NCBI RefSeq assembly: GCF_900184895.1
Contig: NZ_FXZK01000006.1
Coordinates: 124,001 to 188,000 of the forward strand
DNA from: Flavimaricola marinus
GTDB lineage: Bacteria > Pseudomonadota > Alphaproteobacteria > Rhodobacterales > Rhodobacteraceae
DNA: 64,000 nucleotides
Direction: 5' to 3'
Numbering within the stretch: position 1 is the first letter of the stretch; each line of letters starts with the position of its first letter. Made by a program: the position numbers and the translations under genes. A model generated the notes under the pieces. That model saw nothing but the letters and a program-made list of their open reading frames with translations, made no database searches and was not told the origin of the DNA. Positions 1-64,000 of this stretch are shown here, one piece after another.

Positions 1-57
1 GAACAGAAACGTTAGAACCGCAAACGCGATAAGGGCGGGATGTGCGCGACGTTGCAT
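1..57 (-). CDS. ABC transporter permease, N-terminal fragment cut by window edge
   Basis: Only the first 19 codons are present (starting MQRRAHPALIAFAVL), reading off the left edge. The ATG overlaps the TGA of the preceding permease by one base, so the two are translationally coupled. In PotABCD-type importers the second permease (PotC-like) follows the first in this way. The start of a hydrophobic segment fits that role, but the fragment is too short for family assignment by itself. Confidence 0.6.
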   Translation of the reverse strand, partial: MQRRAHPALIAFAVLTFLF

Positions 58-884
58 CAGCCCGCCACCGGATTCATGCGACGCGCCAGCCGCGACATTG
101 CGATGACGGTTGCGAGGGTGACGACAACCATGATGACGGCAATCGTCGATGCGCCGACCCAATCAAAAGTGACCATCGCGCGTTGATAGAGGAAGGTCCC
201 CATCATCATCTGCCGCTCTCCACCCAGAAGTTGAGGTGTGGCATAAGAAGTAAAGGACCCTGTGAAGACCAGCACTGCACCGACGATCAGGCCAGGCACA
301 GCCATCGGGAGCACGACTTGCCGAAAGGTGCTTGCCGGAGTCGCCCCCAGAGAAGCGGCAGCGTCGGTCAAGTCCTCTGGAATGCCCTCTAGAACGCCTA
401 CGAGCGTGAGGATCATCAAGGGGACGAAAAGATAGATCATCGCAATAATGACAGAGCCCTGCGTATAGAGCATCGACAGAGGCTCGGCGGTGAGGCCGAC
501 CTTTTGTAGGAATTCGTTCAATATCCCGTTCCGCCCGAGAATGACGAGCCAAGCGAAGGAGCGCACGACAACTCCGGTCAGGAGCGGGAAGACGGCGGCG
601 ATTATCAAGATACTCTTCAATCTACCTGGTGACTTGGCAACGATCCAGGCTGTCGGAAATCCGACAGCGACGGACACAAGGGTCGTGATCAATGCCACTT
701 CCATGGTGCGCCACAGCACCGTCATTCGAAATCGAGACTCGAAATAGGCCGAGTAATTGGACAATGGGCTCCCGTCAGTTCCAATCGTTGTTGCAAACGT
801 GGACAGGACTGGAAGACCCAGAAACACCGCGACGAGCAGCGTCGCTGGGATCGCTAAGAGCCAAGCTTGTAGGCGAGGGGACAT
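57..884 (-). CDS. ABC transporter permease, polyamine (PotB) type
   Basis: This is a 275-residue inner-membrane permease of the spermidine/putrescine-type ABC importer family. A first hydrophobic segment lies at about residues 9-30 and several more follow. The EAA loop that docks the ATPase is seen near residues 170-195 (DAAASLGAT, then VVLPMAVPG). It lies 48 bases downstream of the binding-protein gene and overlaps the next permease by one base, so the operon order is binding protein, permease, permease; the ATPase gene is not in the window. The substrate cannot be read from the sequence. Polyamines are the family default, but related importers carry other organic cations or small acids. Confidence 0.85.
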   Translation of the reverse strand: MSPRLQAWLLAIPATLLVAVFLGLPVLSTFATTIGTDGSPLSNYSAYFESRFRMTVLWRTMEVALITTLVSVAVGFPTAWIVAKSPGRLKSILIIAAVFPLLTGVVVRSFAWLVILGRNGILNEFLQKVGLTAEPLSMLYTQGSVIIAMIYLFVPLMILTLVGVLEGIPEDLTDAAASLGATPASTFRQVVLPMAVPGLIVGAVLVFTGSFTSYATPQLLGGERQMMMGTFLYQRAMVTFDWVGASTIAVIMVVVTLATVIAMSRLARRMNPVAG

Positions 885-903
885 TTCTAGCCTTTCGGGC
901 TTC

Positions 904-924
904 GGGCGGCGGCGACCGCCGCCC
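904..924 (-). promoter_or_regulatory. Intercistronic hairpin between binding-protein and permease genes
   Basis: A perfect 9-bp inverted repeat (GGGCGGCGG / CCGCCGCCC) with a 3-base loop fills most of the 48-base gap between the binding-protein stop and the permease start. No T-run follows, so it is not a classical terminator. In importer operons such hairpins often stabilise the upstream mRNA or cause partial termination, so that the binding protein is made in excess. That role is inferred. Confidence 0.6.
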
Positions 925-932
925 GGTGGTAT

Positions 933-1943
933 TTACATACCAAACACTTCGTTCCAGCGGTCGATCCAATCCGATTTGACGGCGTTCAACGCGGCGTAAT
1001 CGACCCGGTTCAAGACTGCAATGGCATCGGCGCCATATGTCCAACCTGCAGCAATCTCTGGGGGCAGTTCGACATCGGGACGAACCGTGGCGTCAACACC
1101 TTCCATCGCGTTTTCCATCTGGATTTCGTGGCTGAGAACGAAGTCGATGAATTGATAGGCAAGGTCCACGTTCTCGGCACCAACCGGGATGTTGATGGTG
1201 TTCAACGTCGCGATGTCGCCGTCTTCCAGACTTGCCCAGGTCATGGTTGGGACGGCTGCAGTCAGGGAGGCGAGCGTGAAGTCCTGCGCCAATGCAACCG
1301 ATGCCTCACCGGTCGAAATCAGGTTCACCATCTCCGATCCGGTGTTGTAGTTCTTTACGACATTGCTCTCAAGTGCCGCAACGGCTTCAAAGGCGGCATC
1401 CGGATCTGCATAGGGATCTACGCCGGCATGAGCGCCCGCTTGCAGAACGACCATCGGACCGGCCGTCGTGGTAATACCGGGCAATGTGATCTGGCCCGCC
1501 AAATCTTCGCGCCAAAGATCGCCCCAGCTCGTGATGGGCTCAACCTTCTCGCTGTCATAGACGACGCCGACGCGGCCGATAGAATATGCGGGGCCATAGC
1601 CGCCCTGCGGATCCTGGGCCAACTCATAGAGCCCGGACAGGTTCGAGAGGCGCGAGGGGTCGATTTCTTGGAACAAGCCGGCCTCGATCCCAATCTGGCT
1701 GAAGCTATCGGTCAGGTATACGACATCTACGCCGGCTCCGCCCCGTGCTTGAAGCTTGCCAAGACGATCCGCATTATTGCCGGTTTCGAACACGACTTCA
1801 CAGCCGCAGATTTCCTGGAATGGCTCGACGATGTTCTCTTGAAGTTTGTCGCCATTGTAGCCCCACCATGAAATGGTGAATGTCTCCGCAGAGGCAGCAG
1901 CGCCAAGCCCAATGAGTGTTGATGCAAGTAGTAGCGATTTCAT
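933..1943 (-). CDS. Periplasmic substrate-binding protein of a polyamine-type ABC importer
   Basis: This is a 336-residue protein with a Sec signal peptide (about residues 1-19, ending ASA before ETF). The mature part has the layout of PotD-like bacterial solute-binding proteins: an early ISWWGYNG segment, a VDVVYLTDS segment, and the ligand-lobe stretch GRVGVVYDSEKV. It delivers substrate to the permeases encoded just downstream. I chose the ATG at 1943 because it begins at the signal peptide and is preceded by AAAGG; an upstream in-frame start at 2000 would add 19 non-signal residues. Substrate specificity is not determined. Confidence 0.85.
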   Translation of the reverse strand: MKSLLLASTLIGLGAAASAETFTISWWGYNGDKLQENIVEPFQEICGCEVVFETGNNADRLGKLQARGGAGVDVVYLTDSFSQIGIEAGLFQEIDPSRLSNLSGLYELAQDPQGGYGPAYSIGRVGVVYDSEKVEPITSWGDLWREDLAGQITLPGITTTAGPMVVLQAGAHAGVDPYADPDAAFEAVAALESNVVKNYNTGSEMVNLISTGEASVALAQDFTLASLTAAVPTMTWASLEDGDIATLNTINIPVGAENVDLAYQFIDFVLSHEIQMENAMEGVDATVRPDVELPPEIAAGWTYGADAIAVLNRVDYAALNAVKSDWIDRWNEVFGM

Positions 1944-2192
1944 GTTACAGCCTTTCAGGTGTCGAGTGTGGGATACAATCACCGCGGACGAGGGCGGCAA
2001 ATCGACGATGGTGACACTAGATCAAGGGGAAGCGGAAATGAAAAGGCTTGCCCGTTAACCTTTGCTTATTCTCTGCCCGGCTGCCTAATAATCAAGCTGG
2101 TGCGGAAGGGCTGCAGCGCGACGTTTGGGGCGGCTGCGGCAACTTGATGCCCCCGCCGTGATCAGCTGCCCGCGTAAGCAGCGATATTGCTC
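1944..2192. other. Intergenic region upstream of the ABC importer
   Basis: About 250 bases lie between the importer operon start and the decayed gene next to it. They should hold the importer promoter on the minus strand. I find no convincing gene, RNA structure or clear promoter here. Confidence 0.5.
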
Positions 2193-2892
2193 TCAGGATC
2201 GGTGCCTCTTTCGCCGCTCAGCGAGGCAAAGCCATTGGATTTGCCAGAATCTGCCGACTTGGCCCTCTCCGCACAATGTGACCGCGCCGACCGTTAGCGA
2301 CTGTAGAGTGACTGGTTCCAGTTGCCGTCCCAACGCGGCTTTCACGGGCTTGATTTGAGTCTCGTCAAGCGGCTCAGTCAGGGTCATATGAGATCGGTAT
2401 TGTGTCATTGCATTTGGGTACCCCCCCAAGTGGCGAGGTTCGCCTCTTCGATTTTCCTCAAGCCTCTGGTTCTCCTCCACCCCGTTTCCCCTACGGTCGC
2501 GGGCTGACTAGAACGATCAACTCCGTCACCACAACGGCAGCTTGCCCGGCGAGCGCATTGTCGTCTCCAATCGGAACGAGGGCCAAAGAATTGCCAAGCG
2601 ACGCAAGTTCTAGCCCTGTGATCTCCACACTCGGGCGGCGAACGTAAAAAGCCTCGATCGCGTACGACAGTTGGTCTGCGTTCATGTGGGCTGCGAGCCG
2701 CAATGCGGCTCGAGTGTGCTGTGAAATCCAAACCGTTGCGGCTTCTCAGCGATGCTTGAAATGCTTGGCCCCAAACCTCATGGCGCGGGACCTCTGTGCC
2801 CGAAGTAATGTCCCACCCCAGCCATTTCGCGGTGAACTTGGCCAGAGAGCCGGGGGCGGCGTCGTACAGATGGCATAGCGTTCAAGCTTCAA
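2193..2892 (-). pseudogene. Frameshifted DUF1045-family (2H phosphoesterase) gene
   Basis: No single frame is open across this stretch, but the minus strand encodes successive pieces of a DUF1045 protein in the right order. They are KLERYAI from a TTG at 2892, then APGSLAKFTAKWLGWD in another frame, RFGFHSTL in a third, LSYAIEAFYVRRPSVEI in the next, GLRKIEEANLATWG, and finally MTQYRSHMTLTEPLD. HSTL and HMTL are the two H-x-T motifs of the 2H phosphoesterase fold. At least four frame changes are needed, one at a run of seven G (about 2420). DUF1045 proteins are usually found with phosphonate genes; none are seen here. It looks like a decayed gene rather than one sequencing error. Confidence 0.8.
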
Positions 2893-2962
2893 AGCTCAGT
2901 TCTTCTGTACTGAGCGTAGCGCTGCGCAACTATTGTGCCGGCTCTACAGCTCCTGTCTTGCC

Positions 2963-3688
2963 TCAGTATGTCGTGTCCGAAAACCACCTGTGATCTTGCT
3001 GCCGGACTTCTTCGATCAGAACCAAGATGCGCGACAAGTGGCTCTCCATGGCCTGCTCGGCGCTGTCCGGATCCGTTGCGCTGATGGCGTCGAGGATGGC
3101 GATATGTTCGTCCAGTGCATGGCGAAGTGACGACGGGTTGAGCGAGAGCATTCGGATACGATCCATGTGGGATTTGTTATCGTGGATAAGATCCCAGACA
3201 TACCCGACCCCGGCCTGATTGCAGATTTCCTTGTGGAAACGGTCGTCAAGCAAGTGAAAGAGCTCTCTGTCCTCGGAGGAAACGGCGTCCTTCTGGTCCT
3301 GAACCAGCTCTTCGAGCACCTTCATTCCGCCCATCGATATGGTCGAGCAGGCGGTGCGGCAGGTCTTTACTTCGAGTGCCGTTCGAATAAAGCGCGCGCG
3401 CAGAACGGCCTCTTCTGAAATCAGGCTCACCGTCGTGCTGCTTTGCGGGCGAATCAATAGAAATCCAAGTTTCGACAGACGTTTGAAAGCCTCGCGGACT
3501 GGTTGACGCGATACCCCCATGAGCTTGGCGACCTCGGTTTCGGAAATGCGGATTCCCGGAGGCAGTTCCAGCGTAAGAATGCTTTTCTTCAGCGCATCAA
3601 AGACTTGATCGGCAACCGTCGGTGCGGCTGATTGCTGGATGACCGGCAATTGCACTGCGTCTCCGGCCCGCATGCCGCCGTTCGCCAT
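2963..3688 (-). CDS. GntR-family transcriptional regulator, FadR subfamily (FCD domain)
   Basis: This 241-residue regulator has an N-terminal winged helix (LMGVSRQPVREA is the recognition helix region) and a C-terminal FCD ligand domain. The metal-binding positions typical of FCD are visible: LDDRFHKE (D and H), a His in ALDEHIAIL and a His in MESHLSR. The ATG at 3688 was chosen for its GGAGG eight bases upstream; an earlier in-frame ATG at 3718 lacks one. It is divergent from uxaC-uxuB, and regulators of this class (UxuR, ExuR) commonly repress hexuronate genes until a sugar acid binds. Control of the uronate operon is inferred from position. Confidence 0.9.
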   Translation of the reverse strand: MANGGMRAGDAVQLPVIQQSAAPTVADQVFDALKKSILTLELPPGIRISETEVAKLMGVSRQPVREAFKRLSKLGFLLIRPQSSTTVSLISEEAVLRARFIRTALEVKTCRTACSTISMGGMKVLEELVQDQKDAVSSEDRELFHLLDDRFHKEICNQAGVGYVWDLIHDNKSHMDRIRMLSLNPSSLRHALDEHIAILDAISATDPDSAEQAMESHLSRILVLIEEVRQQDHRWFSDTTY

Positions 3689-3745
3689 CTCCTCTGCCTC
3701 CGTTCTCAGCCGACACACAGCTTATGCCCGCATGTGACGCTACAT

Positions 3746-3765
3746 TCAACTGGGATATTAGTTGA
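3746..3765. promoter_or_regulatory. Candidate operator of the GntR/FCD regulator
   Basis: In the divergent gap between the regulator and uxaC there is an inverted repeat with 6-bp arms TCAACT and AGTTGA around an 8-base AT-rich centre. It has the size and symmetry of a GntR-family site, but it is not the classical UxuR sequence. Its function is inferred from position and symmetry only. Confidence 0.45.
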
Positions 3766-3811
3766 CAGGAGTGGAGGGCATGGGTAACCGATCTGAAAAG
3801 GAGGAGATCAA

Positions 3812-5218
3812 ATGACATTGTTGGATGAAGATCGGCTATTTCCAGTCGAGCCCTCTGTCAGGGCTCTGGCGAGATCGCTGTATGAAAGTGTCCGGACCCT
3901 TCCCATCATCAGCCCGCATGGTCACACGGATCCACGTTGGTTCGCTGAGAATGATCCTTTCCCTGATCCCGCTCAGTTATTCGTCACTCCCGATCACTAT
4001 GTTTTTCGAATGCTGCATTCGCAGGGTATTCCGCTGGAAGCCCTGGGGGTGCCCAGAGCGGATGGAGGCGTGACAGAAGGCGATCCGCGAAAAATATGGC
4101 GCTTGTTTGCCGAGAGCTACCATCTGTTCAGAGGCACTCCTTCGCGGATATGGATCGACCATGCCCTTCAGGACGTTTTCGGCGTGACGAAACACCTCTC
4201 CGCCCAGACAGCCGATCTGATCTATGATCAAATCGCCGACTGTCTCGCCCAAGATGCTTACCGGCCCAGGGCGTTGTTCGAGCGCTTCGGCATCGAAGCC
4301 ATATCGACAACGGAAAGCGCGATTGATGATCTTTGTTGGCACAAGATGATCCGTGAAAGCGGCTGGTCGGGTAAGGTTGTGACCGCATATAGACCCGACG
4401 CAGTCGTCGACCCCGACTTTCCCGAATTTGCCAGCAATGTTGCACGCATGGGGGAGTTGGCAGGCGAAGATGCGACGACATGGAGCGGCTACCTGGCCGC
4501 GCATCGTAATCGCCGAGCGTTCTTCAAGAGCTATGGGGCGACATCAACAGATCATGGTCATCCAACCGCCAAGACAGCAGACCTCTCTGCCGACGCCGCA
4601 GCTCTATTGTTTGACAAATGCTTGATGGGGACTTGCTCCCCCGAAGAAGCGGAAACGTTCCGCGGCCAAATGCTGACCGAGATGGCCCGAATGAGCCTCG
4701 ATGACGGCTTGGTCATGCAGATCCATCCGGGTGCGCATCGAAATCACTCGGCGGATATCTTCGTCAAATTTGGCCGTGACAAGGGCTACGACATCCCCAC
4801 GCGGACAGATTACGTGTCTGCGCTCAAGCCGCTACTGGATGCGGTTGGAAATGCGCCGGGCCTCACCATTATCCTGTTTACGCTGGACGAGACATCATAT
4901 GCACGGGAGCTGGCCCCTCTGGCAGGCGTTTATCCGGCGCTGAAACTCGGGCCGCCCTGGTGGTTTCACGACAGCTACGAAGGTATTCGTCGATTCCGCG
5001 AAATGACTACGGAAACGGCGGGTTTCTACAATACCGTCGGCTTCAATGACGACACGCGCGCATTCTGTTCGATCCCGGCGCGGCATGACGTGGCGCGGCG
5101 AGTGGATTGCGGATATCTGGCGACGCTCGTTGCGACGGGCCGGATGTTGGCGGACGACGCTTTTGAGGTGGCACAGGATTTGTCCTATCGGCTCGCGAAA
5201 CAGGCATACAAGCTATGA
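3812..5218 (+). CDS. uxaC: Glucuronate isomerase
   Basis: UxaC (468 residues, the usual family length) interconverts D-glucuronate/D-fructuronate and D-galacturonate/D-tagaturonate, the first cytoplasmic step of hexuronate use. The amidohydrolase-like HGH motif is at about residues 36-38 (ISPHGHTDPRWF). Further conserved segments are MQIHPGAHRNHS and KLGPPWWFHDS. A strong GGAGG lies eight bases before the ATG. The stop overlaps the start of the next gene by four bases (ATGA), so isomerase and reductase are coupled. Expression is probably controlled by the divergent GntR regulator. Confidence 0.95.
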   Translation: MTLLDEDRLFPVEPSVRALARSLYESVRTLPIISPHGHTDPRWFAENDPFPDPAQLFVTPDHYVFRMLHSQGIPLEALGVPRADGGVTEGDPRKIWRLFAESYHLFRGTPSRIWIDHALQDVFGVTKHLSAQTADLIYDQIADCLAQDAYRPRALFERFGIEAISTTESAIDDLCWHKMIRESGWSGKVVTAYRPDAVVDPDFPEFASNVARMGELAGEDATTWSGYLAAHRNRRAFFKSYGATSTDHGHPTAKTADLSADAAALLFDKCLMGTCSPEEAETFRGQMLTEMARMSLDDGLVMQIHPGAHRNHSADIFVKFGRDKGYDIPTRTDYVSALKPLLDAVGNAPGLTIILFTLDETSYARELAPLAGVYPALKLGPPWWFHDSYEGIRRFREMTTETAGFYNTVGFNDDTRAFCSIPARHDVARRVDCGYLATLVATGRMLADDAFEVAQDLSYRLAKQAYKL

Positions 5219-6669
5219 CGGCGACGAACCAATCTGCGGCATCGAACCGCCTTCGGCGCTCTGAAACACCTCGCCCCGGCACGGGGATCGTTCACCTTGG
5301 ACTGGGTGCGTTTTTTCGCGGTTTTGGCTGCGTTTATGTTGCTGACGCGATGGCGGCATCCGGTGGTGATTGGGGAATCGTGGGGGTTTCGCTGCGTAGC
5401 CCCGAGACGCGGAACGCCCTGGCGGATCAGGATTGGGCCTACACATCGGTCACCTTGGCCAAAGACGGCGAAGCCTTCAGACAGATCGAAGTCTTGAACG
5501 ACGTGCTCGTCGCACCGGAAGACCCGGAGGCCGTAATCGACGCGATGGCAGATCCCGGCGTCAAGATCGTAACGCTGACCGTGACCGAGAAAGGATATTG
5601 CCACAACCCGGCCACGGGGCGGATCAACCTTGATCACCCACTCATCCAGGCCGATCTGATGAACCCGCTTCCACAAACGGCTCCGGGGTTCTTGGTAAGA
5701 GCGTTGCAGCGTCGAAAAGTGGCTGGAGTGCCGCCGTTTACCGTGCTGAGTTGTGACAATCTGCCCAGCAATGGCAAACTGGTCTGCGCGATCGTCTTGG
5801 AATTGGCAGATCGGATTGATCCCGCTCTCGCTCAATGGATTGCGCAGAAGGCTACGTTTCCAAGTACAATGGTTGACCGCATCACTCCGGCGACCACCGA
5901 AGCGGACATTCTGCGTGTTCAAGAGCGGACCGGACAATTTGATGCGGCTCCAGTGTTGCATGAGCCATTCTATCAGTGGGCGGTCGAAGACGATTTCGTC
6001 GGCGGACAGCGGCCGGACCTGGCGGCGGCCGGCGCCGAGATGGTCGCCGATGTCACGGCCCACGAAAACATGAAGTTACGGATGCTCAACGGCACCCACT
6101 CTTCGCTGGCCTATCTGGGGTTCTTGGCCGGACACGAAACCATCGCCGAAACCGTAGCCGATCCGGTCTTTGCCTCATATGTGCGAAATCTCTGGTCTGA
6201 AGAAATTACGCCGACCTTGATCGCGCCGCCGGGCGTGAACCTTGCCGACTACGCCGACGAGCTTTTCGACCGCTATGCAAATCCCGCCATTCGCCATCTG
6301 ACCTATCAGATTGCAATGGATGGAAGTCAAAAGCTGCCCCAGCGTCTATTGGCCACAATGACGGAGGCGATCGATGCCGGTCGCAACTGCCGCGGACTCT
6401 GTCTCGCCGTCGCTGCATGGATGCGGTATGTTGGTGGCGTCGACGAGGCGGGCCAGCCAATACTGGTTAAGGACCCGTTGGCCGAAAAACTGAAGTCCCT
6501 TAGCCAAGAGGCAGATGGACCGGCGGAAGCAGTCGCCGCCCTATTGTCGGTGCGGGAAGTCTTCTCGGCTCAGCAAGCGTCGCTCCTGCAGTTGCCTGTT
6601 GCTGAGGCTGCTGAGAGCCTGTGGCGCCAAGGAAGCCGAGACGCCGTTGCTGAATTGGCAAGCTCATAG
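5215..6669 (+). CDS. uxuB: Mannitol dehydrogenase family oxidoreductase, probable fructuronate/tagaturonate reductase
   Basis: This 484-residue polyol dehydrogenase reduces a keto-sugar acid with NAD(P)H. The N-terminal nucleotide fold shows HLGLGAFFRG, and the family catalytic K-x5-N-x2-H motif is seen as KLRMLNGTHSS near residue 286. Coupling to uxaC (four-base overlap) makes fructuronate the likely substrate, giving mannonate (UxuB role). Tagaturonate (UxaB role) or plain mannitol cannot be excluded from sequence alone. No mannonate dehydratase (uxuA) or KDG genes follow in the window. Confidence 0.85.
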   Translation: MTATNQSAASNRLRRSETPRPGTGIVHLGLGAFFRGFGCVYVADAMAASGGDWGIVGVSLRSPETRNALADQDWAYTSVTLAKDGEAFRQIEVLNDVLVAPEDPEAVIDAMADPGVKIVTLTVTEKGYCHNPATGRINLDHPLIQADLMNPLPQTAPGFLVRALQRRKVAGVPPFTVLSCDNLPSNGKLVCAIVLELADRIDPALAQWIAQKATFPSTMVDRITPATTEADILRVQERTGQFDAAPVLHEPFYQWAVEDDFVGGQRPDLAAAGAEMVADVTAHENMKLRMLNGTHSSLAYLGFLAGHETIAETVADPVFASYVRNLWSEEITPTLIAPPGVNLADYADELFDRYANPAIRHLTYQIAMDGSQKLPQRLLATMTEAIDAGRNCRGLCLAVAAWMRYVGGVDEAGQPILVKDPLAEKLKSLSQEADGPAEAVAALLSVREVFSAQQASLLQLPVAEAAESLWRQGSRDAVAELASS

Positions 6670-6693
6670 TTGAATCAACCGACAGGGCCTTAC

Positions 6694-7722
6694 CTATTGC
6701 TGTTCCATTGCGTTTTCCCAGTCGGTCAGGAATGCACGGCGGTTGAGGGGATCCAGATAGACCATTAGGGCGGGCCCTAGCCGGATCGGACCAAATCCCA
6801 GGGCCTCGTCGGCACCGGTTTCGCTCAGTGACGGCAAGGGCCAATTGCCCGGCGCTTGGCGCAATGCCAAGGTTGCGAGCATGTCAATCATTGCCCCGGC
6901 GGCTTCGGTTTCTTTGGCTGTGGCTGGGATGATCGCAGTACGCAACATGACATTTGTGAAATCCTGCATTCGGATGATCTGCATCCGGTCACCCTGATCC
7001 TGCGCAAGGCGCTCCTTGGCGTAGCTTCCCAAAACATTGTAGGCGAGCGCCAACTGCCCATCAGCGACGTCGTCAATCATCTGTGACGAGCAGCAATAGA
7101 AGCGCGGATCCAGCCTGCCCATCACTTCGTTTAGACGCCAGAACGCATCGGTCGAACGATCTTCCTGCGTTGCGAAGAGATAACCGAGACCACTCTCTCG
7201 AACATCATATGTTCCGACAGCACCGGTAAAGCGGTCAGGGTGATCGCGCAGGAGTCCGATCAGATCTTGTCGGGTGGTGGGCAAATCGAGCCCCGAGAAG
7301 TGCTCATTGTTGATGACCATCACGGCGGGTTCACTCGTGAAGGCAAAGATCAAGCCGCGCCACCGGGCCCAGTCAGGAAGAGTTTCGGTCGCTGCTGAAC
7401 GATAGCGTTGCGCGAAGCCGTCGTTGGCAAGCTGGAATTGCAAATCCATGGCAGAAGAGACAGCCAGATCGAAGGAGTGTCCTTCTCGAATAGCGCTGTA
7501 CAATATACTCGATGACATGACGCTGTAGTCGATCGAGACATCGGGGCGGACGTCCTGAAACGCCGCAATGTATGGCTCGAAGACGTCTAGGTCGGTGGTC
7601 GACACTATCCGGAGAATGCGGTCGCCTGATCCGGGAAACAGACGGTGGTCCTCCACCTCCAGTGCGTTGGCGACGTTGCAGGCCCAAAGCGTCAGGACAA
7701 CGGCAAGACCAGGGATACGCAT
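6694..7722 (-). CDS. Periplasmic binding protein linked to a TctDE-type sensor system
   Basis: This is a 342-residue secreted protein with a signal peptide (about residues 1-20, ending VANA) and a type II periplasmic binding fold of the iron/ABC solute-binding class (LRIVSTTDLDVFEPYIAAF near the start). It overlaps the sensor kinase gene by 31 bases and there is no permease or ATPase beside it. Binding proteins placed directly after TctDE-like kinases are a recurring arrangement in proteobacteria and may present ligand to the kinase's periplasmic domain. A sensory rather than transport role is therefore inferred. It converges on uxuB with a 24-base gap. Confidence 0.8.
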   Translation of the reverse strand: MRIPGLAVVLTLWACNVANALEVEDHRLFPGSGDRILRIVSTTDLDVFEPYIAAFQDVRPDVSIDYSVMSSSILYSAIREGHSFDLAVSSAMDLQFQLANDGFAQRYRSAATETLPDWARWRGLIFAFTSEPAVMVINNEHFSGLDLPTTRQDLIGLLRDHPDRFTGAVGTYDVRESGLGYLFATQEDRSTDAFWRLNEVMGRLDPRFYCCSSQMIDDVADGQLALAYNVLGSYAKERLAQDQGDRMQIIRMQDFTNVMLRTAIIPATAKETEAAGAMIDMLATLALRQAPGNWPLPSLSETGADEALGFGPIRLGPALMVYLDPLNRRAFLTDWENAMEQQ

Positions 7723-9059
7723 GCGCCCCTCCCATTTTGTGTATTTGCCAATTCCAAGCGGCCGCGATGGGCGCGAAGGACGTCTGACGCGATGGTCAGG
7801 CCTAGCCCGGAACCGACGATCCCGCCGGTGTTGCTGCCGCGTCGAAAACGTTCTGTCAGCGCATCAATCGGTTCGTCACCGAGACCGGGGCCGTCGTCGG
7901 TAACCGAAATCCGCGCTTCCGCATCGGTACGGGTGATGTATATGGAAACGGTCGTGTCTTCGGGCGAATATTTGATGGCATTGTCGAGTACGTTGCTTAG
8001 GGCGTTGTCCAGCAATACCGCGTCGCCCAAGACCTTTGCCTCGATCGACGTCACTTCAAGATGAATATCGCGCATCGCAGCGGTCGGCTCGACGGCCGCC
8101 ACGGTTTGTCGAACAACATCCGCAAGGTCCAGCACGTCGTGGGCCATGTCTTCGGTGCGGTACGCCACGGTGGCGTGATCAAGCAGCTGACCGGCGGACC
8201 GAGAGCTTTCATCGACGGCTCGGATCATGCGTCGCAGTCGCTGTTTTTCCGTCTCGTCGTCGACGGTCCTCAAGGAAATCTCCGCCTGCGTGCGAACAGT
8301 TGCCAGGGGCGTGCGGATTCTATGTGCAGCTTCCGCGATGAAATCCTCTGACCGGCGGATTGACAAATGAAGGCGATCCATCAGCCGATTGAGAGCCGTC
8401 AGGAGTGGAGCAAGATCAGCGGGGGCTGCGCGCATCAAGGGGCGCAGGTCAGAGGGGCCGCGACGTGATACCGCCGCCGCGATTTCGTTCAGCGGCCTAA
8501 GTGACGTCTTGACGGCGAACGCAGACAGGCCGACCGCGACAAAGAAGAAGGCTACAGACAGAATCGCGGCAAGCTGCGACAGCTCCGACGCGACGGCCCC
8601 GACACCGTCGCGTGTCTGCGCAACGGTGACCGTAACGGACAAGGGTTCTGCCCCGGCAAGAACGAGCCTTGATACGGAGGCCATGCGGATCGGCGCACCG
8701 TTATACTCGCCTGAATCAAAGGTTACCTGACCCAAACCGCCTTCACTCGTCTGCGGAAGGTCTTCATACCCGGTCAATATCCTGCCACCTGCCGTGACAC
8801 GGTAGAACACTCGATCCTCACTGATTGCATCAAGCATCGCAAAAGCAGCATAGGGCAGCTCCAGCCGCACTTCGCCCTGTTCGCTGCGCAGGGTTTCGGC
8901 AATTGTCGTCGTCGAAGCGGCGAGCACATTGTCTTGTGTGCGTTGAGTGGCTTCGCGGGCAAGACCTGTCACCATTCCCCAACTGAGCAGCGACAATAGC
9001 GCCGCGACACCGGCCAGAAGCAGCGTCAGGCGCTGGCTGATAGATCTCGTTTCGGTCAA
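7692..9059 (-). CDS. tctE: Sensor histidine kinase, TctE-like
   Basis: This 455-residue membrane kinase has a first transmembrane helix at about 10-31, a periplasmic sensor domain to about 160, a second helix at about 164-183 and a HAMP-like linker. The dimerisation domain carries the phospho-accepting His at about 246 (AAHRIRTPLA). An ATPase domain follows with N box NVLDNAIKY and G boxes DDGPGLG and GSGLGLT. It overlaps the response regulator by four bases (ATGA) and the binding-protein gene by 31 bases, so all three form one unit. TctE family kinases respond to tricarboxylates in other bacteria. The target here is inferred to be the divergent tctCBA genes. Confidence 0.92.
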   Translation of the reverse strand: MTETRSISQRLTLLLAGVAALLSLLSWGMVTGLAREATQRTQDNVLAASTTTIAETLRSEQGEVRLELPYAAFAMLDAISEDRVFYRVTAGGRILTGYEDLPQTSEGGLGQVTFDSGEYNGAPIRMASVSRLVLAGAEPLSVTVTVAQTRDGVGAVASELSQLAAILSVAFFFVAVGLSAFAVKTSLRPLNEIAAAVSRRGPSDLRPLMRAAPADLAPLLTALNRLMDRLHLSIRRSEDFIAEAAHRIRTPLATVRTQAEISLRTVDDETEKQRLRRMIRAVDESSRSAGQLLDHATVAYRTEDMAHDVLDLADVVRQTVAAVEPTAAMRDIHLEVTSIEAKVLGDAVLLDNALSNVLDNAIKYSPEDTTVSIYITRTDAEARISVTDDGPGLGDEPIDALTERFRRGSNTGGIVGSGLGLTIASDVLRAHRGRLELANTQNGRGACVSLVLPLS

Positions 9060-9724
9060 GGTGCGTCTGTCTCGATCCGGTAGCCGAGGCCGCGGACCGT
9101 CTCGATCCGAAAGCCCATGCCGTCGATACGGCGCCGCAGCCGCCCGACATACACTTCGATGGCGTTTTCGGTAACGGCCGTATCATAGGAAAACATCCTG
9201 TCCATGACATGCGACTTGGACAAGATTTGGCCCGGATGCCGGGCGAAGACCTCCAGCAAGCGAATCTCTCGGTTGCGCAACTCGACGATCTGTTCTCCAT
9301 ACTGAAGCGTCCCGGCAAGTGGATCAAAGACCGCCGGTCCCAACGCTATGTCGTTGCGGGCGGCTCCGCCCCGCCGCCGCAGCACAGCTCGGCAACGCGC
9401 CTCGAGTTCCGAAAAATCGAAAGGCTTTGTGATATAGTCGTCCGCCCCTTGATCGAGTGCTCCAACTCTATCCGAGACCTGCGCTCGCGCGGTCAAAACA
9501 ATAACCGGGGTTTGAAGATGGGCCCGGCTTCGGGCCAGAAAATCGCGCCCATCACCATCTGGTAGCATCACGTCGAGCAGTATCAGATCGTAGTTCGCCG
9601 CTGCGAGGCAATCCTCCGCTTCAGCAAGCGTCATAGCATGGTCGACGGCATGTCCATCCAAAGCCAGTCTCTTGATGACGGCATCGGAAAGCTCGATATT
9701 GTCCTCCACCAAAAGGTATCTCAC
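9056..9724 (-). CDS. tctD: OmpR-family response regulator, TctD-like
   Basis: This is a 222-residue regulator with a receiver domain (acidic pocket VEDN, phospho-Asp in LILLDVMLPD, conserved Lys in ITKPFDF) and a C-terminal winged helix (ENAIEVYVGRLRRRID, then RGLGYR). I prefer the GTG at 9724, which begins RYLLVEDN as receiver domains do and has GAGAGGGA upstream. A GTG at 9763 would add 13 residues. It is divergent from tctC, and the gap holds three 11-bp repeats that suit an OmpR-type activator. Confidence 0.92.
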   Translation of the reverse strand: MRYLLVEDNIELSDAVIKRLALDGHAVDHAMTLAEAEDCLAAANYDLILLDVMLPDGDGRDFLARSRAHLQTPVIVLTARAQVSDRVGALDQGADDYITKPFDFSELEARCRAVLRRRGGAARNDIALGPAVFDPLAGTLQYGEQIVELRNREIRLLEVFARHPGQILSKSHVMDRMFSYDTAVTENAIEVYVGRLRRRIDGMGFRIETVRGLGYRIETDAP

Positions 9725-9770
9725 GGTGCCGATCCCTCTCCCAAGTCGATTGTCCGTGCCCACTGATCCT

Positions 9771-9801
9771 CTGTCAGGGTTCTGTCAGCTTCCTGTGATC
9801 A
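9771..9801. promoter_or_regulatory. Three 11-bp direct repeats, candidate TctD binding region
   Basis: CTGTCAG at 9771, CTGTCAG at 9782 and CTGTGAT at 9793 are spaced exactly 11 bases apart, about one helical turn. The array sits in the divergent region between the regulator (GTG at 9724) and tctC (ATG at 9853). OmpR-family regulators bind tandem half-sites with this spacing. Binding by the neighbouring regulator is inferred. Confidence 0.6.
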
Positions 9802-9852
9802 ATATCAAGCATGGGCGGTGGAGGACTGCCTGTCAAATGGGAGGACGACCAT

Positions 9853-10839
9853 ATGAATACTCTAGAGTGGACACGTCGCGGACTGATCGCGGCAGCAACC
9901 GCGACCGTTGCATTCACTGGCATGGCACACGCCGATGGGCATCAGATGATGGACTCAGTGCATTTCCTGATCCCGGGTGGCGCCGGCGGTGGTTGGGACG
10001 GCACGGCTCGCGGCACTGGCGAAGCATTGGTGAACTCCGGTCTTGTCGGCAACGCAACCTACGAGAACATGTCCGGCGGCGGCGGCGGTGTCGCGATCGG
10101 CAATTTGATTGAAAACGCCGATAGCAGTCACGGCACATTGATGGTGAACTCAACGCCAATCGTGATCCGTGCCCTGACCGGTGAAATCGCACAAAGCTTC
10201 CGCGATCTGACGTTGGTTGCAGGGACGGTCGGCGACTATGCCGCTTTGGTCGTCAATGCCGAAAGCCCGATCATGTCGATGGAAGACGCACTCGCGGCTT
10301 ATCGTGAGGCGCCACAGGACTTCGCCATCGGCGGCGGTTCGGTGCCTGGCGGTATGGATCATCTCGTCGCTGCGATCATCATGCAGGGGGCCGGTGAAGA
10401 CCCGACCGCTTTCAACTACATTGGCTATGACGCCGGCGGCGAAGCGATGGCGGGCCTACTTTCGGGCGAAATCGACGCGCTCTCGACTGGTTTTTCCGAA
10501 GCCGTGGCGCTGGCTGATCAAGGTGCAATCCGCATCCTCGGCGTGACCGCGCCGGAGCGTGTGCCGGCCTATGAAGAGGCACCAAGCTTTGTCGAACAGG
10601 GGATCGACGCGCAATTCGTGAACTGGCGTGGGTTCTTTGCCGCTCCCGGGCTGCCGGAAGATCAACTGGTTGCCTACCAGAACTTGCTCGCCGAGATGAT
10701 GGATACTCCCGAGTGGGAGGAAATCCGGGCAAGCATGGGGTTGGTCAACATCTTCCGTCCCGGCGATGAGTTCAAAGCCTTCCTGGAAGGCCAAGAGCAA
10801 CAGATCGGCGATCTGATGCGGGAACTCGGTTTCCTCTAA
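9853..10839 (+). CDS. tctC: Tricarboxylate transporter substrate-binding protein TctC
   Basis: This is a 328-residue periplasmic receptor of the tripartite tricarboxylate transporter family. The signal peptide (about residues 1-28) contains TRRGLIAA, which resembles a twin-arginine motif, and ends AHA. The mature part shows the family segments FLIPGGAGGGWDGTAR, ENMSGGGGGVAIG and NYIGYDAGGEAM. The ATG at 9853 follows GGGAGG, whereas the longer frame from 9811 would place the signal peptide internally. It passes its ligand (citrate or another tri/dicarboxylate) to TctBA encoded downstream and is probably switched on by the divergent TctDE system. Confidence 0.93.
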   Translation: MNTLEWTRRGLIAAATATVAFTGMAHADGHQMMDSVHFLIPGGAGGGWDGTARGTGEALVNSGLVGNATYENMSGGGGGVAIGNLIENADSSHGTLMVNSTPIVIRALTGEIAQSFRDLTLVAGTVGDYAALVVNAESPIMSMEDALAAYREAPQDFAIGGGSVPGGMDHLVAAIIMQGAGEDPTAFNYIGYDAGGEAMAGLLSGEIDALSTGFSEAVALADQGAIRILGVTAPERVPAYEEAPSFVEQGIDAQFVNWRGFFAAPGLPEDQLVAYQNLLAEMMDTPEWEEIRASMGLVNIFRPGDEFKAFLEGQEQQIGDLMRELGFL

Positions 10840-10886
10840 AATCGTCGATGTGGCTCGTAGCGGGCCGACCATCGACGTCGGAAAAA

Positions 10887-10919
10887 GGATATCCGGCCCA
10901 CTTGCTGGGCCGGATATCC
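10887..10919 (+). promoter_or_regulatory. Strong intercistronic hairpin between tctC and tctB
   Basis: A perfect 14-bp inverted repeat (GGATATCCGGCCCA / TGGGCCGGATATCC) with a 5-base loop lies in the 124-base gap between tctC and tctB. There is no T-run after it. It could protect tctC mRNA from 3' decay or limit read-through into the membrane components, giving the excess of receptor usual for these systems. The function is inferred. Confidence 0.75.
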
Positions 10920-10963
10920 GAGACAAGACAACTCAAATGGAATCCAGGGGGAGGGGACGAACA

Positions 10964-11455
10964 ATGGCTTTGGATCGTTGGATCGCGCTGGCCTTTATCG
11001 CGCTGTGTTGCGTCTATGGCTATGCCGCATTTTTCACGATGGATGACCTGCTTCCACCCATTTTGCAGCGCAACCCCGTTTGGCCGTCGACATTCCCCAA
11101 GATCCTGACGGTGATGGGCATCGTTGTTGGGCTCATTGTCCTGTTCACCCCCAAACCGTCGGGCGACAAAGCGGAGATCAAGGACGGCACGATCGATCTG
11201 AGCAGGCTTGGAGACTATCATGTCGGTCAGGCGATTGGACTGCTCGTTCTCATGGTTGCCTATGCACTGACGTTGCGCCCGTTCGGCTTTCTCGGCGCTA
11301 CAATCGGCTTTCTCGTGTTCGGTGCCACCCTTCTCGGTGAACGTCGTTTCCACGTATTGATCCCGGTCGCGGTCATTGCGGCAGGCTCGATCTGGTATCT
11401 GGTCCAAGAGGTGTTGGGAATATTCCTGCGCCCTTGGCCCGGATTCCTCATGTAA
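10964..11455 (+). CDS. tctB: Tricarboxylate transporter small membrane subunit TctB
   Basis: This 163-residue protein has four predicted membrane helices, as expected for the poorly conserved small subunit TctB. The helices begin at about residues 6, 42, 84 and 107, the last two flanking the GFLGATIGFLVFGA region. The ATG at 10964 follows a purine-rich GGGGGAGGGG. Longer in-frame starts (GTG at 10850) run through the hairpin and are unlikely. It lies 15 bases before tctA. Together with TctA it forms the inner-membrane part of a secondary, cation-driven uptake system. Confidence 0.88.
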   Translation: MALDRWIALAFIALCCVYGYAAFFTMDDLLPPILQRNPVWPSTFPKILTVMGIVVGLIVLFTPKPSGDKAEIKDGTIDLSRLGDYHVGQAIGLLVLMVAYALTLRPFGFLGATIGFLVFGATLLGERRFHVLIPVAVIAAGSIWYLVQEVLGIFLRPWPGFLM

Positions 11456-11470
11456 GCAAAGGTTGAAACG

Positions 11471-12985
11471 ATGCTTGAAGGATTGATGCTAGGCCTTTCT
11501 GCGGCCGTCACCCCATTCAACCTGATCATGGTCGTCATGGGATGCGTCATCGGCACATTGATCGGTATGTTGCCCGGTCTGGGACCGATGTCGATCATTG
11601 CTATCATGATCCCGGTTGCGATCGGCATCGGCGATCCAACCGCCGCTCTGATCCTGCTGTCTGGGGTTTACTACGGAGCGATTTTTGGCGGGTCGACCTC
11701 GTCGATCCTGCTGAACGCACCCGGAGTCGCGGGAACGGTCGCCACCGCCTTTGATGGGTATCCGATGGCGCGCAAGGGCCAAGCGGGAAAGGCCCTGACC
11801 ATTGCCGCAGTTGCAAGTTTCGCCGGCGGAACGATCGGTGCCATTCTCTTGATGATCTTTGCGCCCGCGCTTTCATCCGTAGCCCTGCTGTTCCATTCGG
11901 CTGAATACTTTGCCTTGATGGTGGTTGGCCTTTCGGCAATTGCCGCCTTTGCGGGAACGGGGCAGGTGGCCAAGGCGCTGATGATGACGATCCTCGGCCT
12001 GATGATGGGGACCGTTGGCGAGGGTGCGCTGTCCAATATGCCGCGTTTCACCTTTGGCATGATGGAACTGCAGTCAGGGTTTTCATTCATAACACTTGCG
12101 ATGGCGATGTTCGCATTGCCGGAGGCTCTGTTTCTCGTCATGAACCCGGCGCGCGCAGCCACAGGTGACAGCGGCAAGATTACCGGTATGCGTATCACCG
12201 GGGCTGAGGCGCGAAGCATTGCGCCGGTCATCGGGCGCCAGTCAATTCAAGGGTTCTTCATTGGCGTGCTCCCCGGCGCAGGGGCGACGATCGCGTCATT
12301 TTTGGGCTACGCGGTGGAGCGAAATATCGCCAAGGGAGCGGAGCAGGAGGAATTCGGCAAAGGCTCGATCAAAGGACTTGCCGCACCCGAGACCGCCAAC
12401 AACGCGGCCTGCACTGGATCATTCGTGCCTTTGCTAACCTTGGGAATTCCCGGATCGGGGACGACCGCGATCCTGCTGGGTGCGCTGTTGGCTCTCAATG
12501 TCACACCGGGTCCACGTCTCATGACCGATGAGCCACAAGTGTTCTGGGCTGTTATCATCTCGATGTATATCGGGAACCTGGTCCTGTTGATACTGAACCT
12601 GCCACTCATCCCCTACATCGCCAAAATCCTGACGATCCCTCGGACGTTCCTGATTCCGTTCATCCTGTTCTTCACGTTGATGGGTAGCTACCTCGGACAG
12701 AACAACTCGACGGAATTGTTGATCCTTGTTGGGTTCGGCGTGATCGCGACGATCTTGCGTTTCGCCGACTATCCGCTCGCTCCGCTGCTCATCGGCTTTA
12801 TTCTCGGCACCATGCTGGAGGACAACTTTGGCCGCGCAATGCAGCTTTATCGCGGCTTTGGTTTCCTGTTGGAGCGCCCAATGACACTGGCACTCCTGGT
12901 GTTGGCGGCGCTTCTGGTGGTGCTGCCGAGTTTCCGAGCTTACCGGGCACGGCGGCGCGCCGAGGGTGTGGCCGACGGTGACTGA
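11471..12985 (+). CDS. tctA: Tricarboxylate transporter large membrane subunit TctA
   Basis: This 504-residue protein, with about a dozen hydrophobic segments, is the channel-forming subunit of the tripartite tricarboxylate transporter. Family signatures are visible: GMLPGLGPMSIIA near residue 37, GAIFGGSTSSILLNAPG near 72, and the second-half repeat GVLPGAGATIASFLGYA and TLGIPGSGTTAILLGAL. Length and hydropathy are normal for the family. It is the last gene of tctCBA and is followed by a strong hairpin. Confidence 0.95.
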   Translation: MLEGLMLGLSAAVTPFNLIMVVMGCVIGTLIGMLPGLGPMSIIAIMIPVAIGIGDPTAALILLSGVYYGAIFGGSTSSILLNAPGVAGTVATAFDGYPMARKGQAGKALTIAAVASFAGGTIGAILLMIFAPALSSVALLFHSAEYFALMVVGLSAIAAFAGTGQVAKALMMTILGLMMGTVGEGALSNMPRFTFGMMELQSGFSFITLAMAMFALPEALFLVMNPARAATGDSGKITGMRITGAEARSIAPVIGRQSIQGFFIGVLPGAGATIASFLGYAVERNIAKGAEQEEFGKGSIKGLAAPETANNAACTGSFVPLLTLGIPGSGTTAILLGALLALNVTPGPRLMTDEPQVFWAVIISMYIGNLVLLILNLPLIPYIAKILTIPRTFLIPFILFFTLMGSYLGQNNSTELLILVGFGVIATILRFADYPLAPLLIGFILGTMLEDNFGRAMQLYRGFGFLLERPMTLALLVLAALLVVLPSFRAYRARRRAEGVADGD

Positions 12986-12992
12986 AGATCCG

Positions 12993-13018
12993 CGCCGCGC
13001 AACTCGGGTTGCGCGGCG
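12993..13018 (+). terminator. Probable terminator of tctCBA
   Basis: An 11-bp GC-rich stem (CGCCGCGCAAC / GTTGCGCGGCG) with a TCGG tetraloop starts eight bases after the tctA stop. Only a weak T-rich tail follows (TTCATGTCTC). The hairpin is strong, but the tail is poorer than in a classical intrinsic terminator. Confidence 0.7.
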
Positions 13019-13146
13019 TTCATGTCTCTAGGACCGAAGCCTATACCCGCCCATTCTCGATAATTCCTTGGCTTCGTGACTGCCAGGAGGGCTAGCAAGG
13101 CAACACCAAACTTCGCAAATAGACGCAGGGCATGGTTTGTCAGGGT

Positions 13147-14037
13147 CTAATGTCGGCTCAATTCCTCGACGAGAAAGTCGTAGACAAGCCTGATCCGATG
13201 ACTGGTCGTCAACTCGCGGTGCGCAACCAGCCAGATGGGGAAAGTCAAAGGCTCCAAGTCCGGTAAAACGCGCCGTACGGCCGGATCCCGGTCGCCAATG
13301 AAGGAATCCAGAATTCCGATTGCGGCGCCTTGGCGGACCAACTCCCACATCACCAAATAGCTTTCGGTGACAATTGGAAAATTGGCTTCGGTCAAGCCAA
13401 GGCCAAGTGTGTTCAATCCTGCCAGCATCATGCCGGAATGATCGAGATTGATGAACTCCGCATGCCGCAGGTCATAAGGTTTGACCGGATTGCCAATCTT
13501 ATCGACATAGTCTGGAGTGGCGTAGAGCCGGGCTTCGGCGTCACCGATCTTCTTTGCGATCAAGTCTGGTTCCGTTGGACGGAAGTTGCGGATTGCGATG
13601 TCCGCCTCGCGTCGCCGCAAATCGCTTGCCTGATTGGAGACGACGATTTCGACCTGAATACCAGGCTCGCGCAATCGCAGTTTTGCAACAATCGGTGGAA
13701 GCAGAACCGCCGCATAGGTTTCGCTGGCGGAAATGCTGATCGTTCCAGCGATAGCTTGTGATTGCCCGAGAGCGGTCAGTGATACCCGCCCCGCCGCTTC
13801 ACCCATCGTGCGGACGTGTTCGAGCAACTCCAATCCACTTGGTGTCAAAGACAAGCCACGTCCGACGCGTTCGAATAGAACGATGCCTAGTTCCTGCTCC
13901 AGCCCATCCACCTGCCGACCAAGCGTCGGCTGCGCCATGCCGAGCGCACGAGCCGCAGCAGACAGCGAACCCTCTTCCGCGGTCACCAAAAAGGCTCTTG
14001 CCTTGTTCCAGTCGAATTTGATGGCCCGCCAATCCAT
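13147..14037 (-). CDS. LysR-family transcriptional regulator
   Basis: This is a regulator of about 296 residues with an N-terminal LysR helix-turn-helix (GSLSAAARALGMAQPTLGRQ) and a C-terminal effector domain (GTISISASETYAAVLLPPI onwards). The start is uncertain: ATGs at 14037, 14049 and 14079 and one at 14136 are in frame, and none has a good ribosome site. I chose 14037 because MDWRAIKFDWNKAR matches where this subgroup usually begins. The divergent DUF4386 and oxidoreductase genes are the likely targets. The ligand is unknown. Confidence 0.85.
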   Translation of the reverse strand: MDWRAIKFDWNKARAFLVTAEEGSLSAAARALGMAQPTLGRQVDGLEQELGIVLFERVGRGLSLTPSGLELLEHVRTMGEAAGRVSLTALGQSQAIAGTISISASETYAAVLLPPIVAKLRLREPGIQVEIVVSNQASDLRRREADIAIRNFRPTEPDLIAKKIGDAEARLYATPDYVDKIGNPVKPYDLRHAEFINLDHSGMMLAGLNTLGLGLTEANFPIVTESYLVMWELVRQGAAIGILDSFIGDRDPAVRRVLPDLEPLTFPIWLVAHRELTTSHRIRLVYDFLVEELSRH

Positions 14038-14194
14038 GCGGATATGCATATCAGTATTAGAAATTTGGTCAATTTGCATCGTTCCCGGCTGGATGTAGAA
14101 AAAGCCAAGAACAATCAGCAACGCCAAAAACACCAACGTTTCCTAGCGAATTGCCGGAAACGAACGCTCTCTTTTTGACCTGAAAGGACATCAC

Positions 14195-14887
14195 ATGTCT
14201 CAACATTATTTGCATGCGCTCACGCCACGAACTGCCGGGGTGCTCTACCTCGCGATTGCGGTATGTGGCGGGTTTAGCATTGGATATGTCCCGCAAATCA
14301 TCATCGCAGATACCGATAGCGCCGCGACCGTGGCCAACTTGATGAACAATCTCGGTCTCTTCAAACTGGGCGTTCTTGCCGACATCGCGATCATCCTCTT
14401 GGAACTAGTCCTGACCGCTGTGCTCTACGTCATGTTTCGGCAGGTCAGCCCCGTCCTTGCCTCGCTTGCGCTGATCGCTCGGGCAGGGATGATCGTCGTG
14501 ATGGGGTGCAACCTATTGATTTGGGTCTTTCCGCTCACCTTCGTCACGGATGGCTCTGATTTGGCCAACTCGGCGGAGCTGGTTCAACACCTGTTCGCCG
14601 CCCACGGCCTGGGGATATTCGTCTGGCAGTTGTTCTTTGGCATGCACCTGTTTGCCCTCGGTGGAAGCGCGCTGAGAGCACCGGCCGTTCCGCGCCTCTT
14701 GGCATGGGGTCTGTTCGTCGGAGGGTTCGGATACCTCGTCCAAGGTATTGTTAAACTGGCGTTTATTGATGTTGCCTCGATCAATCTACTGATTGTCGCA
14801 CTCCTTGTGATCGTCACGATCTCGGAGCTTGGCTTTGCAGTCTGGCTGCTGGCGTGGGGGAACAAGCGTCTCGGCGCGGCTTCCTGA
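14195..14887 (+). CDS. DUF4386 family membrane protein
   Basis: This 230-residue, very hydrophobic protein has about six membrane helices and matches the DUF4386 family (TPRTAGVLYLAIAV near the start; HLFALGGSALR and RLLAWGLFVGGFGYL later). The family's function is not known. AAAGGA upstream supports the ATG. It is divergent from the LysR gene and 32 bases before an MDR oxidoreductase, so the two probably share one LysR-controlled transcript. Confidence 0.8.
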   Translation: MSQHYLHALTPRTAGVLYLAIAVCGGFSIGYVPQIIIADTDSAATVANLMNNLGLFKLGVLADIAIILLELVLTAVLYVMFRQVSPVLASLALIARAGMIVVMGCNLLIWVFPLTFVTDGSDLANSAELVQHLFAAHGLGIFVWQLFFGMHLFALGGSALRAPAVPRLLAWGLFVGGFGYLVQGIVKLAFIDVASINLLIVALLVIVTISELGFAVWLLAWGNKRLGAAS

Positions 14888-14919
14888 ATTTCAACTTAAG
14901 CCTTCAAAAGGATAGAACA

Positions 14920-15936
14920 ATGAAAGCGTACACTTATAGCCGCTATGGCAATCCCGAGGTCCTAGAACTGGTCGATGTTGCGACGCCAATTCCAAATGAC
15001 AACGAGATACTGATCAAGACCCACGCAACGACCGTCAGCAGCGGAGATTGGCGCGCCAGGTCGCTCAAAGTTCCTGCCGGAATGGGCTGGATGGCGCGGT
15101 TGGCGTTCGGCGTGTTTCGCCCGCGCAAACCGATACTGGGCACCGAACTCTCCGGTGTCGTCGTTGAGGTCGGAGCCGCTGTTACGGAATTCAAGGTGGG
15201 CGACGCAGTGATTGCTTTCCCGGGGGCTTCCTTTGGCGCACACGCCGAATATTGCGTCATGCCGCAAGACGGGAAAGTGGCACACAAGCCGGAAACCCTC
15301 AGTTTCGAAGCGGCCGCCGCGTTGGCCTTCGGCGGAACGACCGCCTATGATTTCCTTGTCAACAAAGCGCAGGTCAAGGCCGGTGAGAAGGTCTTGGTCA
15401 ACGGCGCTTCCGGTGCCACTGGCACATCCTTTGTGCAATTGGCCAAGTTCTTTGGGGCCGAAATCACGGCCGTCTGCAGCGCCGCCAACGCCGAATTGGT
15501 GCGTAGCCTCGGCGCGGATCATGTTTTTGACTACGCGAAGACTGACTTCGCTGATGGCGGGCACAAGTTCGACGTCATCGTCGATACAGCAGGAACCGCG
15601 CCGTGGTCGAGATCGCGCCGCGCGCTCACCGCAGGCGGTCGACTTGTAATCGTCAACGGTAGTTTGCTCGATATGGTGCTGGGGCCATTGCGCGCACGGC
15701 TTTCCGGAAAAAAGATGATCGTAGGCGTCGCATCGGAGGCCGCGTCAATCCTGCGGAAGCTCGTCTCGCTTGCGGACGAAGGGCATTTCATCCCGGTCAT
15801 CGACCGCTCTTACAGTTTTGATCACATGATCGATGCCCACCGGCATGTCGATACAGGCCACAAAAAGGGCAACGTGGTAGTTGTCTTGGTTCCTTCCAAG
15901 CGCGAGCCCGGAGAAGGCGAAAGATTGGCGTCTTGA
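14920..15936 (+). CDS. Medium-chain dehydrogenase/reductase (quinone reductase-like)
   Basis: This is a 338-residue NAD(P)H-dependent MDR oxidoreductase. The GroES-like N-terminal domain shows SSGDWRAR where zinc enzymes have a Cys ligand, and no structural zinc Cys cluster is seen, so it belongs to the zinc-free quinone/enone reductase side of the family. The nucleotide-binding loop is NGASGATGTSF near residue 158. The ATG at 14920 follows AAAAGGATAG; a longer frame would overlap the upstream gene. Substrate unknown; reduction of quinones or reactive enones is the usual activity. Confidence 0.85.
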   Translation: MKAYTYSRYGNPEVLELVDVATPIPNDNEILIKTHATTVSSGDWRARSLKVPAGMGWMARLAFGVFRPRKPILGTELSGVVVEVGAAVTEFKVGDAVIAFPGASFGAHAEYCVMPQDGKVAHKPETLSFEAAAALAFGGTTAYDFLVNKAQVKAGEKVLVNGASGATGTSFVQLAKFFGAEITAVCSAANAELVRSLGADHVFDYAKTDFADGGHKFDVIVDTAGTAPWSRSRRALTAGGRLVIVNGSLLDMVLGPLRARLSGKKMIVGVASEAASILRKLVSLADEGHFIPVIDRSYSFDHMIDAHRHVDTGHKKGNVVVVLVPSKREPGEGERLAS

Positions 15937-16282
15937 AGTTGGGCAGTTGGGGCGACCCGCACCGTTGGCGCTCCAGCAATTGCTTGATGAACGACAGGAG
16001 GTGGATCGGAAGGCTTCCTTCCAAGGTCTCGCGCCAGGATCGGCAAAGCTTCGACAACTTCCGTCGGAAGCATTGCCGATCGACGGTGCCGCTCTGTGGC
16101 TATGTCTTCGTCAAGGGCCATCCGATTGGTTCCGCGGCTCTCCCGATATCTGAATGATCAAGCGAGACGGACTTTGATCCAAGACAACGACTGCTTCTGA
16201 TTCAATCCGTATTCTTGGACGACGGTGAGCCGATCACCAACCGGAACAACGCCAAATCCACTGTGCGACAAGGGGGACACCA
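15937..16282. other. 346-base gap without a recognisable gene
   Basis: Open frames exist on both strands, but none has a convincing start, codon pattern or family match. I could not reconstruct a pseudogene from it. AAGGGGGACACC just before 16283 is the ribosome site of the next gene. Confidence 0.5.
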
Positions 16283-16825
16283 ATGAATGTCTTATTGATT
16301 TTCGAGACGGTCGAAGGCCAGAGCCGAAAGATCGTCAAGTTTCTAAGAGATCGCGCAGAGACATCGGGCCACACAGTACAAGTCTTTGATACGGCAGACA
16401 AACTGGGTACACTGTCATTTGCCGGGATCGACAGGGTTGTTCTGGTGGCTCCTGTACACGAACGACGGCATCCCAGGACGTTCGAGGTCGTCGTTGCCTC
16501 GAACCTCGAGGATTTGAACCACCGGCCAAGTTTAATGGTGTCCGTAAGTCTAAAGGCTGCTTTTCCCGAAAGCATTGACGAGGCCAAAGACTACCTCGTC
16601 GAAATGGAGATGCGAACCGGGTTCGTTCCCGACCGCGAAATGTTGGCCGCTGGCGCAGTGCGAACGGCCAGCTACGGCTACTTCGAAAGCCAGATCGTCC
16701 AAAACGTTGCTTTGGAGGGGCGACAGGTGGATCTGGTCAACGGGGTCAGGGAGTTTACGGACTGGCAAGAGCTGGGCGCACAGTTTGATAGCTTCTTAGA
16801 GACAGCGGAACGCCAATCGAGCTGA
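16283..16825 (+). CDS. Flavodoxin-domain protein, HemG-like
   Basis: This is a 180-residue flavodoxin-fold protein. The FMN phosphate loop is ETVEGQSRKI at residues 8-17, and the layout resembles HemG, the menaquinone-dependent protoporphyrinogen oxidase: a central RVVLVAPVHERRHPRTF segment, SLMVSVSLKAAFPE, and a C-terminal VNGVREFTDWQEL resembling the HemG end. HemG makes protoporphyrin IX at the membrane. No heme genes adjoin it, so a general flavodoxin-like redox role is equally possible. It ends about 140 bases before tRNA-Cys. Confidence 0.7.
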   Translation: MNVLLIFETVEGQSRKIVKFLRDRAETSGHTVQVFDTADKLGTLSFAGIDRVVLVAPVHERRHPRTFEVVVASNLEDLNHRPSLMVSVSLKAAFPESIDEAKDYLVEMEMRTGFVPDREMLAAGAVRTASYGYFESQIVQNVALEGRQVDLVNGVREFTDWQELGAQFDSFLETAERQSS

Positions 16826-16964
16826 CCGATTGTCGATTACATCATTATCTAACTCTCAAGACGGACGAGTCAGGTGGGGTAGCAGTACTAGCAAAAGTTT
16901 GCAGCATTCTATGGCAAGTACTTAGCCAACGGGATCATCACTAGACGATGCTTCTTGAAGGATG

Positions 16965-17038
16965 TGGAGGCGAGTACCGGAATCGAACCGGTCTACACGG
17001 ATTTGCAATCCGCTGCATAACCTACCTGCCCACTCGCC
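16965..17038 (-). tRNA. tRNA-Cys (GCA anticodon)
   Basis: The minus strand folds as a full cloverleaf: a 7-bp acceptor stem GGCGAGT/ACTCGCC, an anticodon loop TTGCAAA with anticodon GCA between GCGGA and TCCGT, a T arm ACCGG-TTCGATT-CCGGT, discriminator U and an encoded CCA. It decodes UGC/UGU. By alignment with E. coli tRNA-Cys, positions 8 and 14 both read G, where U8 and A14 are normal. The 3' end faces the catabolic block at lower coordinates. Confidence 0.95.
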
Positions 17039-17196
17039 TTGCCGACCTCCGATATACCAGAGTGTTGTGGCACGCAAGCAGGACATCACGTGGTTTTCGG
17101 GCAGCGTTTGCCGCGAGCTTATACTCTGTCGTTGCCGGGGCGTGATGGATATGGCATCACCAAACTCAGCTGATATGAACTAAAGAGTTTAGCCCC

Positions 17197-17850
17197 GTGC
17201 CAGATTATGCAGCCCGCAGAACCATGATGGTCGATACACAGGTCCGCCCGTCGGACGTGACCAAGTTTCCAATCATTGACGCAATGCTTTCAGTGCCACG
17301 CGAGCTTTATGTTCCGCACTCCCAGCGGGAAGCAGCTTATGTAGGCGAAAACATAGACTTAGGCGGCGGGCGCGTGATGCTCGAGCCGCGGACGCTTGCC
17401 AAGATCCTTGACGCACTCGACGTGAAATCGTCGGACGTAGCCCTCGATTTGGCCTGTGGGCTTGGATACTCGACGGCCATCTTGGCCCATCTCGCGGAAT
17501 TCGTGGTCGCGATCGAGGACGATCCAGCCCGAGTCGAAGAGGCTCAAAGCACGCTTTCCGAGAACGGTGTCGACAATGCTGCCGTGATCGAAGGGCCGTT
17601 GAACGAGGGTGCCGCCAAAAACGGCCCCTACGACGTGATCGTCATTCAGGGCGCTGTGGAGCAGGTGCCGGACGCACTCATCGACCAGCTGAAGGACGGC
17701 GGCCGGATCGGATGTATCTTTGCCGAGGGCGCACTTGGCGTGGTTCGCATTGGTTACAAGATTGATGGACGCCTGACGTGGCGGTTCAGCTTCAATGCTG
17801 GCGCCCCGGTTTTGTCGGGCTTTGAGAAAGTGGATGCGTTCGTCCTGTAG
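17197..17850 (+). CDS. PCMT-family SAM-dependent methyltransferase-like protein
   Basis: This 217-residue protein is usually annotated protein-L-isoaspartate O-methyltransferase. It has the Rossmann SAM-binding loop (VALDLACGLGYSTAILA near residue 87) and the acidic motif VVAIEDD. However, the catalytic segment of true Pcm (a T-I-S-Q-P type motif before the SAM loop) is not there; the equivalent place reads RVMLEPRTLAKIL. This variant is common in alphaproteobacteria next to tolC and a PopZ gene, as here. Isoaspartyl repair activity is therefore doubtful and its real substrate is unknown. Confidence 0.85.
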   Translation: MPDYAARRTMMVDTQVRPSDVTKFPIIDAMLSVPRELYVPHSQREAAYVGENIDLGGGRVMLEPRTLAKILDALDVKSSDVALDLACGLGYSTAILAHLAEFVVAIEDDPARVEEAQSTLSENGVDNAAVIEGPLNEGAAKNGPYDVIVIQGAVEQVPDALIDQLKDGGRIGCIFAEGALGVVRIGYKIDGRLTWRFSFNAGAPVLSGFEKVDAFVL

Positions 17851-17913
17851 AGACTAAAACCACGCCATGACATCCGAGACGAGGACGTTGGGGCGAAATC
17901 CGTTGGAGCTGGT

Positions 17914-19275
17914 ATGAAGCTGATTGGTAAGTACGGTTTGGCGTCTGTTTTGGCCTTTTGCCTATTGGCAACCGCGCCAGTGCGGGCGGAAAGCTTGGCA
18001 GACGCTCTCGCTCACGGCTATGAGAATAGTGGTCTTCTCGAACAAAACCGGGCGCTGCTGCGAGCGGCAGACGAAGGCGTCGCAAGCGCCGTCGGTGCAC
18101 TCCTGCCTGTGATCAACTGGTCGGCCAATGCTCAGACCCAGTCTCCTCAAGCACAAAGCTTCTTGACTGGATCACTCCAGATATCTGCAGAACTGACGCT
18201 CTACGACGGCGGCAATACCCAGCTGGCGATCGATGCGCAGAAGGAAACGGTTCTGGCCACGCGGCAGTCGCTGCTCAATGTCGAACAGCAAGTCCTTTTG
18301 CGGATCGTCGAAGCCTACATGGAAGTGCGCCGTGCTGCCGAGTTCGTCGCGCTTCGCCAGAACAACGTGCGGCTGATCACGCAGGAACTGCGGGCGGCGC
18401 AGGATCGATTCGAAGTTGGGGAAATCACACGCACCGATGTGGCCGCAGCAGAGGCCAGGCTTGCTTCGGCGCGTAGCCAGCTTGCTGCCGAAGAGGGTGG
18501 TTTGGTGCGTGCTCAGGCAGAATATCTGGCTGCCGTTGGCCGGCGTGCTGGCAACTTGCAGCCCGTCTCGCCCGTTCCGATTTCTCAATCGATCCCCGAA
18601 GCCAGAGCTCTTGCGCTTCAGGCTCATCCATCCATCCGCGAAGCTCAGCACTCGGTAACCGTTTCCGAGCTCAATATCGCTCGTGCCGAATCCGCGCTAC
18701 GGCCGACCGTCTCCCTGAGCGGAAGCATTCGCATCAATCAGGACGGCGACGATACCGAAACGCTCGGTCTAAGTGTCGGGGGGCCGATTTATCAGGGCGG
18801 CCGCATCGCAAGCTCGGTTCGCGACGCGATGGCACGACGCGACGCGACGCGTGCCAGTTTGTTGATCACGTCCCAGCAAATCGAACAGAACGTCTATAAC
18901 GCCTACTCCTTTCTCGAGGTGTCACGTGCCAGCCGCGACGCTTCCGAACGCGAAGTGCGCGCCGCCACGGTGGCCTTTCAAGGCGTTCGCGAAGAGGCGA
19001 CATTGGGCGCAAGGACAACGCTGGATGTGCTGAATGCCGAGCAGGACCTGCTGGATGCGCGGGCCAATTTGATTTCGGCCCAGGTCGATGAAGTCATTTC
19101 GACCTATTCTTTGCTCTCTGCGATGGGGCAGCTTACAGCAGAGAAGCTACGTCTTCAGGTCCAGATTTATGATCCGACGGCCTACTACAATCTCGTCAAG
19201 GATGCGCCAACGACGACATCCGAACAGGGGCGGGCATTGGACCGCGTGCTAGAGGCGATCGGCGGCGGTAACTAA
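17914..19275 (+). CDS. tolC: TolC-family outer membrane efflux protein
   Basis: This 453-residue outer-membrane channel of type I secretion and RND/ABC efflux systems has a signal peptide at about residues 1-25 (ending VRA). Two structurally repeated OEP halves contain long helices (for example ELRAAQDRFEVGEITRTDV and VREEATLGARTTLDVLNAE) and barrel-strand segments such as LTLYDGGNTQL. It lies 63 bases after the PCMT-like gene. No inner-membrane ABC exporter or fusion protein is adjacent, so it probably serves several systems, possibly including export of the two RTX proteins encoded elsewhere in the window. Confidence 0.93.
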   Translation: MKLIGKYGLASVLAFCLLATAPVRAESLADALAHGYENSGLLEQNRALLRAADEGVASAVGALLPVINWSANAQTQSPQAQSFLTGSLQISAELTLYDGGNTQLAIDAQKETVLATRQSLLNVEQQVLLRIVEAYMEVRRAAEFVALRQNNVRLITQELRAAQDRFEVGEITRTDVAAAEARLASARSQLAAEEGGLVRAQAEYLAAVGRRAGNLQPVSPVPISQSIPEARALALQAHPSIREAQHSVTVSELNIARAESALRPTVSLSGSIRINQDGDDTETLGLSVGGPIYQGGRIASSVRDAMARRDATRASLLITSQQIEQNVYNAYSFLEVSRASRDASEREVRAATVAFQGVREEATLGARTTLDVLNAEQDLLDARANLISAQVDEVISTYSLLSAMGQLTAEKLRLQVQIYDPTAYYNLVKDAPTTTSEQGRALDRVLEAIGGGN

Positions 19276-19349
19276 CTCAAATACCGGCTATCTGTTGTGA
19301 CAACGCCTGAATCGGGCTAGAGTTGGCCAGAGGCTAAGCAGGATAAAAC

Positions 19350-20381
19350 ATGTCCGACCCGGTGACTAATTTAGAGATTGAGGATGTTCTGTCCTCTATC
19401 CGGAGGCTCGTTGCCGAAGGTGATAAGCTGCGGACACCCGCGCAGGCTGCCACACCGAAACCGGATGACGCTCCAGAGACCTTGGTGCTCACCGAAAGCG
19501 AAACCGCTCAAGAGACAATTGAGTCGGAGCCCGAGTTCGAGCCCCAGGCAGAGAAGTTCGTCCTTTCGCCAGCATTCCGCGTCGATGAAACGTCATCATC
19601 TACAGTGGTTGTGTGGGACGACGACGGAGCTGACGAGTCTGCCGACGAACTCGCTTCTGAGGACGTGGCTGAAGCCGTTTCCGCCCCATCGGACCAAACA
19701 GTCCAAGACGAGAGCCGAGACGATGCCATTGCGGCAGAGGATTCCTTGGATGCGTCTCCTGCGGATGACCATTTGGCGTTCCAAGCAGCCCCTCGGGTCT
19801 CGACTGAGCACATAGAGAGTGACGACGCCGCGGTGGAAAACACTTCAGAGGTCGAGGAGGAAGTCCAATCGGGGGCCGTCGAAGGGCGTTCGCGCCTTGA
19901 AATGACGATTGCAGAGCTGGAAGCGGCAATCACGGGAAAGGCCGAGGACTGGGAACCCGACGGCAGCGAAACGACACCGGTCATGGATTGGTCCTCTACC
20001 GTGGCAGAGCCGGCCTTCTTGTCATCTCGTCATGGAGCAAAATCAACAGAGATCGAGGATGCGCAAGAGGTTCCAGAAACCAAACCCTTTGTCTTGCGTG
20101 TCTCAGCCCGCGAAGAGATCGAGCCCGAAGAAAACACCGACGAACTGGCGGCGGACCTCGAGCGATCGGAGCCGGCCGCGTTGGAAGGCGAGCTGGACGA
20201 AACTCTGACCGCTTATCTAGAAGAAGATGAAATACTCGACGAGGAAACGCTGAGGAACTTGGTGGTCGAGATCGTCCGCCAAGAGCTTCAGGGGACGCTT
20301 GGTGAACGGATCACGCGCAACGTCCGGAAATTGGTGCGGCGTGAAATCTACCGGGTGCTGTCGAGCCAAGAATTCGACTAG
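19350..20381 (+). CDS. PopZ-like (DUF2497-type) acidic polar organiser candidate
   Basis: This 343-residue protein has the three-part plan of PopZ: a short N-terminal helix ([15 protein letters not shown]), a long acidic, low-complexity middle (about 30-270, rich in Glu, Asp, Ala and Ser), and C-terminal helices with basic faces ([17 protein letters not shown], then [17 protein letters not shown]). PopZ assembles polar condensates that tether chromosome origins. In several alphaproteobacteria popZ follows the PCMT-like and tolC genes and precedes valS; here the first two neighbours are kept and valS lies 10 kb away. The call rests on architecture and synteny, not on a search. It converges on cobQ with a four-base overlap. 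Confidence 0.65.
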
Positions 20382-21835
20382 CGTCCGACCGTTTCAGCGG
20401 TGGCCAAAATCGCGTCCATATCCAAGTGAGCCTCCAGGTGCTGAGCCAGCGCATCCAGCGATTCTTCGACCGATTTCCCATATGTCGCAACTTGCCCGGA
20501 ATGCCCTAATTCGGCGAGATATGCAGACCGAAAGCCGTCTGCGCTGAACAAGCCGTGCAGGTAGCAGCCCTTGATCTTGCCATCTGCGGATTCCGCGCCT
20601 TCACCCCGTTCGCCGATCTTGAGCCACGCATTGGCGGTATCCGGGCCGTTCGTCTGCCCGATGTGGATCTCGTAGCCCATGACGATCTCGCCGGAGCTGA
20701 CATGCCGTGCGGAGGTCTGCACCAAACGCTTTGCCGGCTTCATCTCGGTTACGACGTCAAGCAGACCAAGGCCATCAACCTCGCCCGGTGGCCCCTCGAT
20801 GCCCTCTGCATCAATGATCCGCTTGCCAAGCATCTGATAGCCGCCACAGACCCCAAGCACCCTGCCGCCACGTCTGACATGGGCGTGCAAGTCGATGTCC
20901 CATCCCTGCGCCCGGAAATGCGCGAGATCTGCGATGGTGGATTTCGACCCGGGAATGAGGACCAATGCCGCGTCAGCGGGCAAGGGGTGTCCTGCTTCGA
21001 CAATCTCCACGGTCACGTCCGGCTCGGCGGAAAGCGGGTCCAGATCATCGAAATTCGCGATGCGGTTCAATTTGGGAACGGCGATCTTGAGTGGACCACC
21101 GGGGCGGCCCGAAATATCCATGACGTCCTCGGCAGGCAGCCTCCACGCCTGGTCAAACCAAGGAACAATCCCCAAGGGGCGCCATCCGGTCCGGTCGGCA
21201 ATGATCTCCATGCCATCAGCGAAAAGCGTGGGGTCGCCGCGAAACTTGTTGATTGCGAAGGCTTTGATAAGCGCCAGGTCTTCAGGTGGCAGAACCGCAT
21301 GGGTGCCGACGAGCTGTGCGATGACACCTCCGCGATCGATGTCCCCGATCAACACGACAGGCACCTTCGCCGCTGACGCAAACCCCATATTCGCGATGTC
21401 GCCGGATCGAAGATTGACCTCTGCGGGGCTGCCCGCCCCTTCGACAACAATCAGGTCATAACCCTTGGCAAGACGATAGAAGCTGTCGAGCACCGCGGGC
21501 ATCAATGTGGCTTTCATCTTGCCGTAGTCGCGCGCGCGCAGCGTTGCTGTTCGCTGTCCTTGCACGATGACCTGTGCCCCGGTTTCGCTTTCCGGCTTCA
21601 GTAGGACGGGATTCATGTCGACGATCGGCTCAAGGCCGGAGGCCATCGCCTGCAATGCCTGTGCGCGGCCTATCTCGCCACCATCGACGGTGACCGCCGC
21701 ATTGTTCGACATATTCTGCGGCTTGAACGGAGCGACGGACAGACCACGGCGAAGTGCAGCGCGTGCAATGCCCGCCACCAGCATGGACTTACCGACATTC
21801 GAGCCGGCACCCTGTATCATAATCGCCTTTGCCAT
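20378..21835 (-). CDS. cobQ: Cobyric acid synthase
   Basis: CobQ (485 residues) amidates side chains b, d, e and g of adenosyl-cobyrinate a,c-diamide using glutamine and ATP in vitamin B12 synthesis. The N-terminal ATPase loop is GAGSNVGKS, and conserved [10 protein letters not shown] follows. The C-terminal type 1 glutamine amidotransferase has the nucleophile in [11 protein letters not shown] chose the ATG at 21835 (MAKAIMIQG) because of GGAGG five to six bases upstream, not the ATG at 21847. No other cobalamin genes are adjacent, and I saw no cobalamin riboswitch upstream. Confidence 0.95.
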
Positions 21836-22031
21836 CGCGCCCTCCACACCAGGGTTCTACGGTCCGTCCGCGCGGGGGGGAAGAGCATGAGCGCAGCCTT
21901 GCACTGTTTGCCGGTGATATAGTGCCAGCCATTTCGAGTGGCCGTGACCTTCGTGGGGACAGTCCTTCACGGAGGGCGTTGTCCGGGCGACTGGCTTCCT
22001 AACTGCGAGGCGAGAAACCCCAAAAAGCAAA
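21836..22031. other. Gap between cobQ and the DUF6280-like gene, with an unproven small frame
   Basis: On the minus strand a 61-codon frame (22042 to 21857) contains DCPHEGHGHSKWLALYH and ends with a further Cys-x-His. It overlaps the terminator hairpin at its start and has no clear ribosome site, so I do not call it a gene. I do not recognise a cobalamin riboswitch pattern here. Confidence 0.4.
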
Positions 22032-22057
22032 ACGCGGCCCAAACTGAAGGGCCGCGT
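22032..22057 (-). terminator. Intrinsic terminator after the DUF6280-like gene
   Basis: A perfect 9-bp stem (ACGCGGCCC / GGGCCGCGT) with an 8-base loop is followed on the minus strand by TTTTGCTTTTT. It lies 27 bases past the stop of the gene at 22084. The opposite strand also ends in a T-run, so it may work in both directions. Confidence 0.85.
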
Positions 22058-22083
22058 CTTGGGTCTTTTTGATATTGGCAGTC

Positions 22084-22407
22084 TTAGGCGGCGCGCGCTT
22101 CCAACTCGGCAGCGTGACGACGCTCGCTCTCTTCGCGCGACAGGGCGACAGATGTCCTTACGCCCTTGCCCACGAAATCCATCAGGCCCTGCACAACGCG
22201 CTCGTTCGGGTCGATCCCGGCGCAGGACAACACTTCACGGCCATCGCGCGAGCGCGCCCAGCGGGCGATCTGCTCGGGGCCGTTACCATACTTCTTGTCG
22301 TCGGCAATAGCATCATCAAGCGCAGCAAGTACCACGGCTGCAAACAGCTTGCGGGCCCGGTTACCTTGTTCGTTGTTGTAGGCTGTGCCGTCTACGAAAT
22401 CTCTCAT
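22084..22407 (-). CDS. DUF6280-like conserved Rhodobacterales protein
   Basis: This is a 107-residue soluble protein beginning MRDFVDGTAYNNEQG, with a conserved-looking middle (KLFAAVVLAALDDAIADD, then YGNGPEQIARWARSRDG) and a charged C-terminus. It resembles a small family found almost unchanged across Rhodobacterales, which I recall as DUF6280; its function is unknown. The ATG at 22407 has AAGGAC seven bases before it. The frame continues upstream to 22623, but that extension looks like non-coding sequence. A good terminator follows, suggesting a monocistronic, well-expressed gene. Confidence 0.75.
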   Translation of the reverse strand: MRDFVDGTAYNNEQGNRARKLFAAVVLAALDDAIADDKKYGNGPEQIARWARSRDGREVLSCAGIDPNERVVQGLMDFVGKGVRTSVALSREESERRHAAELEARAA

Positions 22408-22789
22408 GCGAAGTCCTTTTGGTCTTTTTGCTCTTGCGGCTTTTAGCCTGCCCGGTATGCCTTTTCCTGAACGATTCGGGGCGGCAATGTTTGCATGGCA
22501 GTTATGCGTGTGGCGCATGGCAAGACAGGCTGCGCACTCACAATTTTGTCGTTCATCCTCGCAAACAGGACAAAATATAGTCCGCGACGCTAACGGTTCA
22601 AGCTTTCGACATGAATTTGACACAATTCATGGGGCTGATTTTCAAGCAACACTGCGGTGTGGTGATTTCGCTGTTGAACATTTGTAAACCATAGTCTGGA
22701 AGCGCGGTTCGAAGGATATCTCGCCGTTTTGCGCAGAGCCCAATCGTGCTCTTTCGGACACCGCGACAGTTTAGATAGGAAACCATGAC
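22408..22789. other. Divergent intergenic region (about 380 bases)
   Basis: It separates the DUF6280-like gene (minus) from the inositol monophosphatase family gene (plus) and must carry both promoters. It is more AT-rich than its surroundings (for example around 22540-22690). An open minus-strand frame with two CxxC-like pairs crosses part of it but lacks a credible start. I see no RNA gene. Confidence 0.5.
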
Positions 22790-23626
22790 ATGACGCTCAC
22801 CTCGACCGAATGGGGCAACTTGATCGAGGTCGTGCGGTCGGCCGCCTCGCAACATATCCTTCCGAGGTTTCGCAACTTGGAGGCGAGTGATGTGTCGACC
22901 AAGTCGAGCCCCACGGATCTTGTGACCTTGGCCGACACAGAGGCCGAAGCCGCGATGACGGCCGCTCTGCTTGCGCAGTGGTCCGATACCGTCGTCGTCG
23001 GCGAAGAAGCCATCGCCGAGGATCCGTCAAAGCTGGCGGCTATCGGGGCGGCGACTCGTGTCGTCATTCTGGACCCGGTAGACGGGACGTGGAACTTCGC
23101 CAAGGGACTCGCGCTCTTTGGGATGATTGCAGCGGTCGTCGAGTCCGGAAAGACAGTCGCCGGAATGCTCTATGATCCCGTCTTGGATGACTGGATCGTC
23201 GGTTCCGAAGGAGAACGGGCATTCTACACTCGTCCCGGTGCAGCCGATCGTCAGCTGCGGACGTCGAGCCTGACTAATCCCGAGCAGATGAGTGGCTACG
23301 TGCCGCTCGGTCTGTTGCCACGAGAAGCGCGGGGCGAGGTAATCCGGCGGACAGCGGATTTCAACCGGGTTTCGAGCCTGCGTTGTGCCTGCCACGAATA
23401 CCGCATGTTGGCCCAGGGCCATGTCGAATTCGCGCTCTCCGGGCCGATACCGAACGCATGGGACCACGCCGCAGGCGCACTGATCGTCGAGCGGTCTGGC
23501 GGCGTCGCCCGCATGCTTGATGGGTCGCCGTACAAGCCGGAATTGACCAGCGGATACGTGTTGACTGCAGCCTCACAGGAGGTTTGGGATATCTGCGCCG
23601 AGCGGTTTGCGTTTCTGCTAGCGTGA
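22790..23626 (+). CDS. Inositol monophosphatase family phosphatase
   Basis: This is a 278-residue Mg-dependent phosphatase of the IMPase/FBPase fold. The metal-binding motifs are all present: GEEAI near residue 71, DPVDGTWNF near 97, and WDHAAG near 223. Substrates in this family include inositol phosphates, histidinol phosphate and PAP. The Trp after DPVDGT replaces the usual Thr of SuhB, and the sequence is distinct from the second family member at 41150. The exact substrate is not determined. The VOC gene follows after 38 bases. Confidence 0.88.
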   Translation: MTLTSTEWGNLIEVVRSAASQHILPRFRNLEASDVSTKSSPTDLVTLADTEAEAAMTAALLAQWSDTVVVGEEAIAEDPSKLAAIGAATRVVILDPVDGTWNFAKGLALFGMIAAVVESGKTVAGMLYDPVLDDWIVGSEGERAFYTRPGAADRQLRTSSLTNPEQMSGYVPLGLLPREARGEVIRRTADFNRVSSLRCACHEYRMLAQGHVEFALSGPIPNAWDHAAGALIVERSGGVARMLDGSPYKPELTSGYVLTAASQEVWDICAERFAFLLA

Positions 23627-23664
23627 ATGGTCTCTGATCAGAACGCTATGGAAGGAGAGAACCG

Positions 23665-24093
23665 ATGACAACGCCACCATTCACATTGACCGGGATCGAC
23701 CATGTGGTGTTTCTCGTGGACGACATGGCGCGTGCCTTGCAGTTCTATCATCAGGTTCTGGGCTGTCAGCCCGGCTATAGCTACCCGGCTCTTGGGATGG
23801 AGCAGGTCTGGGCCGGGTCGGCGCTCATCGTCCTGTGGGACACGACACACCCCGGCGCGGCGGATGCGGTGCCGCCGGTGGCTGGCGGCAGAAACGTCGA
23901 TCACGTCTGCATCGCCACTTCGCCATTCGATCACGTGGCTTTGCGGTCGCACCTTGCGGCGCATGGTGTCGAAATCGAACGAGAGGCCCTTCACGGCGGC
24001 GCCAGAGGCATGGGCCATTCCTTCTACATACGCGATCCCTTTGGAAACAAGCTCGAGATCAAGGGGCCGGCCGAATACCCTGACGGTCGGTAG
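23665..24093 (+). CDS. VOC family (glyoxalase/bleomycin-resistance fold) protein
   Basis: This 142-residue protein has one full vicinal-oxygen-chelate module made of two beta-alpha-beta-beta-beta halves. The first half begins GIDHVVFLVDDMARAL and the second NVDHVCIAT. Candidate metal ligands are the His in each half and the Glu in GNKLEIKGP near the C-terminus. GGAGAGAACCG precedes the ATG. Such proteins include glyoxalases, ring-cleaving dioxygenases and antibiotic-binding proteins; nothing here picks one. Confidence 0.88.
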   Translation: MTTPPFTLTGIDHVVFLVDDMARALQFYHQVLGCQPGYSYPALGMEQVWAGSALIVLWDTTHPGAADAVPPVAGGRNVDHVCIATSPFDHVALRSHLAAHGVEIEREALHGGARGMGHSFYIRDPFGNKLEIKGPAEYPDGR

Positions 24094-24111
24094 GGTGGTC
24101 TTCGACGTCTC

Positions 24112-24858
24112 TCAGGGCTCGGGGTTCGGTAGACGGACAAGCCGTGCTTCGCCGGCCTCCATCTCTCCTTCGGCGCGATCAAATCGAAGGTAGGCGATCC
24201 CTTCATCGCCTGCGACCGTGTGCAATATCCCTGCGGGTTTGCCATCCGAGGTGATCTCGGTCCCGGGCTCGGCTCTGCCGGAAACCCGGACCTTGGCCAA
24301 CCCCTTCTTGAGTTCGGTTTTGTGCTTCATCCGGGCAGTGACCTCTTGGCCAACGTAGCAGCCCTTCTTGAAATCAACACCATGAAGCGCATCGAACCGT
24401 GCCTCGAGAATGTAGGTGTCGGGCGTCAGTTCCACACCGGATTCCGGCACGAGATATGCCGTTCGAAGGGCGTCCCAGTCGGTGCCATCACTCTGGTCAT
24501 CGGTGCCGTATAGCCGCCAACCAAGCGACGGATGTCGGGGGTCGGCAACCGCCCCCGCTGGTGCGTCTGCGGTGCCACGAGAGACGACGAGATCGGTTTC
24601 CGAGATCTGCACGTCAGCGCGGAGCCGATACATGCTCAGCCGCTGAGCGAGGGCAGGGGCGAGCGATGTCGCCACATCGATCAACAGCCTGTCATTCTCC
24701 CCGATGACAAAGAAATCAGCGATGTATTTCCCTTGGGGAGTGAGCAAGGCCGCGTAAATGATTCCGCCTTCGGCTTTGGACACATCATTGGTGATCAGCC
24801 CTTGCAGGAACGGGATGCGGTCTTTGCCTGTCAGCGCGAGTACGGTTCTATCGGTCAT
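24112..24858 (-). CDS. ygfZ: Folate-binding Fe-S assembly protein YgfZ
   Basis: This 248-residue protein is of the YgfZ/CAF17 family, related to the GcvT aminomethyltransferase fold. The diagnostic motif K-G-C-Y-x-G-Q-E is present (KKGCYVGQEVTARM, near residue 170). The N-terminus (LTGKDRIPFLQGLITND) is typical. The protein uses tetrahydrofolate to help maintain certain Fe-S enzymes. It sits alone between a convergent VOC gene and, on its own strand, the ABC exporter (48-base gap). Confidence 0.92.
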   Translation of the reverse strand: MTDRTVLALTGKDRIPFLQGLITNDVSKAEGGIIYAALLTPQGKYIADFFVIGENDRLLIDVATSLAPALAQRLSMYRLRADVQISETDLVVSRGTADAPAGAVADPRHPSLGWRLYGTDDQSDGTDWDALRTAYLVPESGVELTPDTYILEARFDALHGVDFKKGCYVGQEVTARMKHKTELKKGLAKVRVSGRAEPGTEITSDGKPAGILHTVAGDEGIAYLRFDRAEGEMEAGEARLVRLPNPEP

Positions 24859-24905
24859 TCTTCACCCCATGGTTGCCCTTGATATAGGGCGGCACAGAGG
24901 AAGTG

Positions 24906-26660
24906 TCAGCCGTCGCTATTGAATTGGAGGGCATAGAGATCGGCATAAAGGCCGCCACGCGCCAAAAGCTCTTCATGCGTGCCCTGATCGACCACCCGGC
25001 CGGCCTCCATCACGACGATCTTGTGCGCCGCCCTGACCGTGCTCAGCCGGTGCGCGATTACGAGCGTGGTGCGGCCCTGACTGAGCCTGTCCAGCGCCTG
25101 CTGGACGATGGCTTCGGACTTAGTATCAAGCGCGCTCGTGGCTTCGTCGAGCAACAGGATCGGCGTATCGCGAAGGAGCGCCCGCGCGATTGCCACCCTT
25201 TGCCGCTGCCCCCCCGACAGTGCCGAACCCCTTGGGCCCGCGGGGCTGTTCAGCCCCAGCGGCAAGTTGGGCAAGAAGTCCGAGACATGCGCCGCGTCCA
25301 AAACCTCGGACAGCCGATCTTCCGAAATGTCTGTTTGACCCAAGAGCACATTTTCGCGGACGGTTTCGTCGAACAGCAGGGCATCTTGGGTGACAACCGA
25401 AATCATGCCGCGGAGGTCAGCGAGCGCCATAGCGGCGGTCGGCACACCGCCGATCGTGGCACTGCCAGAACTGGGGTCCACCAGTCGTGTCAGCAAGTTG
25501 AACACGGTGCTCTTGCCCGCTCCGGAGGCTCCGACAAGGGCGGTCGTCTTGCCTGCCTCGGCCACAAAAGAGGCGCCGTTGAGCACCGGCAGATCGCCGT
25601 AGGTCAGGTGGACGTCCTGCAATTCAATCGAGGGAGCATCCTTCGGCGCCGGCACGGGATCAGAAGGCGAGACAAGCGTCGGTTCTGCATCAAACAGCGA
25701 CTTGATCCGCTCGATGGAGGCAGCTGCTGCCTGCCACAGCCCAGAGATGTTGCCCAAGCGGCGCAGGGGCTCGAATGCAAGCGACATCGACGTGAAGAAG
25801 GCCACGAACTGACCGACGGTCTTGTCGCCCGCAATGATTTCGGACCCGCCGTAGATCAGGACCCCGAGAAATCCAAGCCCGGTCATCACGTCGATGAGGG
25901 CGGGAATGCCTGCCTGTCCTGCTGCGGTCTTGACCTCGGCGCTGACGCGTTGGTCGATCAGCGCATCGTAGCGACGCGACTGATATGCCTCCAAGCTGTT
26001 GAGTTTGATGGGCGCGATACCGTGAAAGACTTCGTCGAGCCGGGTCGACATCCGCCCGGCGATCTCACGCGATGATCGGGCGCGGCGCCGGACGTAGCCT
26101 TGCACGATGAAGGACGGCAGGATCAGGACCGGTATGCCGACCAAGGCGATGACCGTCCAAAGCCAGTCGATGCTCAGCGCCACCCCAAAAAGGGCAATGA
26201 CAGAGACCAGATCGCGGCCCAGGCCGGTGATGATCCCCGACCAGATCTGATTGATCGCTGTCACGTCGCCCTGCACGCGCTCGATCAGATAGCCCGGTGG
26301 ATTGGCTTGGTGAAAGCTGCCGTCGAGCCGCATCAAATGCGCCAGCAGGTCGCCGCGAAGCGCAGCCGCGGTGAGCGCGTTTATTCGCGTCAGGATCACT
26401 CGCTGACTCCACGACGTCACCGCGCGGGCCAGAAAAACCGCAAGGATTACAAGGCCAACGCTCAAGAGTGCGTCGCGATCACCTTCGACGAAGACCCGGT
26501 CGAACATCGGCTCCATCGTGGCGGCGAAGATGCCGAGCGACGCCCCTTCGACCGCCATGAAGGCCAAGGCTATTATCAACCAAACCCAATGCGGCGAGAG
26601 GTACTTGCGCCAGAGCCAGCCGAAGAGCCGTTGCGGCGGGGCGGTTGATTTGTCGCTCAT
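24906..26660 (-). CDS. ABC exporter, fused membrane and ATPase domains (MsbA type)
   Basis: This is a 584-residue half-transporter with six membrane helices in the first about 320 residues and a C-terminal nucleotide-binding domain: Walker A GASGAGKST, signature LSGGQRQRVAIARALL, Walker B ILLLDEATSALD and the H-loop IAHRLST. Length and order are those of MsbA-like lipid flippases and multidrug exporters, acting as a homodimer in the inner membrane. It overlaps the upstream phosphatase gene by four bases. Lipid A-core transport is possible, but the substrate cannot be told from the sequence. Confidence 0.92.
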   Translation of the reverse strand: MSDKSTAPPQRLFGWLWRKYLSPHWVWLIIALAFMAVEGASLGIFAATMEPMFDRVFVEGDRDALLSVGLVILAVFLARAVTSWSQRVILTRINALTAAALRGDLLAHLMRLDGSFHQANPPGYLIERVQGDVTAINQIWSGIITGLGRDLVSVIALFGVALSIDWLWTVIALVGIPVLILPSFIVQGYVRRRARSSREIAGRMSTRLDEVFHGIAPIKLNSLEAYQSRRYDALIDQRVSAEVKTAAGQAGIPALIDVMTGLGFLGVLIYGGSEIIAGDKTVGQFVAFFTSMSLAFEPLRRLGNISGLWQAAAASIERIKSLFDAEPTLVSPSDPVPAPKDAPSIELQDVHLTYGDLPVLNGASFVAEAGKTTALVGASGAGKSTVFNLLTRLVDPSSGSATIGGVPTAAMALADLRGMISVVTQDALLFDETVRENVLLGQTDISEDRLSEVLDAAHVSDFLPNLPLGLNSPAGPRGSALSGGQRQRVAIARALLRDTPILLLDEATSALDTKSEAIVQQALDRLSQGRTTLVIAHRLSTVRAAHKIVVMEAGRVVDQGTHEELLARGGLYADLYALQFNSDG

Positions 26661-27307
26661 GTGCGGCCCGTTTTGGCGTTGTAGCTGGCCCGGACGACTT
26701 CCTCGTCATATTCGTTGGCGATCCAGTCGCGCAGACTGATCGGCCCTTGCTCCAAACGGGCCTCGTAGTGGTCCAAAACGTGATCGAGAACGCCAGTTTT
26801 CGATTGTTTTATATGGAGATAGCGCAGCGAGAGCATCTCGCGGGCTGTCGCCACGTCGGCCCCTTCCTCGGCGATCAGGTAAAAGGCCGAAGCCAGCCCG
26901 GCCCGGTCTGCGCCGGACTTGCAGTGCATCACGAACGGCTTTTCGATGGTCTTGAATGCGTCCAACAACTGCAGCAAAGCCGGCCCCCCGTTGGGCGCAC
27001 GGGCATAGAGGCCGACCGAAACAAGCTCCAGCCCCAGCTCTTCGCAGAATTCTTTCTCGAGCCGGTGGCAGGCCGATTTCGGTGTGCCGCGAAGGTTGAG
27101 AATAGTCTTTATTCCCATCGCCTTATACTTCTTCAGCCGATTGTAGGACGGGTGGTTCGAGCGATAGACGCCGGGGGCGATCTCGTCGAAATTCGTCCAC
27201 CAATAGCGCAGTATGGCGTGGTCGCTGAACAGGAACGACATCCACTCTCGCCACCGGCTTGGCGGGGCGGGTTGGGGGGCGGGGGGGGTATGTGCGTCCT
27301 GTGGCAT
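26657..27307 (-). CDS. Dual-specificity/tyrosine phosphatase-like protein
   Basis: This 216-residue protein has the cysteine phosphatase signature H-C-x5-R (MHCKSGADRAG, near residue 128) and an upstream Asp-containing loop region. The N-terminal part contains YRSNHPSYNRLKKYKAMGI, typical of bacterial dual-specificity phosphatases related to phosphoinositide and lipid phosphatases. It is translationally coupled to the ABC exporter (ATGA overlap), which suggests dephosphorylation of a lipid or glycan handled by the exporter. That link is inferred. Tyrosine phosphate is the alternative substrate. Confidence 0.85.
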   Translation of the reverse strand: MPQDAHTPPAPQPAPPSRWREWMSFLFSDHAILRYWWTNFDEIAPGVYRSNHPSYNRLKKYKAMGIKTILNLRGTPKSACHRLEKEFCEELGLELVSVGLYARAPNGGPALLQLLDAFKTIEKPFVMHCKSGADRAGLASAFYLIAEEGADVATAREMLSLRYLHIKQSKTGVLDHVLDHYEARLEQGPISLRDWIANEYDEEVVRASYNAKTGRT

Positions 27308-27411
27308 CGGTTGGGTCTATTCCCAAATGGACCGATTGGGCAAGCGTTGCAGGCATTGACGCGGCAAGGCTTGCGGCTAAGTTGCGGAAAAGTCCCCTGA
27401 AAGGCTCTCCC

Positions 27412-28593
27412 ATGCTTGCCAACGGTCGTCCCTATCTGGCCATTCCTGGCCCATCTGTCATGCCCGACCGTGTGCTGAATGCGATGCACCGGGCATCGCC
27501 GAATATCTATACAGGTCAACTACATGAGGTGACTCACAGCCTTATACCGGACCTGAAATCGCTGGCGAGGACCGACGGCAATTGCGCGATCTACATCGGC
27601 AATGGTCATGCCGCCTGGGAGGCTGCCTTGGCCAACATCCTGAGCCGGGGAGACCACGTTCTGGTGCTGGCCACGGGCCGGTTCGGACATGGCTGGGCGG
27701 ACATTGCGCGGGGCATGGGTATCAATGCCGAAGTGCTTGATTTCGGACAACAAAAAGACGTCGATCTGGAACGGGTCGAGGCTGCTCTGGCTGCCGATAC
27801 GGGGCATCGGTTCAAGGCGGTGCTGATGGTCCATGTGGACACCTCGACCAGCGTGAAGAACGATGTTCCGGGGATGCGCGAAGTGCTGGACCAGAGCGGG
27901 CACCCGGCGCTCTTGTGCGTTGATTGTATTGCATCTTTTGCCTGTGACCGGTTCGAGATGGACGCCTGGGGCGTCGATGTGATGGTCTCTGCCTGCCAAA
28001 AGGGGCTGATGACTCCGCCGGGGCTTGGCCTTGTCTATTTCAACGAAAAGGCTGATTCGGCGCGTGAGACGGCGGATTTGGCGACGTCCTATTGGGATTG
28101 GCGTCCGCGCGTCGATCCGGAACAATATTATCAGTTTTTCAACGGCACCGCTCCGACCCATCACATCTATGGCCTGCGCGAGGCGCTCGACATGATCGCG
28201 GAGGAGGGGCTCGAGGCGGTCTGGGCGCGGCACGAAAGGCTCGCCCGCACCATCTGGGCCGCGTTTGACGCCTGGGGGCGCGAGGGGCAGATGGCGCTGA
28301 ACATTGCCGACCCGAACAAGAGATCCCATGCCGTTACATCGGCTTACGCCGGACCGGGCGACGGCGACAGGCTGCGGGAGTGGTGCGAGCGGGTGGCCGG
28401 CGTGACGCTGGGCATCGGGCTGGGCCGAGAGCCTGCGGATGCCTATTTCCGCATCGGCCACATGGGCCACGTCAACGCGCACATGGTGCTGGGCGTCTTG
28501 GCGGTGATGGATGCCGGGCTGAAGGCGCTGGAGATTCCGCATGGAGTCGGCGCGTTGGAGGCGGCGGCAAAGGTGGTCGCGGAGGCGCGTTAA
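27412..28593 (+). CDS. Class V aminotransferase (serine/alanine-glyoxylate type)
   Basis: This 393-residue PLP enzyme is similar to serine-glyoxylate and alanine-glyoxylate aminotransferases. The PLP lysine lies in VSACQKGLMTPPGL (near residue 200), and the start PYLAIPGPSVMPDRVLNAM is typical of the family. It probably transfers the amino group of serine or alanine to glyoxylate in C2/one-carbon metabolism. The ATG at 27412 follows GAAAGG; a longer frame would overlap the divergent phosphatase start. No glyoxylate or serine-cycle genes adjoin it. Confidence 0.88.
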   Translation: MLANGRPYLAIPGPSVMPDRVLNAMHRASPNIYTGQLHEVTHSLIPDLKSLARTDGNCAIYIGNGHAAWEAALANILSRGDHVLVLATGRFGHGWADIARGMGINAEVLDFGQQKDVDLERVEAALAADTGHRFKAVLMVHVDTSTSVKNDVPGMREVLDQSGHPALLCVDCIASFACDRFEMDAWGVDVMVSACQKGLMTPPGLGLVYFNEKADSARETADLATSYWDWRPRVDPEQYYQFFNGTAPTHHIYGLREALDMIAEEGLEAVWARHERLARTIWAAFDAWGREGQMALNIADPNKRSHAVTSAYAGPGDGDRLREWCERVAGVTLGIGLGREPADAYFRIGHMGHVNAHMVLGVLAVMDAGLKALEIPHGVGALEAAAKVVAEAR

Positions 28594-28619
28594 CGCTCTG
28601 CCGACGCGCCAAAAACCCG

Positions 28620-28671
28620 TTTCGGTGTGACGTCGGTATTGCGTCGGTACGGCGTAGGTGTCGTTTTCGGT
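28620..28671. repeat. Helically phased TCGGT repeats
   Basis: The core TCGGT (once TAGGT) occurs at 28622, 28633, 28644, 28655 and 28667, so four steps are 11, 11, 11 and 12 bases. The full units are near-copies of CGTCGGTANNG. They lie in the convergent gap between the class V aminotransferase and the small membrane protein. Function unknown. Confidence 0.6.
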
Positions 28672-28724
28672 GCTCTATGGCCTGTCGTGAGTGTTGCCAC
28701 AAGGCACGCCGCCGAGACGGGCCG

Positions 28725-28907
28725 TTAACCTCGCCGCAGTCGTGCGCCGATCAGAATCGCCCTGTCGATGGCAAAGGCCGAGAGCAGCACCCAGACAAAT
28801 CCCGCCACCACCGCGATCGTCCAGAACGACATGAACAGGATCATTCCGAGCGTCACCAGAAAGGCTTGGGTAAAGTCGGGGGCGGGCTGGCGGTTGTCAT
28901 TTCGCAT
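28725..28907 (-). CDS. Small membrane protein of 60 residues
   Basis: A short frame begins MRNDNRQPAPDFTQAF and has one long hydrophobic stretch (about residues 15-50), possibly two tight helices around GFVWVLLSAFA, and ends in a basic tail (RLRRG). It starts 62 bases after the HisC-like gene ends on the same strand. I know no function for it. The polar start, clean hydrophobic core and basic end make a real gene likely, though the ribosome site is weak. Confidence 0.55.
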   Translation of the reverse strand: MRNDNRQPAPDFTQAFLVTLGMILFMSFWTIAVVAGFVWVLLSAFAIDRAILIGARLRRG

Positions 28908-28969
28908 CGGTTCGGGGCCTCGTCGCTGTCGTCCGAAAATCAACTTAGCGCAGGCTCGGAAAAAATCAC

Positions 28970-30091
28970 CTAGAGCAATGCGCGGCCTTTCGCCGTGACC
29001 AGTGCTGCAGGCAGCGCGGTGGCGAAGGCGTCGAGATCGGCGGCCGGCCCGGTGCCGATCCGGACACAGCGATCCTGCGGCGCTGCGAAGGGTTTGCGCA
29101 CGAAGATGCCCGCGTCGAGCAGGGCGGCCATGAGGTTGCCGGCGAAGGCACCGTCGCTGCCGCAATCGAGGGTGACGAAGTTGGTCGCGGAGGGCAGGGC
29201 GGTGAGACCGTTCTGGGCCCCGATCTCGGCGATCCGGGTGCGGGCGGCGCCGACCTCGGCCTGCACATGCGCCAGCCAGGCGTCGTCTTTGAGCGCGGCC
29301 AAGGCTCCGGCCTGCGCGATCCGGTTGACCCCGAAGTGATTGCGCACCCGCTCGAACGCCGCGATCACCGGCGCCGCCCCGATGGCGTAGCCGATCCGCG
29401 CCCCGGCCATGCCGTAGCCTTTGGAGAAGGTTCGGAACCGCAGCACCCGAGGGTCTGTGGCCGCGATCACCGGCGCGGTCCCGGGTGGGGCCAGTTCGAT
29501 ATAGGCCTCGTCCATCAGCAGGAGCGCCCCGTCGGGCACGTTCTGCACCATTTCCTTCATCATGGCGCCGCTGTGCCATGTGCCCATCGGATTATCGGGG
29601 TTGGAGATGTAGATCAGCTTGGCCCCGACCTCTCGCGCCTTGGCGTTCAGCCGCTCGGGGTCTTCGTAATCGCCGGTGTAGGGCACGGCGTGGATTTGCC
29701 CGCCATAGCCGGTGACGTGGTAGTTGAACGTCGGGTAGGCTCCGGCGGAGGTGACCACCGCATCCCCCGCCCCGACCATCAGCCGGGCGGTATAGCCCAG
29801 AAGCGCGTCGATCCCTTCGCCGACGAGGATATTCTCGGGCTGGCACTCGTGATGCGCGGCCAGAGCCTGCCGCAGATCATGGTTTTCGGGATCGCCATAC
29901 ATCCAGACATCGCCCGCCGCCTTGCGCATGGCGGCGATCGCCTTGGGCGAGGGACCGAAGCCGTTTTCGTTGGCCCCGAGCCGGGCGGTGAAGGGCGCTC
30001 CGCGCCGCCGTTCCTGCGCCTCTGGTCCGACGAAGGGCACGGAGGCGGGCAGCGAGGCGGCGAGCGGGGTCAGGCGGGCGTCTGTTTTCAT
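28970..30091 (-). CDS. HisC-like class I/II aminotransferase
   Basis: This is a 373-residue PLP-dependent aminotransferase of the histidinol-phosphate aminotransferase subgroup. Visible motifs are LGANENGFGPSP near residue 38, ISNPDNPMGT, and the PLP lysine in TFSKGYGMAGARIGYA near 225. HisC makes L-histidinol phosphate; relatives act on aromatic amino acids or threonine phosphate. No his genes lie nearby, so a paralogue with another substrate is as likely as HisC itself. It lies downstream of valS on the same strand. Confidence 0.85.
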   Translation of the reverse strand: MKTDARLTPLAASLPASVPFVGPEAQERRRGAPFTARLGANENGFGPSPKAIAAMRKAAGDVWMYGDPENHDLRQALAAHHECQPENILVGEGIDALLGYTARLMVGAGDAVVTSAGAYPTFNYHVTGYGGQIHAVPYTGDYEDPERLNAKAREVGAKLIYISNPDNPMGTWHSGAMMKEMVQNVPDGALLLMDEAYIELAPPGTAPVIAATDPRVLRFRTFSKGYGMAGARIGYAIGAAPVIAAFERVRNHFGVNRIAQAGALAALKDDAWLAHVQAEVGAARTRIAEIGAQNGLTALPSATNFVTLDCGSDGAFAGNLMAALLDAGIFVRKPFAAPQDRCVRIGTGPAADLDAFATALPAALVTAKGRALL

Positions 30092-30114
30092 GGCTTAGTC
30101 TTGCCTGCTGATCG

Positions 30115-30178
30115 GAGGCTGGCAAGGGGGCGCTGCCCCCCGCCTGCGGCGTCCCCCGGGATATTTTCGACCCAAAGA
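30115..30178. repeat. Probable dispersed intergenic repeat of Rhodobacteraceae
   Basis: Between valS and the HisC-like gene lies a G/C-run segment followed by CCCGGGATATTTTCGACC and CAAAGAAG. I recall very similar strings as frequent intergenic elements in this family. It contains a small hairpin GGGGGC-GCT-GCCCCC. Only one clear copy is seen in this window, so the repeat status rests on memory of other genomes. Confidence 0.4.
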
Positions 30179-30182
30179 AGGA

Positions 30183-33100
30183 TCAGTCCAGCTCTTGCAG
30201 TCGGGCCATTGCCGCCGCAAGTTGTGCCTGCTCCTCTTGCCGCAGGGCCAGGTTGTTCTGCGCCTCTTCGACGATCTCCGGCGGGGCGGAGGCGGCGAAT
30301 TTCGGGTTCTTCAGCCGTCCTTCGAGCCCGCCGATTTCCTTGCCCAGCTTGTCCATCGCCTTTTGCAGTCGTGCCTTTTCCGCCGAGACGTCGATGATGT
30401 CGGCCAGTGGCAGGCAGAAGGTCGCCCCCTTGGTGGGGATCGTGATCGCCCCTTTGGGTGCCTCGCTGGCCGGGGCGATGCTGTCGATCCGTGCCAGCCG
30501 CTTGATCAGCGTCTCGTTGTTGGCGAGGGCCGTGGCGCTGTCTGCATCGCCGTCCAGTTGCAGGACCGGAATGTGCAGCCCGGCGGGCACGTTCATTTGC
30601 GCCCGAGCCGACCGCACGTTGTCGATCATGCTGATCGCCCAGGTCATTTCCGCATCGGCCGCGCTGTCGACCATCTCGGCCGCCGTGTAGCTGGGCCACT
30701 CGGTGACCATGAGCTTGGTCGTCCGGTTGCCCAGAGTGCCCCAGAGTTCTTCGGTAATGAAGGGCATGATCGGGTGCAGCAGGATCAGGCATTGATCCAG
30801 CACCCAAGCCATTGTCGCACGGGTTTCTTGCTTTTCCGTATCAGACCCGTCCATCAGCAGCGGTTTGGAAAATTCGACGTACCAGTCGCAGACCTTGCCC
30901 CAGACGAAGGCGTAGAGCGCGTTGGCGGCGTCGTTGAACCGGTAGGCGGTGAGGGCTGCGTCGACCTCTTCGCGCACGCGGGCGGTTTCGCCGAGGATCC
31001 ACTTGTTCACCGTCGCTGTCGGTGCGGGCGGTGTGCCGGAGGTGCTGTGCCCTTCGAAGACGCCGTTCATTTCGGCGAACCGGCAGGCGTTCCAGAGCTT
31101 GGTGCCGAAGTTCCGGTAGCCCTTGATCCTGTCTTCGGAGATCTTGAGCACGCCGCCGATGGCCGCCATCTGCGTGAGCGTGAACCGCAGCGCGTCGGCG
31201 CCGTATTCGTCGATCACCTCGAGCGGGTCGATGACGTTGCCCCGCGTCTTGGACATCTTCTCGCCTTTGGCGTCGCGCACGAGCTGGTGCAGGTAGACCG
31301 TGTGGAACGGGTCCTGGCCCACCACCGCTTGCTGCATCATCATCATCCGCGCGACCCAGAAGAACAGGATGTCCTGCCCGGTGACGAGCACGTCGGTGGG
31401 GAAGTATTTGCCGAGCGCCTCTGTCTGCTCGGGCCAGCCGAGCGTGCCGATGGGCCAGAGCCCGGAGGAGAACCACGTGTCGAGCACGTCGGCGTCGCGC
31501 CAGATCGGGTAGACCAGATGCGTCGGATCCTGACTGACGGTGTAGTCGGCGAGGCTGGCCGAGAGCGCGTGGATCGCGGCGGCCCGGTCGGCGACCTCGA
31601 TAACGCGGGCGTGGTTTTCCGGCGTCGGCAGTTCGGCCAGAACGTCCTCGAACTGGCTGGCGGCTGCCTCGAAGGTCGCCCCGGCGTGATGCCGTTCCGC
31701 GCCCCGTTGCAGCGATTGGCTGAGCAGGAAGGAATAGACTTCGACCTCGTCGAGATCGCCGTCGCCTTCGTCATCGACGAAGCCTTCGCGGGCGAGGTCG
31801 AGGCCATACCAGACCGGTATCTGGTGCCCCCACCAGAGCTGCCGCGAGATGCACCACGGCTCGATGTTCTCAAGCCAGTGAAAATACACCTTCTCGCCGC
31901 TCTCGGGCATGATCTTTGTCCGCCCCTCGCGCACGGCGTCGAGCGCCGGGCCGACGATCCGGGCGGTGTCGACGAACCACTGGTCCGTCAGCATCGGCTC
32001 GATCACCACTTTGGAGCGGTCCCCGAAGGGCTGCATGATCGGCTTGTCCTCGACGAAGGGCACCTTTTCGAGATGCTCGGAATTGGTGTCGGGGTCGATG
32101 GATTTGACCAGTTGCGTGACCGCCAGCCCTTCGGCGGTGATCGCGGCGACGACCTGCTTGCGCGCCTCGAACCGGTCGAGGCCGCGGTATTCGTCGGGCA
32201 CGAGGTTGATCGCGTCAATCTCTGCCTCGGACAGCTCGGCCCCTTCGACGATGCTTTGCGCGACTGCGGCCGCCTCGGCATAGGGCAGACCGTCGTCGCG
32301 CATCGCGGCGCGGGTGTCCATCAGCCGGTAGCAGGGGATGTTGTTGCGCTTGGCGACGCCGTAGTCGTTGAAATCATGAGCGCCGGTGATCTTGACCGCG
32401 CCGGACCCAAAGGTCGGATCGGGGTATTCGTCGGTGATGATCGGGATCAGGCGCCGGTGCTCTTTCGGCCCGACGGGGATCTCGCAGAGCTTGCCCACGA
32501 TGGAGGCGTAGCGCTCGTCCGAGGGATGCACGGCGACGGCACCGTCGCCCAGCATGGTTTCGGGCCGCGTCGTCGCGATCGAGATGTAATCCCGCGTCTC
32601 GTCGACGAGGATCATCCCGTCCTCGTCCTTTTCGACGTAGCGATAGGTCTCCCCGCCGGCGAGCGGGTATTTGAAGTGCCACATGTGGCCGGGGGTCTCG
32701 ATGTTCTCGACTTCGAGATCGGAGATCGCCGTTTCGAAGTGCGGATCCCAGTTCACCAGCCGCTTGCCGCGGTAGATGTGCCCGTCTTCATACATCTTGA
32801 CGAAGACCTTGATGACGGCGTCGTGGAAATTGCCCTCTTCACCCGCAGGCGCACCCGGCGCACCGGACATGGTGAAGGCGTTGCGCGACCAGTCGCAGGA
32901 CGCGCCGAGCCGCTTGAGCTGATTGATGATCGTGTCGCCGCTCTCGGATTTCCATTCCCAGACCTTGGCGAGGAAATCCTCGCGCGACAGGTCGGTCCGC
33001 CGCAGGTTGGATTCCTCGGAGAGTTTGCGTTCGACGACAAGCTGGGTGGCGATGCCGGCGTGGTCCTGCCCCGGCTGCCAGAGCGTGTCGAAGCCCCGCA

Positions 33101-33317
33101 TCCGGTGCCAGCGCGTCAACAAATCCTGCAGGGTGTTGTTGAAGGCGTGCCCGAGGTGCAGCGAGCCGGTCACGTTCGGCGGCGGGATCATGATGCAGAA
33201 GGTCGAGGTTTCGGCGTTGCCGACGTGTTTGCCTGCGGTAAAGCATCCCGCCTCTTCCCAAGCGGCATAGAGCCGGTTTTCTGCGAGATCCGGGACGAAT
33301 GTTTTTTCCATCGGCAT
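30183..33317 (-). CDS. valS: Valyl-tRNA synthetase
   Basis: ValS charges tRNA-Val and edits misactivated threonine. It has class I signatures HLGH ([12 protein letters not shown]) and KMSK ([13 protein letters not shown]), the CP1 editing domain, and a C-terminal coiled coil (about 975-1044) that contacts tRNA. At 1044 residues it is longer than E. coli ValS. The extra length is mostly a stretch of about 90-100 residues after [11 protein letters not shown] and before [15 protein letters not shown], in the catalytic domain. AAGGA precedes the ATG at 33317. Confidence 0.97.
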
Positions 33318-33607
33318 TGGTGTCGATCCTTCGGCTGAGTGCCTTGTGAGATAGCTTGCCTTGGACTTGAGGGGAAGGGGGTCCGGGGCGGGTGCTCTGA
33401 TTGGCCGCGGGGCCTTTGCGTGCTTGCGTTTGGCCCGCTTTGCCTCGGCCGGCCGGCTGGCGTGCCCGCGTCGCCGTGCCTTGCGCCTTTGCCCGGTGAC
33501 CAGATGCCGTTTGCGTCATCGCCCGTCAAAATCATGCTGCCGGTGCTGGACAGTCCGGCTGCGCCCGTTAGGGTCGTATCTGACACTCAGACTTCGGAGA
33601 CAGACCC
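33318..33607. other. 290-base gap between valS and the molybdenum hydroxylase gene
   Basis: Both flanking genes read outward, so two promoters are expected here. Short frames on both strands have no support. I see no hairpin or RNA that I can name. Confidence 0.45.
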
Positions 33608-35902
33608 ATGGACAAGTTTGGACGCAGCCAGCCGGTCAAGCGCGTAGAGGATGTCCGGTTCCTGACCGGCCACGGCCGCTATGTGGATGATATCTCGCCC
33701 GAGGGGGCGCTGTTTGGCTATGTCCTCCGCTCGACCATGGCGCATGGCGAGATCACCACGCTGGACGTGGACGCCGCCCGAGAGGCCGAGGGCGTGCATC
33801 TGGTTCTGACCGCTGCCGATCTGGAAGCGGCCGGCGTCAAGATGGGCCTGCGCGGCACCCGTGTGAAATGCCCCGGCGGCCGTGGTGCCGGCCCGGAGCG
33901 TCCGGTTCTGGCCCGTGGCAAGGTCCGTCACGTGGGCGAGGCGCTGGCCTTTATTGTGGCCGACAGCATGATCGCCGCCAAGGATGCCGCCGAGCTGATC
34001 GAGGTGGATATCGACGCCGCCCCGGCCCATGTGGCGACCGCCGTCGGTGGCCCGGAGTTGCATCCCGAGGCCCCTGAGAACCTCGCCTTCGACTATGGTC
34101 TGGGCGACCGTGCCGCCGTGGACGCGGCCATTGCCGGTGCGGCCCATGTCGTTTCGGTCGAGGTGCCCGACAACCGGGTCATCGTCAATTCGATGGAGCC
34201 GCGCGGCTGCTATGCCGAGATCGAGGACGGCCGTCTGCACCTCTGTGTCAACGGGCAGGGCGTGTGGGGCCCCAAGGACGATCTCGTCCGTCACTTTGGC
34301 CTGAGCCCGGCCGATGTCCGCGTCACCACCCCCGACGTGGGCGGCGGCTTTGGCATGAAGGGCATGGTCTATCCCGAAATGATCCTGACCGCGCAGGCCG
34401 CCCGCGTCCTCGGCCGTCCTGTCCGCTGGATGAGCGAGCGCACCGAGGCGATGCTGTCGGACAATGCCGGCCGCGATCTGACCACCACCGCGACCCTCGC
34501 CTTTGACGAGGGTCACCGGATCGTCGCCTACAAGCTCGACACCATCGCCAACATGGGTGCCTACAACTCGCAGTTCGGGCAGGCGATCCAGACCGAGTTG
34601 TTTTCCAAGGTGATGCCCGGCACCTACGACATTCAGACCGCGTGGATGGGCTGCAAGGGTGTCTATACCAACACCACCCCGGTCGACGCCTACCGCGGCG
34701 CGGGCCGCCCGGAGGCGATCTTTGTGCTGGAGCGTGCCATCGACTATGCCGCCCGCGAGTTGGGCGTGGATCCGTGGGAGATCCGCCGCATCAACTTCAT
34801 CCGCCCCGATCAGTTTCCCTACACCTCCGCCACCGGCGTCACTTATGACGTGGGCGAGTTTGCCAAGGTGCTGGACCGTGCTGAGGAAAAGGCCGACCGC
34901 GCGGGCTTTGCCGCCCGCAAGGCCGCGTCGGAGGCCGAGGGCAAGCTGCGCGGGCAGGGCCTGTGCTATTACATCGAGAGCATTTTGGGCGACAAGGTCG
35001 AGACGACCACCGTCGTCTTTGACGAGGACGGCACCGTTCAGATCCGCGTCGGCACCCAGTCGAACGGGCAGGGCCATGAGACGGTCTTTGCCCAGTTCCT
35101 CGCCGATCAGACCGGCATTCCCGCCCCCAAGATCCGCGTGGTTCAGGGCGACAGCGACCTGATCCCGACCGGCGGCGGCACCGGCGGGTCGCGTTCCGTC
35201 ACCGTGCAGAACACCGCGACGCTGGCCACCGTCGAGGTCATGATCCATGCTTTTGCGGCCTTTCTGGCCGAGCACGAGGGGTCCGACCTCGAGGCGATCG
35301 AGTTCGACGACGAACGGTTCCGCATTCCCGGATCGAACCTCACCCCGACGATGCTGGAGGTGGCCGAGATGGCCCGTTCGGCCGGTCAGACCGACCTCTT
35401 GACCCATACCAAGCAGATCGAGCTTGAAAACCGCTCGTTCCCGAACGGCGCCCATGTGGCCGAGATCGAGATCGATCCCGAAACCGGGGTCATCACGCTG
35501 GATCGCTATACCGTCGTTGACGACTTTGGTAACCTTATCAACCCTATGCTGGCCGAGGGGCAGGTGCATGGCGGCGTGGCCCAGGGATTGGGCCAGGCGC
35601 TGTGCGAGCGCACGGTCTTTGACGAGGATGGTCAATTGCTTACGGCGACGTTCATGGATTACGCGATGCCGCGGGCGGACAGCTTGCCGATGATTTCGTT
35701 CACCTCGGAGCCGACGCCGTCGATCTATAACCCGATGGGGATGAAGGGCTGCGGCGAGGCGGGCACCGTGGGGGCGCTGGCTGCGATCACCAATGCCGTG
35801 CAGGACGCGGTCTGGGATCTGGGCCTGCGTGATTTGGAAATGCCGTTCACCCCGAACCGGGTCTGGGCGATGCTGCAAGAGGGTGCGTGTGCCGCTGCGT
35901 GA
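33608..35902 (+). CDS. Molybdopterin-binding large subunit of a xanthine dehydrogenase/CoxL-family hydroxylase
   Basis: This 764-residue protein is the molybdenum cofactor subunit of the xanthine oxidase/aerobic CO dehydrogenase family. The active-site loop reads AYRGAGR (form II, the so-called CoxL-like type), not the AYxCSFR of true CO dehydrogenase. The catalytic Glu region is GMKGCGEAG near the C-terminus. Such enzymes need a [2Fe-2S] subunit and usually a FAD subunit; neither is beside this gene. The substrate is unknown, perhaps an aldehyde or N-heterocycle. Its 3' end overlaps the next gene. Confidence 0.9.
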   Translation: MDKFGRSQPVKRVEDVRFLTGHGRYVDDISPEGALFGYVLRSTMAHGEITTLDVDAAREAEGVHLVLTAADLEAAGVKMGLRGTRVKCPGGRGAGPERPVLARGKVRHVGEALAFIVADSMIAAKDAAELIEVDIDAAPAHVATAVGGPELHPEAPENLAFDYGLGDRAAVDAAIAGAAHVVSVEVPDNRVIVNSMEPRGCYAEIEDGRLHLCVNGQGVWGPKDDLVRHFGLSPADVRVTTPDVGGGFGMKGMVYPEMILTAQAARVLGRPVRWMSERTEAMLSDNAGRDLTTTATLAFDEGHRIVAYKLDTIANMGAYNSQFGQAIQTELFSKVMPGTYDIQTAWMGCKGVYTNTTPVDAYRGAGRPEAIFVLERAIDYAARELGVDPWEIRRINFIRPDQFPYTSATGVTYDVGEFAKVLDRAEEKADRAGFAARKAASEAEGKLRGQGLCYYIESILGDKVETTTVVFDEDGTVQIRVGTQSNGQGHETVFAQFLADQTGIPAPKIRVVQGDSDLIPTGGGTGGSRSVTVQNTATLATVEVMIHAFAAFLAEHEGSDLEAIEFDDERFRIPGSNLTPTMLEVAEMARSAGQTDLLTHTKQIELENRSFPNGAHVAEIEIDPETGVITLDRYTVVDDFGNLINPMLAEGQVHGGVAQGLGQALCERTVFDEDGQLLTATFMDYAMPRADSLPMISFTSEPTPSIYNPMGMKGCGEAGTVGALAAITNAVQDAVWDLGLRDLEMPFTPNRVWAMLQEGACAAA

Positions 35903-37001
35903 CTGGATCTTTGGCCTTTTCAACAGCCGCCCGCGCAGAAAGGATTCGCGGGGGCGGCGCAGAGGGCCTACGACCCACGTCATCATCCTCGACGGCACCA
36001 TGTCGAGCCTCGCCCGGGGGCTGGAGACCAACGCGGGCAAGACCTTCAAGCTGCTGCGCGATGGCGGCCTGCGGGAAGACCTGACGGTCTATTACGAGGC
36101 CGGTATTCAGTGGCGCGACTGGGGATCGACCGTCGACGTCATGACCGGCCGGGGCATCAATCGCCAGATCGAGCGGGCCTACGGTGTGCTTGCGTCGCGC
36201 TGGCGGCCCGGTGATCGCATCGTCCTGATCGGCTATTCCCGCGGCGCCTATGCCGTCCGCTCGCTGGCCGGCGTGATCGGCAACGTCGGCCTCGTGCGCA
36301 GCCGCGAGGCGACTGTGCGCAACATCCGCCAAGCCTATCGCCATTACCGGGACGGCGCGCAGAGCGAGGCCGCCGAGGAATTCAACCGTCTGTTCTGTCA
36401 TCCCGATGTAGAGATCGAGGCGGTCGCGGTCTGGGACACGGTGAAGGCGCTGGGCCTGCGCCTTCCGATCCTCTGGCGCTGGGCGCAGGCCCGCCACGAT
36501 TTCCACGATCACTCCCTTGGGCCGCATGTCCACAACGGCTTTCACGCGCTGGCGCTGGACGAGACTCGCGAAGCCTATGCCCCTGTCCTTTGGACCACCG
36601 ACCCGAGCTGGCCCGGCAGGATGGAGCAGGTGTGGTTCAACGGCACCCACGGCGACGTGGGCGGCCAGATCGACGGTGTGGTCGAGGCGCGCCCGCTTGC
36701 GAATATCCCGCTGGTCTGGCTGCTCGACCGGCTCGAACTGTGTGGTCTGCCGCTGCCCGATGGTTGGCGCGAGCGGTTTCCGCAGGACCCGTCGGCCCCG
36801 TCCATCGGCACCTGGCGCAGGTGGGGCAAGCTGTTCCTGTCGCGCCGCCGACGCATCTATGGCCGCGACCCGTCCGAGCGATTGCACCCGACCGTCACCC
36901 GCCGCGTCAGGGGATGGCCAAAGCCCAAAACGCCGAAACCGGCAGACCCTTCGGGGGCTGCCGGTCCGGATATCTTTGCCGAGATGAGCGAGAGCCGGTA
37001 G
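35889..37001 (+). CDS. DUF2235 alpha/beta-hydrolase domain protein
   Basis: This is a 370-residue predicted hydrolase of the DUF2235 family, related to Tle1-type phospholipases. Motifs are ILDGTMSS near residue 30, the nucleophile elbow GYSRGA near 117, and the family-typical WFNGTHGDVGG. No signal peptide or secretion-system genes are seen, so a secreted effector role is not supported. I chose the GTG at 35889, which follows AGAGGG and overlaps the molybdenum-hydroxylase stop by 14 bases; a GTG at 35883 is possible. The substrate is unknown. Confidence 0.82.
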   Translation: MPLRDWIFGLFNSRPRRKDSRGRRRGPTTHVIILDGTMSSLARGLETNAGKTFKLLRDGGLREDLTVYYEAGIQWRDWGSTVDVMTGRGINRQIERAYGVLASRWRPGDRIVLIGYSRGAYAVRSLAGVIGNVGLVRSREATVRNIRQAYRHYRDGAQSEAAEEFNRLFCHPDVEIEAVAVWDTVKALGLRLPILWRWAQARHDFHDHSLGPHVHNGFHALALDETREAYAPVLWTTDPSWPGRMEQVWFNGTHGDVGGQIDGVVEARPLANIPLVWLLDRLELCGLPLPDGWRERFPQDPSAPSIGTWRRWGKLFLSRRRRIYGRDPSERLHPTVTRRVRGWPKPKTPKPADPSGAAGPDIFAEMSESR

Positions 37002-37019
37002 CGACCGGCCGGGAGCCGC

Positions 37020-37886
37020 TCAGGCGACCTCTTGCAGGCTCGCCTTGGGCGTGACGCCGAGTGCGTGGCAGACGTCGCGCGTCAGCTCTGGCCGGTTCAG
37101 CGTGTAGAAGTGCAGGTGATCGACGCCGCCGCGCAGAAGGTTGTCGCAAAGCTCCGTCGCAAGTGCCGTGGCCAGCAGATCGGTGGTGCCGTCCCGCGTT
37201 GCGTTGGTGAAGGCGTCAGTCACGATCTGCGGGATCGAGGTGCCGCACATCGCCGCAAACCGCTGGCACCCGGCCCAGTTCTCGATCGGCAGGATGCCGG
37301 GGATGATCGGCGCGTCGATCCCCGCCTTGACGCAGGCATCGCGGAACCGGAAGAAGGTGTCGGCCTCGAAGAAGAACTGGGTGATCGCGGAATGCGCACC
37401 GGCGTCGATCTTGCGCTTGAGGTGGTCGATGTCCTGCTGCTGATCGGAGGCATCGGGGTGCTTTTCCGGGTAGGCCCCGACCCGCAGCCGGAATTTCCCG
37501 GTATCGGCCAGCGCCGAGATCAGCTCGACCGAGGAGGCGAAGCCGTCCTTGGCGGGGGTGAACTTGCCGGCGCCTTTCGGCGGATCGCCCCGAAGCGCCA
37601 CGATCTCGGTCACGCCGACATCGGCGTAGGACTGGGCGATTTCCAGCGTTTCTTCGCGGGTGGCGTCGACGCAGGTCAAGTGTGCCGCGACGGTCAGCCC
37701 GGAGGTCTTGTGGATCGTGCCGACCGCCTCGTGGGTCAGTGTCCGCGTGGTGCCGCCGGCGCCGTAGGTCACCGACACGAAGGACGGGTCCAGCGGGGCC
37801 AGAGTGTTGACGCAATCCCACAGCCGGAACGACCCTTCGAGGTTTTTCGGGGGGAAGAATTCAAATGAAACGGAGGGGCGAGTCAT
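37020..37886 (-). CDS. metF: Methylenetetrahydrofolate reductase
   Basis: MetF (288 residues) reduces 5,10-methylene-THF to 5-methyl-THF with FAD and NADH, supplying the methyl group for methionine synthesis. It has the TIM-barrel family segments SFEFFPPKN at the start, VTYGAGGTTR, CVDATREET, and ALRGDPP. The gene diverges from a MetR-type regulator, and two MetR-like boxes lie in the 105-base gap, so homocysteine-responsive activation is likely. Confidence 0.96.
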   Translation of the reverse strand: MTRPSVSFEFFPPKNLEGSFRLWDCVNTLAPLDPSFVSVTYGAGGTTRTLTHEAVGTIHKTSGLTVAAHLTCVDATREETLEIAQSYADVGVTEIVALRGDPPKGAGKFTPAKDGFASSVELISALADTGKFRLRVGAYPEKHPDASDQQQDIDHLKRKIDAGAHSAITQFFFEADTFFRFRDACVKAGIDAPIIPGILPIENWAGCQRFAAMCGTSIPQIVTDAFTNATRDGTTDLLATALATELCDNLLRGGVDHLHFYTLNRPELTRDVCHALGVTPKASLQEVA

Positions 37887-37931
37887 GGGGGCATCCTTTG
37901 CGATTGCCCTCTTGTGTCATATCTGCGCATC

Positions 37932-37944
37932 TGAGACAAACTCA
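37932..37944. promoter_or_regulatory. Candidate MetR box 1 (metF-metR gap)
   Basis: TGAG-N5-CTCA is a perfect 13-bp inverted repeat with the TGA-N7-TCA frame of the E. coli MetR consensus TGAANNTNNTTCA. It lies 46 bases upstream of the metF start codon. Confidence 0.5.
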
Positions 37945-37962
37945 TAACCTTCACCACGATGA

Positions 37963-37975
37963 TGAGGTTTGTTCA
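37963..37975. promoter_or_regulatory. Candidate MetR box 2 (metF-metR gap)
   Basis: TGAGGTTTGTTCA differs from the MetR consensus TGAANNTNNTTCA at one fixed base only. It is centred 31 bases from box 1, about three helical turns, and lies just upstream of metR, which suits autoregulation. Confidence 0.6.
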
Positions 37976-37991
37976 CTTTGGACCCGCTGAC

Positions 37992-38909
37992 ATGCACATA
38001 GAGTTCCGCCATCTGCGCACCATCAAGGCGATCCATGACACCGGCGGGCTGGCCCGTGCGGCCGACAGTCTGAACATCACCCAGAGCGCTTTGTCTCATC
38101 AGATCAAGGGGATCGAGGATCAGGCGGGCGTCGAGCTGTTCGTCCGCCGGTCGAAGCCTCTGAAGCTGTCCTCCGCCGGGATGAAGCTGCTGGCCGCCGC
38201 CGAGCGCATCCTGCCGCAAGTCGCCGAGCTGGAGGCGGAGTTTGCCGGGCTGGTCAGCGGCAAATCCGGCCGCCTGCATATCGCCATCGAGTGCCACGCC
38301 TGTTTCGAGTGGCTGTTCCCGGTGCTGGAGCAGTTCCGCAAGGCCTGGCCCGAGGTGGATGTGGACATTCGCCCCGGTCTGGCCTTTGACGCGCTGCCGG
38401 CGCTGCGCCGCGAAGAGGTCGATCTGGTGGTTTCCTCCGATCCCGAGGAGCTTCCCGAGACCGATTTCACCCCCTTGTTCGACTATGAGCCGGTCTTCGT
38501 GGCCGCCGCCCAGCATCCGCTGGCCCAAAAGACGGTGATCGAGGCGCAGGACTTTGTCGGCCAGACCCTCATCACCTATCCGGTGGACCGCACCCGGCTG
38601 GATGTGTTCACGCAGCTTCTGATCCCGGCGAAGGTCGAGCCGGCGGCAATCCGGCAGGTGGAGCTGACCGCCGTGATCCTGATGCTTGTGGCGTCTAACA
38701 GGGGTGTGGCGGTGCTGCCCGACTGGGTGGTCCGGCAGGTGCGCTATAGTTCGGACTATGTGACCCGCCCGCTGAGCGGGCCGGATGGCGCCCGCGGCGT
38801 GACCCGCCGCCTCTATGCCGCGACCCGTTCCGAGGACACGGCCCGCCCGTTCATGGCCCATCTGATCCGGCTGGCCCGGCAAGAAGCCGTGAAGCTCCAG
38901 CGGCCCTAG
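37992..38909 (+). CDS. metR: LysR-family regulator of methionine synthesis, MetR type
   Basis: This 305-residue LysR regulator has the N-terminal helix-turn-helix (GGLARAADSLNITQSALSHQ) and an effector domain with IAIECHACFEWLFPVL, typical of MetR proteins that sense homocysteine. Divergence from metF supports the call. I chose the ATG at 37992 (MHIEFRHL), since the earlier in-frame ATG at 37959 would put box 2 inside the coding region. It converges on the GGDEF-EAL gene with a four-base overlap of the stops. Confidence 0.9.
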   Translation: MHIEFRHLRTIKAIHDTGGLARAADSLNITQSALSHQIKGIEDQAGVELFVRRSKPLKLSSAGMKLLAAAERILPQVAELEAEFAGLVSGKSGRLHIAIECHACFEWLFPVLEQFRKAWPEVDVDIRPGLAFDALPALRREEVDLVVSSDPEELPETDFTPLFDYEPVFVAAAQHPLAQKTVIEAQDFVGQTLITYPVDRTRLDVFTQLLIPAKVEPAAIRQVELTAVILMLVASNRGVAVLPDWVVRQVRYSSDYVTRPLSGPDGARGVTRRLYAATRSEDTARPFMAHLIRLARQEAVKLQRP

Positions 38910-40849
38910 CCGGCGATTCGGGGCGGGCTGAGCTGTTCTGCGATCATCCGCACGCGAGCTTCGTCGAGCGGGATGGCCCGCCCGAACCGCCAGCCCTGCC
39001 CGAAATGCGCGCCAAGCTCCAGCAGCCGGTTGCGCTGCGCGTCGGTTTCGACCCCTTCGGCGATCACGTCCACGCCCAAGCCCTTGGCGATGGACAGGAA
39101 CCCCTCGACCAGCACCTCGGCGCTGGGATCGATGCCGAGTCCGGCCACGAAGCTGGTGTCGATCTTGAGCTCGTCGAACTCCAGCTCGCGCAGGTGCTGA
39201 AACGAGGCGAAGCCGGTGCCGAAGTCGTCGAGCGAAATCCGCACCCCCTGGGCGCGGAAATGCGAGATGCTTTCCTGAATGAAATCGCCGGCCCGCGTGA
39301 TGAAGACGTCTTCGGTGATTTCGAAGGTGATGAAGGGTTTCGCGCCGGCGAATTTTTCGAGCAACCGATCCAGATCCTGCCGCCCGGAATAGGTGGCGAG
39401 CGTCACCTCGGGCACGTTGATCGAGACCTGACCGGGGTTGAGCCCTTCGGCGAGCAGCCCGGTGACGTCCGACAGGACCGCTTCGGCCATGTGATTGAGA
39501 AAATCGCCCTGTAGCCCCAATTCGTCGATCTGCGGCAGGAACCGTCCCGGCAGCAAAAGCCCCCGTTCGGGATGGTCCCAGCGGGCCAGCGCCTCGAACC
39601 CGGTGAGGCAACCCGTGCGCAGGTTGACCTTGGGTTGATAATGCGGCCCGATCTGGCCCTTTTCCAAGGCGTCGATGATGCAGGCGCGGTCCTGCAAGGT
39701 GACCCTCGGGGCGAAATCCTCCTTGTGATACAGGATGACCTTGGTGCCGGTATCTGTCTTGGCCCGATACATCGCCTGATCGGCGGCGGCACAGATCGCG
39801 TCGACCTGGTTGTTGCCCATGCCCGTCATCCCGATGCCGAGGCTGGCCCCGACCCGCAGCTTTCGCCCCTCGTAGACGATCGGCTCTTCGATGCTGGCCA
39901 GCAGCGCCGCCCCGAGCGCCTCGGCCTCTTGTGCCGATCGCAACCCTGGCTTGGCGAAGGCAAATTCATCGCCGCCGAACCGCGCCGCGACCCCGATGTC
40001 GCCGGCCGCCTCGGTGAGCCGCTGCGCCAATGTGACCAGCACCTGATCGCCTGCATCGTGGCTGTAGCTGTCGTTGATCGGCTTGAACCTGTCGAGGTCG
40101 ATCAGGAACACCGCGACCTGACCGCCGTAGGCCCGGGACTGGATCAGCGCGGCGACCTTGTCCTCAAAAGCCCGTCGGTTGAGCAATCCGGTGAGGCTGT
40201 CGCGCCGCGTCAGCTTCTCCAGCGCGGCGAGCCGGGCGTTGGCCTCTTGCCGCGCCGCATTGAGCGCGGTTTGCGTGGCCTTTTGCATGATCAGCGTCTG
40301 CACCGTGTTGCTGCCGTAGATCACCATGATCCCGGCCGCCATCCACCATTCCCAAGCTGCCCCGGCGACGTGCCCCGACTGGTTGGCCGTCACCATCGAG
40401 ATCACCACCACCAGAAATCCCGGCACAAGCTGGCTCCAATTGTAATAGGGCAGCGCGGTGAAGGTGTTGGTGATGTAGACCGACACGCCAAAGACCCAGA
40501 CGAACCCGGTGAGCAGCAACGGCACCGAGGGTTGCATGGTCAGCAGGATCGCCGGGGCGAGATAGGCGAAGGTCGAGACCGAATTCGTCGTCCACATGAC
40601 GAGGATCAGGGCAATGCTGATCTCGCTGGGGTGTTCGGGCAGAATCGAGGTGCAGACCCGCAGGATGACTTCGGTCAGCAGGATCACGGCCGCCAGCAGG
40701 AACACCAGAAACGGATCGCTGACCATGTAGCAGATCATCAACATCGGCAGGATCGACGTCAGCCGCTTGAACAGATCGCGCATCGAGACCTGCATGACCA
40801 GCATCAGTTCGTTCTGTAGCGTGTCGAGAAGGGTCTCGGCCTGTGTCAC
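38906..40849 (-). CDS. Membrane-anchored GGDEF-EAL cyclic di-GMP protein
   Basis: This is a 647-residue protein with several N-terminal membrane helices (about residues 30-190), a short coiled linker, a GGDEF domain (RFGGDEFAFA intact, so diguanylate cyclase activity is possible) and a C-terminal EAL domain. The EAL domain keeps GFEALARW, FEITED, DDFGTGFASF, LKIDTSFV and EGVET, the residues needed for c-di-GMP hydrolysis. Both activities therefore look intact, and which dominates cannot be read. The membrane part has no recognised sensor domain. It probably tunes motility or biofilm behaviour. Confidence 0.93.
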   Translation of the reverse strand: MTQAETLLDTLQNELMLVMQVSMRDLFKRLTSILPMLMICYMVSDPFLVFLLAAVILLTEVILRVCTSILPEHPSEISIALILVMWTTNSVSTFAYLAPAILLTMQPSVPLLLTGFVWVFGVSVYITNTFTALPYYNWSQLVPGFLVVVISMVTANQSGHVAGAAWEWWMAAGIMVIYGSNTVQTLIMQKATQTALNAARQEANARLAALEKLTRRDSLTGLLNRRAFEDKVAALIQSRAYGGQVAVFLIDLDRFKPINDSYSHDAGDQVLVTLAQRLTEAAGDIGVAARFGGDEFAFAKPGLRSAQEAEALGAALLASIEEPIVYEGRKLRVGASLGIGMTGMGNNQVDAICAAADQAMYRAKTDTGTKVILYHKEDFAPRVTLQDRACIIDALEKGQIGPHYQPKVNLRTGCLTGFEALARWDHPERGLLLPGRFLPQIDELGLQGDFLNHMAEAVLSDVTGLLAEGLNPGQVSINVPEVTLATYSGRQDLDRLLEKFAGAKPFITFEITEDVFITRAGDFIQESISHFRAQGVRISLDDFGTGFASFQHLRELEFDELKIDTSFVAGLGIDPSAEVLVEGFLSIAKGLGVDVIAEGVETDAQRNRLLELGAHFGQGWRFGRAIPLDEARVRMIAEQLSPPRIAG

Positions 40850-41149
40850 GGGATGCTCCGTTCCTGTCGCATAGCGCGGAAAGTGACCCGTCGGCGCAAG
40901 GATTCCCTTAATGGCCCAAGGTCATTCGCCTATAAGTTGTCTCAAATGCGATCTACTTGCCAGCGTCATCCGCGTGGCCGCCCGGTTTGATCCGCCACTG
41001 TGATCCCCCTGCGCCGCTATGTGCCCGTATGGCGCATCCGTGCGGGATTCGCCGCACCGGGGCCGGAAGCGGTCGTCCCCCCTTGTTCCGTGCGGGTCAT
41101 GCGCCTATACGCCCGATCTACACCTGATCTGGAAGAGAGACCAAGAGCC
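40850..41149. other. Divergent gap of 300 bases
   Basis: It carries the promoters of the GGDEF-EAL gene (minus) and the suhB-like gene (plus). An in-frame extension of the plus-strand gene back to 41000 is open, but its codon pattern and a better start at 41150 argue against it. I see no other gene. Confidence 0.5.
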
Positions 41150-41944
41150 ATGGCCGGCAGTGCGAACCTCAATGTGATGATGAAAACCGCCCGTCGGGCC
41201 GGGCGGGCGTTGCTCAAGGATTTCGGCGAGGTCGAGCAGTTGCAGGTCTCCAGCAAGGGCCCGGGCGATTTCGTCAGCCGTGCCGACCGGACCGCGGAGC
41301 AAACGATCCGCGAGGCGCTCCTCGAAGCCCGCCCGACCTATGGGTTTCTGGGCGAGGAGGGAGCCGAGATCGAAGGCGAGGATCCGACCCGCCGCTGGAT
41401 CGTCGATCCGCTCGACGGCACCACCAACTTTCTCCATGGCCTGCCCCATTGGGCGATCTCGATCGCCCTCGAGCACAAGGGCGCGATCGTCGCCGGTGTG
41501 ATCTATGACCCCGTCAAGGACGAGATGTTCTACGCCGAGAAGGGATCGGGCGCCTGGCTGAACGAGAGCCGTCTGCGCGTATCCGGCCGCAACCGCATGA
41601 TCGAGAGCATCTTTGCAACCGGCGTTCCTTTTGCCGCCAAGAACACCTTGCCTGCCACCTTGCAGGATCTCGCTCGACTGATGCCCGAATGCGCCGGTGT
41701 TCGCCGCTTTGGCGCGGCGGCCCTCGATCTGGCCTATGTCGCTGCAGGCCGCTACGAGGGCTATTGGGAGCGCGAGGTCCATATCTGGGATATCGCCGCC
41801 GGCCTCTTGATCGTGACCGAAGCCGGCGGGTTGATCGGCCCGATCCGCGAGGGCCATGATCCGCTGACCGACGGCGACGTGATCGTCGCGAACGGCGAGA
41901 TCTTCGAACGCTTTGCCAAGGTGATCCGCGCCCGCGGCGTATGA
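41150..41944 (+). CDS. suhB: Inositol-1-monophosphatase, SuhB-like
   Basis: This 264-residue Mg-dependent phosphatase has GEEGAEIEG near residue 67, DPLDGTTNFLHGLPHW near 86 and WDIAAG near 212, so all metal-binding residues are present. The usual substrate is myo-inositol 1-phosphate; in E. coli SuhB also joins rRNA antitermination complexes. The ATG at 41150 follows GGAAGAGAG and gives the standard family length. It matches SuhB more closely than the family member at 22790. Confidence 0.92.
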   Translation: MAGSANLNVMMKTARRAGRALLKDFGEVEQLQVSSKGPGDFVSRADRTAEQTIREALLEARPTYGFLGEEGAEIEGEDPTRRWIVDPLDGTTNFLHGLPHWAISIALEHKGAIVAGVIYDPVKDEMFYAEKGSGAWLNESRLRVSGRNRMIESIFATGVPFAAKNTLPATLQDLARLMPECAGVRRFGAAALDLAYVAAGRYEGYWEREVHIWDIAAGLLIVTEAGGLIGPIREGHDPLTDGDVIVANGEIFERFAKVIRARGV

Positions 41945-42074
41945 TCGCCCGACGCGCGAGCCAAGGCATCCCTTTGCCCCCGGGGCGGGAAATCCTGACC
42001 CCCATGGGGCTATTGCCCCAAGTTTCCTCGTGCTAACCTTCGGTCAACGACTGTTGGTTAACTCGAGGACTATC

Positions 42075-42890
42075 ATGATCCGATCCCTTCGCTCCCCTCT
42101 GGCCGCTGCCTGTGCGGCGGCCCTTCTCGCTGTGGCCGCGCCGATGGCGCAGGCCGCCCAATGCGGCAACGATGCAAGCGGTTTCAATGCCTGGAAACAG
42201 GCCTTTGCCTCCGAAGCGGCGGCGCAGGGCGTGGGCCAGCGCGGCCTTCAGGCGCTTGCCGGGGCGAGCTATGCCACCCGCACCATCGCGGCCGACCGCA
42301 ACCAGCGCGGTGTCCGTTACGAGCTGAACGAATTCATCCGCATCCGCCTTGGCTCGCTCGACAGCTTTGCCGGCCAGATGCGCAGCCGCTACAACGCCAA
42401 CCCGGCCTTCTATCAGAGCCTCGAGCGCGCCTACGGCGTGCCTGCCGGCATCCTGCTGGCGATTCACGGGATGGAGACCGGCTTTGGCCGCTTTATGGGC
42501 GACGAGAACGTCGTCAGTTCGATCCTGACCGTGGCCTATGACTGCCGCCGGTCGGATTTCTTTGTCCCGCACGCGCTGGCGGCCCTGGTGATGGTGGATC
42601 GCGGCAGCCTTGATCCGTCGACCCGCGGTGCCGCCCACGGCGAGTTGGGCCATACCCAGTTCCTGCCGGGCAATGCCCTGCGCTATGGCGTTGACGCCAA
42701 TGGCGACGGCCGGGTTGATTTCTACAACCAGTCCGACGCGCTCGCCTCGACTGCGAATTTCCTGCGTCAGAAGGGCTGGCAGCCGGGCCAACCCTATCAG
42801 GAGGGCACCGCCAATTTCCGGGTCCTGAACGAGTGGAACGCAGCGACCGTCTATCAGCAGGCGATAGCTCTGTCCGCCGCGCGGATGTGA
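42075..42890 (+). CDS. Lytic murein transglycosylase
   Basis: This 271-residue exported protein has a signal peptide at about residues 1-28 (ending AQA). It has the MltB-like transglycosylase domain (SLT family 2): GVPAGILLAIHGMETGFGRF carries the catalytic Glu near residue 135, and later GAAHGELGHTQFLPG and a substrate-binding YGVDANGDGRVDFYN are visible. It cleaves the MurNAc-GlcNAc bond of peptidoglycan with formation of anhydro-MurNAc. GAGGAC precedes the ATG at 42075. Confidence 0.93.
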   Translation: MIRSLRSPLAAACAAALLAVAAPMAQAAQCGNDASGFNAWKQAFASEAAAQGVGQRGLQALAGASYATRTIAADRNQRGVRYELNEFIRIRLGSLDSFAGQMRSRYNANPAFYQSLERAYGVPAGILLAIHGMETGFGRFMGDENVVSSILTVAYDCRRSDFFVPHALAALVMVDRGSLDPSTRGAAHGELGHTQFLPGNALRYGVDANGDGRVDFYNQSDALASTANFLRQKGWQPGQPYQEGTANFRVLNEWNAATVYQQAIALSAARM

Positions 42891-42899
42891 ATCGGGGGA

Positions 42900-42921
42900 T
42901 AGGGCGCCGTTTGGCGCCCTA
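42900..42921. terminator. Hairpin between convergent transglycosylase and RTX genes
   Basis: A perfect 9-bp stem (TAGGGCGCC / GGCGCCCTA) with a GTTT loop lies nine bases past the transglycosylase stop and eight bases past the RTX stop on the other strand. There is no T-run on either side, so it may act as a 3' stabiliser or weak bidirectional terminator. Confidence 0.55.
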
Positions 42922-42929
42922 CCTGCCCA

Positions 42930-43856
42930 TCAGAGGGCGAAGAGAAAGTCGTCTGCGCCGACGTCGCTGCTGGCGACACCCTGTAACTCGATCGTCCCGT
43001 AGGCAGTGCTGACTTTGGCATTGCCCCAAGCGTTGTCCGCCACGCTGACGTCCGCTTCGGTGAGCGTCTTGATGTCGGTGAAGTCGAGCACATCGACCCC
43101 CAGTTCAAAATCGAGGATGATGTCGTGCGCGCCGTTGGCGTCTTCTTCGTCATGGAACATGAAGCTGTCAGCCCCACCGCCGCCAAACATGATGTCGTTG
43201 CCGATGCCGCCGTAGATCTCCTCGCCAGCATTGGTGCCAAGCACGAGGTCTTCGCCTCCGGCGTCTGGCCCGGAGTGGACGCTGTAGGTGTATTGGTCAC
43301 CCGACAGCGCTGAGATGTGATAGACTACCCCGGTGCCAAAATCGATCGCCTCCAGCCCGGAGGCCGTGTCGGCGAAGTGCCCTTTGATCGTGACCTGACC
43401 GGAGGTTCCGAAGGCGGCGTTGTCGTAGCTGATGATCAGGTCATCGCCCGAAATCGCAACACCGATGGAGTGCAGGGCGATGTCGAGCGTGCCGAGCTGA
43501 CCCAATTCCAGCGTGTCGATATTAGACGAATAATAGCCGTTGAGCACCGGCGCGTCGCCCTTTTCGTTGATCAGGTCTGTGCCGCCGTCTGACGTTGAGA
43601 CGACATAGGCATCGCCGCCGCGACCGCCGATAAGGATGTCGAGCCCAGCGCCGCCCGCCAGTTCGTCGTCGTCATTGCCGCCCAGAAGGATGTCGAAGCC
43701 GCCGTTGCCGTTGAGCACGTCAGCGCCGCCGCGACCGATCAGAATGTCGGTTCCGTTTGTCCCGTTCAGGACGTCGGGTCCGTCGGTTCCGGGCGTCGCC
43801 TGCAGAGCAATTGGCATGGTGAGTGCGCGAAGGCTGTGGATGCTGGTGCCGAACAT
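42930..43856 (-). CDS. RTX-type calcium-binding protein
   Basis: This 308-residue acidic protein has glycine-aspartate nonapeptide repeats (GGxGxDxxx pattern, for example GRGGADVLNGNGGFDILLGG and a second set near GGIGNDIMFGGGGADSF). Such repeats form Ca-binding beta rolls in proteins exported by type I systems with an uncleaved C-terminal signal. The N-terminus has no cleavable signal peptide. No catalytic domain is recognisable, and the middle part (about 75-210) is not identified. No type I ABC exporter or membrane fusion gene is in the window; the TolC homologue at 17914 could be the outer channel. Confidence 0.85.
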   Translation of the reverse strand: MFGTSIHSLRALTMPIALQATPGTDGPDVLNGTNGTDILIGRGGADVLNGNGGFDILLGGNDDDELAGGAGLDILIGGRGGDAYVVSTSDGGTDLINEKGDAPVLNGYYSSNIDTLELGQLGTLDIALHSIGVAISGDDLIISYDNAAFGTSGQVTIKGHFADTASGLEAIDFGTGVVYHISALSGDQYTYSVHSGPDAGGEDLVLGTNAGEEIYGGIGNDIMFGGGGADSFMFHDEEDANGAHDIILDFELGVDVLDFTDIKTLTEADVSVADNAWGNAKVSTAYGTIELQGVASSDVGADDFLFAL

Positions 43857-43995
43857 GGGCTTGTCTCCTTATTCTATGACCAAAGAAGACCGCCCCAAGC
43901 CACACCGGGCAATTGCACTGTGGTTTAGCAGCCCGCACAGCCCGCCATTAAACCTGAGTTTAGGGGACCAATCGTCGCAGACCCGCAAAGCGAAA

Positions 43996-44023
43996 GGGGC
44001 CCCAGACTTGCGTCTGGAGCCCC
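43996..44023 (-). terminator. Intrinsic terminator downstream of pnp
   Basis: A stem of about 11 bp (GGGGC-CCAGAC paired with GTCTGG-GCCCC, with a bulge pair) closed by a GCAA tetraloop lies 26 bases past the pnp stop on the minus strand and is followed by TTTCGCTTT. Confidence 0.85.
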
Positions 44024-44048
44024 TTGATTTTGTTTGCATTTGCCGGGA

Positions 44049-46181
44049 TTAGTCGGCGGCTTCTTCTTTGGTGGCCTCTTCGCCGGTCTCTTGGTCGACG
44101 ACCTTCATCGAGAGCCGGACCTTGCCGCGATCATCGAAGCCGAGCAGTTTGACCCAGACTTCCTGACCTTCCTTGAGCACATCCGAGGGATGGTTCAGGC
44201 GACGGTTTTCGATCTGGGAGACATGCACGAGGCCGTCTTTCTTGCCGAAGAAGTTCACGAAAGCGCCGAAGTCGACGAGCTTGACCACGGTGCCTTTGTA
44301 GATCTTGCCTTCTTCCGGCTCGGCCACGATGGACCAGATCATGTCGTAGGCCTTCTTGATGGCTTCGCCGTTCGGGCTTGCGATCTTGATGATGCCGTCG
44401 TCGTTGATGTCGACCTTGGCACCGGAGACTTCGACGATCTCGCGGATGACCTTGCCGCCAGAGCCGATGACTTCGCGGATTTTATCCGTCGGCACCTGCA
44501 TGGTCTCGATCCGGGGCGCGTGGACGGAGAATTCCTGTGCCCCGGTCAGTGCCTTGCCCATCTCTTCGAGGATGTGCAAACGGCCGGCTTTGGCTTGTGC
44601 CATCGCCTTTTCCATGATCTCGGGCGTGATGCCTGCGACCTTGATGTCCATCTGCAGCGAGGTGATCCCGTTCTCGGTCCCTGCGACCTTGAAGTCCATG
44701 TCGCCGAGGTGGTCTTCGTCACCCAGGATGTCGGTCAGGACCGCGTAGGAGCCGTCCTCTTCGAGGATCAGGCCCATGGCCACACCGGCAACGGCGGCTT
44801 TGAGCGGAACGCCTGCGTCCATCATGGCGAGCGAGCCGCCACAGACGGAAGCCATCGAGGAGGAACCGTTGGATTCCGTGATCTCCGACACCAGACGGAT
44901 GGTGTAGGGGAAATCGGTTGCCGCGGGCAGAACCGCCTGAAGCGCGCGCCATGCCAGCTTGCCGTGGCCGATCTCGCGACGGCCCGGTCCGCTTACGCGG
45001 CCAACTTCACCCACCGAGTAGGGAGGGAAGTTGTAGTGCAGCAGGAAGTTCGATTTGAAGTTGCCGTGCAGCGCGTCGATGAATTGCTCATCATCGCCGG
45101 TGCCGAGCGTGGTGACCACGAGGCCCTGCGTTTCGCCACGGGTGAACAGGGCGGAGCCGTGTGTCCGGGGCAGAAGGCCGGTTTCGCAGACGATCGGACG
45201 CACGGTGTCGAGGGCACGCCCGTCAATCCGCTTGCCGTTCTTGACCACATCGCCGCGCAGAACGCTGGATTCCAGCTTCTTGAGGGCGGTGCCGAGGTTG
45301 GCGTCTTCGAGCTGCTCTTCGGTGAGCGTCTCCTTGATCGCGTCCTTGGCGGCCGACACGGCGGCGGTCCGCTCTTGCTTGTCGGTGATCGCGTAGGCGG
45401 CGCGCATCTTGTCTTCGCCGGCGGCTTTGACGGCCTCGTAGAGGTCGCTGTAGTCGGGCGCCTGGAAGTCGAACGGCTCTTTGGCGGTCTCTTCGGCCAG
45501 GTCGATGATCAGGTCGATCACCGGCTGGATCTGCTCGTGCGCGAAGTTGATCGCACCCAGCATTTCGGCTTCCGACAGCTCGTAGGCTTCGGATTCGACC
45601 ATCATCACGGCGTCTTTGGTGCCGGCGACAACCAGATCGAGCCGCTGCTCGGGGTTGTTGCGCAGGTTGTGCATGTCGTCGATGGTCGGGTTCAGGATGT
45701 ATTCGCCATCCTCGAAGCCAACGCGTGCACAGGCGATCGGGCCCATGAACGGCGCGCCGGAGATCGTCAGAGCCGCAGAGGCTGCGATCATTGCGACGAC
45801 GTCGGGGTCGTTGACCAGATCGTGCGACAGAACGGTGCACATGATGAGCACTTCGTTCTTGAAGCCGGGGACGAACAGCGGGCGGATCGGACGGTCGATC
45901 AGGCGGGCTGTGAGCGTTTCCTTCTCGGTGGGGCGGGCCTCACGCTTGAAGAAGCCACCGGGGATTTTACCCGCGGCGTAGTATTTCTCTTGGTAATGCA
46001 CGGTGAGCGGGAAGAAGTCCTGCCCCGGCTTTTGCTGGCGGGCAAAGGTGACGTTGGCCATCACGCTGGTTTCGCCGAGCGTGGCAATGACAGAACCGTC
46101 TGCTTGACGGGCGACCTTGCCGGTTTCCAGTGTCAGCGTCTCTTCGCCCCACTGGATTGATTTCGTGACTGTGTTGAACAT
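44049..46181 (-). CDS. pnp: Polyribonucleotide nucleotidyltransferase
   Basis: PNPase (710 residues, normal length) degrades RNA phosphorolytically 3' to 5' and is part of the degradosome. It has two RNase PH domains separated by a helical domain, then a KH domain ([14 protein letters not shown]) and an S1 domain ([20 protein letters not shown]). The core [17 protein letters not shown] of the second PH domain is intact. It lies downstream of rpsO as in most bacteria, but two genes have been inserted between them. Autoregulation through an RNase III site in the leader is known in E. coli, but I could not identify such a site here. Confidence 0.98.
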
Positions 46182-46406
46182 GTGTGTTTCCTGTTTGGGC
46201 CGCAGCCCTTCCTACGTAGGGGGCGTATTCCCCCTGACCCCGCTATCTTGTTTGGCGCTGGGTCCGGGCGCCGGATCGGATCAAGATGGACGGGGCCTAA
46301 CCGATTTCGCGCGGTTTGGGAAGGGGAGGGTTTGTTTGGGGGGCGGAGTGTCGGCATTGTGGACAAAGTGATCTTTCGAAGCGTTGACGCAAACGTCCGC
46401 CAATAC

Positions 46407-46802
46407 TCATGCAAGAATGTCTTTCACCGATGCTATGGGCACCACATCTTTGAGAGATTTTGCCAGAGCATTGTCGAGCGTGACGAAGGCGTCTGCTTGT
46501 AGCTTCGCCAACGCCACATATTCCGACTGCATCGTATCGCCCAAACCAAGCTCTTCGGCCATGTCCCAAGCAACCTTTTGCAGAACACGGTCTCCAAGCA
46601 GCCTGATCTTCAATGCCCGCATGTGATCGAGCCGAGCATTCGCCTCCGCGCGATTAAACTCATCACGGCGGACCGACACAAATAGCTCGGACAGAATTTG
46701 TGATCTGAGCAAAGTAGGCGCCAAAAGAGTGCTTTTCGCCGGTATTTGTGCGCGTTCTCTGACAAGCTGCAGGGCGACATCAAGTGAGATGACAAAGCGC
46801 AT
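46407..46802 (-). CDS. PIN-domain protein (VapC-like), no antitoxin gene beside it
   Basis: This is a 131-residue putative ribonuclease of the PIN fold. A first acidic residue is in FVISLDVALQL, an acidic cluster is in ELGLGDTMQSEYVALA, and a further Asp is in DAFVTLDNALAKSL. These are the places where PIN enzymes bind Mg. VapC toxins are normally preceded by a small antitoxin gene; the 139 bases upstream hold none. It may be a solitary remnant or belong to a family without a linked partner. It lies in the rpsO-pnp interval on the same strand. Confidence 0.75.
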   Translation of the reverse strand: MRFVISLDVALQLVRERAQIPAKSTLLAPTLLRSQILSELFVSVRRDEFNRAEANARLDHMRALKIRLLGDRVLQKVAWDMAEELGLGDTMQSEYVALAKLQADAFVTLDNALAKSLKDVVPIASVKDILA

Positions 46803-46941
46803 GAAGAATGCTCACTTTCGAAGTTGGCTGGGTAAACGTTAGCAGACGTTTGTGTGCCGTGCAGCCTCCGTCACTTAGGGCTTTGAGCGGGCATTCCGGC
46901 GGGCCAGCGCCGTCGACCGGTTCGGGCTAGCCGTGGCGTGG

Positions 46942-47835
46942 TCAGCCCTTTTGCGCCTGCCGCCCCCGCCACCGGATGAACAGCCCCGAGAACACGATCA
47001 GCCCGGAGCCCAGGATCATCGTGCCGCTGACCTCCTCGCCAAAGAGCAGCACGCCGAGCCCGATGCCGAACAGCAGGCGCGTATACCGGTAGGGTGTCAC
47101 CGCCGAGACCTCGCCGGTGCGCATCGCCCGCATCAGGCAGCCGTAGGCGAAGGCCCCGGACAGGATCGCCCCGATGAGAAGCAGCCCCGCCGTGCCCGAG
47201 GGCATCACGAAGGCGGCGCCCTGCCACAGCCCGTAGATCGCTCCGGCCAGAACGATCGTCAGAAAGCCGTAGACCCCAAGCAGCGCTGTGCTCAGCGAGG
47301 CGGGCGCGGCCCGGCTGGCCAGATCCCGCCCCGCGAAGCCGAGCATCCCCAGAACGGCGATGATCGACAAGGCCGAGAAGCTGTCGGTCCCCGGCTGCAC
47401 GATGATGATGACCCCGATCAGCCCGATGACGATGGCCACCCAGCGCCGCCACCCGACCGTTTCCCCAAACACCAGCGCCGCCCCGGCGACCACGACCAGC
47501 GGCGTGGCCTGCAGGATTACAGTCGCCGCCGAAAGCGGGATCAGGGTGATCGCGAGGGTGTAGAACAGCCGCCCGACGAGTTCGAAGACGAAGCGCACCC
47601 GCATGGCGGGCGAGATCACGTCGGGGGTATAGAGCGCCTCGCCATTCCACCGGGCGACCGCGGCAAAGACCGCCGCACCGCCGAGCCCGAACAGCACCAT
47701 GATCTGCCCCACGGGGACGGACGTCGCAGCCGATTTGAGCAGACTGTCTTCGATGGCGAAGAACGCCATTGCCGTGATCATCCAGAGGCTGCCAATCAGG
47801 TTGGACCGGCTGTCGATGGCGATGGTCGGGCTCAC
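46942..47835 (-). CDS. EamA/DMT-family transporter
   Basis: This 297-residue inner-membrane permease has ten predicted helices in two EamA repeats. The first starts LIGSLWMITAMAFFAIEDSLLK and the second follows GMLGFAGRDLASRA. I chose the GTG at 47835 because AGGA lies six bases before it and the membrane domain begins right after; longer frames add an arginine-rich non-membrane leader. Drug/metabolite transporters of this type move amino acids, nucleosides or other small metabolites; the substrate is unknown. It lies between rpsO and the PIN gene. Confidence 0.88.
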   Translation of the reverse strand: MSPTIAIDSRSNLIGSLWMITAMAFFAIEDSLLKSAATSVPVGQIMVLFGLGGAAVFAAVARWNGEALYTPDVISPAMRVRFVFELVGRLFYTLAITLIPLSAATVILQATPLVVVAGAALVFGETVGWRRWVAIVIGLIGVIIIVQPGTDSFSALSIIAVLGMLGFAGRDLASRAAPASLSTALLGVYGFLTIVLAGAIYGLWQGAAFVMPSGTAGLLLIGAILSGAFAYGCLMRAMRTGEVSAVTPYRYTRLLFGIGLGVLLFGEEVSGTMILGSGLIVFSGLFIRWRGRQAQKG

Positions 47836-47934
47836 GGGCGATCCTGTCTGGGGCGAGGTCGGCCGCTCGGGCCTTGGGCGTAGGGATGCACCACCCCGAT
47901 ACCGGCTGGCAAGGCCGCACCCGTCGGAAACGCA

Positions 47935-47960
47935 AAACGCCCGCCGGAAGGCGAGCGTTT
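47935..47960 (-). terminator. Intrinsic terminator downstream of rpsO
   Basis: The minus strand folds AAACGC-GCC / GGC-GCGTTT with a small internal mismatch and a short TTCC loop, followed by TTTTGCGTTT. It lies about 80 bases past the rpsO stop and before the EamA gene, so it should separate rpsO from the genes behind it. Confidence 0.8.
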
Positions 47961-47988
47961 CGGATGACCTCGGAGGGGTGCCGGATCG

Positions 47989-48008
47989 CGGTCTTGCAGG
48001 CAAGACCG
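47989..48008 (-). promoter_or_regulatory. Second hairpin just after rpsO
   Basis: A perfect 8-bp stem CGGTCTTG / CAAGACCG with a 4-base loop lies 30 bases past the rpsO stop and ahead of the T-tailed terminator. It has no T-run itself and may stabilise or be a processing point of the rpsO transcript. Confidence 0.5.
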
Positions 48009-48037
48009 TCTAACCTGCACTCCGTCGATGCTTCAAA

Positions 48038-48307
48038 TCAGCGGCGCAGGCCGAGACGTTTGATCAGGTCGGTGTAGCGGGCTTCGTCCTTCTTCTTGAC
48101 GTAGTCGAGAAGCTTGCGACGCGTTGCCACCATCACAAGCAGGCCACGGCGACCGTGGTTGTCTTTCTTGTGGGTCTTGAAGTGCTCGGTCAGCGTGGCA
48201 ATCCGCGAGGACAGGATTGCGACCTGCACTTCGGGGGAGCCGGTGTCGCCGGGCTTGGTGCCGTATTCGGAAATGAGTCGGGCTTTTTCTTCGGGCGTAA
48301 TCGACAT
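48038..48307 (-). CDS. rpsO: 30S ribosomal protein S15
   Basis: S15 (89 residues, the standard length) is a primary 16S rRNA-binding protein that nucleates the central domain of the small subunit. The sequence shows [17 protein letters not shown] and [19 protein letters not shown], both highly conserved. GGAGAC precedes the ATG. In E. coli the protein represses its own translation; nothing here shows whether that holds. It lies in the rbfA-truB-rpsO-pnp order on one strand. Confidence 0.99.
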
Positions 48308-48491
48308 CGGGGTCTCCTTTTATATCAGAGGGTTATGGCGCAGGCCGGGATGTCGTCCAGCAAGGCCCGTGGAGGGACGCCCGGACATTTGGCCCGGACG
48401 ATGGCTGCGCATAGGGGATCTTGCCCCAAAAGGGAAGGGGTTTCGCAAAAGGCCGTGAGGTCTTGTGCCCCCGAGTGCCGGGCCGCAGCTC

Positions 48492-49409
48492 CTATTGCGC
48501 CAGCCCGATGTAGCCTGCGTAGCCGATCAGCATCGCCACGCCCATCCCCCGCCCGATCCGCGCCCAGAGGAGCAGCAGCACGGCCAGCAGCACCGAGACG
48601 CCGAGCATCACCGGCAGGTCGATTCCGAGAAAGCGCGCCGCCACCGGGATCGGCGTGATCAGCGCGGTGGTGCCGAGGATGCCCAAAACGTTGAAGATGT
48701 TGGAGCCGATGACGTTGCCGATGGCGATGTCGGACTGCCGCCGCATCGCCGCGATCAGCGAGGTCGCAAGTTCGGGCAGGGAGGTTCCCACCGCGACGAT
48801 GCTCAGCCCGATGAACGCCTCGGACAGCCCGAAGGTCCGTGCGACCGACACCGCCCCGTCGACGAGAAACCGCGCCCCGAACAGCAGGGCGACAAAGCCC
48901 ACGATCACCCAGAGCAGCGCCCCGGGCAGGCCCATAGCCGGCCCGTCGATTTCGTCGTCCCGGTTGTCGGTGCCGGGGGAGACCAGCGTCCAGACCAGGT
49001 AGCCCCCGAGCGCCGCGACGAGCACCGCTCCGGCGGGCCGCGAGATCTCGCCCATCCCGAACAGCGGCAGCAGCAGAAGCGCGGCGCCGATCATCACGCC
49101 AATGTCGCGCCGCAGCGTCCCAAGGCCCATGCGGATCGGTCGTATCAGCGCGGTCAGCCCGAGGATCAGCAGGATGTTGGCGATATTGGAGCCGACGATA
49201 TTGCCGATGGCGATGTCGGGCACCCCGTTGAGCGCGGCTTGCAGCGAAACCAACAACTCGGGCGTCGAGGTCCCGAAGCCGACGACGGTCAGCCCGATCA
49301 CCATTGGCGAAATGCCCAGACGCCGGGCGATCTGGACGCTGCCGCGCACCAGCGCCTCGCCGCCCAGAAACAGACCGGCCAAGCCGGTCACGATCAGAAT
49401 ATAGTCCAA
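48492..49409 (-). CDS. Calcium/sodium antiporter (CaCA family, YrbG-like)
   Basis: This 305-residue membrane exchanger has ten or eleven helices in two inverted halves, each with an alpha repeat: VVGFGTSTPELLVSLQAA with GNIVGSNIANILLILG, and VAVGTSLPELATSLIAA with GNVIGSNIFNVLGILG. These repeats carry the conserved acidic residues for cation exchange. It swaps Ca2+ for Na+ or H+ across the inner membrane. It lies next to an RTX calcium-binding protein gene on the same strand; a functional link is only a suggestion. Confidence 0.94.
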   Translation of the reverse strand: MDYILIVTGLAGLFLGGEALVRGSVQIARRLGISPMVIGLTVVGFGTSTPELLVSLQAALNGVPDIAIGNIVGSNIANILLILGLTALIRPIRMGLGTLRRDIGVMIGAALLLLPLFGMGEISRPAGAVLVAALGGYLVWTLVSPGTDNRDDEIDGPAMGLPGALLWVIVGFVALLFGARFLVDGAVSVARTFGLSEAFIGLSIVAVGTSLPELATSLIAAMRRQSDIAIGNVIGSNIFNVLGILGTTALITPIPVAARFLGIDLPVMLGVSVLLAVLLLLWARIGRGMGVAMLIGYAGYIGLAQ

Positions 49410-49540
49410 GTCAGCCCCCCGCGGCGGGCGGAGCGCCGGCCTGCGTTGGGTATGTCAGGTTCGCCGCGCCCTGCTGCAAGATGGCCGCGGAAATAATTCT
49501 TTGCCGGGCGGGCTGGAGGTGCGCGGCGGCCGCGTCGCCG

Positions 49541-50425
49541 TCACGCCTGAACCAGTTGCACCTGACCCAGATCGAGCCCGCTGATCCCCGGCAACACCGC
49601 GATCGGGTTGCCATTGGCCATCAGCGTGGTGCCGGTTTCGTCCTCTTCGATGCTGAGGTCGGGGGCGGTGTCGCCGTCGTAGACCACGACGATCGTGTCT
49701 TCGCCGGTTGCGAAATCCTCGACCGTTGCGGTGCCGATGGACCCCGCCTCGAGGTTGAAGATGTCGTCGCCTGTGCCGCCGTTCATGTGGTCGAAGGCCC
49801 CGCCGAGCAGGACGTCTTCGTCGGCCCCGCCGTTGAGGTAGTCCCGTGCCGCCACGGTTTCGGAGCCTCGCCCGTCGATCAGATCATCGCCGGATCCGCC
49901 GTGCAGCACGTCTTCGCCCGCGCCGCCGAACAGGCTGTCGTCGTCGAGCGATCCGTGCAGCGTATCGTCGCCGTCGCCGCCGAACAGGGTGTCGTCGCCG
50001 CCACCGCCGTTGAGCGTATCGCTGCCCGTCCCACCTGCGATCCAGTCGTCGTCGACATGCCCGAAGAGGTCGTCGTCGCCGCTGCCACCGTAGAGGCTGT
50101 CGTCGTCGCGTCCGCCGTGCAATTCATCGCTGTCTGCCCCGCCGCCGATGATGTCGTCGCCGTCGTTGCCGTCGAGAATGTCGTCCCCGGAAAGCCCGGC
50201 CATGACGTCCCGATCTTCGCCGGCCTGTTGGTAATCCGCCCCGCCGCTGCCGAGGTAGAGCCCGTAGGGATCGTTCTCGTCGTCGTTGAGATCGTTGAGA
50301 TCGCGCAGTGGCGGATCATCCTCGGCATCGGCGGGCGGCCCGTCACCTTCGGTTTCGGTGGATGGCGAGGGCAGCATGGCCATGCCGGCGATGGCGATGC
50401 CAAGGAGGGAAAACAGAGCGAGCAT
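49541..50425 (-). CDS. RTX-repeat calcium-binding protein with N-terminal hydrophobic segment
   Basis: This is a very acidic 294-residue protein. It starts with a short hydrophobic stretch (MLALFSLLGIAIAGMAML) that looks like a signal or membrane anchor, then an acidic linker, then about ten Gly-Asp nonapeptide repeats (residues about 75-220, for example GGSGDDDLFG and GGDGDDTLHG), and a C-terminal domain ending in LVQA. The N-terminal segment is unusual for type I secreted RTX proteins and is shared by a Rhodobacteraceae subgroup. No enzyme domain is recognisable. The ATG at 50425 follows GGAAAAG; upstream in-frame sequence is not gene-like. Confidence 0.82.
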   Translation of the reverse strand: MLALFSLLGIAIAGMAMLPSPSTETEGDGPPADAEDDPPLRDLNDLNDDENDPYGLYLGSGGADYQQAGEDRDVMAGLSGDDILDGNDGDDIIGGGADSDELHGGRDDDSLYGGSGDDDLFGHVDDDWIAGGTGSDTLNGGGGDDTLFGGDGDDTLHGSLDDDSLFGGAGEDVLHGGSGDDLIDGRGSETVAARDYLNGGADEDVLLGGAFDHMNGGTGDDIFNLEAGSIGTATVEDFATGEDTIVVVYDGDTAPDLSIEEDETGTTLMANGNPIAVLPGISGLDLGQVQLVQA

Positions 50426-50537
50426 TGACACTTTTCCGGAACGAGGGACCGCCCCCGCAGGCCCCGGTGAATTGTGCAGCCACAATAGCAGACCGACCCG
50501 CCGCTTTCGTCCAAAATCTATATAAAAGGTTAACGGT

Positions 50538-51422
50538 CTAGCTGCCGAAGAACGGCCGGAAAGCCGCAAGCACCTGTTCGGGCACTTCCTCCATGGCGAA
50601 ATGCCCCGATTGGCAGCTGCTGTCCGTGACCTGCGGTGCCCATGACCGCCAGAGCGCGGCCGGGTCGCCGGTTTGTGCGGGGAACCCGGTTTCCGCCCAG
50701 AGAAAGTGCAGCGGGGCATCAATCTGCCGCCCGGCGGCCTTGTCGGCCTCGTCGAGTGCCCGGTCGAAGGTGGCCCCGGCCCGGTAATCCCCGCACATCG
50801 CATGGATCCGGGCCGGATCGCGCGCTTGGGCGCGGGAGCTTTCAAGTGCTGCGTCGGAGAAGGCCGAAAGGTCGCGGCTCCGCGTCCATGCGCCGAGCGT
50901 CCAGTCGATGTAGCCCACCGGATCGGCACCGATCATCCGCTCGGGCAGGGGCTCTGGCTGGGCGAGGAACGTCCAGTGGTAGGCCTTGAGCGCGAGATCG
51001 GCTGTCCAGTTGGCCCAGAAATCCCCGGTCGGCACGATCTCGATGATCCCGAGTTTCAGCAGCCGTTCGGGATGGTCGAGCGCAAAGCGGTAGGCGACCC
51101 GCCCGCCCCGGTCATGCCCGAGCACATGCGCCTGACCGATCCCGAGCGCGTCCATCAGCCCCGCGACGTCATTGGCCATCTGCCGTTTGGAGTAGGTGCT
51201 GTGGCTGGCATCGTCGGGCGGGGCGTCGCTGTCGCCGTAGCCGCGCAGATCGGGGATTATCACGTCGAAATCCTGCGCCAGCGTCGGTGCGACATGTTCC
51301 CAGCAGTGATGGTTCTGCGGGTAGCCGTGCAGCAGGATCAGCGGGGTGCCGGAACCTGCACGGTGGACCGAAAGCCGGACGTCGCCGGTCTGCACAAAGC
51401 TATGGCCGAAGCCGTCGATCAT
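50538..51422 (-). CDS. Alpha/beta hydrolase, epoxide hydrolase/haloacetate dehalogenase-like
   Basis: This 294-residue alpha/beta-hydrolase has the oxyanion segment LLHGYPQNHHCWEHV near residue 30 and the nucleophile elbow LGHDRGGRVAYRFALDH with Asp as nucleophile near residue 106. The Asp nucleophile and the HGYPQ motif place it with haloacetate dehalogenases and epoxide hydrolases rather than esterases. The catalytic His is probably in SGHFAMEEVPE near the end. It overlaps DUF1643 by four bases and belongs to the same transcript. Confidence 0.9.
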   Translation of the reverse strand: MIDGFGHSFVQTGDVRLSVHRAGSGTPLILLHGYPQNHHCWEHVAPTLAQDFDVIIPDLRGYGDSDAPPDDASHSTYSKRQMANDVAGLMDALGIGQAHVLGHDRGGRVAYRFALDHPERLLKLGIIEIVPTGDFWANWTADLALKAYHWTFLAQPEPLPERMIGADPVGYIDWTLGAWTRSRDLSAFSDAALESSRAQARDPARIHAMCGDYRAGATFDRALDEADKAAGRQIDAPLHFLWAETGFPAQTGDPAALWRSWAPQVTDSSCQSGHFAMEEVPEQVLAAFRPFFGS

Positions 51423-51991
51423 GGCAGGCTCCAGCGTTCGGGCTGCTGGCTGTAGCTGATGTAGAGCGGGTGCTTGGGGTGCCCGTCCTTGGTGAGCCCC
51501 AGCGTGTGCAGGTCTTTGCCGGTGGCCCGCAGGAGGCGCGTTACGTCGGCCCCACGGTCGAGATGTGCGCCGTGGGTGCCCCATGCGCAGACGATCCGGT
51601 CGTCCGGTCCGGTGATCCAGTCAACCGCGCTGTCGCGGATGGCGGCATCGTTGAGCGGCCCGACCGGATCGGCCGCCGCCCGCATCTTGCGCGGATCGGT
51701 GTCCCGCCACGCGAAGATGTTGGTGACCCGGAAGCTGCCAAAGCCCAACGTCCGCGCCCGCCGCTCGCACCGTTCGACGGTGGGGTCGTTCTGCACTTCG
51801 GTGGCGGTCGAAGGGTTGAGCATGATGAACAGCGCCTTTGGCCCGGACGCGTCCCACGTCCGGGTCAGAAGGTAGCGATACGCTTCGCAGCTCGAATACA
51901 CGGCCGTGCTGGCCGCATCGTCCTTGAGATGCGTCCGGGTGATCGTGTCGTTCTGGTCGGGTGGGGTGACCCCCACCTTAGCTGCTGGCAT
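51419..51991 (-). CDS. DUF1643 domain protein
   Basis: This 190-residue protein contains the DUF1643 domain: YRYLLTRTWD, FIMLNPSTATEVQNDPTVERC, FGSFRVTNIFAWRDTDPR and the C-terminal HPLYISYSQQPERW. The family is widespread, and I know of no established function. The ATG at 51991 overlaps the yghU stop by 14 bases, and its own stop overlaps the hydrolase start (ATGA), so translation of three genes is coupled. Longer in-frame starts would lie inside yghU. Confidence 0.88.
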   Translation of the reverse strand: MPAAKVGVTPPDQNDTITRTHLKDDAASTAVYSSCEAYRYLLTRTWDASGPKALFIMLNPSTATEVQNDPTVERCERRARTLGFGSFRVTNIFAWRDTDPRKMRAAADPVGPLNDAAIRDSAVDWITGPDDRIVCAWGTHGAHLDRGADVTRLLRATGKDLHTLGLTKDGHPKHPLYISYSQQPERWSLP

Positions 51992-52853
51992 CGCCGATCT
52001 TGTCTTGCGTCTTGGTCTCGAAATCGCTGGCGTCGTGCCGTTCGTGAAGCTGGGTTTCAGGCTCGCCGAAGGCACGGTTGACCATGCGCCCCCGTTGCAC
52101 CGTTGGTCGCGCGTCGATGGCCTCGGCCCAGCGCATGACGTTCTTGTAGCTGGCCACGTCGAGGAATTCGGCTGCCGAGTAGAGCCGCCCCAGAACCAGC
52201 TGCCCATACCACGCCCAGATCGCGATATCTGCGATGGTGTAGTCGTCGCCGGTCAGATAGGTCCGCTCGGCCAAGGCCCGGTCGAGCACGTCGAGCTGCC
52301 GCTTGGTCTCCATCGCGAACCGGTCGATCGGGTATTCCCATTTCTCGGGCGCGTAGGCGTAGAAATGCCCGAAGCCGCCGCCGAGGTAGGGCGCGCTGCC
52401 CATTTGCCAGAACAGCCACGACAGGCATTCGGCCCGAAGGCTCGGATCGGCGGGCAGGAAGGCGCCGCCGTGCTTTTCGGCCAGATAGAGCAGGATTGCC
52501 CCGGATTCGAACACCCGCGTCGGCGGTGTGGTCGAATGATCCATCAGCGCCGGGATCTTGGAGTTCGGGTTCACCTCGACAAAGCCCGATCCGAACTGAT
52601 CGCCCTCGCCGATGTTGATCAACCAGGCGTCGTATTCCGCGCCGGAGTGCCCGGCGGCGAGCAACTCTTCGAGCAGGACCGTGACCTTGACCCCGTTGGG
52701 CGTGGCCAGCGAGTAGAGCTGGAGCGGGTGCTTGCCCACTTGCAGCGGCTTGTCGTGCGTCGCCCCTGCGATGGGCCGGTTGGTGCTGGCGAACTTGCCG
52801 CCGTTGGATTTGTCCCACGTCCAAACGGCGGGTGGAGTGTAGCTGTCGGTCAT
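51978..52853 (-). CDS. yghU: Glutathione-dependent disulfide-bond oxidoreductase, YghU-like
   Basis: This 291-residue glutathione S-transferase-family protein matches the Nu-class YghU/YfcG subgroup. It has a long N-terminal extension (VWTWDKSNGGKFASTNRPIAG), a thioredoxin-like domain with LYSLATPNGVKVTVLLEEL, the glutathione-binding NSKIPALMD and FESGAILLYLAEKHG, and a helical C-terminal domain. The enzymes reduce small disulfides or organic peroxides with two bound glutathiones. It heads an overlapping unit with DUF1643 and an alpha/beta hydrolase, which may deal with reactive or halogenated compounds; that is inference. Confidence 0.92.
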   Translation of the reverse strand: MTDSYTPPAVWTWDKSNGGKFASTNRPIAGATHDKPLQVGKHPLQLYSLATPNGVKVTVLLEELLAAGHSGAEYDAWLINIGEGDQFGSGFVEVNPNSKIPALMDHSTTPPTRVFESGAILLYLAEKHGGAFLPADPSLRAECLSWLFWQMGSAPYLGGGFGHFYAYAPEKWEYPIDRFAMETKRQLDVLDRALAERTYLTGDDYTIADIAIWAWYGQLVLGRLYSAAEFLDVASYKNVMRWAEAIDARPTVQRGRMVNRAFGEPETQLHERHDASDFETKTQDKIGDASS

Positions 52854-52965
52854 GTCGGGCCTCTTTGATGCGTTTGCCCAAGTGATGCCGCAAAGTCGGG
52901 GGGGATGAAACCCTCCTTACCGTGTGTCGCCTTGGTCGCCGCCCGAAGGCCCGCGCGGCCTTGCT

Positions 52966-53874
52966 CTAGTCTGCCGGCAGGAAGACCCGTGTCGGATGCA
53001 GGTCGCTGCCCATGTATTTGCCCACGGCAATCGCCTGCCCGTTGTGGCTGGCCCAGCATTCCTCGCCGTATTCGGCATCGCCGGGATAGACCATGCCGGG
53101 ATTGCCGTTGCGCAGCTTGGCCACGCTCGCCTCTGGGCAAGTCAGTTCGGGCAGGTCGTAGAGCCCCATTTCGAGCGGTTGCAGAAACGCGTCCAGATCG
53201 CGCGACTTTGCCATTTCCTCGATGGTTTCGATCTTGACCCCGTCGGCGGCCTTGAACGGCCCGGACCATTCCCGCCGCAGGCTGACCACATGCCCGAGGC
53301 AGCCCAGCTTGCGCCCCAGATCGCGGGCGATGGAGCGCACATAGCCGCCTTTGCCGCAGGTCATCTCCAGCACCGCGGTATCGGCGTCGGGTCGGGCGGT
53401 CATCACCAGCTCTTCGACCCAGAGCGGCCGGGAAGCCAGTTCGAAATCCTCGCCGTCCCGCGCCTTCTTGTAGGCCCTCTGCCCGTCGATCTTGACCGCC
53501 GAAAACAGCGGCGGCACCTGGTCGATGTCGCCGACAAAACCGTGCAGCGCCTCTTTGATCTCTTCGTCCGTGGGCCGCAGGTCGGAGGTCTCGATCACCT
53601 CGCCCTCGGCGTCGTCGGTGTTCGTCGCCTGCCCCCAGCGCACGGTGAAGGAGTAGCATTTCAGGGCGTCGGTGATGTAGGGCACGGTCTTGGTCGCTTC
53701 GCCCAGCGCGATGGCGAGCACGCCTGTCGCCTCGGGGTCGAGGGTGCCTGCATGTCCGGCCTTGGCCGCGTCGAAGGCCCATTTGACCTTGTTCACCACG
53801 GCGGTCGAGGTCCAGCCCGCAGGTTTGTCGACGACCAGCCAGCCCGAGATGTTGCGACCTTTGCGTTTGCCCAT
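52966..53874 (-). CDS. truB: tRNA pseudouridine-55 synthase
   Basis: TruB (302 residues) makes pseudouridine 55 in the T loop of most tRNAs and acts as an RNA chaperone. The catalytic Asp lies in [14 protein letters not shown] near residue 44. [13 protein letters not shown] at the start and the segment [14 protein letters not shown] are typical. It follows the glycosidase gene, 94 bases downstream, and keeps the rbfA-truB-rpsO order found widely in bacteria. Confidence 0.96.
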
Positions 53875-53968
53875 GATGCCCTCTGCCTTGAAAGACCTGC
53901 GGGGTAGAGTCTCTGTGCTATGACGTCAAGCGGGGAGGGTGATGCCGCCGGTGGCAATCCCCTTTCGC

Positions 53969-54691
53969 CTATTCGAACACACCGATCATCGGCCCCATCG
54001 CAAAGCCCGCATCGTTCCGCCCCAGATCCGGCGCATAGAGCCGCGAGATCCGCCCGTCGAAGTAGAGCGCCTGTGGCAGCCCCAGCCCGTCGCGGAAGAA
54101 CCGCCCGAATTCGTGGAAGCTGACCGCTTGATCCGAGATCACGAAGACCGCCCGGTCGCCCGCGTCGGAAGTGCCGACCCCGTTGCGGATGAACCGCGAA
54201 TCCGAATCGGCCAGAAACCGCGGGTGCAGCGCCCCGTCGATCACCAGCATCGGCCCCGACTGGGTGGCATCCCGACAAGCCGGAGCGGCCTCGGCAAAGG
54301 CGAGCGTCTCGTAGACCCGCGCGCTGTCGTCCGTCAGGCAGAGCACGCCGTTGGGCAGCAGCCCGAAATTGCCGGGGCTTTCGTTGGTCAGAAGCCGCAT
54401 GACCTCGACCCCGTCCTGCACGTAGTGCCCGACCGGCCTGCGGTCGGGGTGATACATGCCGGCGTTCATCGCAAAGCGCAGGGTCTGCTCAGGTCGTTCG
54501 GCGGCGAGCGCGGCAAAGCTGCCGAGCCCGGTGCCGTCGCCCCGCCGCAGAAAGAGCGCCAGTTCGTCACGGGCCGGGTCGACGTCGCAGACAGAGTAGG
54601 ACAGCCCTTCGAAGCCTACGGTTTCGCAGGTCACCGCGCTGGCGGCCGACCCTGTCAGAACCGCCACAAAGAGTGCGGCGGCGCGGATCAA
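53969..54691 (-). CDS. Secreted phosphodiester glycosidase-family protein
   Basis: This is a 240-residue protein of the family named after the lysosomal uncovering enzyme NAGPA (phosphodiester glycosidase). The N-terminus ([12 protein letters not shown], ending ASA) is a signal peptide. Conserved segments are [43 protein letters not shown], and [14 protein letters not shown]. The only well-placed start is TTG at 54691, overlapping the rbfA stop as TTGA, so translation is coupled to rbfA. The substrate in bacteria is not known; a role on cell-envelope sugars is inferred from the signal peptide. Confidence 0.85.
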
Positions 54692-55104
54692 TCGTCCAGG
54701 TCCTGCCGGACGTGCTTGTCGGCGAACAGCGCCGTCGTCCGATCCATCCGGTCGAATGTATCGTCGATTTCGAACCGCAGCTCGGGCGCGAATTTCAGCG
54801 TCATCCCCTTGACGACGAGGTGCCGGATTTCGTGCTTGTTGCGCCGCAGCGCCTCGAGCGCCTCGTCCTGCCCCTTGCCGCCCAGAGGCAGCACATAGGC
54901 GGTGGCGATCCGCAGATCGGGTGAGACCCGGACTTCGCCCACGGTGATCGACATGCCTTGCAGGTCTTCGTCGTGGACCTCGCCGCGTTGCAGCACTTCG
55001 GACAGCGTCCGACGCAGCAGTTCGCCGACCCGGAGTTGCCGTTGCGATGGTCCTGCGCTCGCGGTGCGCGAGGCGGACGATGAGGAGGATTTGTTTTTGG
55101 CCAT
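54688..55104 (-). CDS. rbfA: Ribosome-binding factor A
   Basis: RbfA (138 residues) binds the 30S subunit and is needed for late 16S rRNA processing and cold adaptation. The KH-like fold is seen in [19 protein letters not shown], the central [21 protein letters not shown], and [17 protein letters not shown] serine-rich tail-like stretch ([15 protein letters not shown]) precedes the domain. I take the ATG at 55104 (MAKNK), although the ATG at 55113 is equally possible; no strong ribosome site separates them. It is divergent from dapB and coupled to the following glycosidase gene. Confidence 0.94.
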
Positions 55105-55222
55105 GCCGCCCATGTAGGTGTTTCTGCACCGGATGTGAAGCCAGCCCGAGATCCGTGACGCAAGGATTTGCCCAGACCCGCCGCAACCGCTATGACCGCC
55201 TTCGAAAGCGAAAGGGTGAGAT

Positions 55223-56032
55223 ATGACGCAACTGCCGGGGATCGTAGTCACAGGCGCATCGGGCCGCATGGGCCGGATGCTGATTCAGGTCATCGTGGCG
55301 TCCAATGCCGCCCGGCTGGTCGCGGCCCTGGAGCGTCCGGGCCACGACTGGGTCGGCCGCGATGTGGGCGAGGCGATGGGCGGTGCGCCGATCGGTGTGA
55401 CCGTCACCGACGACCCCCTCGAAGCCTTTGCCAAGGCGCAGGCAGTCGTGGATTTCACCGCCCCGGCCGCCACCGTGGAATTCGCGGCCCTCGCGGCGCA
55501 AGCCCGCGCCGCCCATGTCATCGGCACCACGGGCCTGAGCGACGAGGACCTGACCAAGATCGCCGCCGCCGCCCGCCATGCGGTGATCGTCCGGGCCGGC
55601 AACATGAGCCTCGGCGTCAACCTGCTGGTCAAGCTGACCGAGAAGGTCGCCGCCGCTCTGGATGCCGATTTCGATATCGAAGTGATCGAGGCCCACCACA
55701 ACAAGAAGGTCGACGCCCCCTCCGGCACCGCCCTGATGCTGGGCGAGGCTGCCGCCCATGGCCGTGGCGTCGCACTGGCCGATGTGTCGGACCGTGGCCG
55801 CGACGGCATCACCGGTGCCCGCAAGCGCGGCGACATCGGCTTCGTCGCCATTCGCGGCGGTGACATCGTGGGCGAGCATGACGTCCTCTTTGCCGCCGAG
55901 GGCGAGCGCATCACGCTGCGCCATGTCGCCTCGGACCGTGCCGTCTTTGCCCGTGGTGCGCTGAAAGCCGCGCTTTGGGCGCAGGGCCGCAACCCCGGCG
56001 AATACGACATGATGGACGTTCTGGGCCTCTGA
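55223..56032 (+). CDS. dapB: 4-hydroxy-tetrahydrodipicolinate reductase
   Basis: DapB (269 residues) reduces the dapA product to tetrahydrodipicolinate with NAD(P)H, in lysine and diaminopimelate (peptidoglycan) synthesis. The Rossmann loop is [10 protein letters not shown] near residue 11, the loop GTTGLS is intact, and the substrate motif [13 protein letters not shown] is near residue 155. GGGTGAGAT precedes the ATG. It stands alone; the other lysine genes are not nearby. Confidence 0.96.
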
Positions 56033-56113
56033 CCGCGCCTTTTTGCCGCAAAAAGTGAACCGATCGGCAAGATCGTCCGTCTAATCAGGGAAAGCCTGCT
56101 TGGAGGACGCCCG

Positions 56114-56473
56114 ATGAAACGCCTGATTGCCGCCGCCCTGATCGCCCTGACTGCCGCCCCTGCCGTCGCGCAGGATTTCTCTCCGATCACAAGCCGTGAC
56201 GCCTTTTTGCAGATGATCGCGGACCGCCAGATGCGCCTTGGCCGTTTCGGCGTGAACATCGTCGTGCGCTCCAACGGCGCGATCGACGGCTCTGCCGTCG
56301 GCTGGCCGATCACCGGGTCGTGGACGTGGCAGAACGGCTATTTCTGCCGCGACATGGATTGGAGCGGGACCGAGATCCCCTATAACTGCCAGCTGGTCGA
56401 AGCCGCCGGCGACCGCGTCCGCTTTACCGTGGATCAGGGCGCGGGTGACAGTGCGGTCTTTCGGCTTCAGTAA
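56114..56473 (+). CDS. Small secreted protein of unknown function
   Basis: A 119-residue protein with a clear signal peptide (about residues 1-19, ending AVA). The mature part contains GRFGVNIVVRSNGAIDGSAV, TGSWTWQNGYFCRDMDW and NCQLVEAAGDRVRF; two Cys lie about 17 residues apart and could pair. I believe relatives in this family of bacteria are often labelled dihydrodipicolinate reductase only because they sit beside dapB; the sequence shows no such fold. GGAGGACG precedes the ATG. Function unknown. Confidence 0.82.
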   Translation: MKRLIAAALIALTAAPAVAQDFSPITSRDAFLQMIADRQMRLGRFGVNIVVRSNGAIDGSAVGWPITGSWTWQNGYFCRDMDWSGTEIPYNCQLVEAAGDRVRFTVDQGAGDSAVFRLQ

Positions 56474-56491
56474 CGGTCTGTCGCGGTCGAC

Positions 56492-56665
56492 CTAGAAGTC
56501 GATCGCCAGACCCTTCTTCTCCCAATCGCCGTAGCGTACGGGCTCTGGCCCGGTCGGCCCGCCCTGTTCGGGGGGCAAGTCTAGCTTCGCCGCCTCTTTG
56601 CGCCGCGCTTCGGCCTCGGCCAAGGCGCGCTGGGCGGCGGGGGGCAGGTCTTTGCTGTCGCTCAT
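56492..56665 (-). CDS. DUF1674 protein, SDHAF4-like
   Basis: This is a 57-residue protein ending in the DUF1674 signature GGPTGPEPVRYGDWEKKG and AIDF. The eukaryotic member SDHAF4 helps the flavoprotein subunit of succinate dehydrogenase to assemble. A similar role in alphaproteobacteria is plausible, but sdh genes are not nearby. It is too short for most gene-length cut-offs. It reads towards the secreted-protein gene and diverges from the rRNA methyltransferase gene. Confidence 0.88.
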   Translation of the reverse strand: MSDSKDLPPAAQRALAEAEARRKEAAKLDLPPEQGGPTGPEPVRYGDWEKKGLAIDF

Positions 56666-56737
56666 CTGGGTGCCTCTCTCTTGTGCGGCCCGTATCCCTG
56701 ATATACCCCGCCTCAATACATCGACAAGGGGCGACAG

Positions 56738-58012
56738 ATGGCGGATCAAGACGGGCGTGCGCCCCGCAAGGCGGCGTTGGACTTGCTGCAGGGGGTGACG
56801 GCCGAGGGCCGCCTGCTTCCCGAGCTGATGGCGGCCGGTGCGTTGAGCGCCTTGCCCCCGGAGGATCGTGCCCGCGCCCAGCGCCTCGCCATCGAGACCC
56901 TGCGCGCAATTGATCGCGCGGACCGTTTGCTCAAGCCCTATCTGCAGCGCAACCCGCCGCTGATCGTGCGCAACGTGCTGCGCCTCGGCGTCGTCGAGAT
57001 CGTCGGGGGCGCCGCGCCGCACGGTGTGGTCAATGCGATGGTCGGCATCGTGGGGCAGGGCAAGCGCACCGCCCAGTTCAAGGGTTTGGTCAATGCCGTG
57101 CTTCGCAAGGTCGCCGCCGATCCCGCCGCGTGGGACAAGCTGCCCGCCCCCCGTCTTCCCGGTTGGCTGCGTCAGCCTCTGGTCGCCGCGTGGGGTCGCC
57201 CGGCGGTAGAGACGATGGAGGCGGTGCAAGCGGTTGCGCCCCCGTTGGACCTGACCCCGAAGGCCGATCCGCAGGCCGTGGCGGCGGCGGTCGGCGGCAT
57301 CGTCCTGCCCACCGGATCTGTCCGCCTCGCGAGCGCGGGGCAGGTGACTGCCCTTCCCGGATATGACTCGGGCGACTGGTGGGTGCAGGATGCGGCGGCG
57401 GCGCTGCCGGTGCGCCTGTTGGCCCCCAAGTCGGGCGAAAAGGTTCTCGACCTCTGCGCCGCCCCCGGTGGCAAGACGATGCAGATGGCCGCAGCCGAAG
57501 CATCCGTCACCGCGATTGATCTGTCCGAGGCCCGGATGGCCCGTGTGTCGGCCAATCTGGCCCGCACCGGCCTGACCGCCGAGGTGATCGTGGCCGATGC
57601 GATGGCATTCGACCGGGGCGGCTTTGACGCTGTTCTGCTCGACGCGCCATGCTCGGCCACCGGCACGATGCGCCGCCACCCGGACCTGCCCGTCGCAAAG
57701 GACGGTTCGGAATTCGGCGCCCTGATCGCGCAGCAAGAGGTGATGATCGACCATGCCTTGAGCCTGCTGCGCCCCGGTGGCCGCTTGGTCTTTTGCACAT
57801 GCAGCCTCTTGCCCGACGAAGGCGAGGTCCAGATCGACGAGGCTTTGGCCCGTCATCCGGGCCTGACCGTCGACCGCGCCGCTCTCGATGTGCCGGGCGT
57901 CGATCCGGCGTGGCGGACCGAAGAAGGCGGCCTGAGACTGCGCCCGGATTACTGGGCCGATCAGGGGGGGATGGACGGGTTCTACATGGCGTGTCTGACC
58001 ACCCCGGCCTGA
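56738..58012 (+). CDS. rsmB: RsmB/NOP-family rRNA cytosine methyltransferase
   Basis: This 424-residue SAM-dependent m5C methyltransferase has an N-terminal NusB-like RNA-binding domain (about residues 8-140) and a C-terminal Rossmann domain: SAM loop LDLCAAPGGKTMQMA, catalytic motif LLDAPCSATGTMRRHPD, and motif VI FCTCSLLPDEGE with the second Cys. The domain order is that of RsmB, which modifies C967 of 16S rRNA in E. coli. It opens a plus-strand run that continues to purH and lspA. Confidence 0.9.
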   Translation: MADQDGRAPRKAALDLLQGVTAEGRLLPELMAAGALSALPPEDRARAQRLAIETLRAIDRADRLLKPYLQRNPPLIVRNVLRLGVVEIVGGAAPHGVVNAMVGIVGQGKRTAQFKGLVNAVLRKVAADPAAWDKLPAPRLPGWLRQPLVAAWGRPAVETMEAVQAVAPPLDLTPKADPQAVAAAVGGIVLPTGSVRLASAGQVTALPGYDSGDWWVQDAAAALPVRLLAPKSGEKVLDLCAAPGGKTMQMAAAEASVTAIDLSEARMARVSANLARTGLTAEVIVADAMAFDRGGFDAVLLDAPCSATGTMRRHPDLPVAKDGSEFGALIAQQEVMIDHALSLLRPGGRLVFCTCSLLPDEGEVQIDEALARHPGLTVDRAALDVPGVDPAWRTEEGGLRLRPDYWADQGGMDGFYMACLTTPA

Positions 58013-58137
58013 GCCGCGATTGCGCCCGCCCGCCGAAATCCGGGATGGGATGACAATCGCGTGACTTGTCCGGCCCGTGGGCGTATCATACTCAACATAA
58101 CAAGCATGCGAAACGCATCGAACAGAGGCAGCAGACC

Positions 58138-59916
58138 TTGGCCAGTGGGCAGACTTGGACAGCGCGGCGCACGCGCCTTCTGAACCAGATTCATGCGCGT
58201 CTGGCCGGTCGGCCAGCGCCGGCGACCGCCTTTGTGTCGTCGCCCGAGCCGCGCACGATCGGCCAGTATGCCAAGGGCCGTCAGATGATTGCGGGCAACT
58301 TCCTGTTTGCCGGCCATCTGATCGAAGCCCCCAATACCCAGATTTGGGATATCGCCCCGGAGGATGCCCCTTTCGTGGATGCTCTGCACGGTTTCGGCTG
58401 GCTCGACGATCTGGCGGCCGTCGGAGACCGCAAGGCGGCCGAGCGGGCGCAGGACTGGGTCTATGGCTGGATCAGCCGCTATGAAAAGGGCCGTGGCCCC
58501 GGCTGGACCCCGGACCTGACCGGCCGCCGCCTGATCCGCTGGATCAACCACGCGGTCCTGCTGCTGCGCGGCCGCGACAAGGCCGATGGCGACAGGTTCT
58601 ACCGCTCGCTGAGCCGGCAGGTGGTGTTCCTGTCCCGCCGCTGGCGCACGGCCGCCCCCGGTTTGCCCCGTTTCGAGGCCGTCACCGGCCTGATCTATGC
58701 GGGTCTGTCGCTGGAGGGCATGTCGGGCCATGTGCAGCCCGCGATCCGCGCCCTCGAGAGCGATTGTCGTGAAGACGTGGATGCCGAAGGGGGCATTCCC
58801 AGCCGCAACCCGGAAGAGTTGCTCGAGGTCTTCACCCTGCTCACATGGGCGATTGCGGCGCTGAAGGAAGCCGGAGAGCCGGTGCCGCAATCGGTGACCG
58901 ACGCGATCAGTCGGATCGCCCCGACCCTGCGCGCGCTGCGCCATTCCGACGGCGGATTGGCCCGGTTTCACGGCGGTGGCCGCGGCCTCGACGGCCGATT
59001 GGACCATGCCCTTGCCAATTCCGGGGTGAAGGCCTTTCACCACGGCGGGCTTCACATGGGCTATGCCCGGGTCACCGCGGGCCGCACCAGCCTGATCGTG
59101 GATGCCGCCGCCCCGCCCAAGGGCCCGGCCTCGGCCGATGCCCATGCCTCGACCCTCGCCTTCGAGATGACATCCGGGCGGCGTCCGGTGATCGTCAACT
59201 GCGGATCGGGCGCCAGTTTCGGCCCGGAGTGGCGCCGGGCGGGCCGCGCGACCCCCAGCCATTCCACCCTGAGCATCGAGGGCTATTCCTCGGCGCGTCT
59301 GGGGCCGTCCGGCCACGATGGCGACCCCCGCGAGATGCTGGTCGACGTCCCCGAGACGGTCGTCTGCGAGATTCAGGAGGCCGGCGGCGCGTTCAAGCTG
59401 CAGCTGTCCCATAACGGCTGGCAGCGCACCCATGGCCTGACCCACGGCCGGGTGATCGATTCCACCGCCGATGGCCGCAGCATCCTCGGAGAAGAAATCC
59501 TCACCACCCTGAGCACCGCCGACGAAGCCCGTTTCGACCGGATGCTCGACGGCTTCCAGCTGCAAGGGATTCCCTTCAGCGTCCGGTTCCACCTGCATCC
59601 CGACGTGCAGGCGGATCTGGACATGGGCGGCACGGCCGTTTCGTTGGCGCTCAAGAGCGGCGAGGTCTGGATTTTCCGCCAGGAGGGCGCCTCCGACATG
59701 CTATTGGAGCAGTCGGTCTACCTCGAATCCGGTCGATTGCGCCCCCGTTCGACAAAACAGGTGGTTTTAACCGGCGTCGCAATGTCCTATGCGACCCGCG
59801 TGCGTTGGTCACTGGCCAAAGCTCAGGATACGCCCGACGTGGTGCGCGACTATGCGCGCAGCGGGCCGTCGCTGGGGTTTGGTCCGGATGGTCGCGCCGA
59901 GGAGCCCGAGACCTAA
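58138..59916 (+). CDS. Heparinase II/III-like family protein
   Basis: This protein of about 592 residues has an alpha-barrel N-terminal part (about 30-300) and a C-terminal heparinase II/III-like beta-sandwich domain ([12 protein letters not shown], then [22 protein letters not shown], and SHSTLSIEG). Family enzymes cleave acidic polysaccharides by elimination; the catalytic residues cannot be assigned with certainty here. There is no signal peptide. The start is uncertain. I took the TTG at 58138 ([11 protein letters not shown]), which follows AGAGG, while a TTG at 58066 would add 24 residues. Its place directly before purH is a pattern I recall from related bacteria; the reason is unknown. 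Confidence 0.82.
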
Positions 59917-59941
59917 CCGACCCCGAGAGGACCAAGCTGCC

Positions 59942-61528
59942 ATGACCGACCTGCAACCTCTGCGCCGCGCATTGTTGTCTGTATCCGACAAGACCGGCCT
60001 GATTGATCTGGCGCGTGCGCTGTCGGACCGGGGGGTGGAGCTGCTCTCGACCGGCGGTTCTGCCGCTGCGATCCGCGATGCGGGCCTGCCCGTCCGCGAC
60101 GTGTCCGAGGTGACCAAGTTCCCCGAGATGATGGACGGCCGGGTCAAGACCCTGCACCCCGTCGTCCACGGCGGATTGCTCGCCGTTCGTGACGATGCCG
60201 GCCATGTCGCCGCGATGACAGAGCACGGCATCGATCCGATCGATCTGGTTGTGGTGAACCTGTATCCGTTCGAGGCCACCGTGGCCCGTGGTGCCGGCTT
60301 TGCCGAAACCATCGAGAATATCGACATCGGTGGTCCGGCGATGATCCGCTCTGCCGCCAAGAACCATGCCTTCGTGAACGTCGTCGTCGATGTCGAGGAC
60401 TACGCCCCGCTGCTGGCCGAGTTGGAGGCCAATGACGGCCGGACGACGCTCGCTTTCCGTCAGTCCCTTGCCCAGACCGCCTATGCCCGCACCGCCGCCT
60501 ACGACACCGCCGTCAGCACCTGGATGGCCGGCGCGATCGGAGAGACTGCGCCGCGCCGCCAATCGGTGTCCGGCACCTTGGCCCAGACCCTGCGCTATGG
60601 CGAGAACCCGCATCAGGCCGCCGCGTTCTATACCGACGGCACCGCCCGCGCAGGCGTGGCGACCGCCACGCAGGTGCAGGGCAAGGAGCTGTCCTACAAC
60701 AACATCAACGACACCGATGCCGCCTATGAGTTGGTTGCCGAGTTTGCCGATCTGGGGCCGTGCTGCGTGATCGTCAAGCATGCCAACCCCTGTGGCGTCG
60801 CCAAGGGCGACACGCTCGAAGCCGCCTATCGCGCCGCCTATGACTGCGACCGCACCAGTGCCTTTGGAGGTATCGTCGCCCTGAACCAGCCGCTCGACGA
60901 GGCAACCGCCAAGGCGATCGTGGAAATCTTTACCGAGGTTGTCATCGCTCCGGGTGCGTCCGAGGCCGCGAAGGCCGTATTTGCAGCCAAAAGAAACCTG
61001 CGTCTCTTGTTGACCGATGGTCTGCCCGACCCGGCGGCTGGCGGGATGACCGTCAAGCAGGTCTCGGGCGGCTTCCTCGTGCAGGGCAAGGACACCGGCC
61101 AGATCTCCGAGGCCGATCTGAAGGTCGTGACCAAGGTGCAGCCGACGCCCGAGCAGATGGCCGATCTGCGCTTTGCTTGGATCGTCGCCAAACATGTGAA
61201 GTCGAACGCGATCGTCTACGTCAAGGACGGCGCGACCGTGGGTGTCGGCGCGGGCCAGATGAGCCGCGTGGACAGCACCCGCATCGCCGCCCGCAAGGCC
61301 GAGGACATGGCCGAAGCCTGCGGCCTTCCGGCCAGCCCGGCCAAGGGCTCTGTCGTGGCATCGGATGCATTTTTCCCATTTGCCGACGGGGTCATCACCG
61401 CGGTCGAGGCCGGTGCGGTTGCACTTATCCAACCTGGTGGATCGATGCGTGATGCCGAAGTCATCGCCGCCGCCGATGAGGCCGGCATCGCGATGGTCTT
61501 TACCGGTATGCGCCACTTCCGGCACTAG
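59942..61528 (+). CDS. purH: Bifunctional AICAR transformylase/IMP cyclohydrolase
   Basis: PurH (528 residues) performs the last two steps of IMP synthesis. The N-terminal IMP cyclohydrolase domain starts [17 protein letters not shown] and includes [12 protein letters not shown]; the C-terminal AICAR transformylase domain contains [11 protein letters not shown] and the conserved [23 protein letters not shown] precedes the ATG at 59942. A longer frame begins inside the upstream gene and is not credible. lspA follows after 11 bases, so the two are probably co-transcribed. Confidence 0.97.
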
Positions 61529-61539
61529 AGGAGACGCGG

Positions 61540-62043
61540 ATGCGCCTGACATTGTGGACTGCATTCTGGGTGTTCCTGCTGGATCAGGCGTCGAAATATA
61601 TCGTCGTCCACTGGATGGATCTGATCACCCGGCTGCACATCGATGTCTGGTCGCCCTTCATCGAATTCCGCATGGCGTGGAACCGGGGCGTGAACTTCGG
61701 CCTGTTTGCTTGGCTGGACATGCGTTGGTTCCTCGTGGTGCTGGCCTGCGTCATCACCCTGCTGGTGCTGTTCTGGATCCGCCGCGACGGCGGGTCGCGC
61801 TGGACGTTTCTGAGCGCGGGCCTGCTGGTCGGGGGGGCGATGGGCAATGTGGTCGACCGCGTCCTCTATGGCGCGGTGGCCGATTTCCTGAACGTGTCCT
61901 GCTGCGGCATCGAGAACCCCTATGCCTTCAACGTAGCCGATATCGCCGTCTTTGCAGGAGCGGTCGGCCTCGTGATCTTTACCGGCGACGGCAGAAACGG
62001 GCGGAAATCGGCGCGCAAGCGCCCTGCCAAAAAGGCATCGTGA
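61540..62043 (+). CDS. lspA: Lipoprotein signal peptidase (signal peptidase II)
   Basis: LspA (167 residues) removes the signal peptide of diacylglyceryl-prolipoproteins in the inner membrane. It has four membrane helices and the conserved boxes WNRGVNFGLF, GNVVDRVLYGAVADFL and FNVADIAVFAG. The catalytic Asp pair lies in NVVDR and NVADI. The protein ends in a basic tail. GGAGACG precedes the ATG. A lipoprotein gene follows directly, as is usual in this family of bacteria. Confidence 0.97.
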   Translation: MRLTLWTAFWVFLLDQASKYIVVHWMDLITRLHIDVWSPFIEFRMAWNRGVNFGLFAWLDMRWFLVVLACVITLLVLFWIRRDGGSRWTFLSAGLLVGGAMGNVVDRVLYGAVADFLNVSCCGIENPYAFNVADIAVFAGAVGLVIFTGDGRNGRKSARKRPAKKAS

Positions 62044-62099
62044 CCTACATGTTGTGGTAGGTTAGAGTTGCGCGGGGACAAGTTGTGAAGGTAGCTGCC

Positions 62100-62327
62100 A
62101 TGAAGAAAGCCGTTTTGAGCATGATCGCCGTGGCGAGCCTCGCCGCTTGCGGCTCCAGAGCCGACGGGCCGCAGCTTTACGAGGCGACCAACGAGCCTGC
62201 CGAATACCTCGTGGTCCCTGCCAATCCCCTCGTCATCCCGAGCACCCTGACCCTGCCGCCGCCCACCCCCGGTGGCACGAATCGCGCCGACAGCGGCCTC
62301 GTCCGCACCGCGCCAGCGCCGGAGTAA
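62100..62327 (+). CDS. Short DUF3035 (BamF-like) lipoprotein
   Basis: This 75-residue lipoprotein has a signal ending in the lipobox LAAC (Cys about residue 17) and a proline-rich mature part (VPANPLVIPSTLTLPPPTPGG, then TNRADS). It matches the start of DUF3035, named BamF in Caulobacter, where it joins the beta-barrel assembly complex. Members I remember are about 150 residues or longer, so this one is short and stops soon after the PTPGG motif. The ATG at 62100 follows AAGG; a GTG at 62085 adds five residues. Confidence 0.78.
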   Translation: MKKAVLSMIAVASLAACGSRADGPQLYEATNEPAEYLVVPANPLVIPSTLTLPPPTPGGTNRADSGLVRTAPAPE

Positions 62328-62415
62328 CGCTCACAACCGCGTGGCCCGCCTTGCGTTGCCGGCTCAGGCGCTTACTTATCTGTCACCGATGCCCATAATG
62401 CCGAGGTTATGACAG

Positions 62416-63762
62416 ATGATCCGAGTGATGTTCCTGCCGTTTGCCATGCTGCTGACGTCGCTCACCGCGGCGGTGGCCAAGGCCGAAGAGGTCACCACCT
62501 TTGCCCTCGACAATGGCATGGAGGTTGTGGTGATCGAGGATCACCGCGCCCCGGTCGTGACCCACATGGTCTGGTATCGCGTCGGCAGCGCCGATGAGCC
62601 TGTCGGCGTCAGCGGCGTGGCCCATTTCCTCGAGCATCTGCTGTTCAAGGCGACCGACACGCTGGAAAGCGGCGAGTTCTCGGCCACCGTGGCCGCCAAT
62701 GGCGGCGATGACAACGCCTTCACCAGCTATGACTACACCGCCTATTTCCAACGGATCGCCGCCGACCGTCTGCCTTTGATGATGCAGATGGAAGCCGACC
62801 GGATGGAGAATATCCGCCTCACCGCCGAGGATATCGAGACCGAGCGTCAGGTCATCATCGAAGAGCGCAACCAGCGCACCGAGACCAGCCCCGGCGCTTT
62901 GGCCCGCGAGCAAATCCGCGCCGCTCAGTATCTCAACCATCGCTACGGCGTGCCGATCATCGGCTGGATGCACGAGATGGAGGCGCTGGAGATGGAGGAC
63001 ACGCTCGCCTTCTACGACCTCTATTATTCCCCAAACAACGCCATTCTGGTGGTCGCGGGCGACGTCTATCCCGACGATGTCCGTGCCTTGGCCGAGCAGT
63101 ATTACGGCGTGATCCCGGCCGAGCCCGACCTGCCGGAGCGTATCCGCTCCGAAGAGCCGCCACAGCGTGCCGAGCGCCGCCTGATCTATGAAGACGGTCG
63201 CGTCAGCAACGACTACGTCACCCGCAGCTACCTTGCCCCCGAGCGCGACAGCGGTGCCCAAGAGCAGGCCGCGGCCTTGGTCTATCTGTCTGAAATCCTT
63301 GGCGGGTCGTCGTTTACCTCGGTTCTTGGCACCAAGCTGACCTTTGAGAGCGATATCGCGCTGTTTACCGGCGCGGGCTATGACGCCGGTTCGCTCGACG
63401 ACACCACGTTCTCGATCTCGGTCGTTCCGGCAGAGGGCGTGAGCCTTGCCGACGCCGAAGCCGCGATGGATCAGGCTTTGGCCGAGTTCATGGAGGAGGG
63501 CATCGACCCGGTGCAGTTGGAGCGCATTCGCACTCAGCTGCGTGCCGCCGAGATTTACGCCCGCGACGATGTCGACGGCCTCGCCCGCCGCTATGGTGCG
63601 GCGCTGACACAGGGTCTGACCGTCGCGGACGTCCAAGCCTGGCCGGATATCCTGCAAGCGGTTACGGCCGAGGATATCATGGCCGCCGCAGAGCTGGTCT
63701 TTGACCTGAACCAATCGGTGACCGCCTATGTGGTCGCCAGCCGCGAGGAGCTGACCCAATGA
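62416..63762 (+). CDS. M16-family zinc metallopeptidase, catalytic subunit
   Basis: This 448-residue exported peptidase has a signal peptide at about residues 1-23 (ending AKA), the inverted zinc motif HxxEH (GVAHFLEHLLFKAT near residue 72) and the third zinc ligand in the following VIIEERNQRTE. The second half is the paired M16 domain. It resembles the periplasmic processing or oligopeptide-degrading M16B proteases. It overlaps the next M16 gene by four bases, forming the catalytic/non-catalytic pair typical of the M16B group. Confidence 0.94.
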   Translation: MIRVMFLPFAMLLTSLTAAVAKAEEVTTFALDNGMEVVVIEDHRAPVVTHMVWYRVGSADEPVGVSGVAHFLEHLLFKATDTLESGEFSATVAANGGDDNAFTSYDYTAYFQRIAADRLPLMMQMEADRMENIRLTAEDIETERQVIIEERNQRTETSPGALAREQIRAAQYLNHRYGVPIIGWMHEMEALEMEDTLAFYDLYYSPNNAILVVAGDVYPDDVRALAEQYYGVIPAEPDLPERIRSEEPPQRAERRLIYEDGRVSNDYVTRSYLAPERDSGAQEQAAALVYLSEILGGSSFTSVLGTKLTFESDIALFTGAGYDAGSLDDTTFSISVVPAEGVSLADAEAAMDQALAEFMEEGIDPVQLERIRTQLRAAEIYARDDVDGLARRYGAALTQGLTVADVQAWPDILQAVTAEDIMAAAELVFDLNQSVTAYVVASREELTQ

Positions 63763-64000
63763 TCCGTGTGACCCTCGCCCTCTGCGCCAGCCTTTGGGCA
63801 GCCTCTGTTCAGGCCGCTGTCGATATCCAGCAGGAGGTCAGCCCCGGTGGCATCGACTTCTGGCTAGTCGAGGAGACCTCGATCCCGTTCGTGGCGCTGG
63901 AGATCAGCATCGAAGGCGGCGGCGCCTTGGACCGCCCCGGCAAGCGCGGTGCCGTCAATCTGATGATGGCCCTGATCGAAGAGGGCTCGGCCGATATGGA
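63759..64000 (+). CDS. Second M16-family subunit, N-terminal part (cut by window edge)
   Basis: The first 80 codons are seen: a signal peptide (MIRVTLALCASLWAASVQA) and the start of an M16 domain. Where the active partner has HxxEH, this one reads AVNLMMALIEEGSAD, so it is the non-catalytic partner. Its ATG overlaps the upstream stop (ATGA), giving coupled translation and a likely heterodimer. Confidence 0.85.
   Translation, partial: MIRVTLALCASLWAASVQAAVDIQQEVSPGGIDFWLVEETSIPFVALEISIEGGGALDRPGKRGAVNLMMALIEEGSADM

Follow-up and report, generated by a model that had tools for sequence, protein, structure and literature searches.

The phased repeat at positions 28620–28671 of the window, that is, of the whole 64,000-nucleotide stretch of Flavimaricola marinus DNA that was analysed, is one of about 70 such arrays in this genome. 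We propose that it would be one of as many sites for a small BrnA-family protein that is encoded without the BrnT toxin, and we put the probability that this solo protein binds the arrays, and that its chief task is something else than control of a group of nearby genes, at roughly 0.6. Judged from sequence, binding by the solo protein is very probable, whatever its purpose. Analogy with CdbA of Myxococcus suggests that the protein organises the chromosome, for which we see about even odds, a little better once binding is granted. The computation itself shows the arrays and how widely they occur, shows that one of them precedes the protein gene, and shows that in several lineages the word beside that gene agrees with the word repeated genome-wide.

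In the window, the words TCGGT, TCGGT, TCGGT, TAGGT and TCGGT start at 28622, 28633, 28644, 28655 and 28667, with word-to-word steps of 11, 11, 11 and 12, which confirms the spacing given in the preliminary description. Its count of five units holds for the four that are in register, but not for the fifth. Aligned with its sister copies, the array is made of four 11-bp units and a 3′ block (Table 1), and the fifth word, TTTTCGGT, reached by the step of 12, belongs to that block and not to the repeat. The sequence TTTTCGG lies immediately 3′ of 20 of 68 F. marinus arrays, and among 38 copies from this genome the position of unit 1 is most often taken by TGCGGTATGN. A 36-column matrix built from the same 38 copies has a single match in the window, this array, at which Tandem Repeats Finder reports only 2.6 copies. 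The gap is convergent, as had been described, with flanking gene ends at 28593 (+ strand) and 28725 (− strand) according to a crude codon-usage gene caller that was trained on the F. marinus genome and applied to all genomes. From its translation we take the left neighbour to be aminotransferase-like; for the right neighbour the list of open reading frames (ORFs) also allows a longer frame that ends at the same place and overlaps the next gene.

Table 1. Features at and around the array (window positions).
Feature	Position	Strand	Basis or remark
Array unit 1, TTTCGGTGTGA	28620..28630	+	Column consensus of 38 own copies
Array unit 2, CGTCGGTATTG	28631..28641	+	Phased-pair scan, column consensus
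Array unit 3, CGTCGGTACGG	28642..28652	+	Phased-pair scan, column consensus
Array unit 4, CGTAGGTGTCG, last in register	28653..28663	+	Column consensus
3′ block, GTGTCGTTTTCGG	28658..28670	+	Holds most of the fifth word, off register by one base
Left neighbour, presumed aminotransferase-like gene	27412..28593	+	Ends 26 bp before the array
Right neighbour, small predicted membrane-protein ORF	28725..28907	−	Converges on the array
GTTAAC upstream of array	28589..28594	.	Overlaps end of + strand gene
GTTAAC downstream of array	28724..28729	.	Overlaps end of − strand gene

Three other features of the window were recorded in passing. Positions 12509–12636 (− strand) match the Rfam entry Ruegeria Cis8_sRNA at 84.8 bits. 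Another dispersed repeat, of ~55 bp, lies at 30126–30180 between two genes that we read as histidinol-phosphate aminotransferase and valyl-tRNA synthetase, and has many copies, at roughly 76–93% identity, in G001 (a genome of the same genus) and G081. Tandem repeats with periods of 27 and 54 bp occupy 49899–50118 and presumably represent a pattern familiar from RTX-like calcium-binding proteins.

The window array is beyond chance: in the F. marinus genome the phased pair GTCGGTNNNNCGTCGGT occurs 44 + 53 times against 0 + 0 for the reversed control, and the single unit CGTCGGTANNG 50 + 66 times against 55 + 47, which is about equal, so that it is the phased pair and not the single unit that is enriched. 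The possibility, raised in the preliminary description, that the element has no other copy and no conserved phasing is clearly contradicted by these pair counts, and the genome-wide search proposed there has returned some 70 arrays. The pair matches group into 69 separate arrays on 13 of the 56 contigs. A pattern of three units (24 bases), in which as many as 3 mismatches were tolerated, gives 68 matches against 0 for its control. Of the 68 arrays, 62 lie between predicted genes, and some of those scored inside genes may be miscalls of the gene caller. None of the 68 cores are identical and the flanks are unrelated, no more than 12 short matches between flanks being found at E ≤ 0.01. Across the 38 aligned copies the GTCGGT columns are invariant, partly because the copies were picked by patterns containing GTCGGT, and the spacer columns are free. 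Non-identical cores, unrelated flanks and a constant word with free spacers together give these arrays the look of selected binding sites. In addition, GTTAAC occurs within 160 bp upstream of 22/68 own copies and 29/92 copies in other genera, against an overall frequency of 0.01–0.02 per 160 bp, and within 160 bp downstream of 7/68 and 27/91, respectively.

The GTCGGT word is patchily distributed. Among 147 relatives (146 genera), only F. marinus itself (97 pair matches), G056 (18) and G081 (13) are rich in it, the rest having at most 2. The same-genus genome G001 has zero pair matches, and its orthologous gap is without an array; a palindromic GTAAGGTGGGTT-type repeat stands there instead (L152). 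A three-unit pattern scan of genome contigs matched at least 110 stretches. Of these, 80 carry titles: 64 name Rhodobacteraceae, Paracoccaceae, Rhodobacterales or genera that we assign to these groups, one is an alphaproteobacterium, and 15 are from other groups and hold monotonous repeats. The non-monotonous titled matches are from Roseobacter-group or related organisms, and the matches listed include GTCGGT arrays of Shimia, Roseovarius, Salinihabitans, Pseudooceanicola, Sulfitobacter, Boseongicola and others. Twenty of 110 stretches, namely the 15 monotonous titled ones and five of the 30 untitled, were dropped before gene contexts were counted. Two genomes illustrate the family outside F. 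marinus: Pseudooceanicola spongiae (G147), with 55 + 54 pair matches against 0 for the reversed control, and Pseudohalocynthiibacter aestuariivivens (G148), with 11 + 25 against 1 + 2.

A candidate protein emerged from a comparison of the genes flanking 176 arrays, among which one small gene recurs: in three genomes it is preceded, at 71–88 bp, by an array of like orientation. The F. marinus gene lies outside the window, at C16:23948-24301 (contig C16), with its array 87 bp away. Its product matches BrnA_antitoxin (PF14384), and conserved P and W residues are found in the N-terminal part of the solo homologues. When two BrnT queries, both Pfam-confirmed, were used in tblastn, BrnT-like ORFs were detected at 0/40 solo loci, as opposed to 9/11 toxin-linked control loci; the labels solo and toxin-linked had been assigned by eye from the protein sequences, prior to this test. 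The 51 loci compared are 40 of 51 homologue matches, 11 weaker ones having been left out, plus 11 genomes from a broadened model. An array precedes the solo gene in F. marinus and in other GTCGGT genomes, and many homologues elsewhere have 11-bp arrays of other words at the same place. Within 250 bp upstream, a lag of 11 is strictly the best of lags 7–20 in 31/40 solo genes (in the other 9 it is not) against 1/11 toxin-linked genes (Fisher p = 6e-5); in G157, lag 11 wins by one match only and no array is visible.

The gene and the arrays do not always occur together. The broadened model found a homologue in 11 of 12 chosen GTCGGT genomes (G147 to G158), the exception being G153, and none in G001; the family genomes given to it were mostly those negative in the first search, and its results do not cover the locus L255, which was also given to it; the absence counts are therefore not an unbiased sample. 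Weak matches, of about 36 bits, came from G051 and G011, and G051 has no solo homologue above 37 bits. Arrays are present without a homologue at E ≤ 1e-4 in G056, G081 and G153, which relic arrays after gene loss, or a draft gap, would explain. As for the fold, BrnA antitoxins are ribbon-helix-helix (RHH) proteins, and the solo protein is probably RHH on the strength of its Pfam match to that family; its structure prediction is poor (pLDDT 55.5), and a profile search returned no solved structural relative. In one genome only, G012 (L311), a PIN-domain gene (PF13470) comes after the solo BrnA-like gene and may encode a toxin-like partner.

The odds that we give the best explanation rest on genome-wide word predictions. 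Words read beside the solo gene were searched across the 147 genomes, and in six genomes the arrays that these gene-adjacent words predict were indeed found genome-wide, whereas in three others support was weak or absent. GTATGG was found as predicted in G068 (93 + 93) and G050 (10 + 12), and also in G075 (12 + 15), G064 (7 + 8) and G040 (5 + 2), other genomes having at most 1 match. ATGCAC was found as predicted in G033 (17 + 35), and also in G085 (15 + 16) and G064 (16 + 7), other genomes having at most 2; its prediction was weak or failed in G048 (only 4), G024 (2) and G012 (0). CGTGCAC was found as predicted in G074 (12 + 6) and G019 (12 + 14), failed in G012 (1 match), and appeared further in G066 (7 + 4), G039 (7), G071 (3 + 3) and G051 (2 + 2), with at most 1 elsewhere. 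TATGAC was found as predicted in G072 (23 + 32), every other genome having at most 3. The reversed-pattern controls are not always zero, giving 1 + 3 for F. marinus in the GTATGG scan and 1 + 1 for G019 in the CGTGCAC scan. For G075, G085 and G066 the order was the reverse: enrichment was found first, and the word was then seen directly before the solo gene. Five further words were read beside the solo gene in G065, G036, G067, G002 and G078. Twenty regions were sampled in G072, G033 and G068, and each of the 22 arrays in them is intergenic. As a separate observation, many TATGAC arrays of G072 (L396–L405) are paired with an inverted partner that faces them from beyond a short spacer, and they are often preceded by a GAAAAGCGGG-like block.

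Protein and word vary together most clearly in the GTCGGT lineage. When 42 proteins are placed on a tree, those 14 that go with GTCGGT fall into a single group (93/91), and this word needs 1 change against a shuffled mean of 12.0 (0/500 as low), and the nearest relatives of the clade have the words GTAGGAG, GTCGG[AC] and GTCGG[AG]. All ten word classes together need 17 changes against 25.7 shuffled (0/200 as low), with labels that are coarse and hand-assigned, partly from upstream sequence and partly from genome-wide matches, and with one genome, G064, that has both GTATGG and ATGCAC. These two words are scattered on the tree (ATGCAC, 5 changes, shuffled 4.8; GTATGG, 4, shuffled 3.9), and CGTGCAC is clustered only slightly (4 against 5.7); the scatter of ATGCAC and GTATGG indicates that, beyond the GTCGGT clade, a change of word is not simply tied to descent of the protein. 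In the putative DNA-reading β-strand, KVTLXLD, X is Y in 14/14 GTCGGT proteins and 0/28 others, the strand of G019 being VTLRID. The tie between this tyrosine and the GTCGGT word is suggestive; since residue and word share one clade, it is not independent evidence.

The gaps that hold arrays are 49 convergent, 99 tandem and 23 divergent, against a background of 66, 276 and 128 (chi-square p = 4e-6). The counts cover F. marinus, P. spongiae and other genera and omit arrays in predicted genes or with a neighbour missing (6/68, 5/39 and 18/93, respectively) as well as the 15 of G056; the background consists of gaps of at least 60 bp at F. marinus and P. spongiae loci only. Convergent gaps are enriched about two-fold and divergent gaps depleted, but most arrays sit in tandem gaps, so that the convergent setting stressed in the preliminary description is favoured and not essential. 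Within tandem gaps, orientation is biased in F. marinus (28:11, p = 0.009) and weakly in G056 (9:2), and unbiased in other genera (20:22) and in P. spongiae (11:7); the bias in F. marinus counts against plain DNA sites, which predict none. The proteins encoded beside the arrays are diverse: 110 of them match 161 Pfam families, none found in more than four proteins (14 cut or long proteins were skipped), and among 176 arrays 29 pairs share at least one related neighbour and only two pairs share both. In F. marinus, 43 contigs totalling 0.70 Mb, many of them tiny, hold no array where 11.8 would be expected, and in P. aestuariivivens 22/22 arrays are on the 3.83 Mb chromosome and none on the non-chromosomal part (p = 0.018). 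The arrays look chromosomal, they sit close to the 3′ ends of genes, and the genes next to them are unrelated, features that we count in favour of a role in organising the chromosome. In P. spongiae, the arrays listed (at least 88, covering 4.07 of 4.37 Mb) are evenly spread (KS p = 0.72), with a spacing that fits random (KS p = 0.11). Polar sequences like KOPS were rejected because both orientations occur throughout these listed arrays, and Noc-like avoidance of the terminus because their spread fits a uniform one. Two P. spongiae arrays (L296 and L300) have an identical 50-bp upstream block, and that of L300 adjoins ~6.4 kb in which no genes are called and which may be an rRNA operon.

RHH proteins use a two-stranded ribbon to read DNA. 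We propose that successive dimers of the solo protein would sit one helical turn apart on the four 11-bp half-sites, on one face of the DNA, with each half-site read by the β-strand KVTLYLD, and that the dimers would join into a short filament, which may be able to bend DNA or to bridge it. Through the array just upstream of its gene the protein would control its own level, and the position of that array makes autoregulation probable. At the remaining arrays, as we propose from their intergenic location and their distance from promoters, the protein would act to fold the chromosome or to mark it, and not to switch neighbouring genes. That the protein binds directly and regulates itself, how the filament is built and what it does for the chromosome are all things that we infer from sequence. 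Repeated protein contact with one-turn phasing, as suggested at the outset, has found good computational support in the selected, non-identical copies and in a candidate protein with its own array; the nucleoid role suggested alongside it is the reading that would fit best.

The solo protein could instead be a global transcription regulator, with the arrays as its operators at the ends of a regulon. In favour of this, an array precedes the solo gene itself, a sub-type of array with TTGGACAA is located just before some start codons in F. marinus, and tandem-gap orientation is biased in that genome (28:11). However, divergent gaps, where promoters concentrate, are depleted (23/171 against 128/470), the flanking genes have no common function, and the same gaps seldom recur, as the pair counts above indicate, which makes a regulon unlikely, if worth keeping in mind. 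PhoB/OmpR-type regulators bind 11-bp direct repeats, and operators of this type are not preferred either, given the depleted divergent gaps and the lack of a shared function among flanking genes. Another idea, that the arrays are self-marks separating the chromosome from mobile DNA, or distributed centromere-like segregation sites, draws on their absence from the 43 F. marinus contigs and from the non-chromosomal part of P. aestuariivivens. It also draws on plasmids: a 126-base consensus revealed no array in PLSDB (17 weak records, best E about 1, the lone Rhodobacteraceae record, Alloyangia, matching 28 bases inside a gene), and the F. marinus protein is found on no Rhodobacteraceae plasmid and in no phage at E ≤ 1e-3, a search that diverged homologues would escape and that returned two Salinibacter plasmid records only. 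Furthermore, 3/28 homologues weakly resemble the segregation protein PrgO, one scoring 21.7 bits against a cut-off of 100. Yet no partner is apparent among the small same-strand neighbours of solo genes (eight scanned, one, in G012, being the PIN-domain gene), and the arrays listed in P. spongiae are evenly spread; we regard this idea as rather improbable. Viral spread was rejected, since the 12 viral contigs matched hold mostly monotonous repeats by eye and the F. marinus protein was not found in phages; one IMG/VR viral contig (L279) has a genuine-looking GTCGGT array, perhaps in a prophage or host flank.

An origin of the arrays as copies of some small repeat, mobile or REP-like, is very unlikely, even though they are dispersed, mostly intergenic, lineage-specific and partly flanked by GTTAAC, the orthologous gap of G001 is without an array, and one P. 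spongiae pair does share an identical upstream block. REP or MITE elements would have near-identical copies with shared ends, whereas here 0 of 68 cores are identical and the flanks are unrelated; moreover, other lineages use another word, which matches the word before one gene. The chance that the arrays act as RNA, be it a hairpin, a terminator or a repeated RNA–protein site, appears slighter still. The 5′ CCGAAA and 3′ TTTTCGG blocks look complementary, and the orientation bias in F. marinus would suit a transcript, but the window copy folds no better than its shuffles (z = −0.93 and −1.09 for the two strands), flanks pair no better within than between copies in four sets, orientation is unbiased in other genera, and Rfam has no match at the window array.

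To return to the solo protein, it and the arrays point to an unrecognised, fast-evolving way to mark or organise a chromosome. A bolder version, which we offer tentatively and hold to be less likely than its opposite, is distributed centromere-like marking of Rhodobacteraceae chromosomes, in which a solo RHH protein would act on tens of arrays phased at 11 bp, the word changing with the protein between lineages, so that each chromosome would have its own code for identity, folding and possibly a barrier to foreign DNA. Among the open-access papers listed in our literature searches, none gives an account of such arrays or of solo BrnA proteins in Rhodobacteraceae. If the proposal is true, a large marine family gains a sequence-specific chromosome-organising protein that is now labelled ‘antitoxin’, and with it a natural experiment in which a DNA-binding protein and tens of scattered sites shift specificity together. 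The evolution of regulatory or centromere-like codes could then be tested word by word, with the variable strand residue as the first suspect.

Several known systems resemble parts of this proposal. In plasmid R1, the RHH protein ParR binds parC, which has ~11 bp tandem repeats in arrays of five. The pairing of ~11 bp tandem repeats with a protein that is here probably RHH is similar; however, ParR/parC is a single plasmid centromere with an actin-like motor, whereas here there are tens of chromosomal arrays. The solo proteins resemble BrnA of the BrnT/BrnA toxin–antitoxin system (PF14384), whose profile 28/28 aligned homologues match, but differ from it in the missing BrnT, the conserved N-terminal P and W, and the genome-wide arrays. 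SegB of Sulfolobales is an RHH segregation protein with tens of sites around the chromosome, including sites upstream of its own operon; its site is a 13-bp palindrome that different genera share and that mostly falls within genes, and SegB acts together with the ATPase SegA (PMC12284271). Tens of putative chromosomal sites, one of them upstream of the protein’s own gene, are found here as well; unlike those of SegB, they are direct repeats between genes, with differing words and no known ATPase partner. CdbA of Myxococcus xanthus is an RHH nucleoid-associated protein with many chromosomal sites; its motif consists of direct repeats with 4 bp between them, to which the authors fit binding regions one helical turn apart. 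It has only a minor effect on transcription and a role in chromosome organisation and segregation, it also binds c-di-GMP, and about 65% of its 569 peaks lie outside intergenic regions (PMC7156744). Chromosome-wide direct repeats one helical turn apart recur in our arrays at the level of sequence, a likeness of described features, and the arrays differ in having about four units, in being mostly intergenic, in numbering tens per genome and in a word that varies between genera. As far as they are described in the texts consulted, neither CdbA nor SegB uses intergenic four-unit arrays with a genus-varying word, and the two are the nearest working analogues of the solo protein and its arrays.
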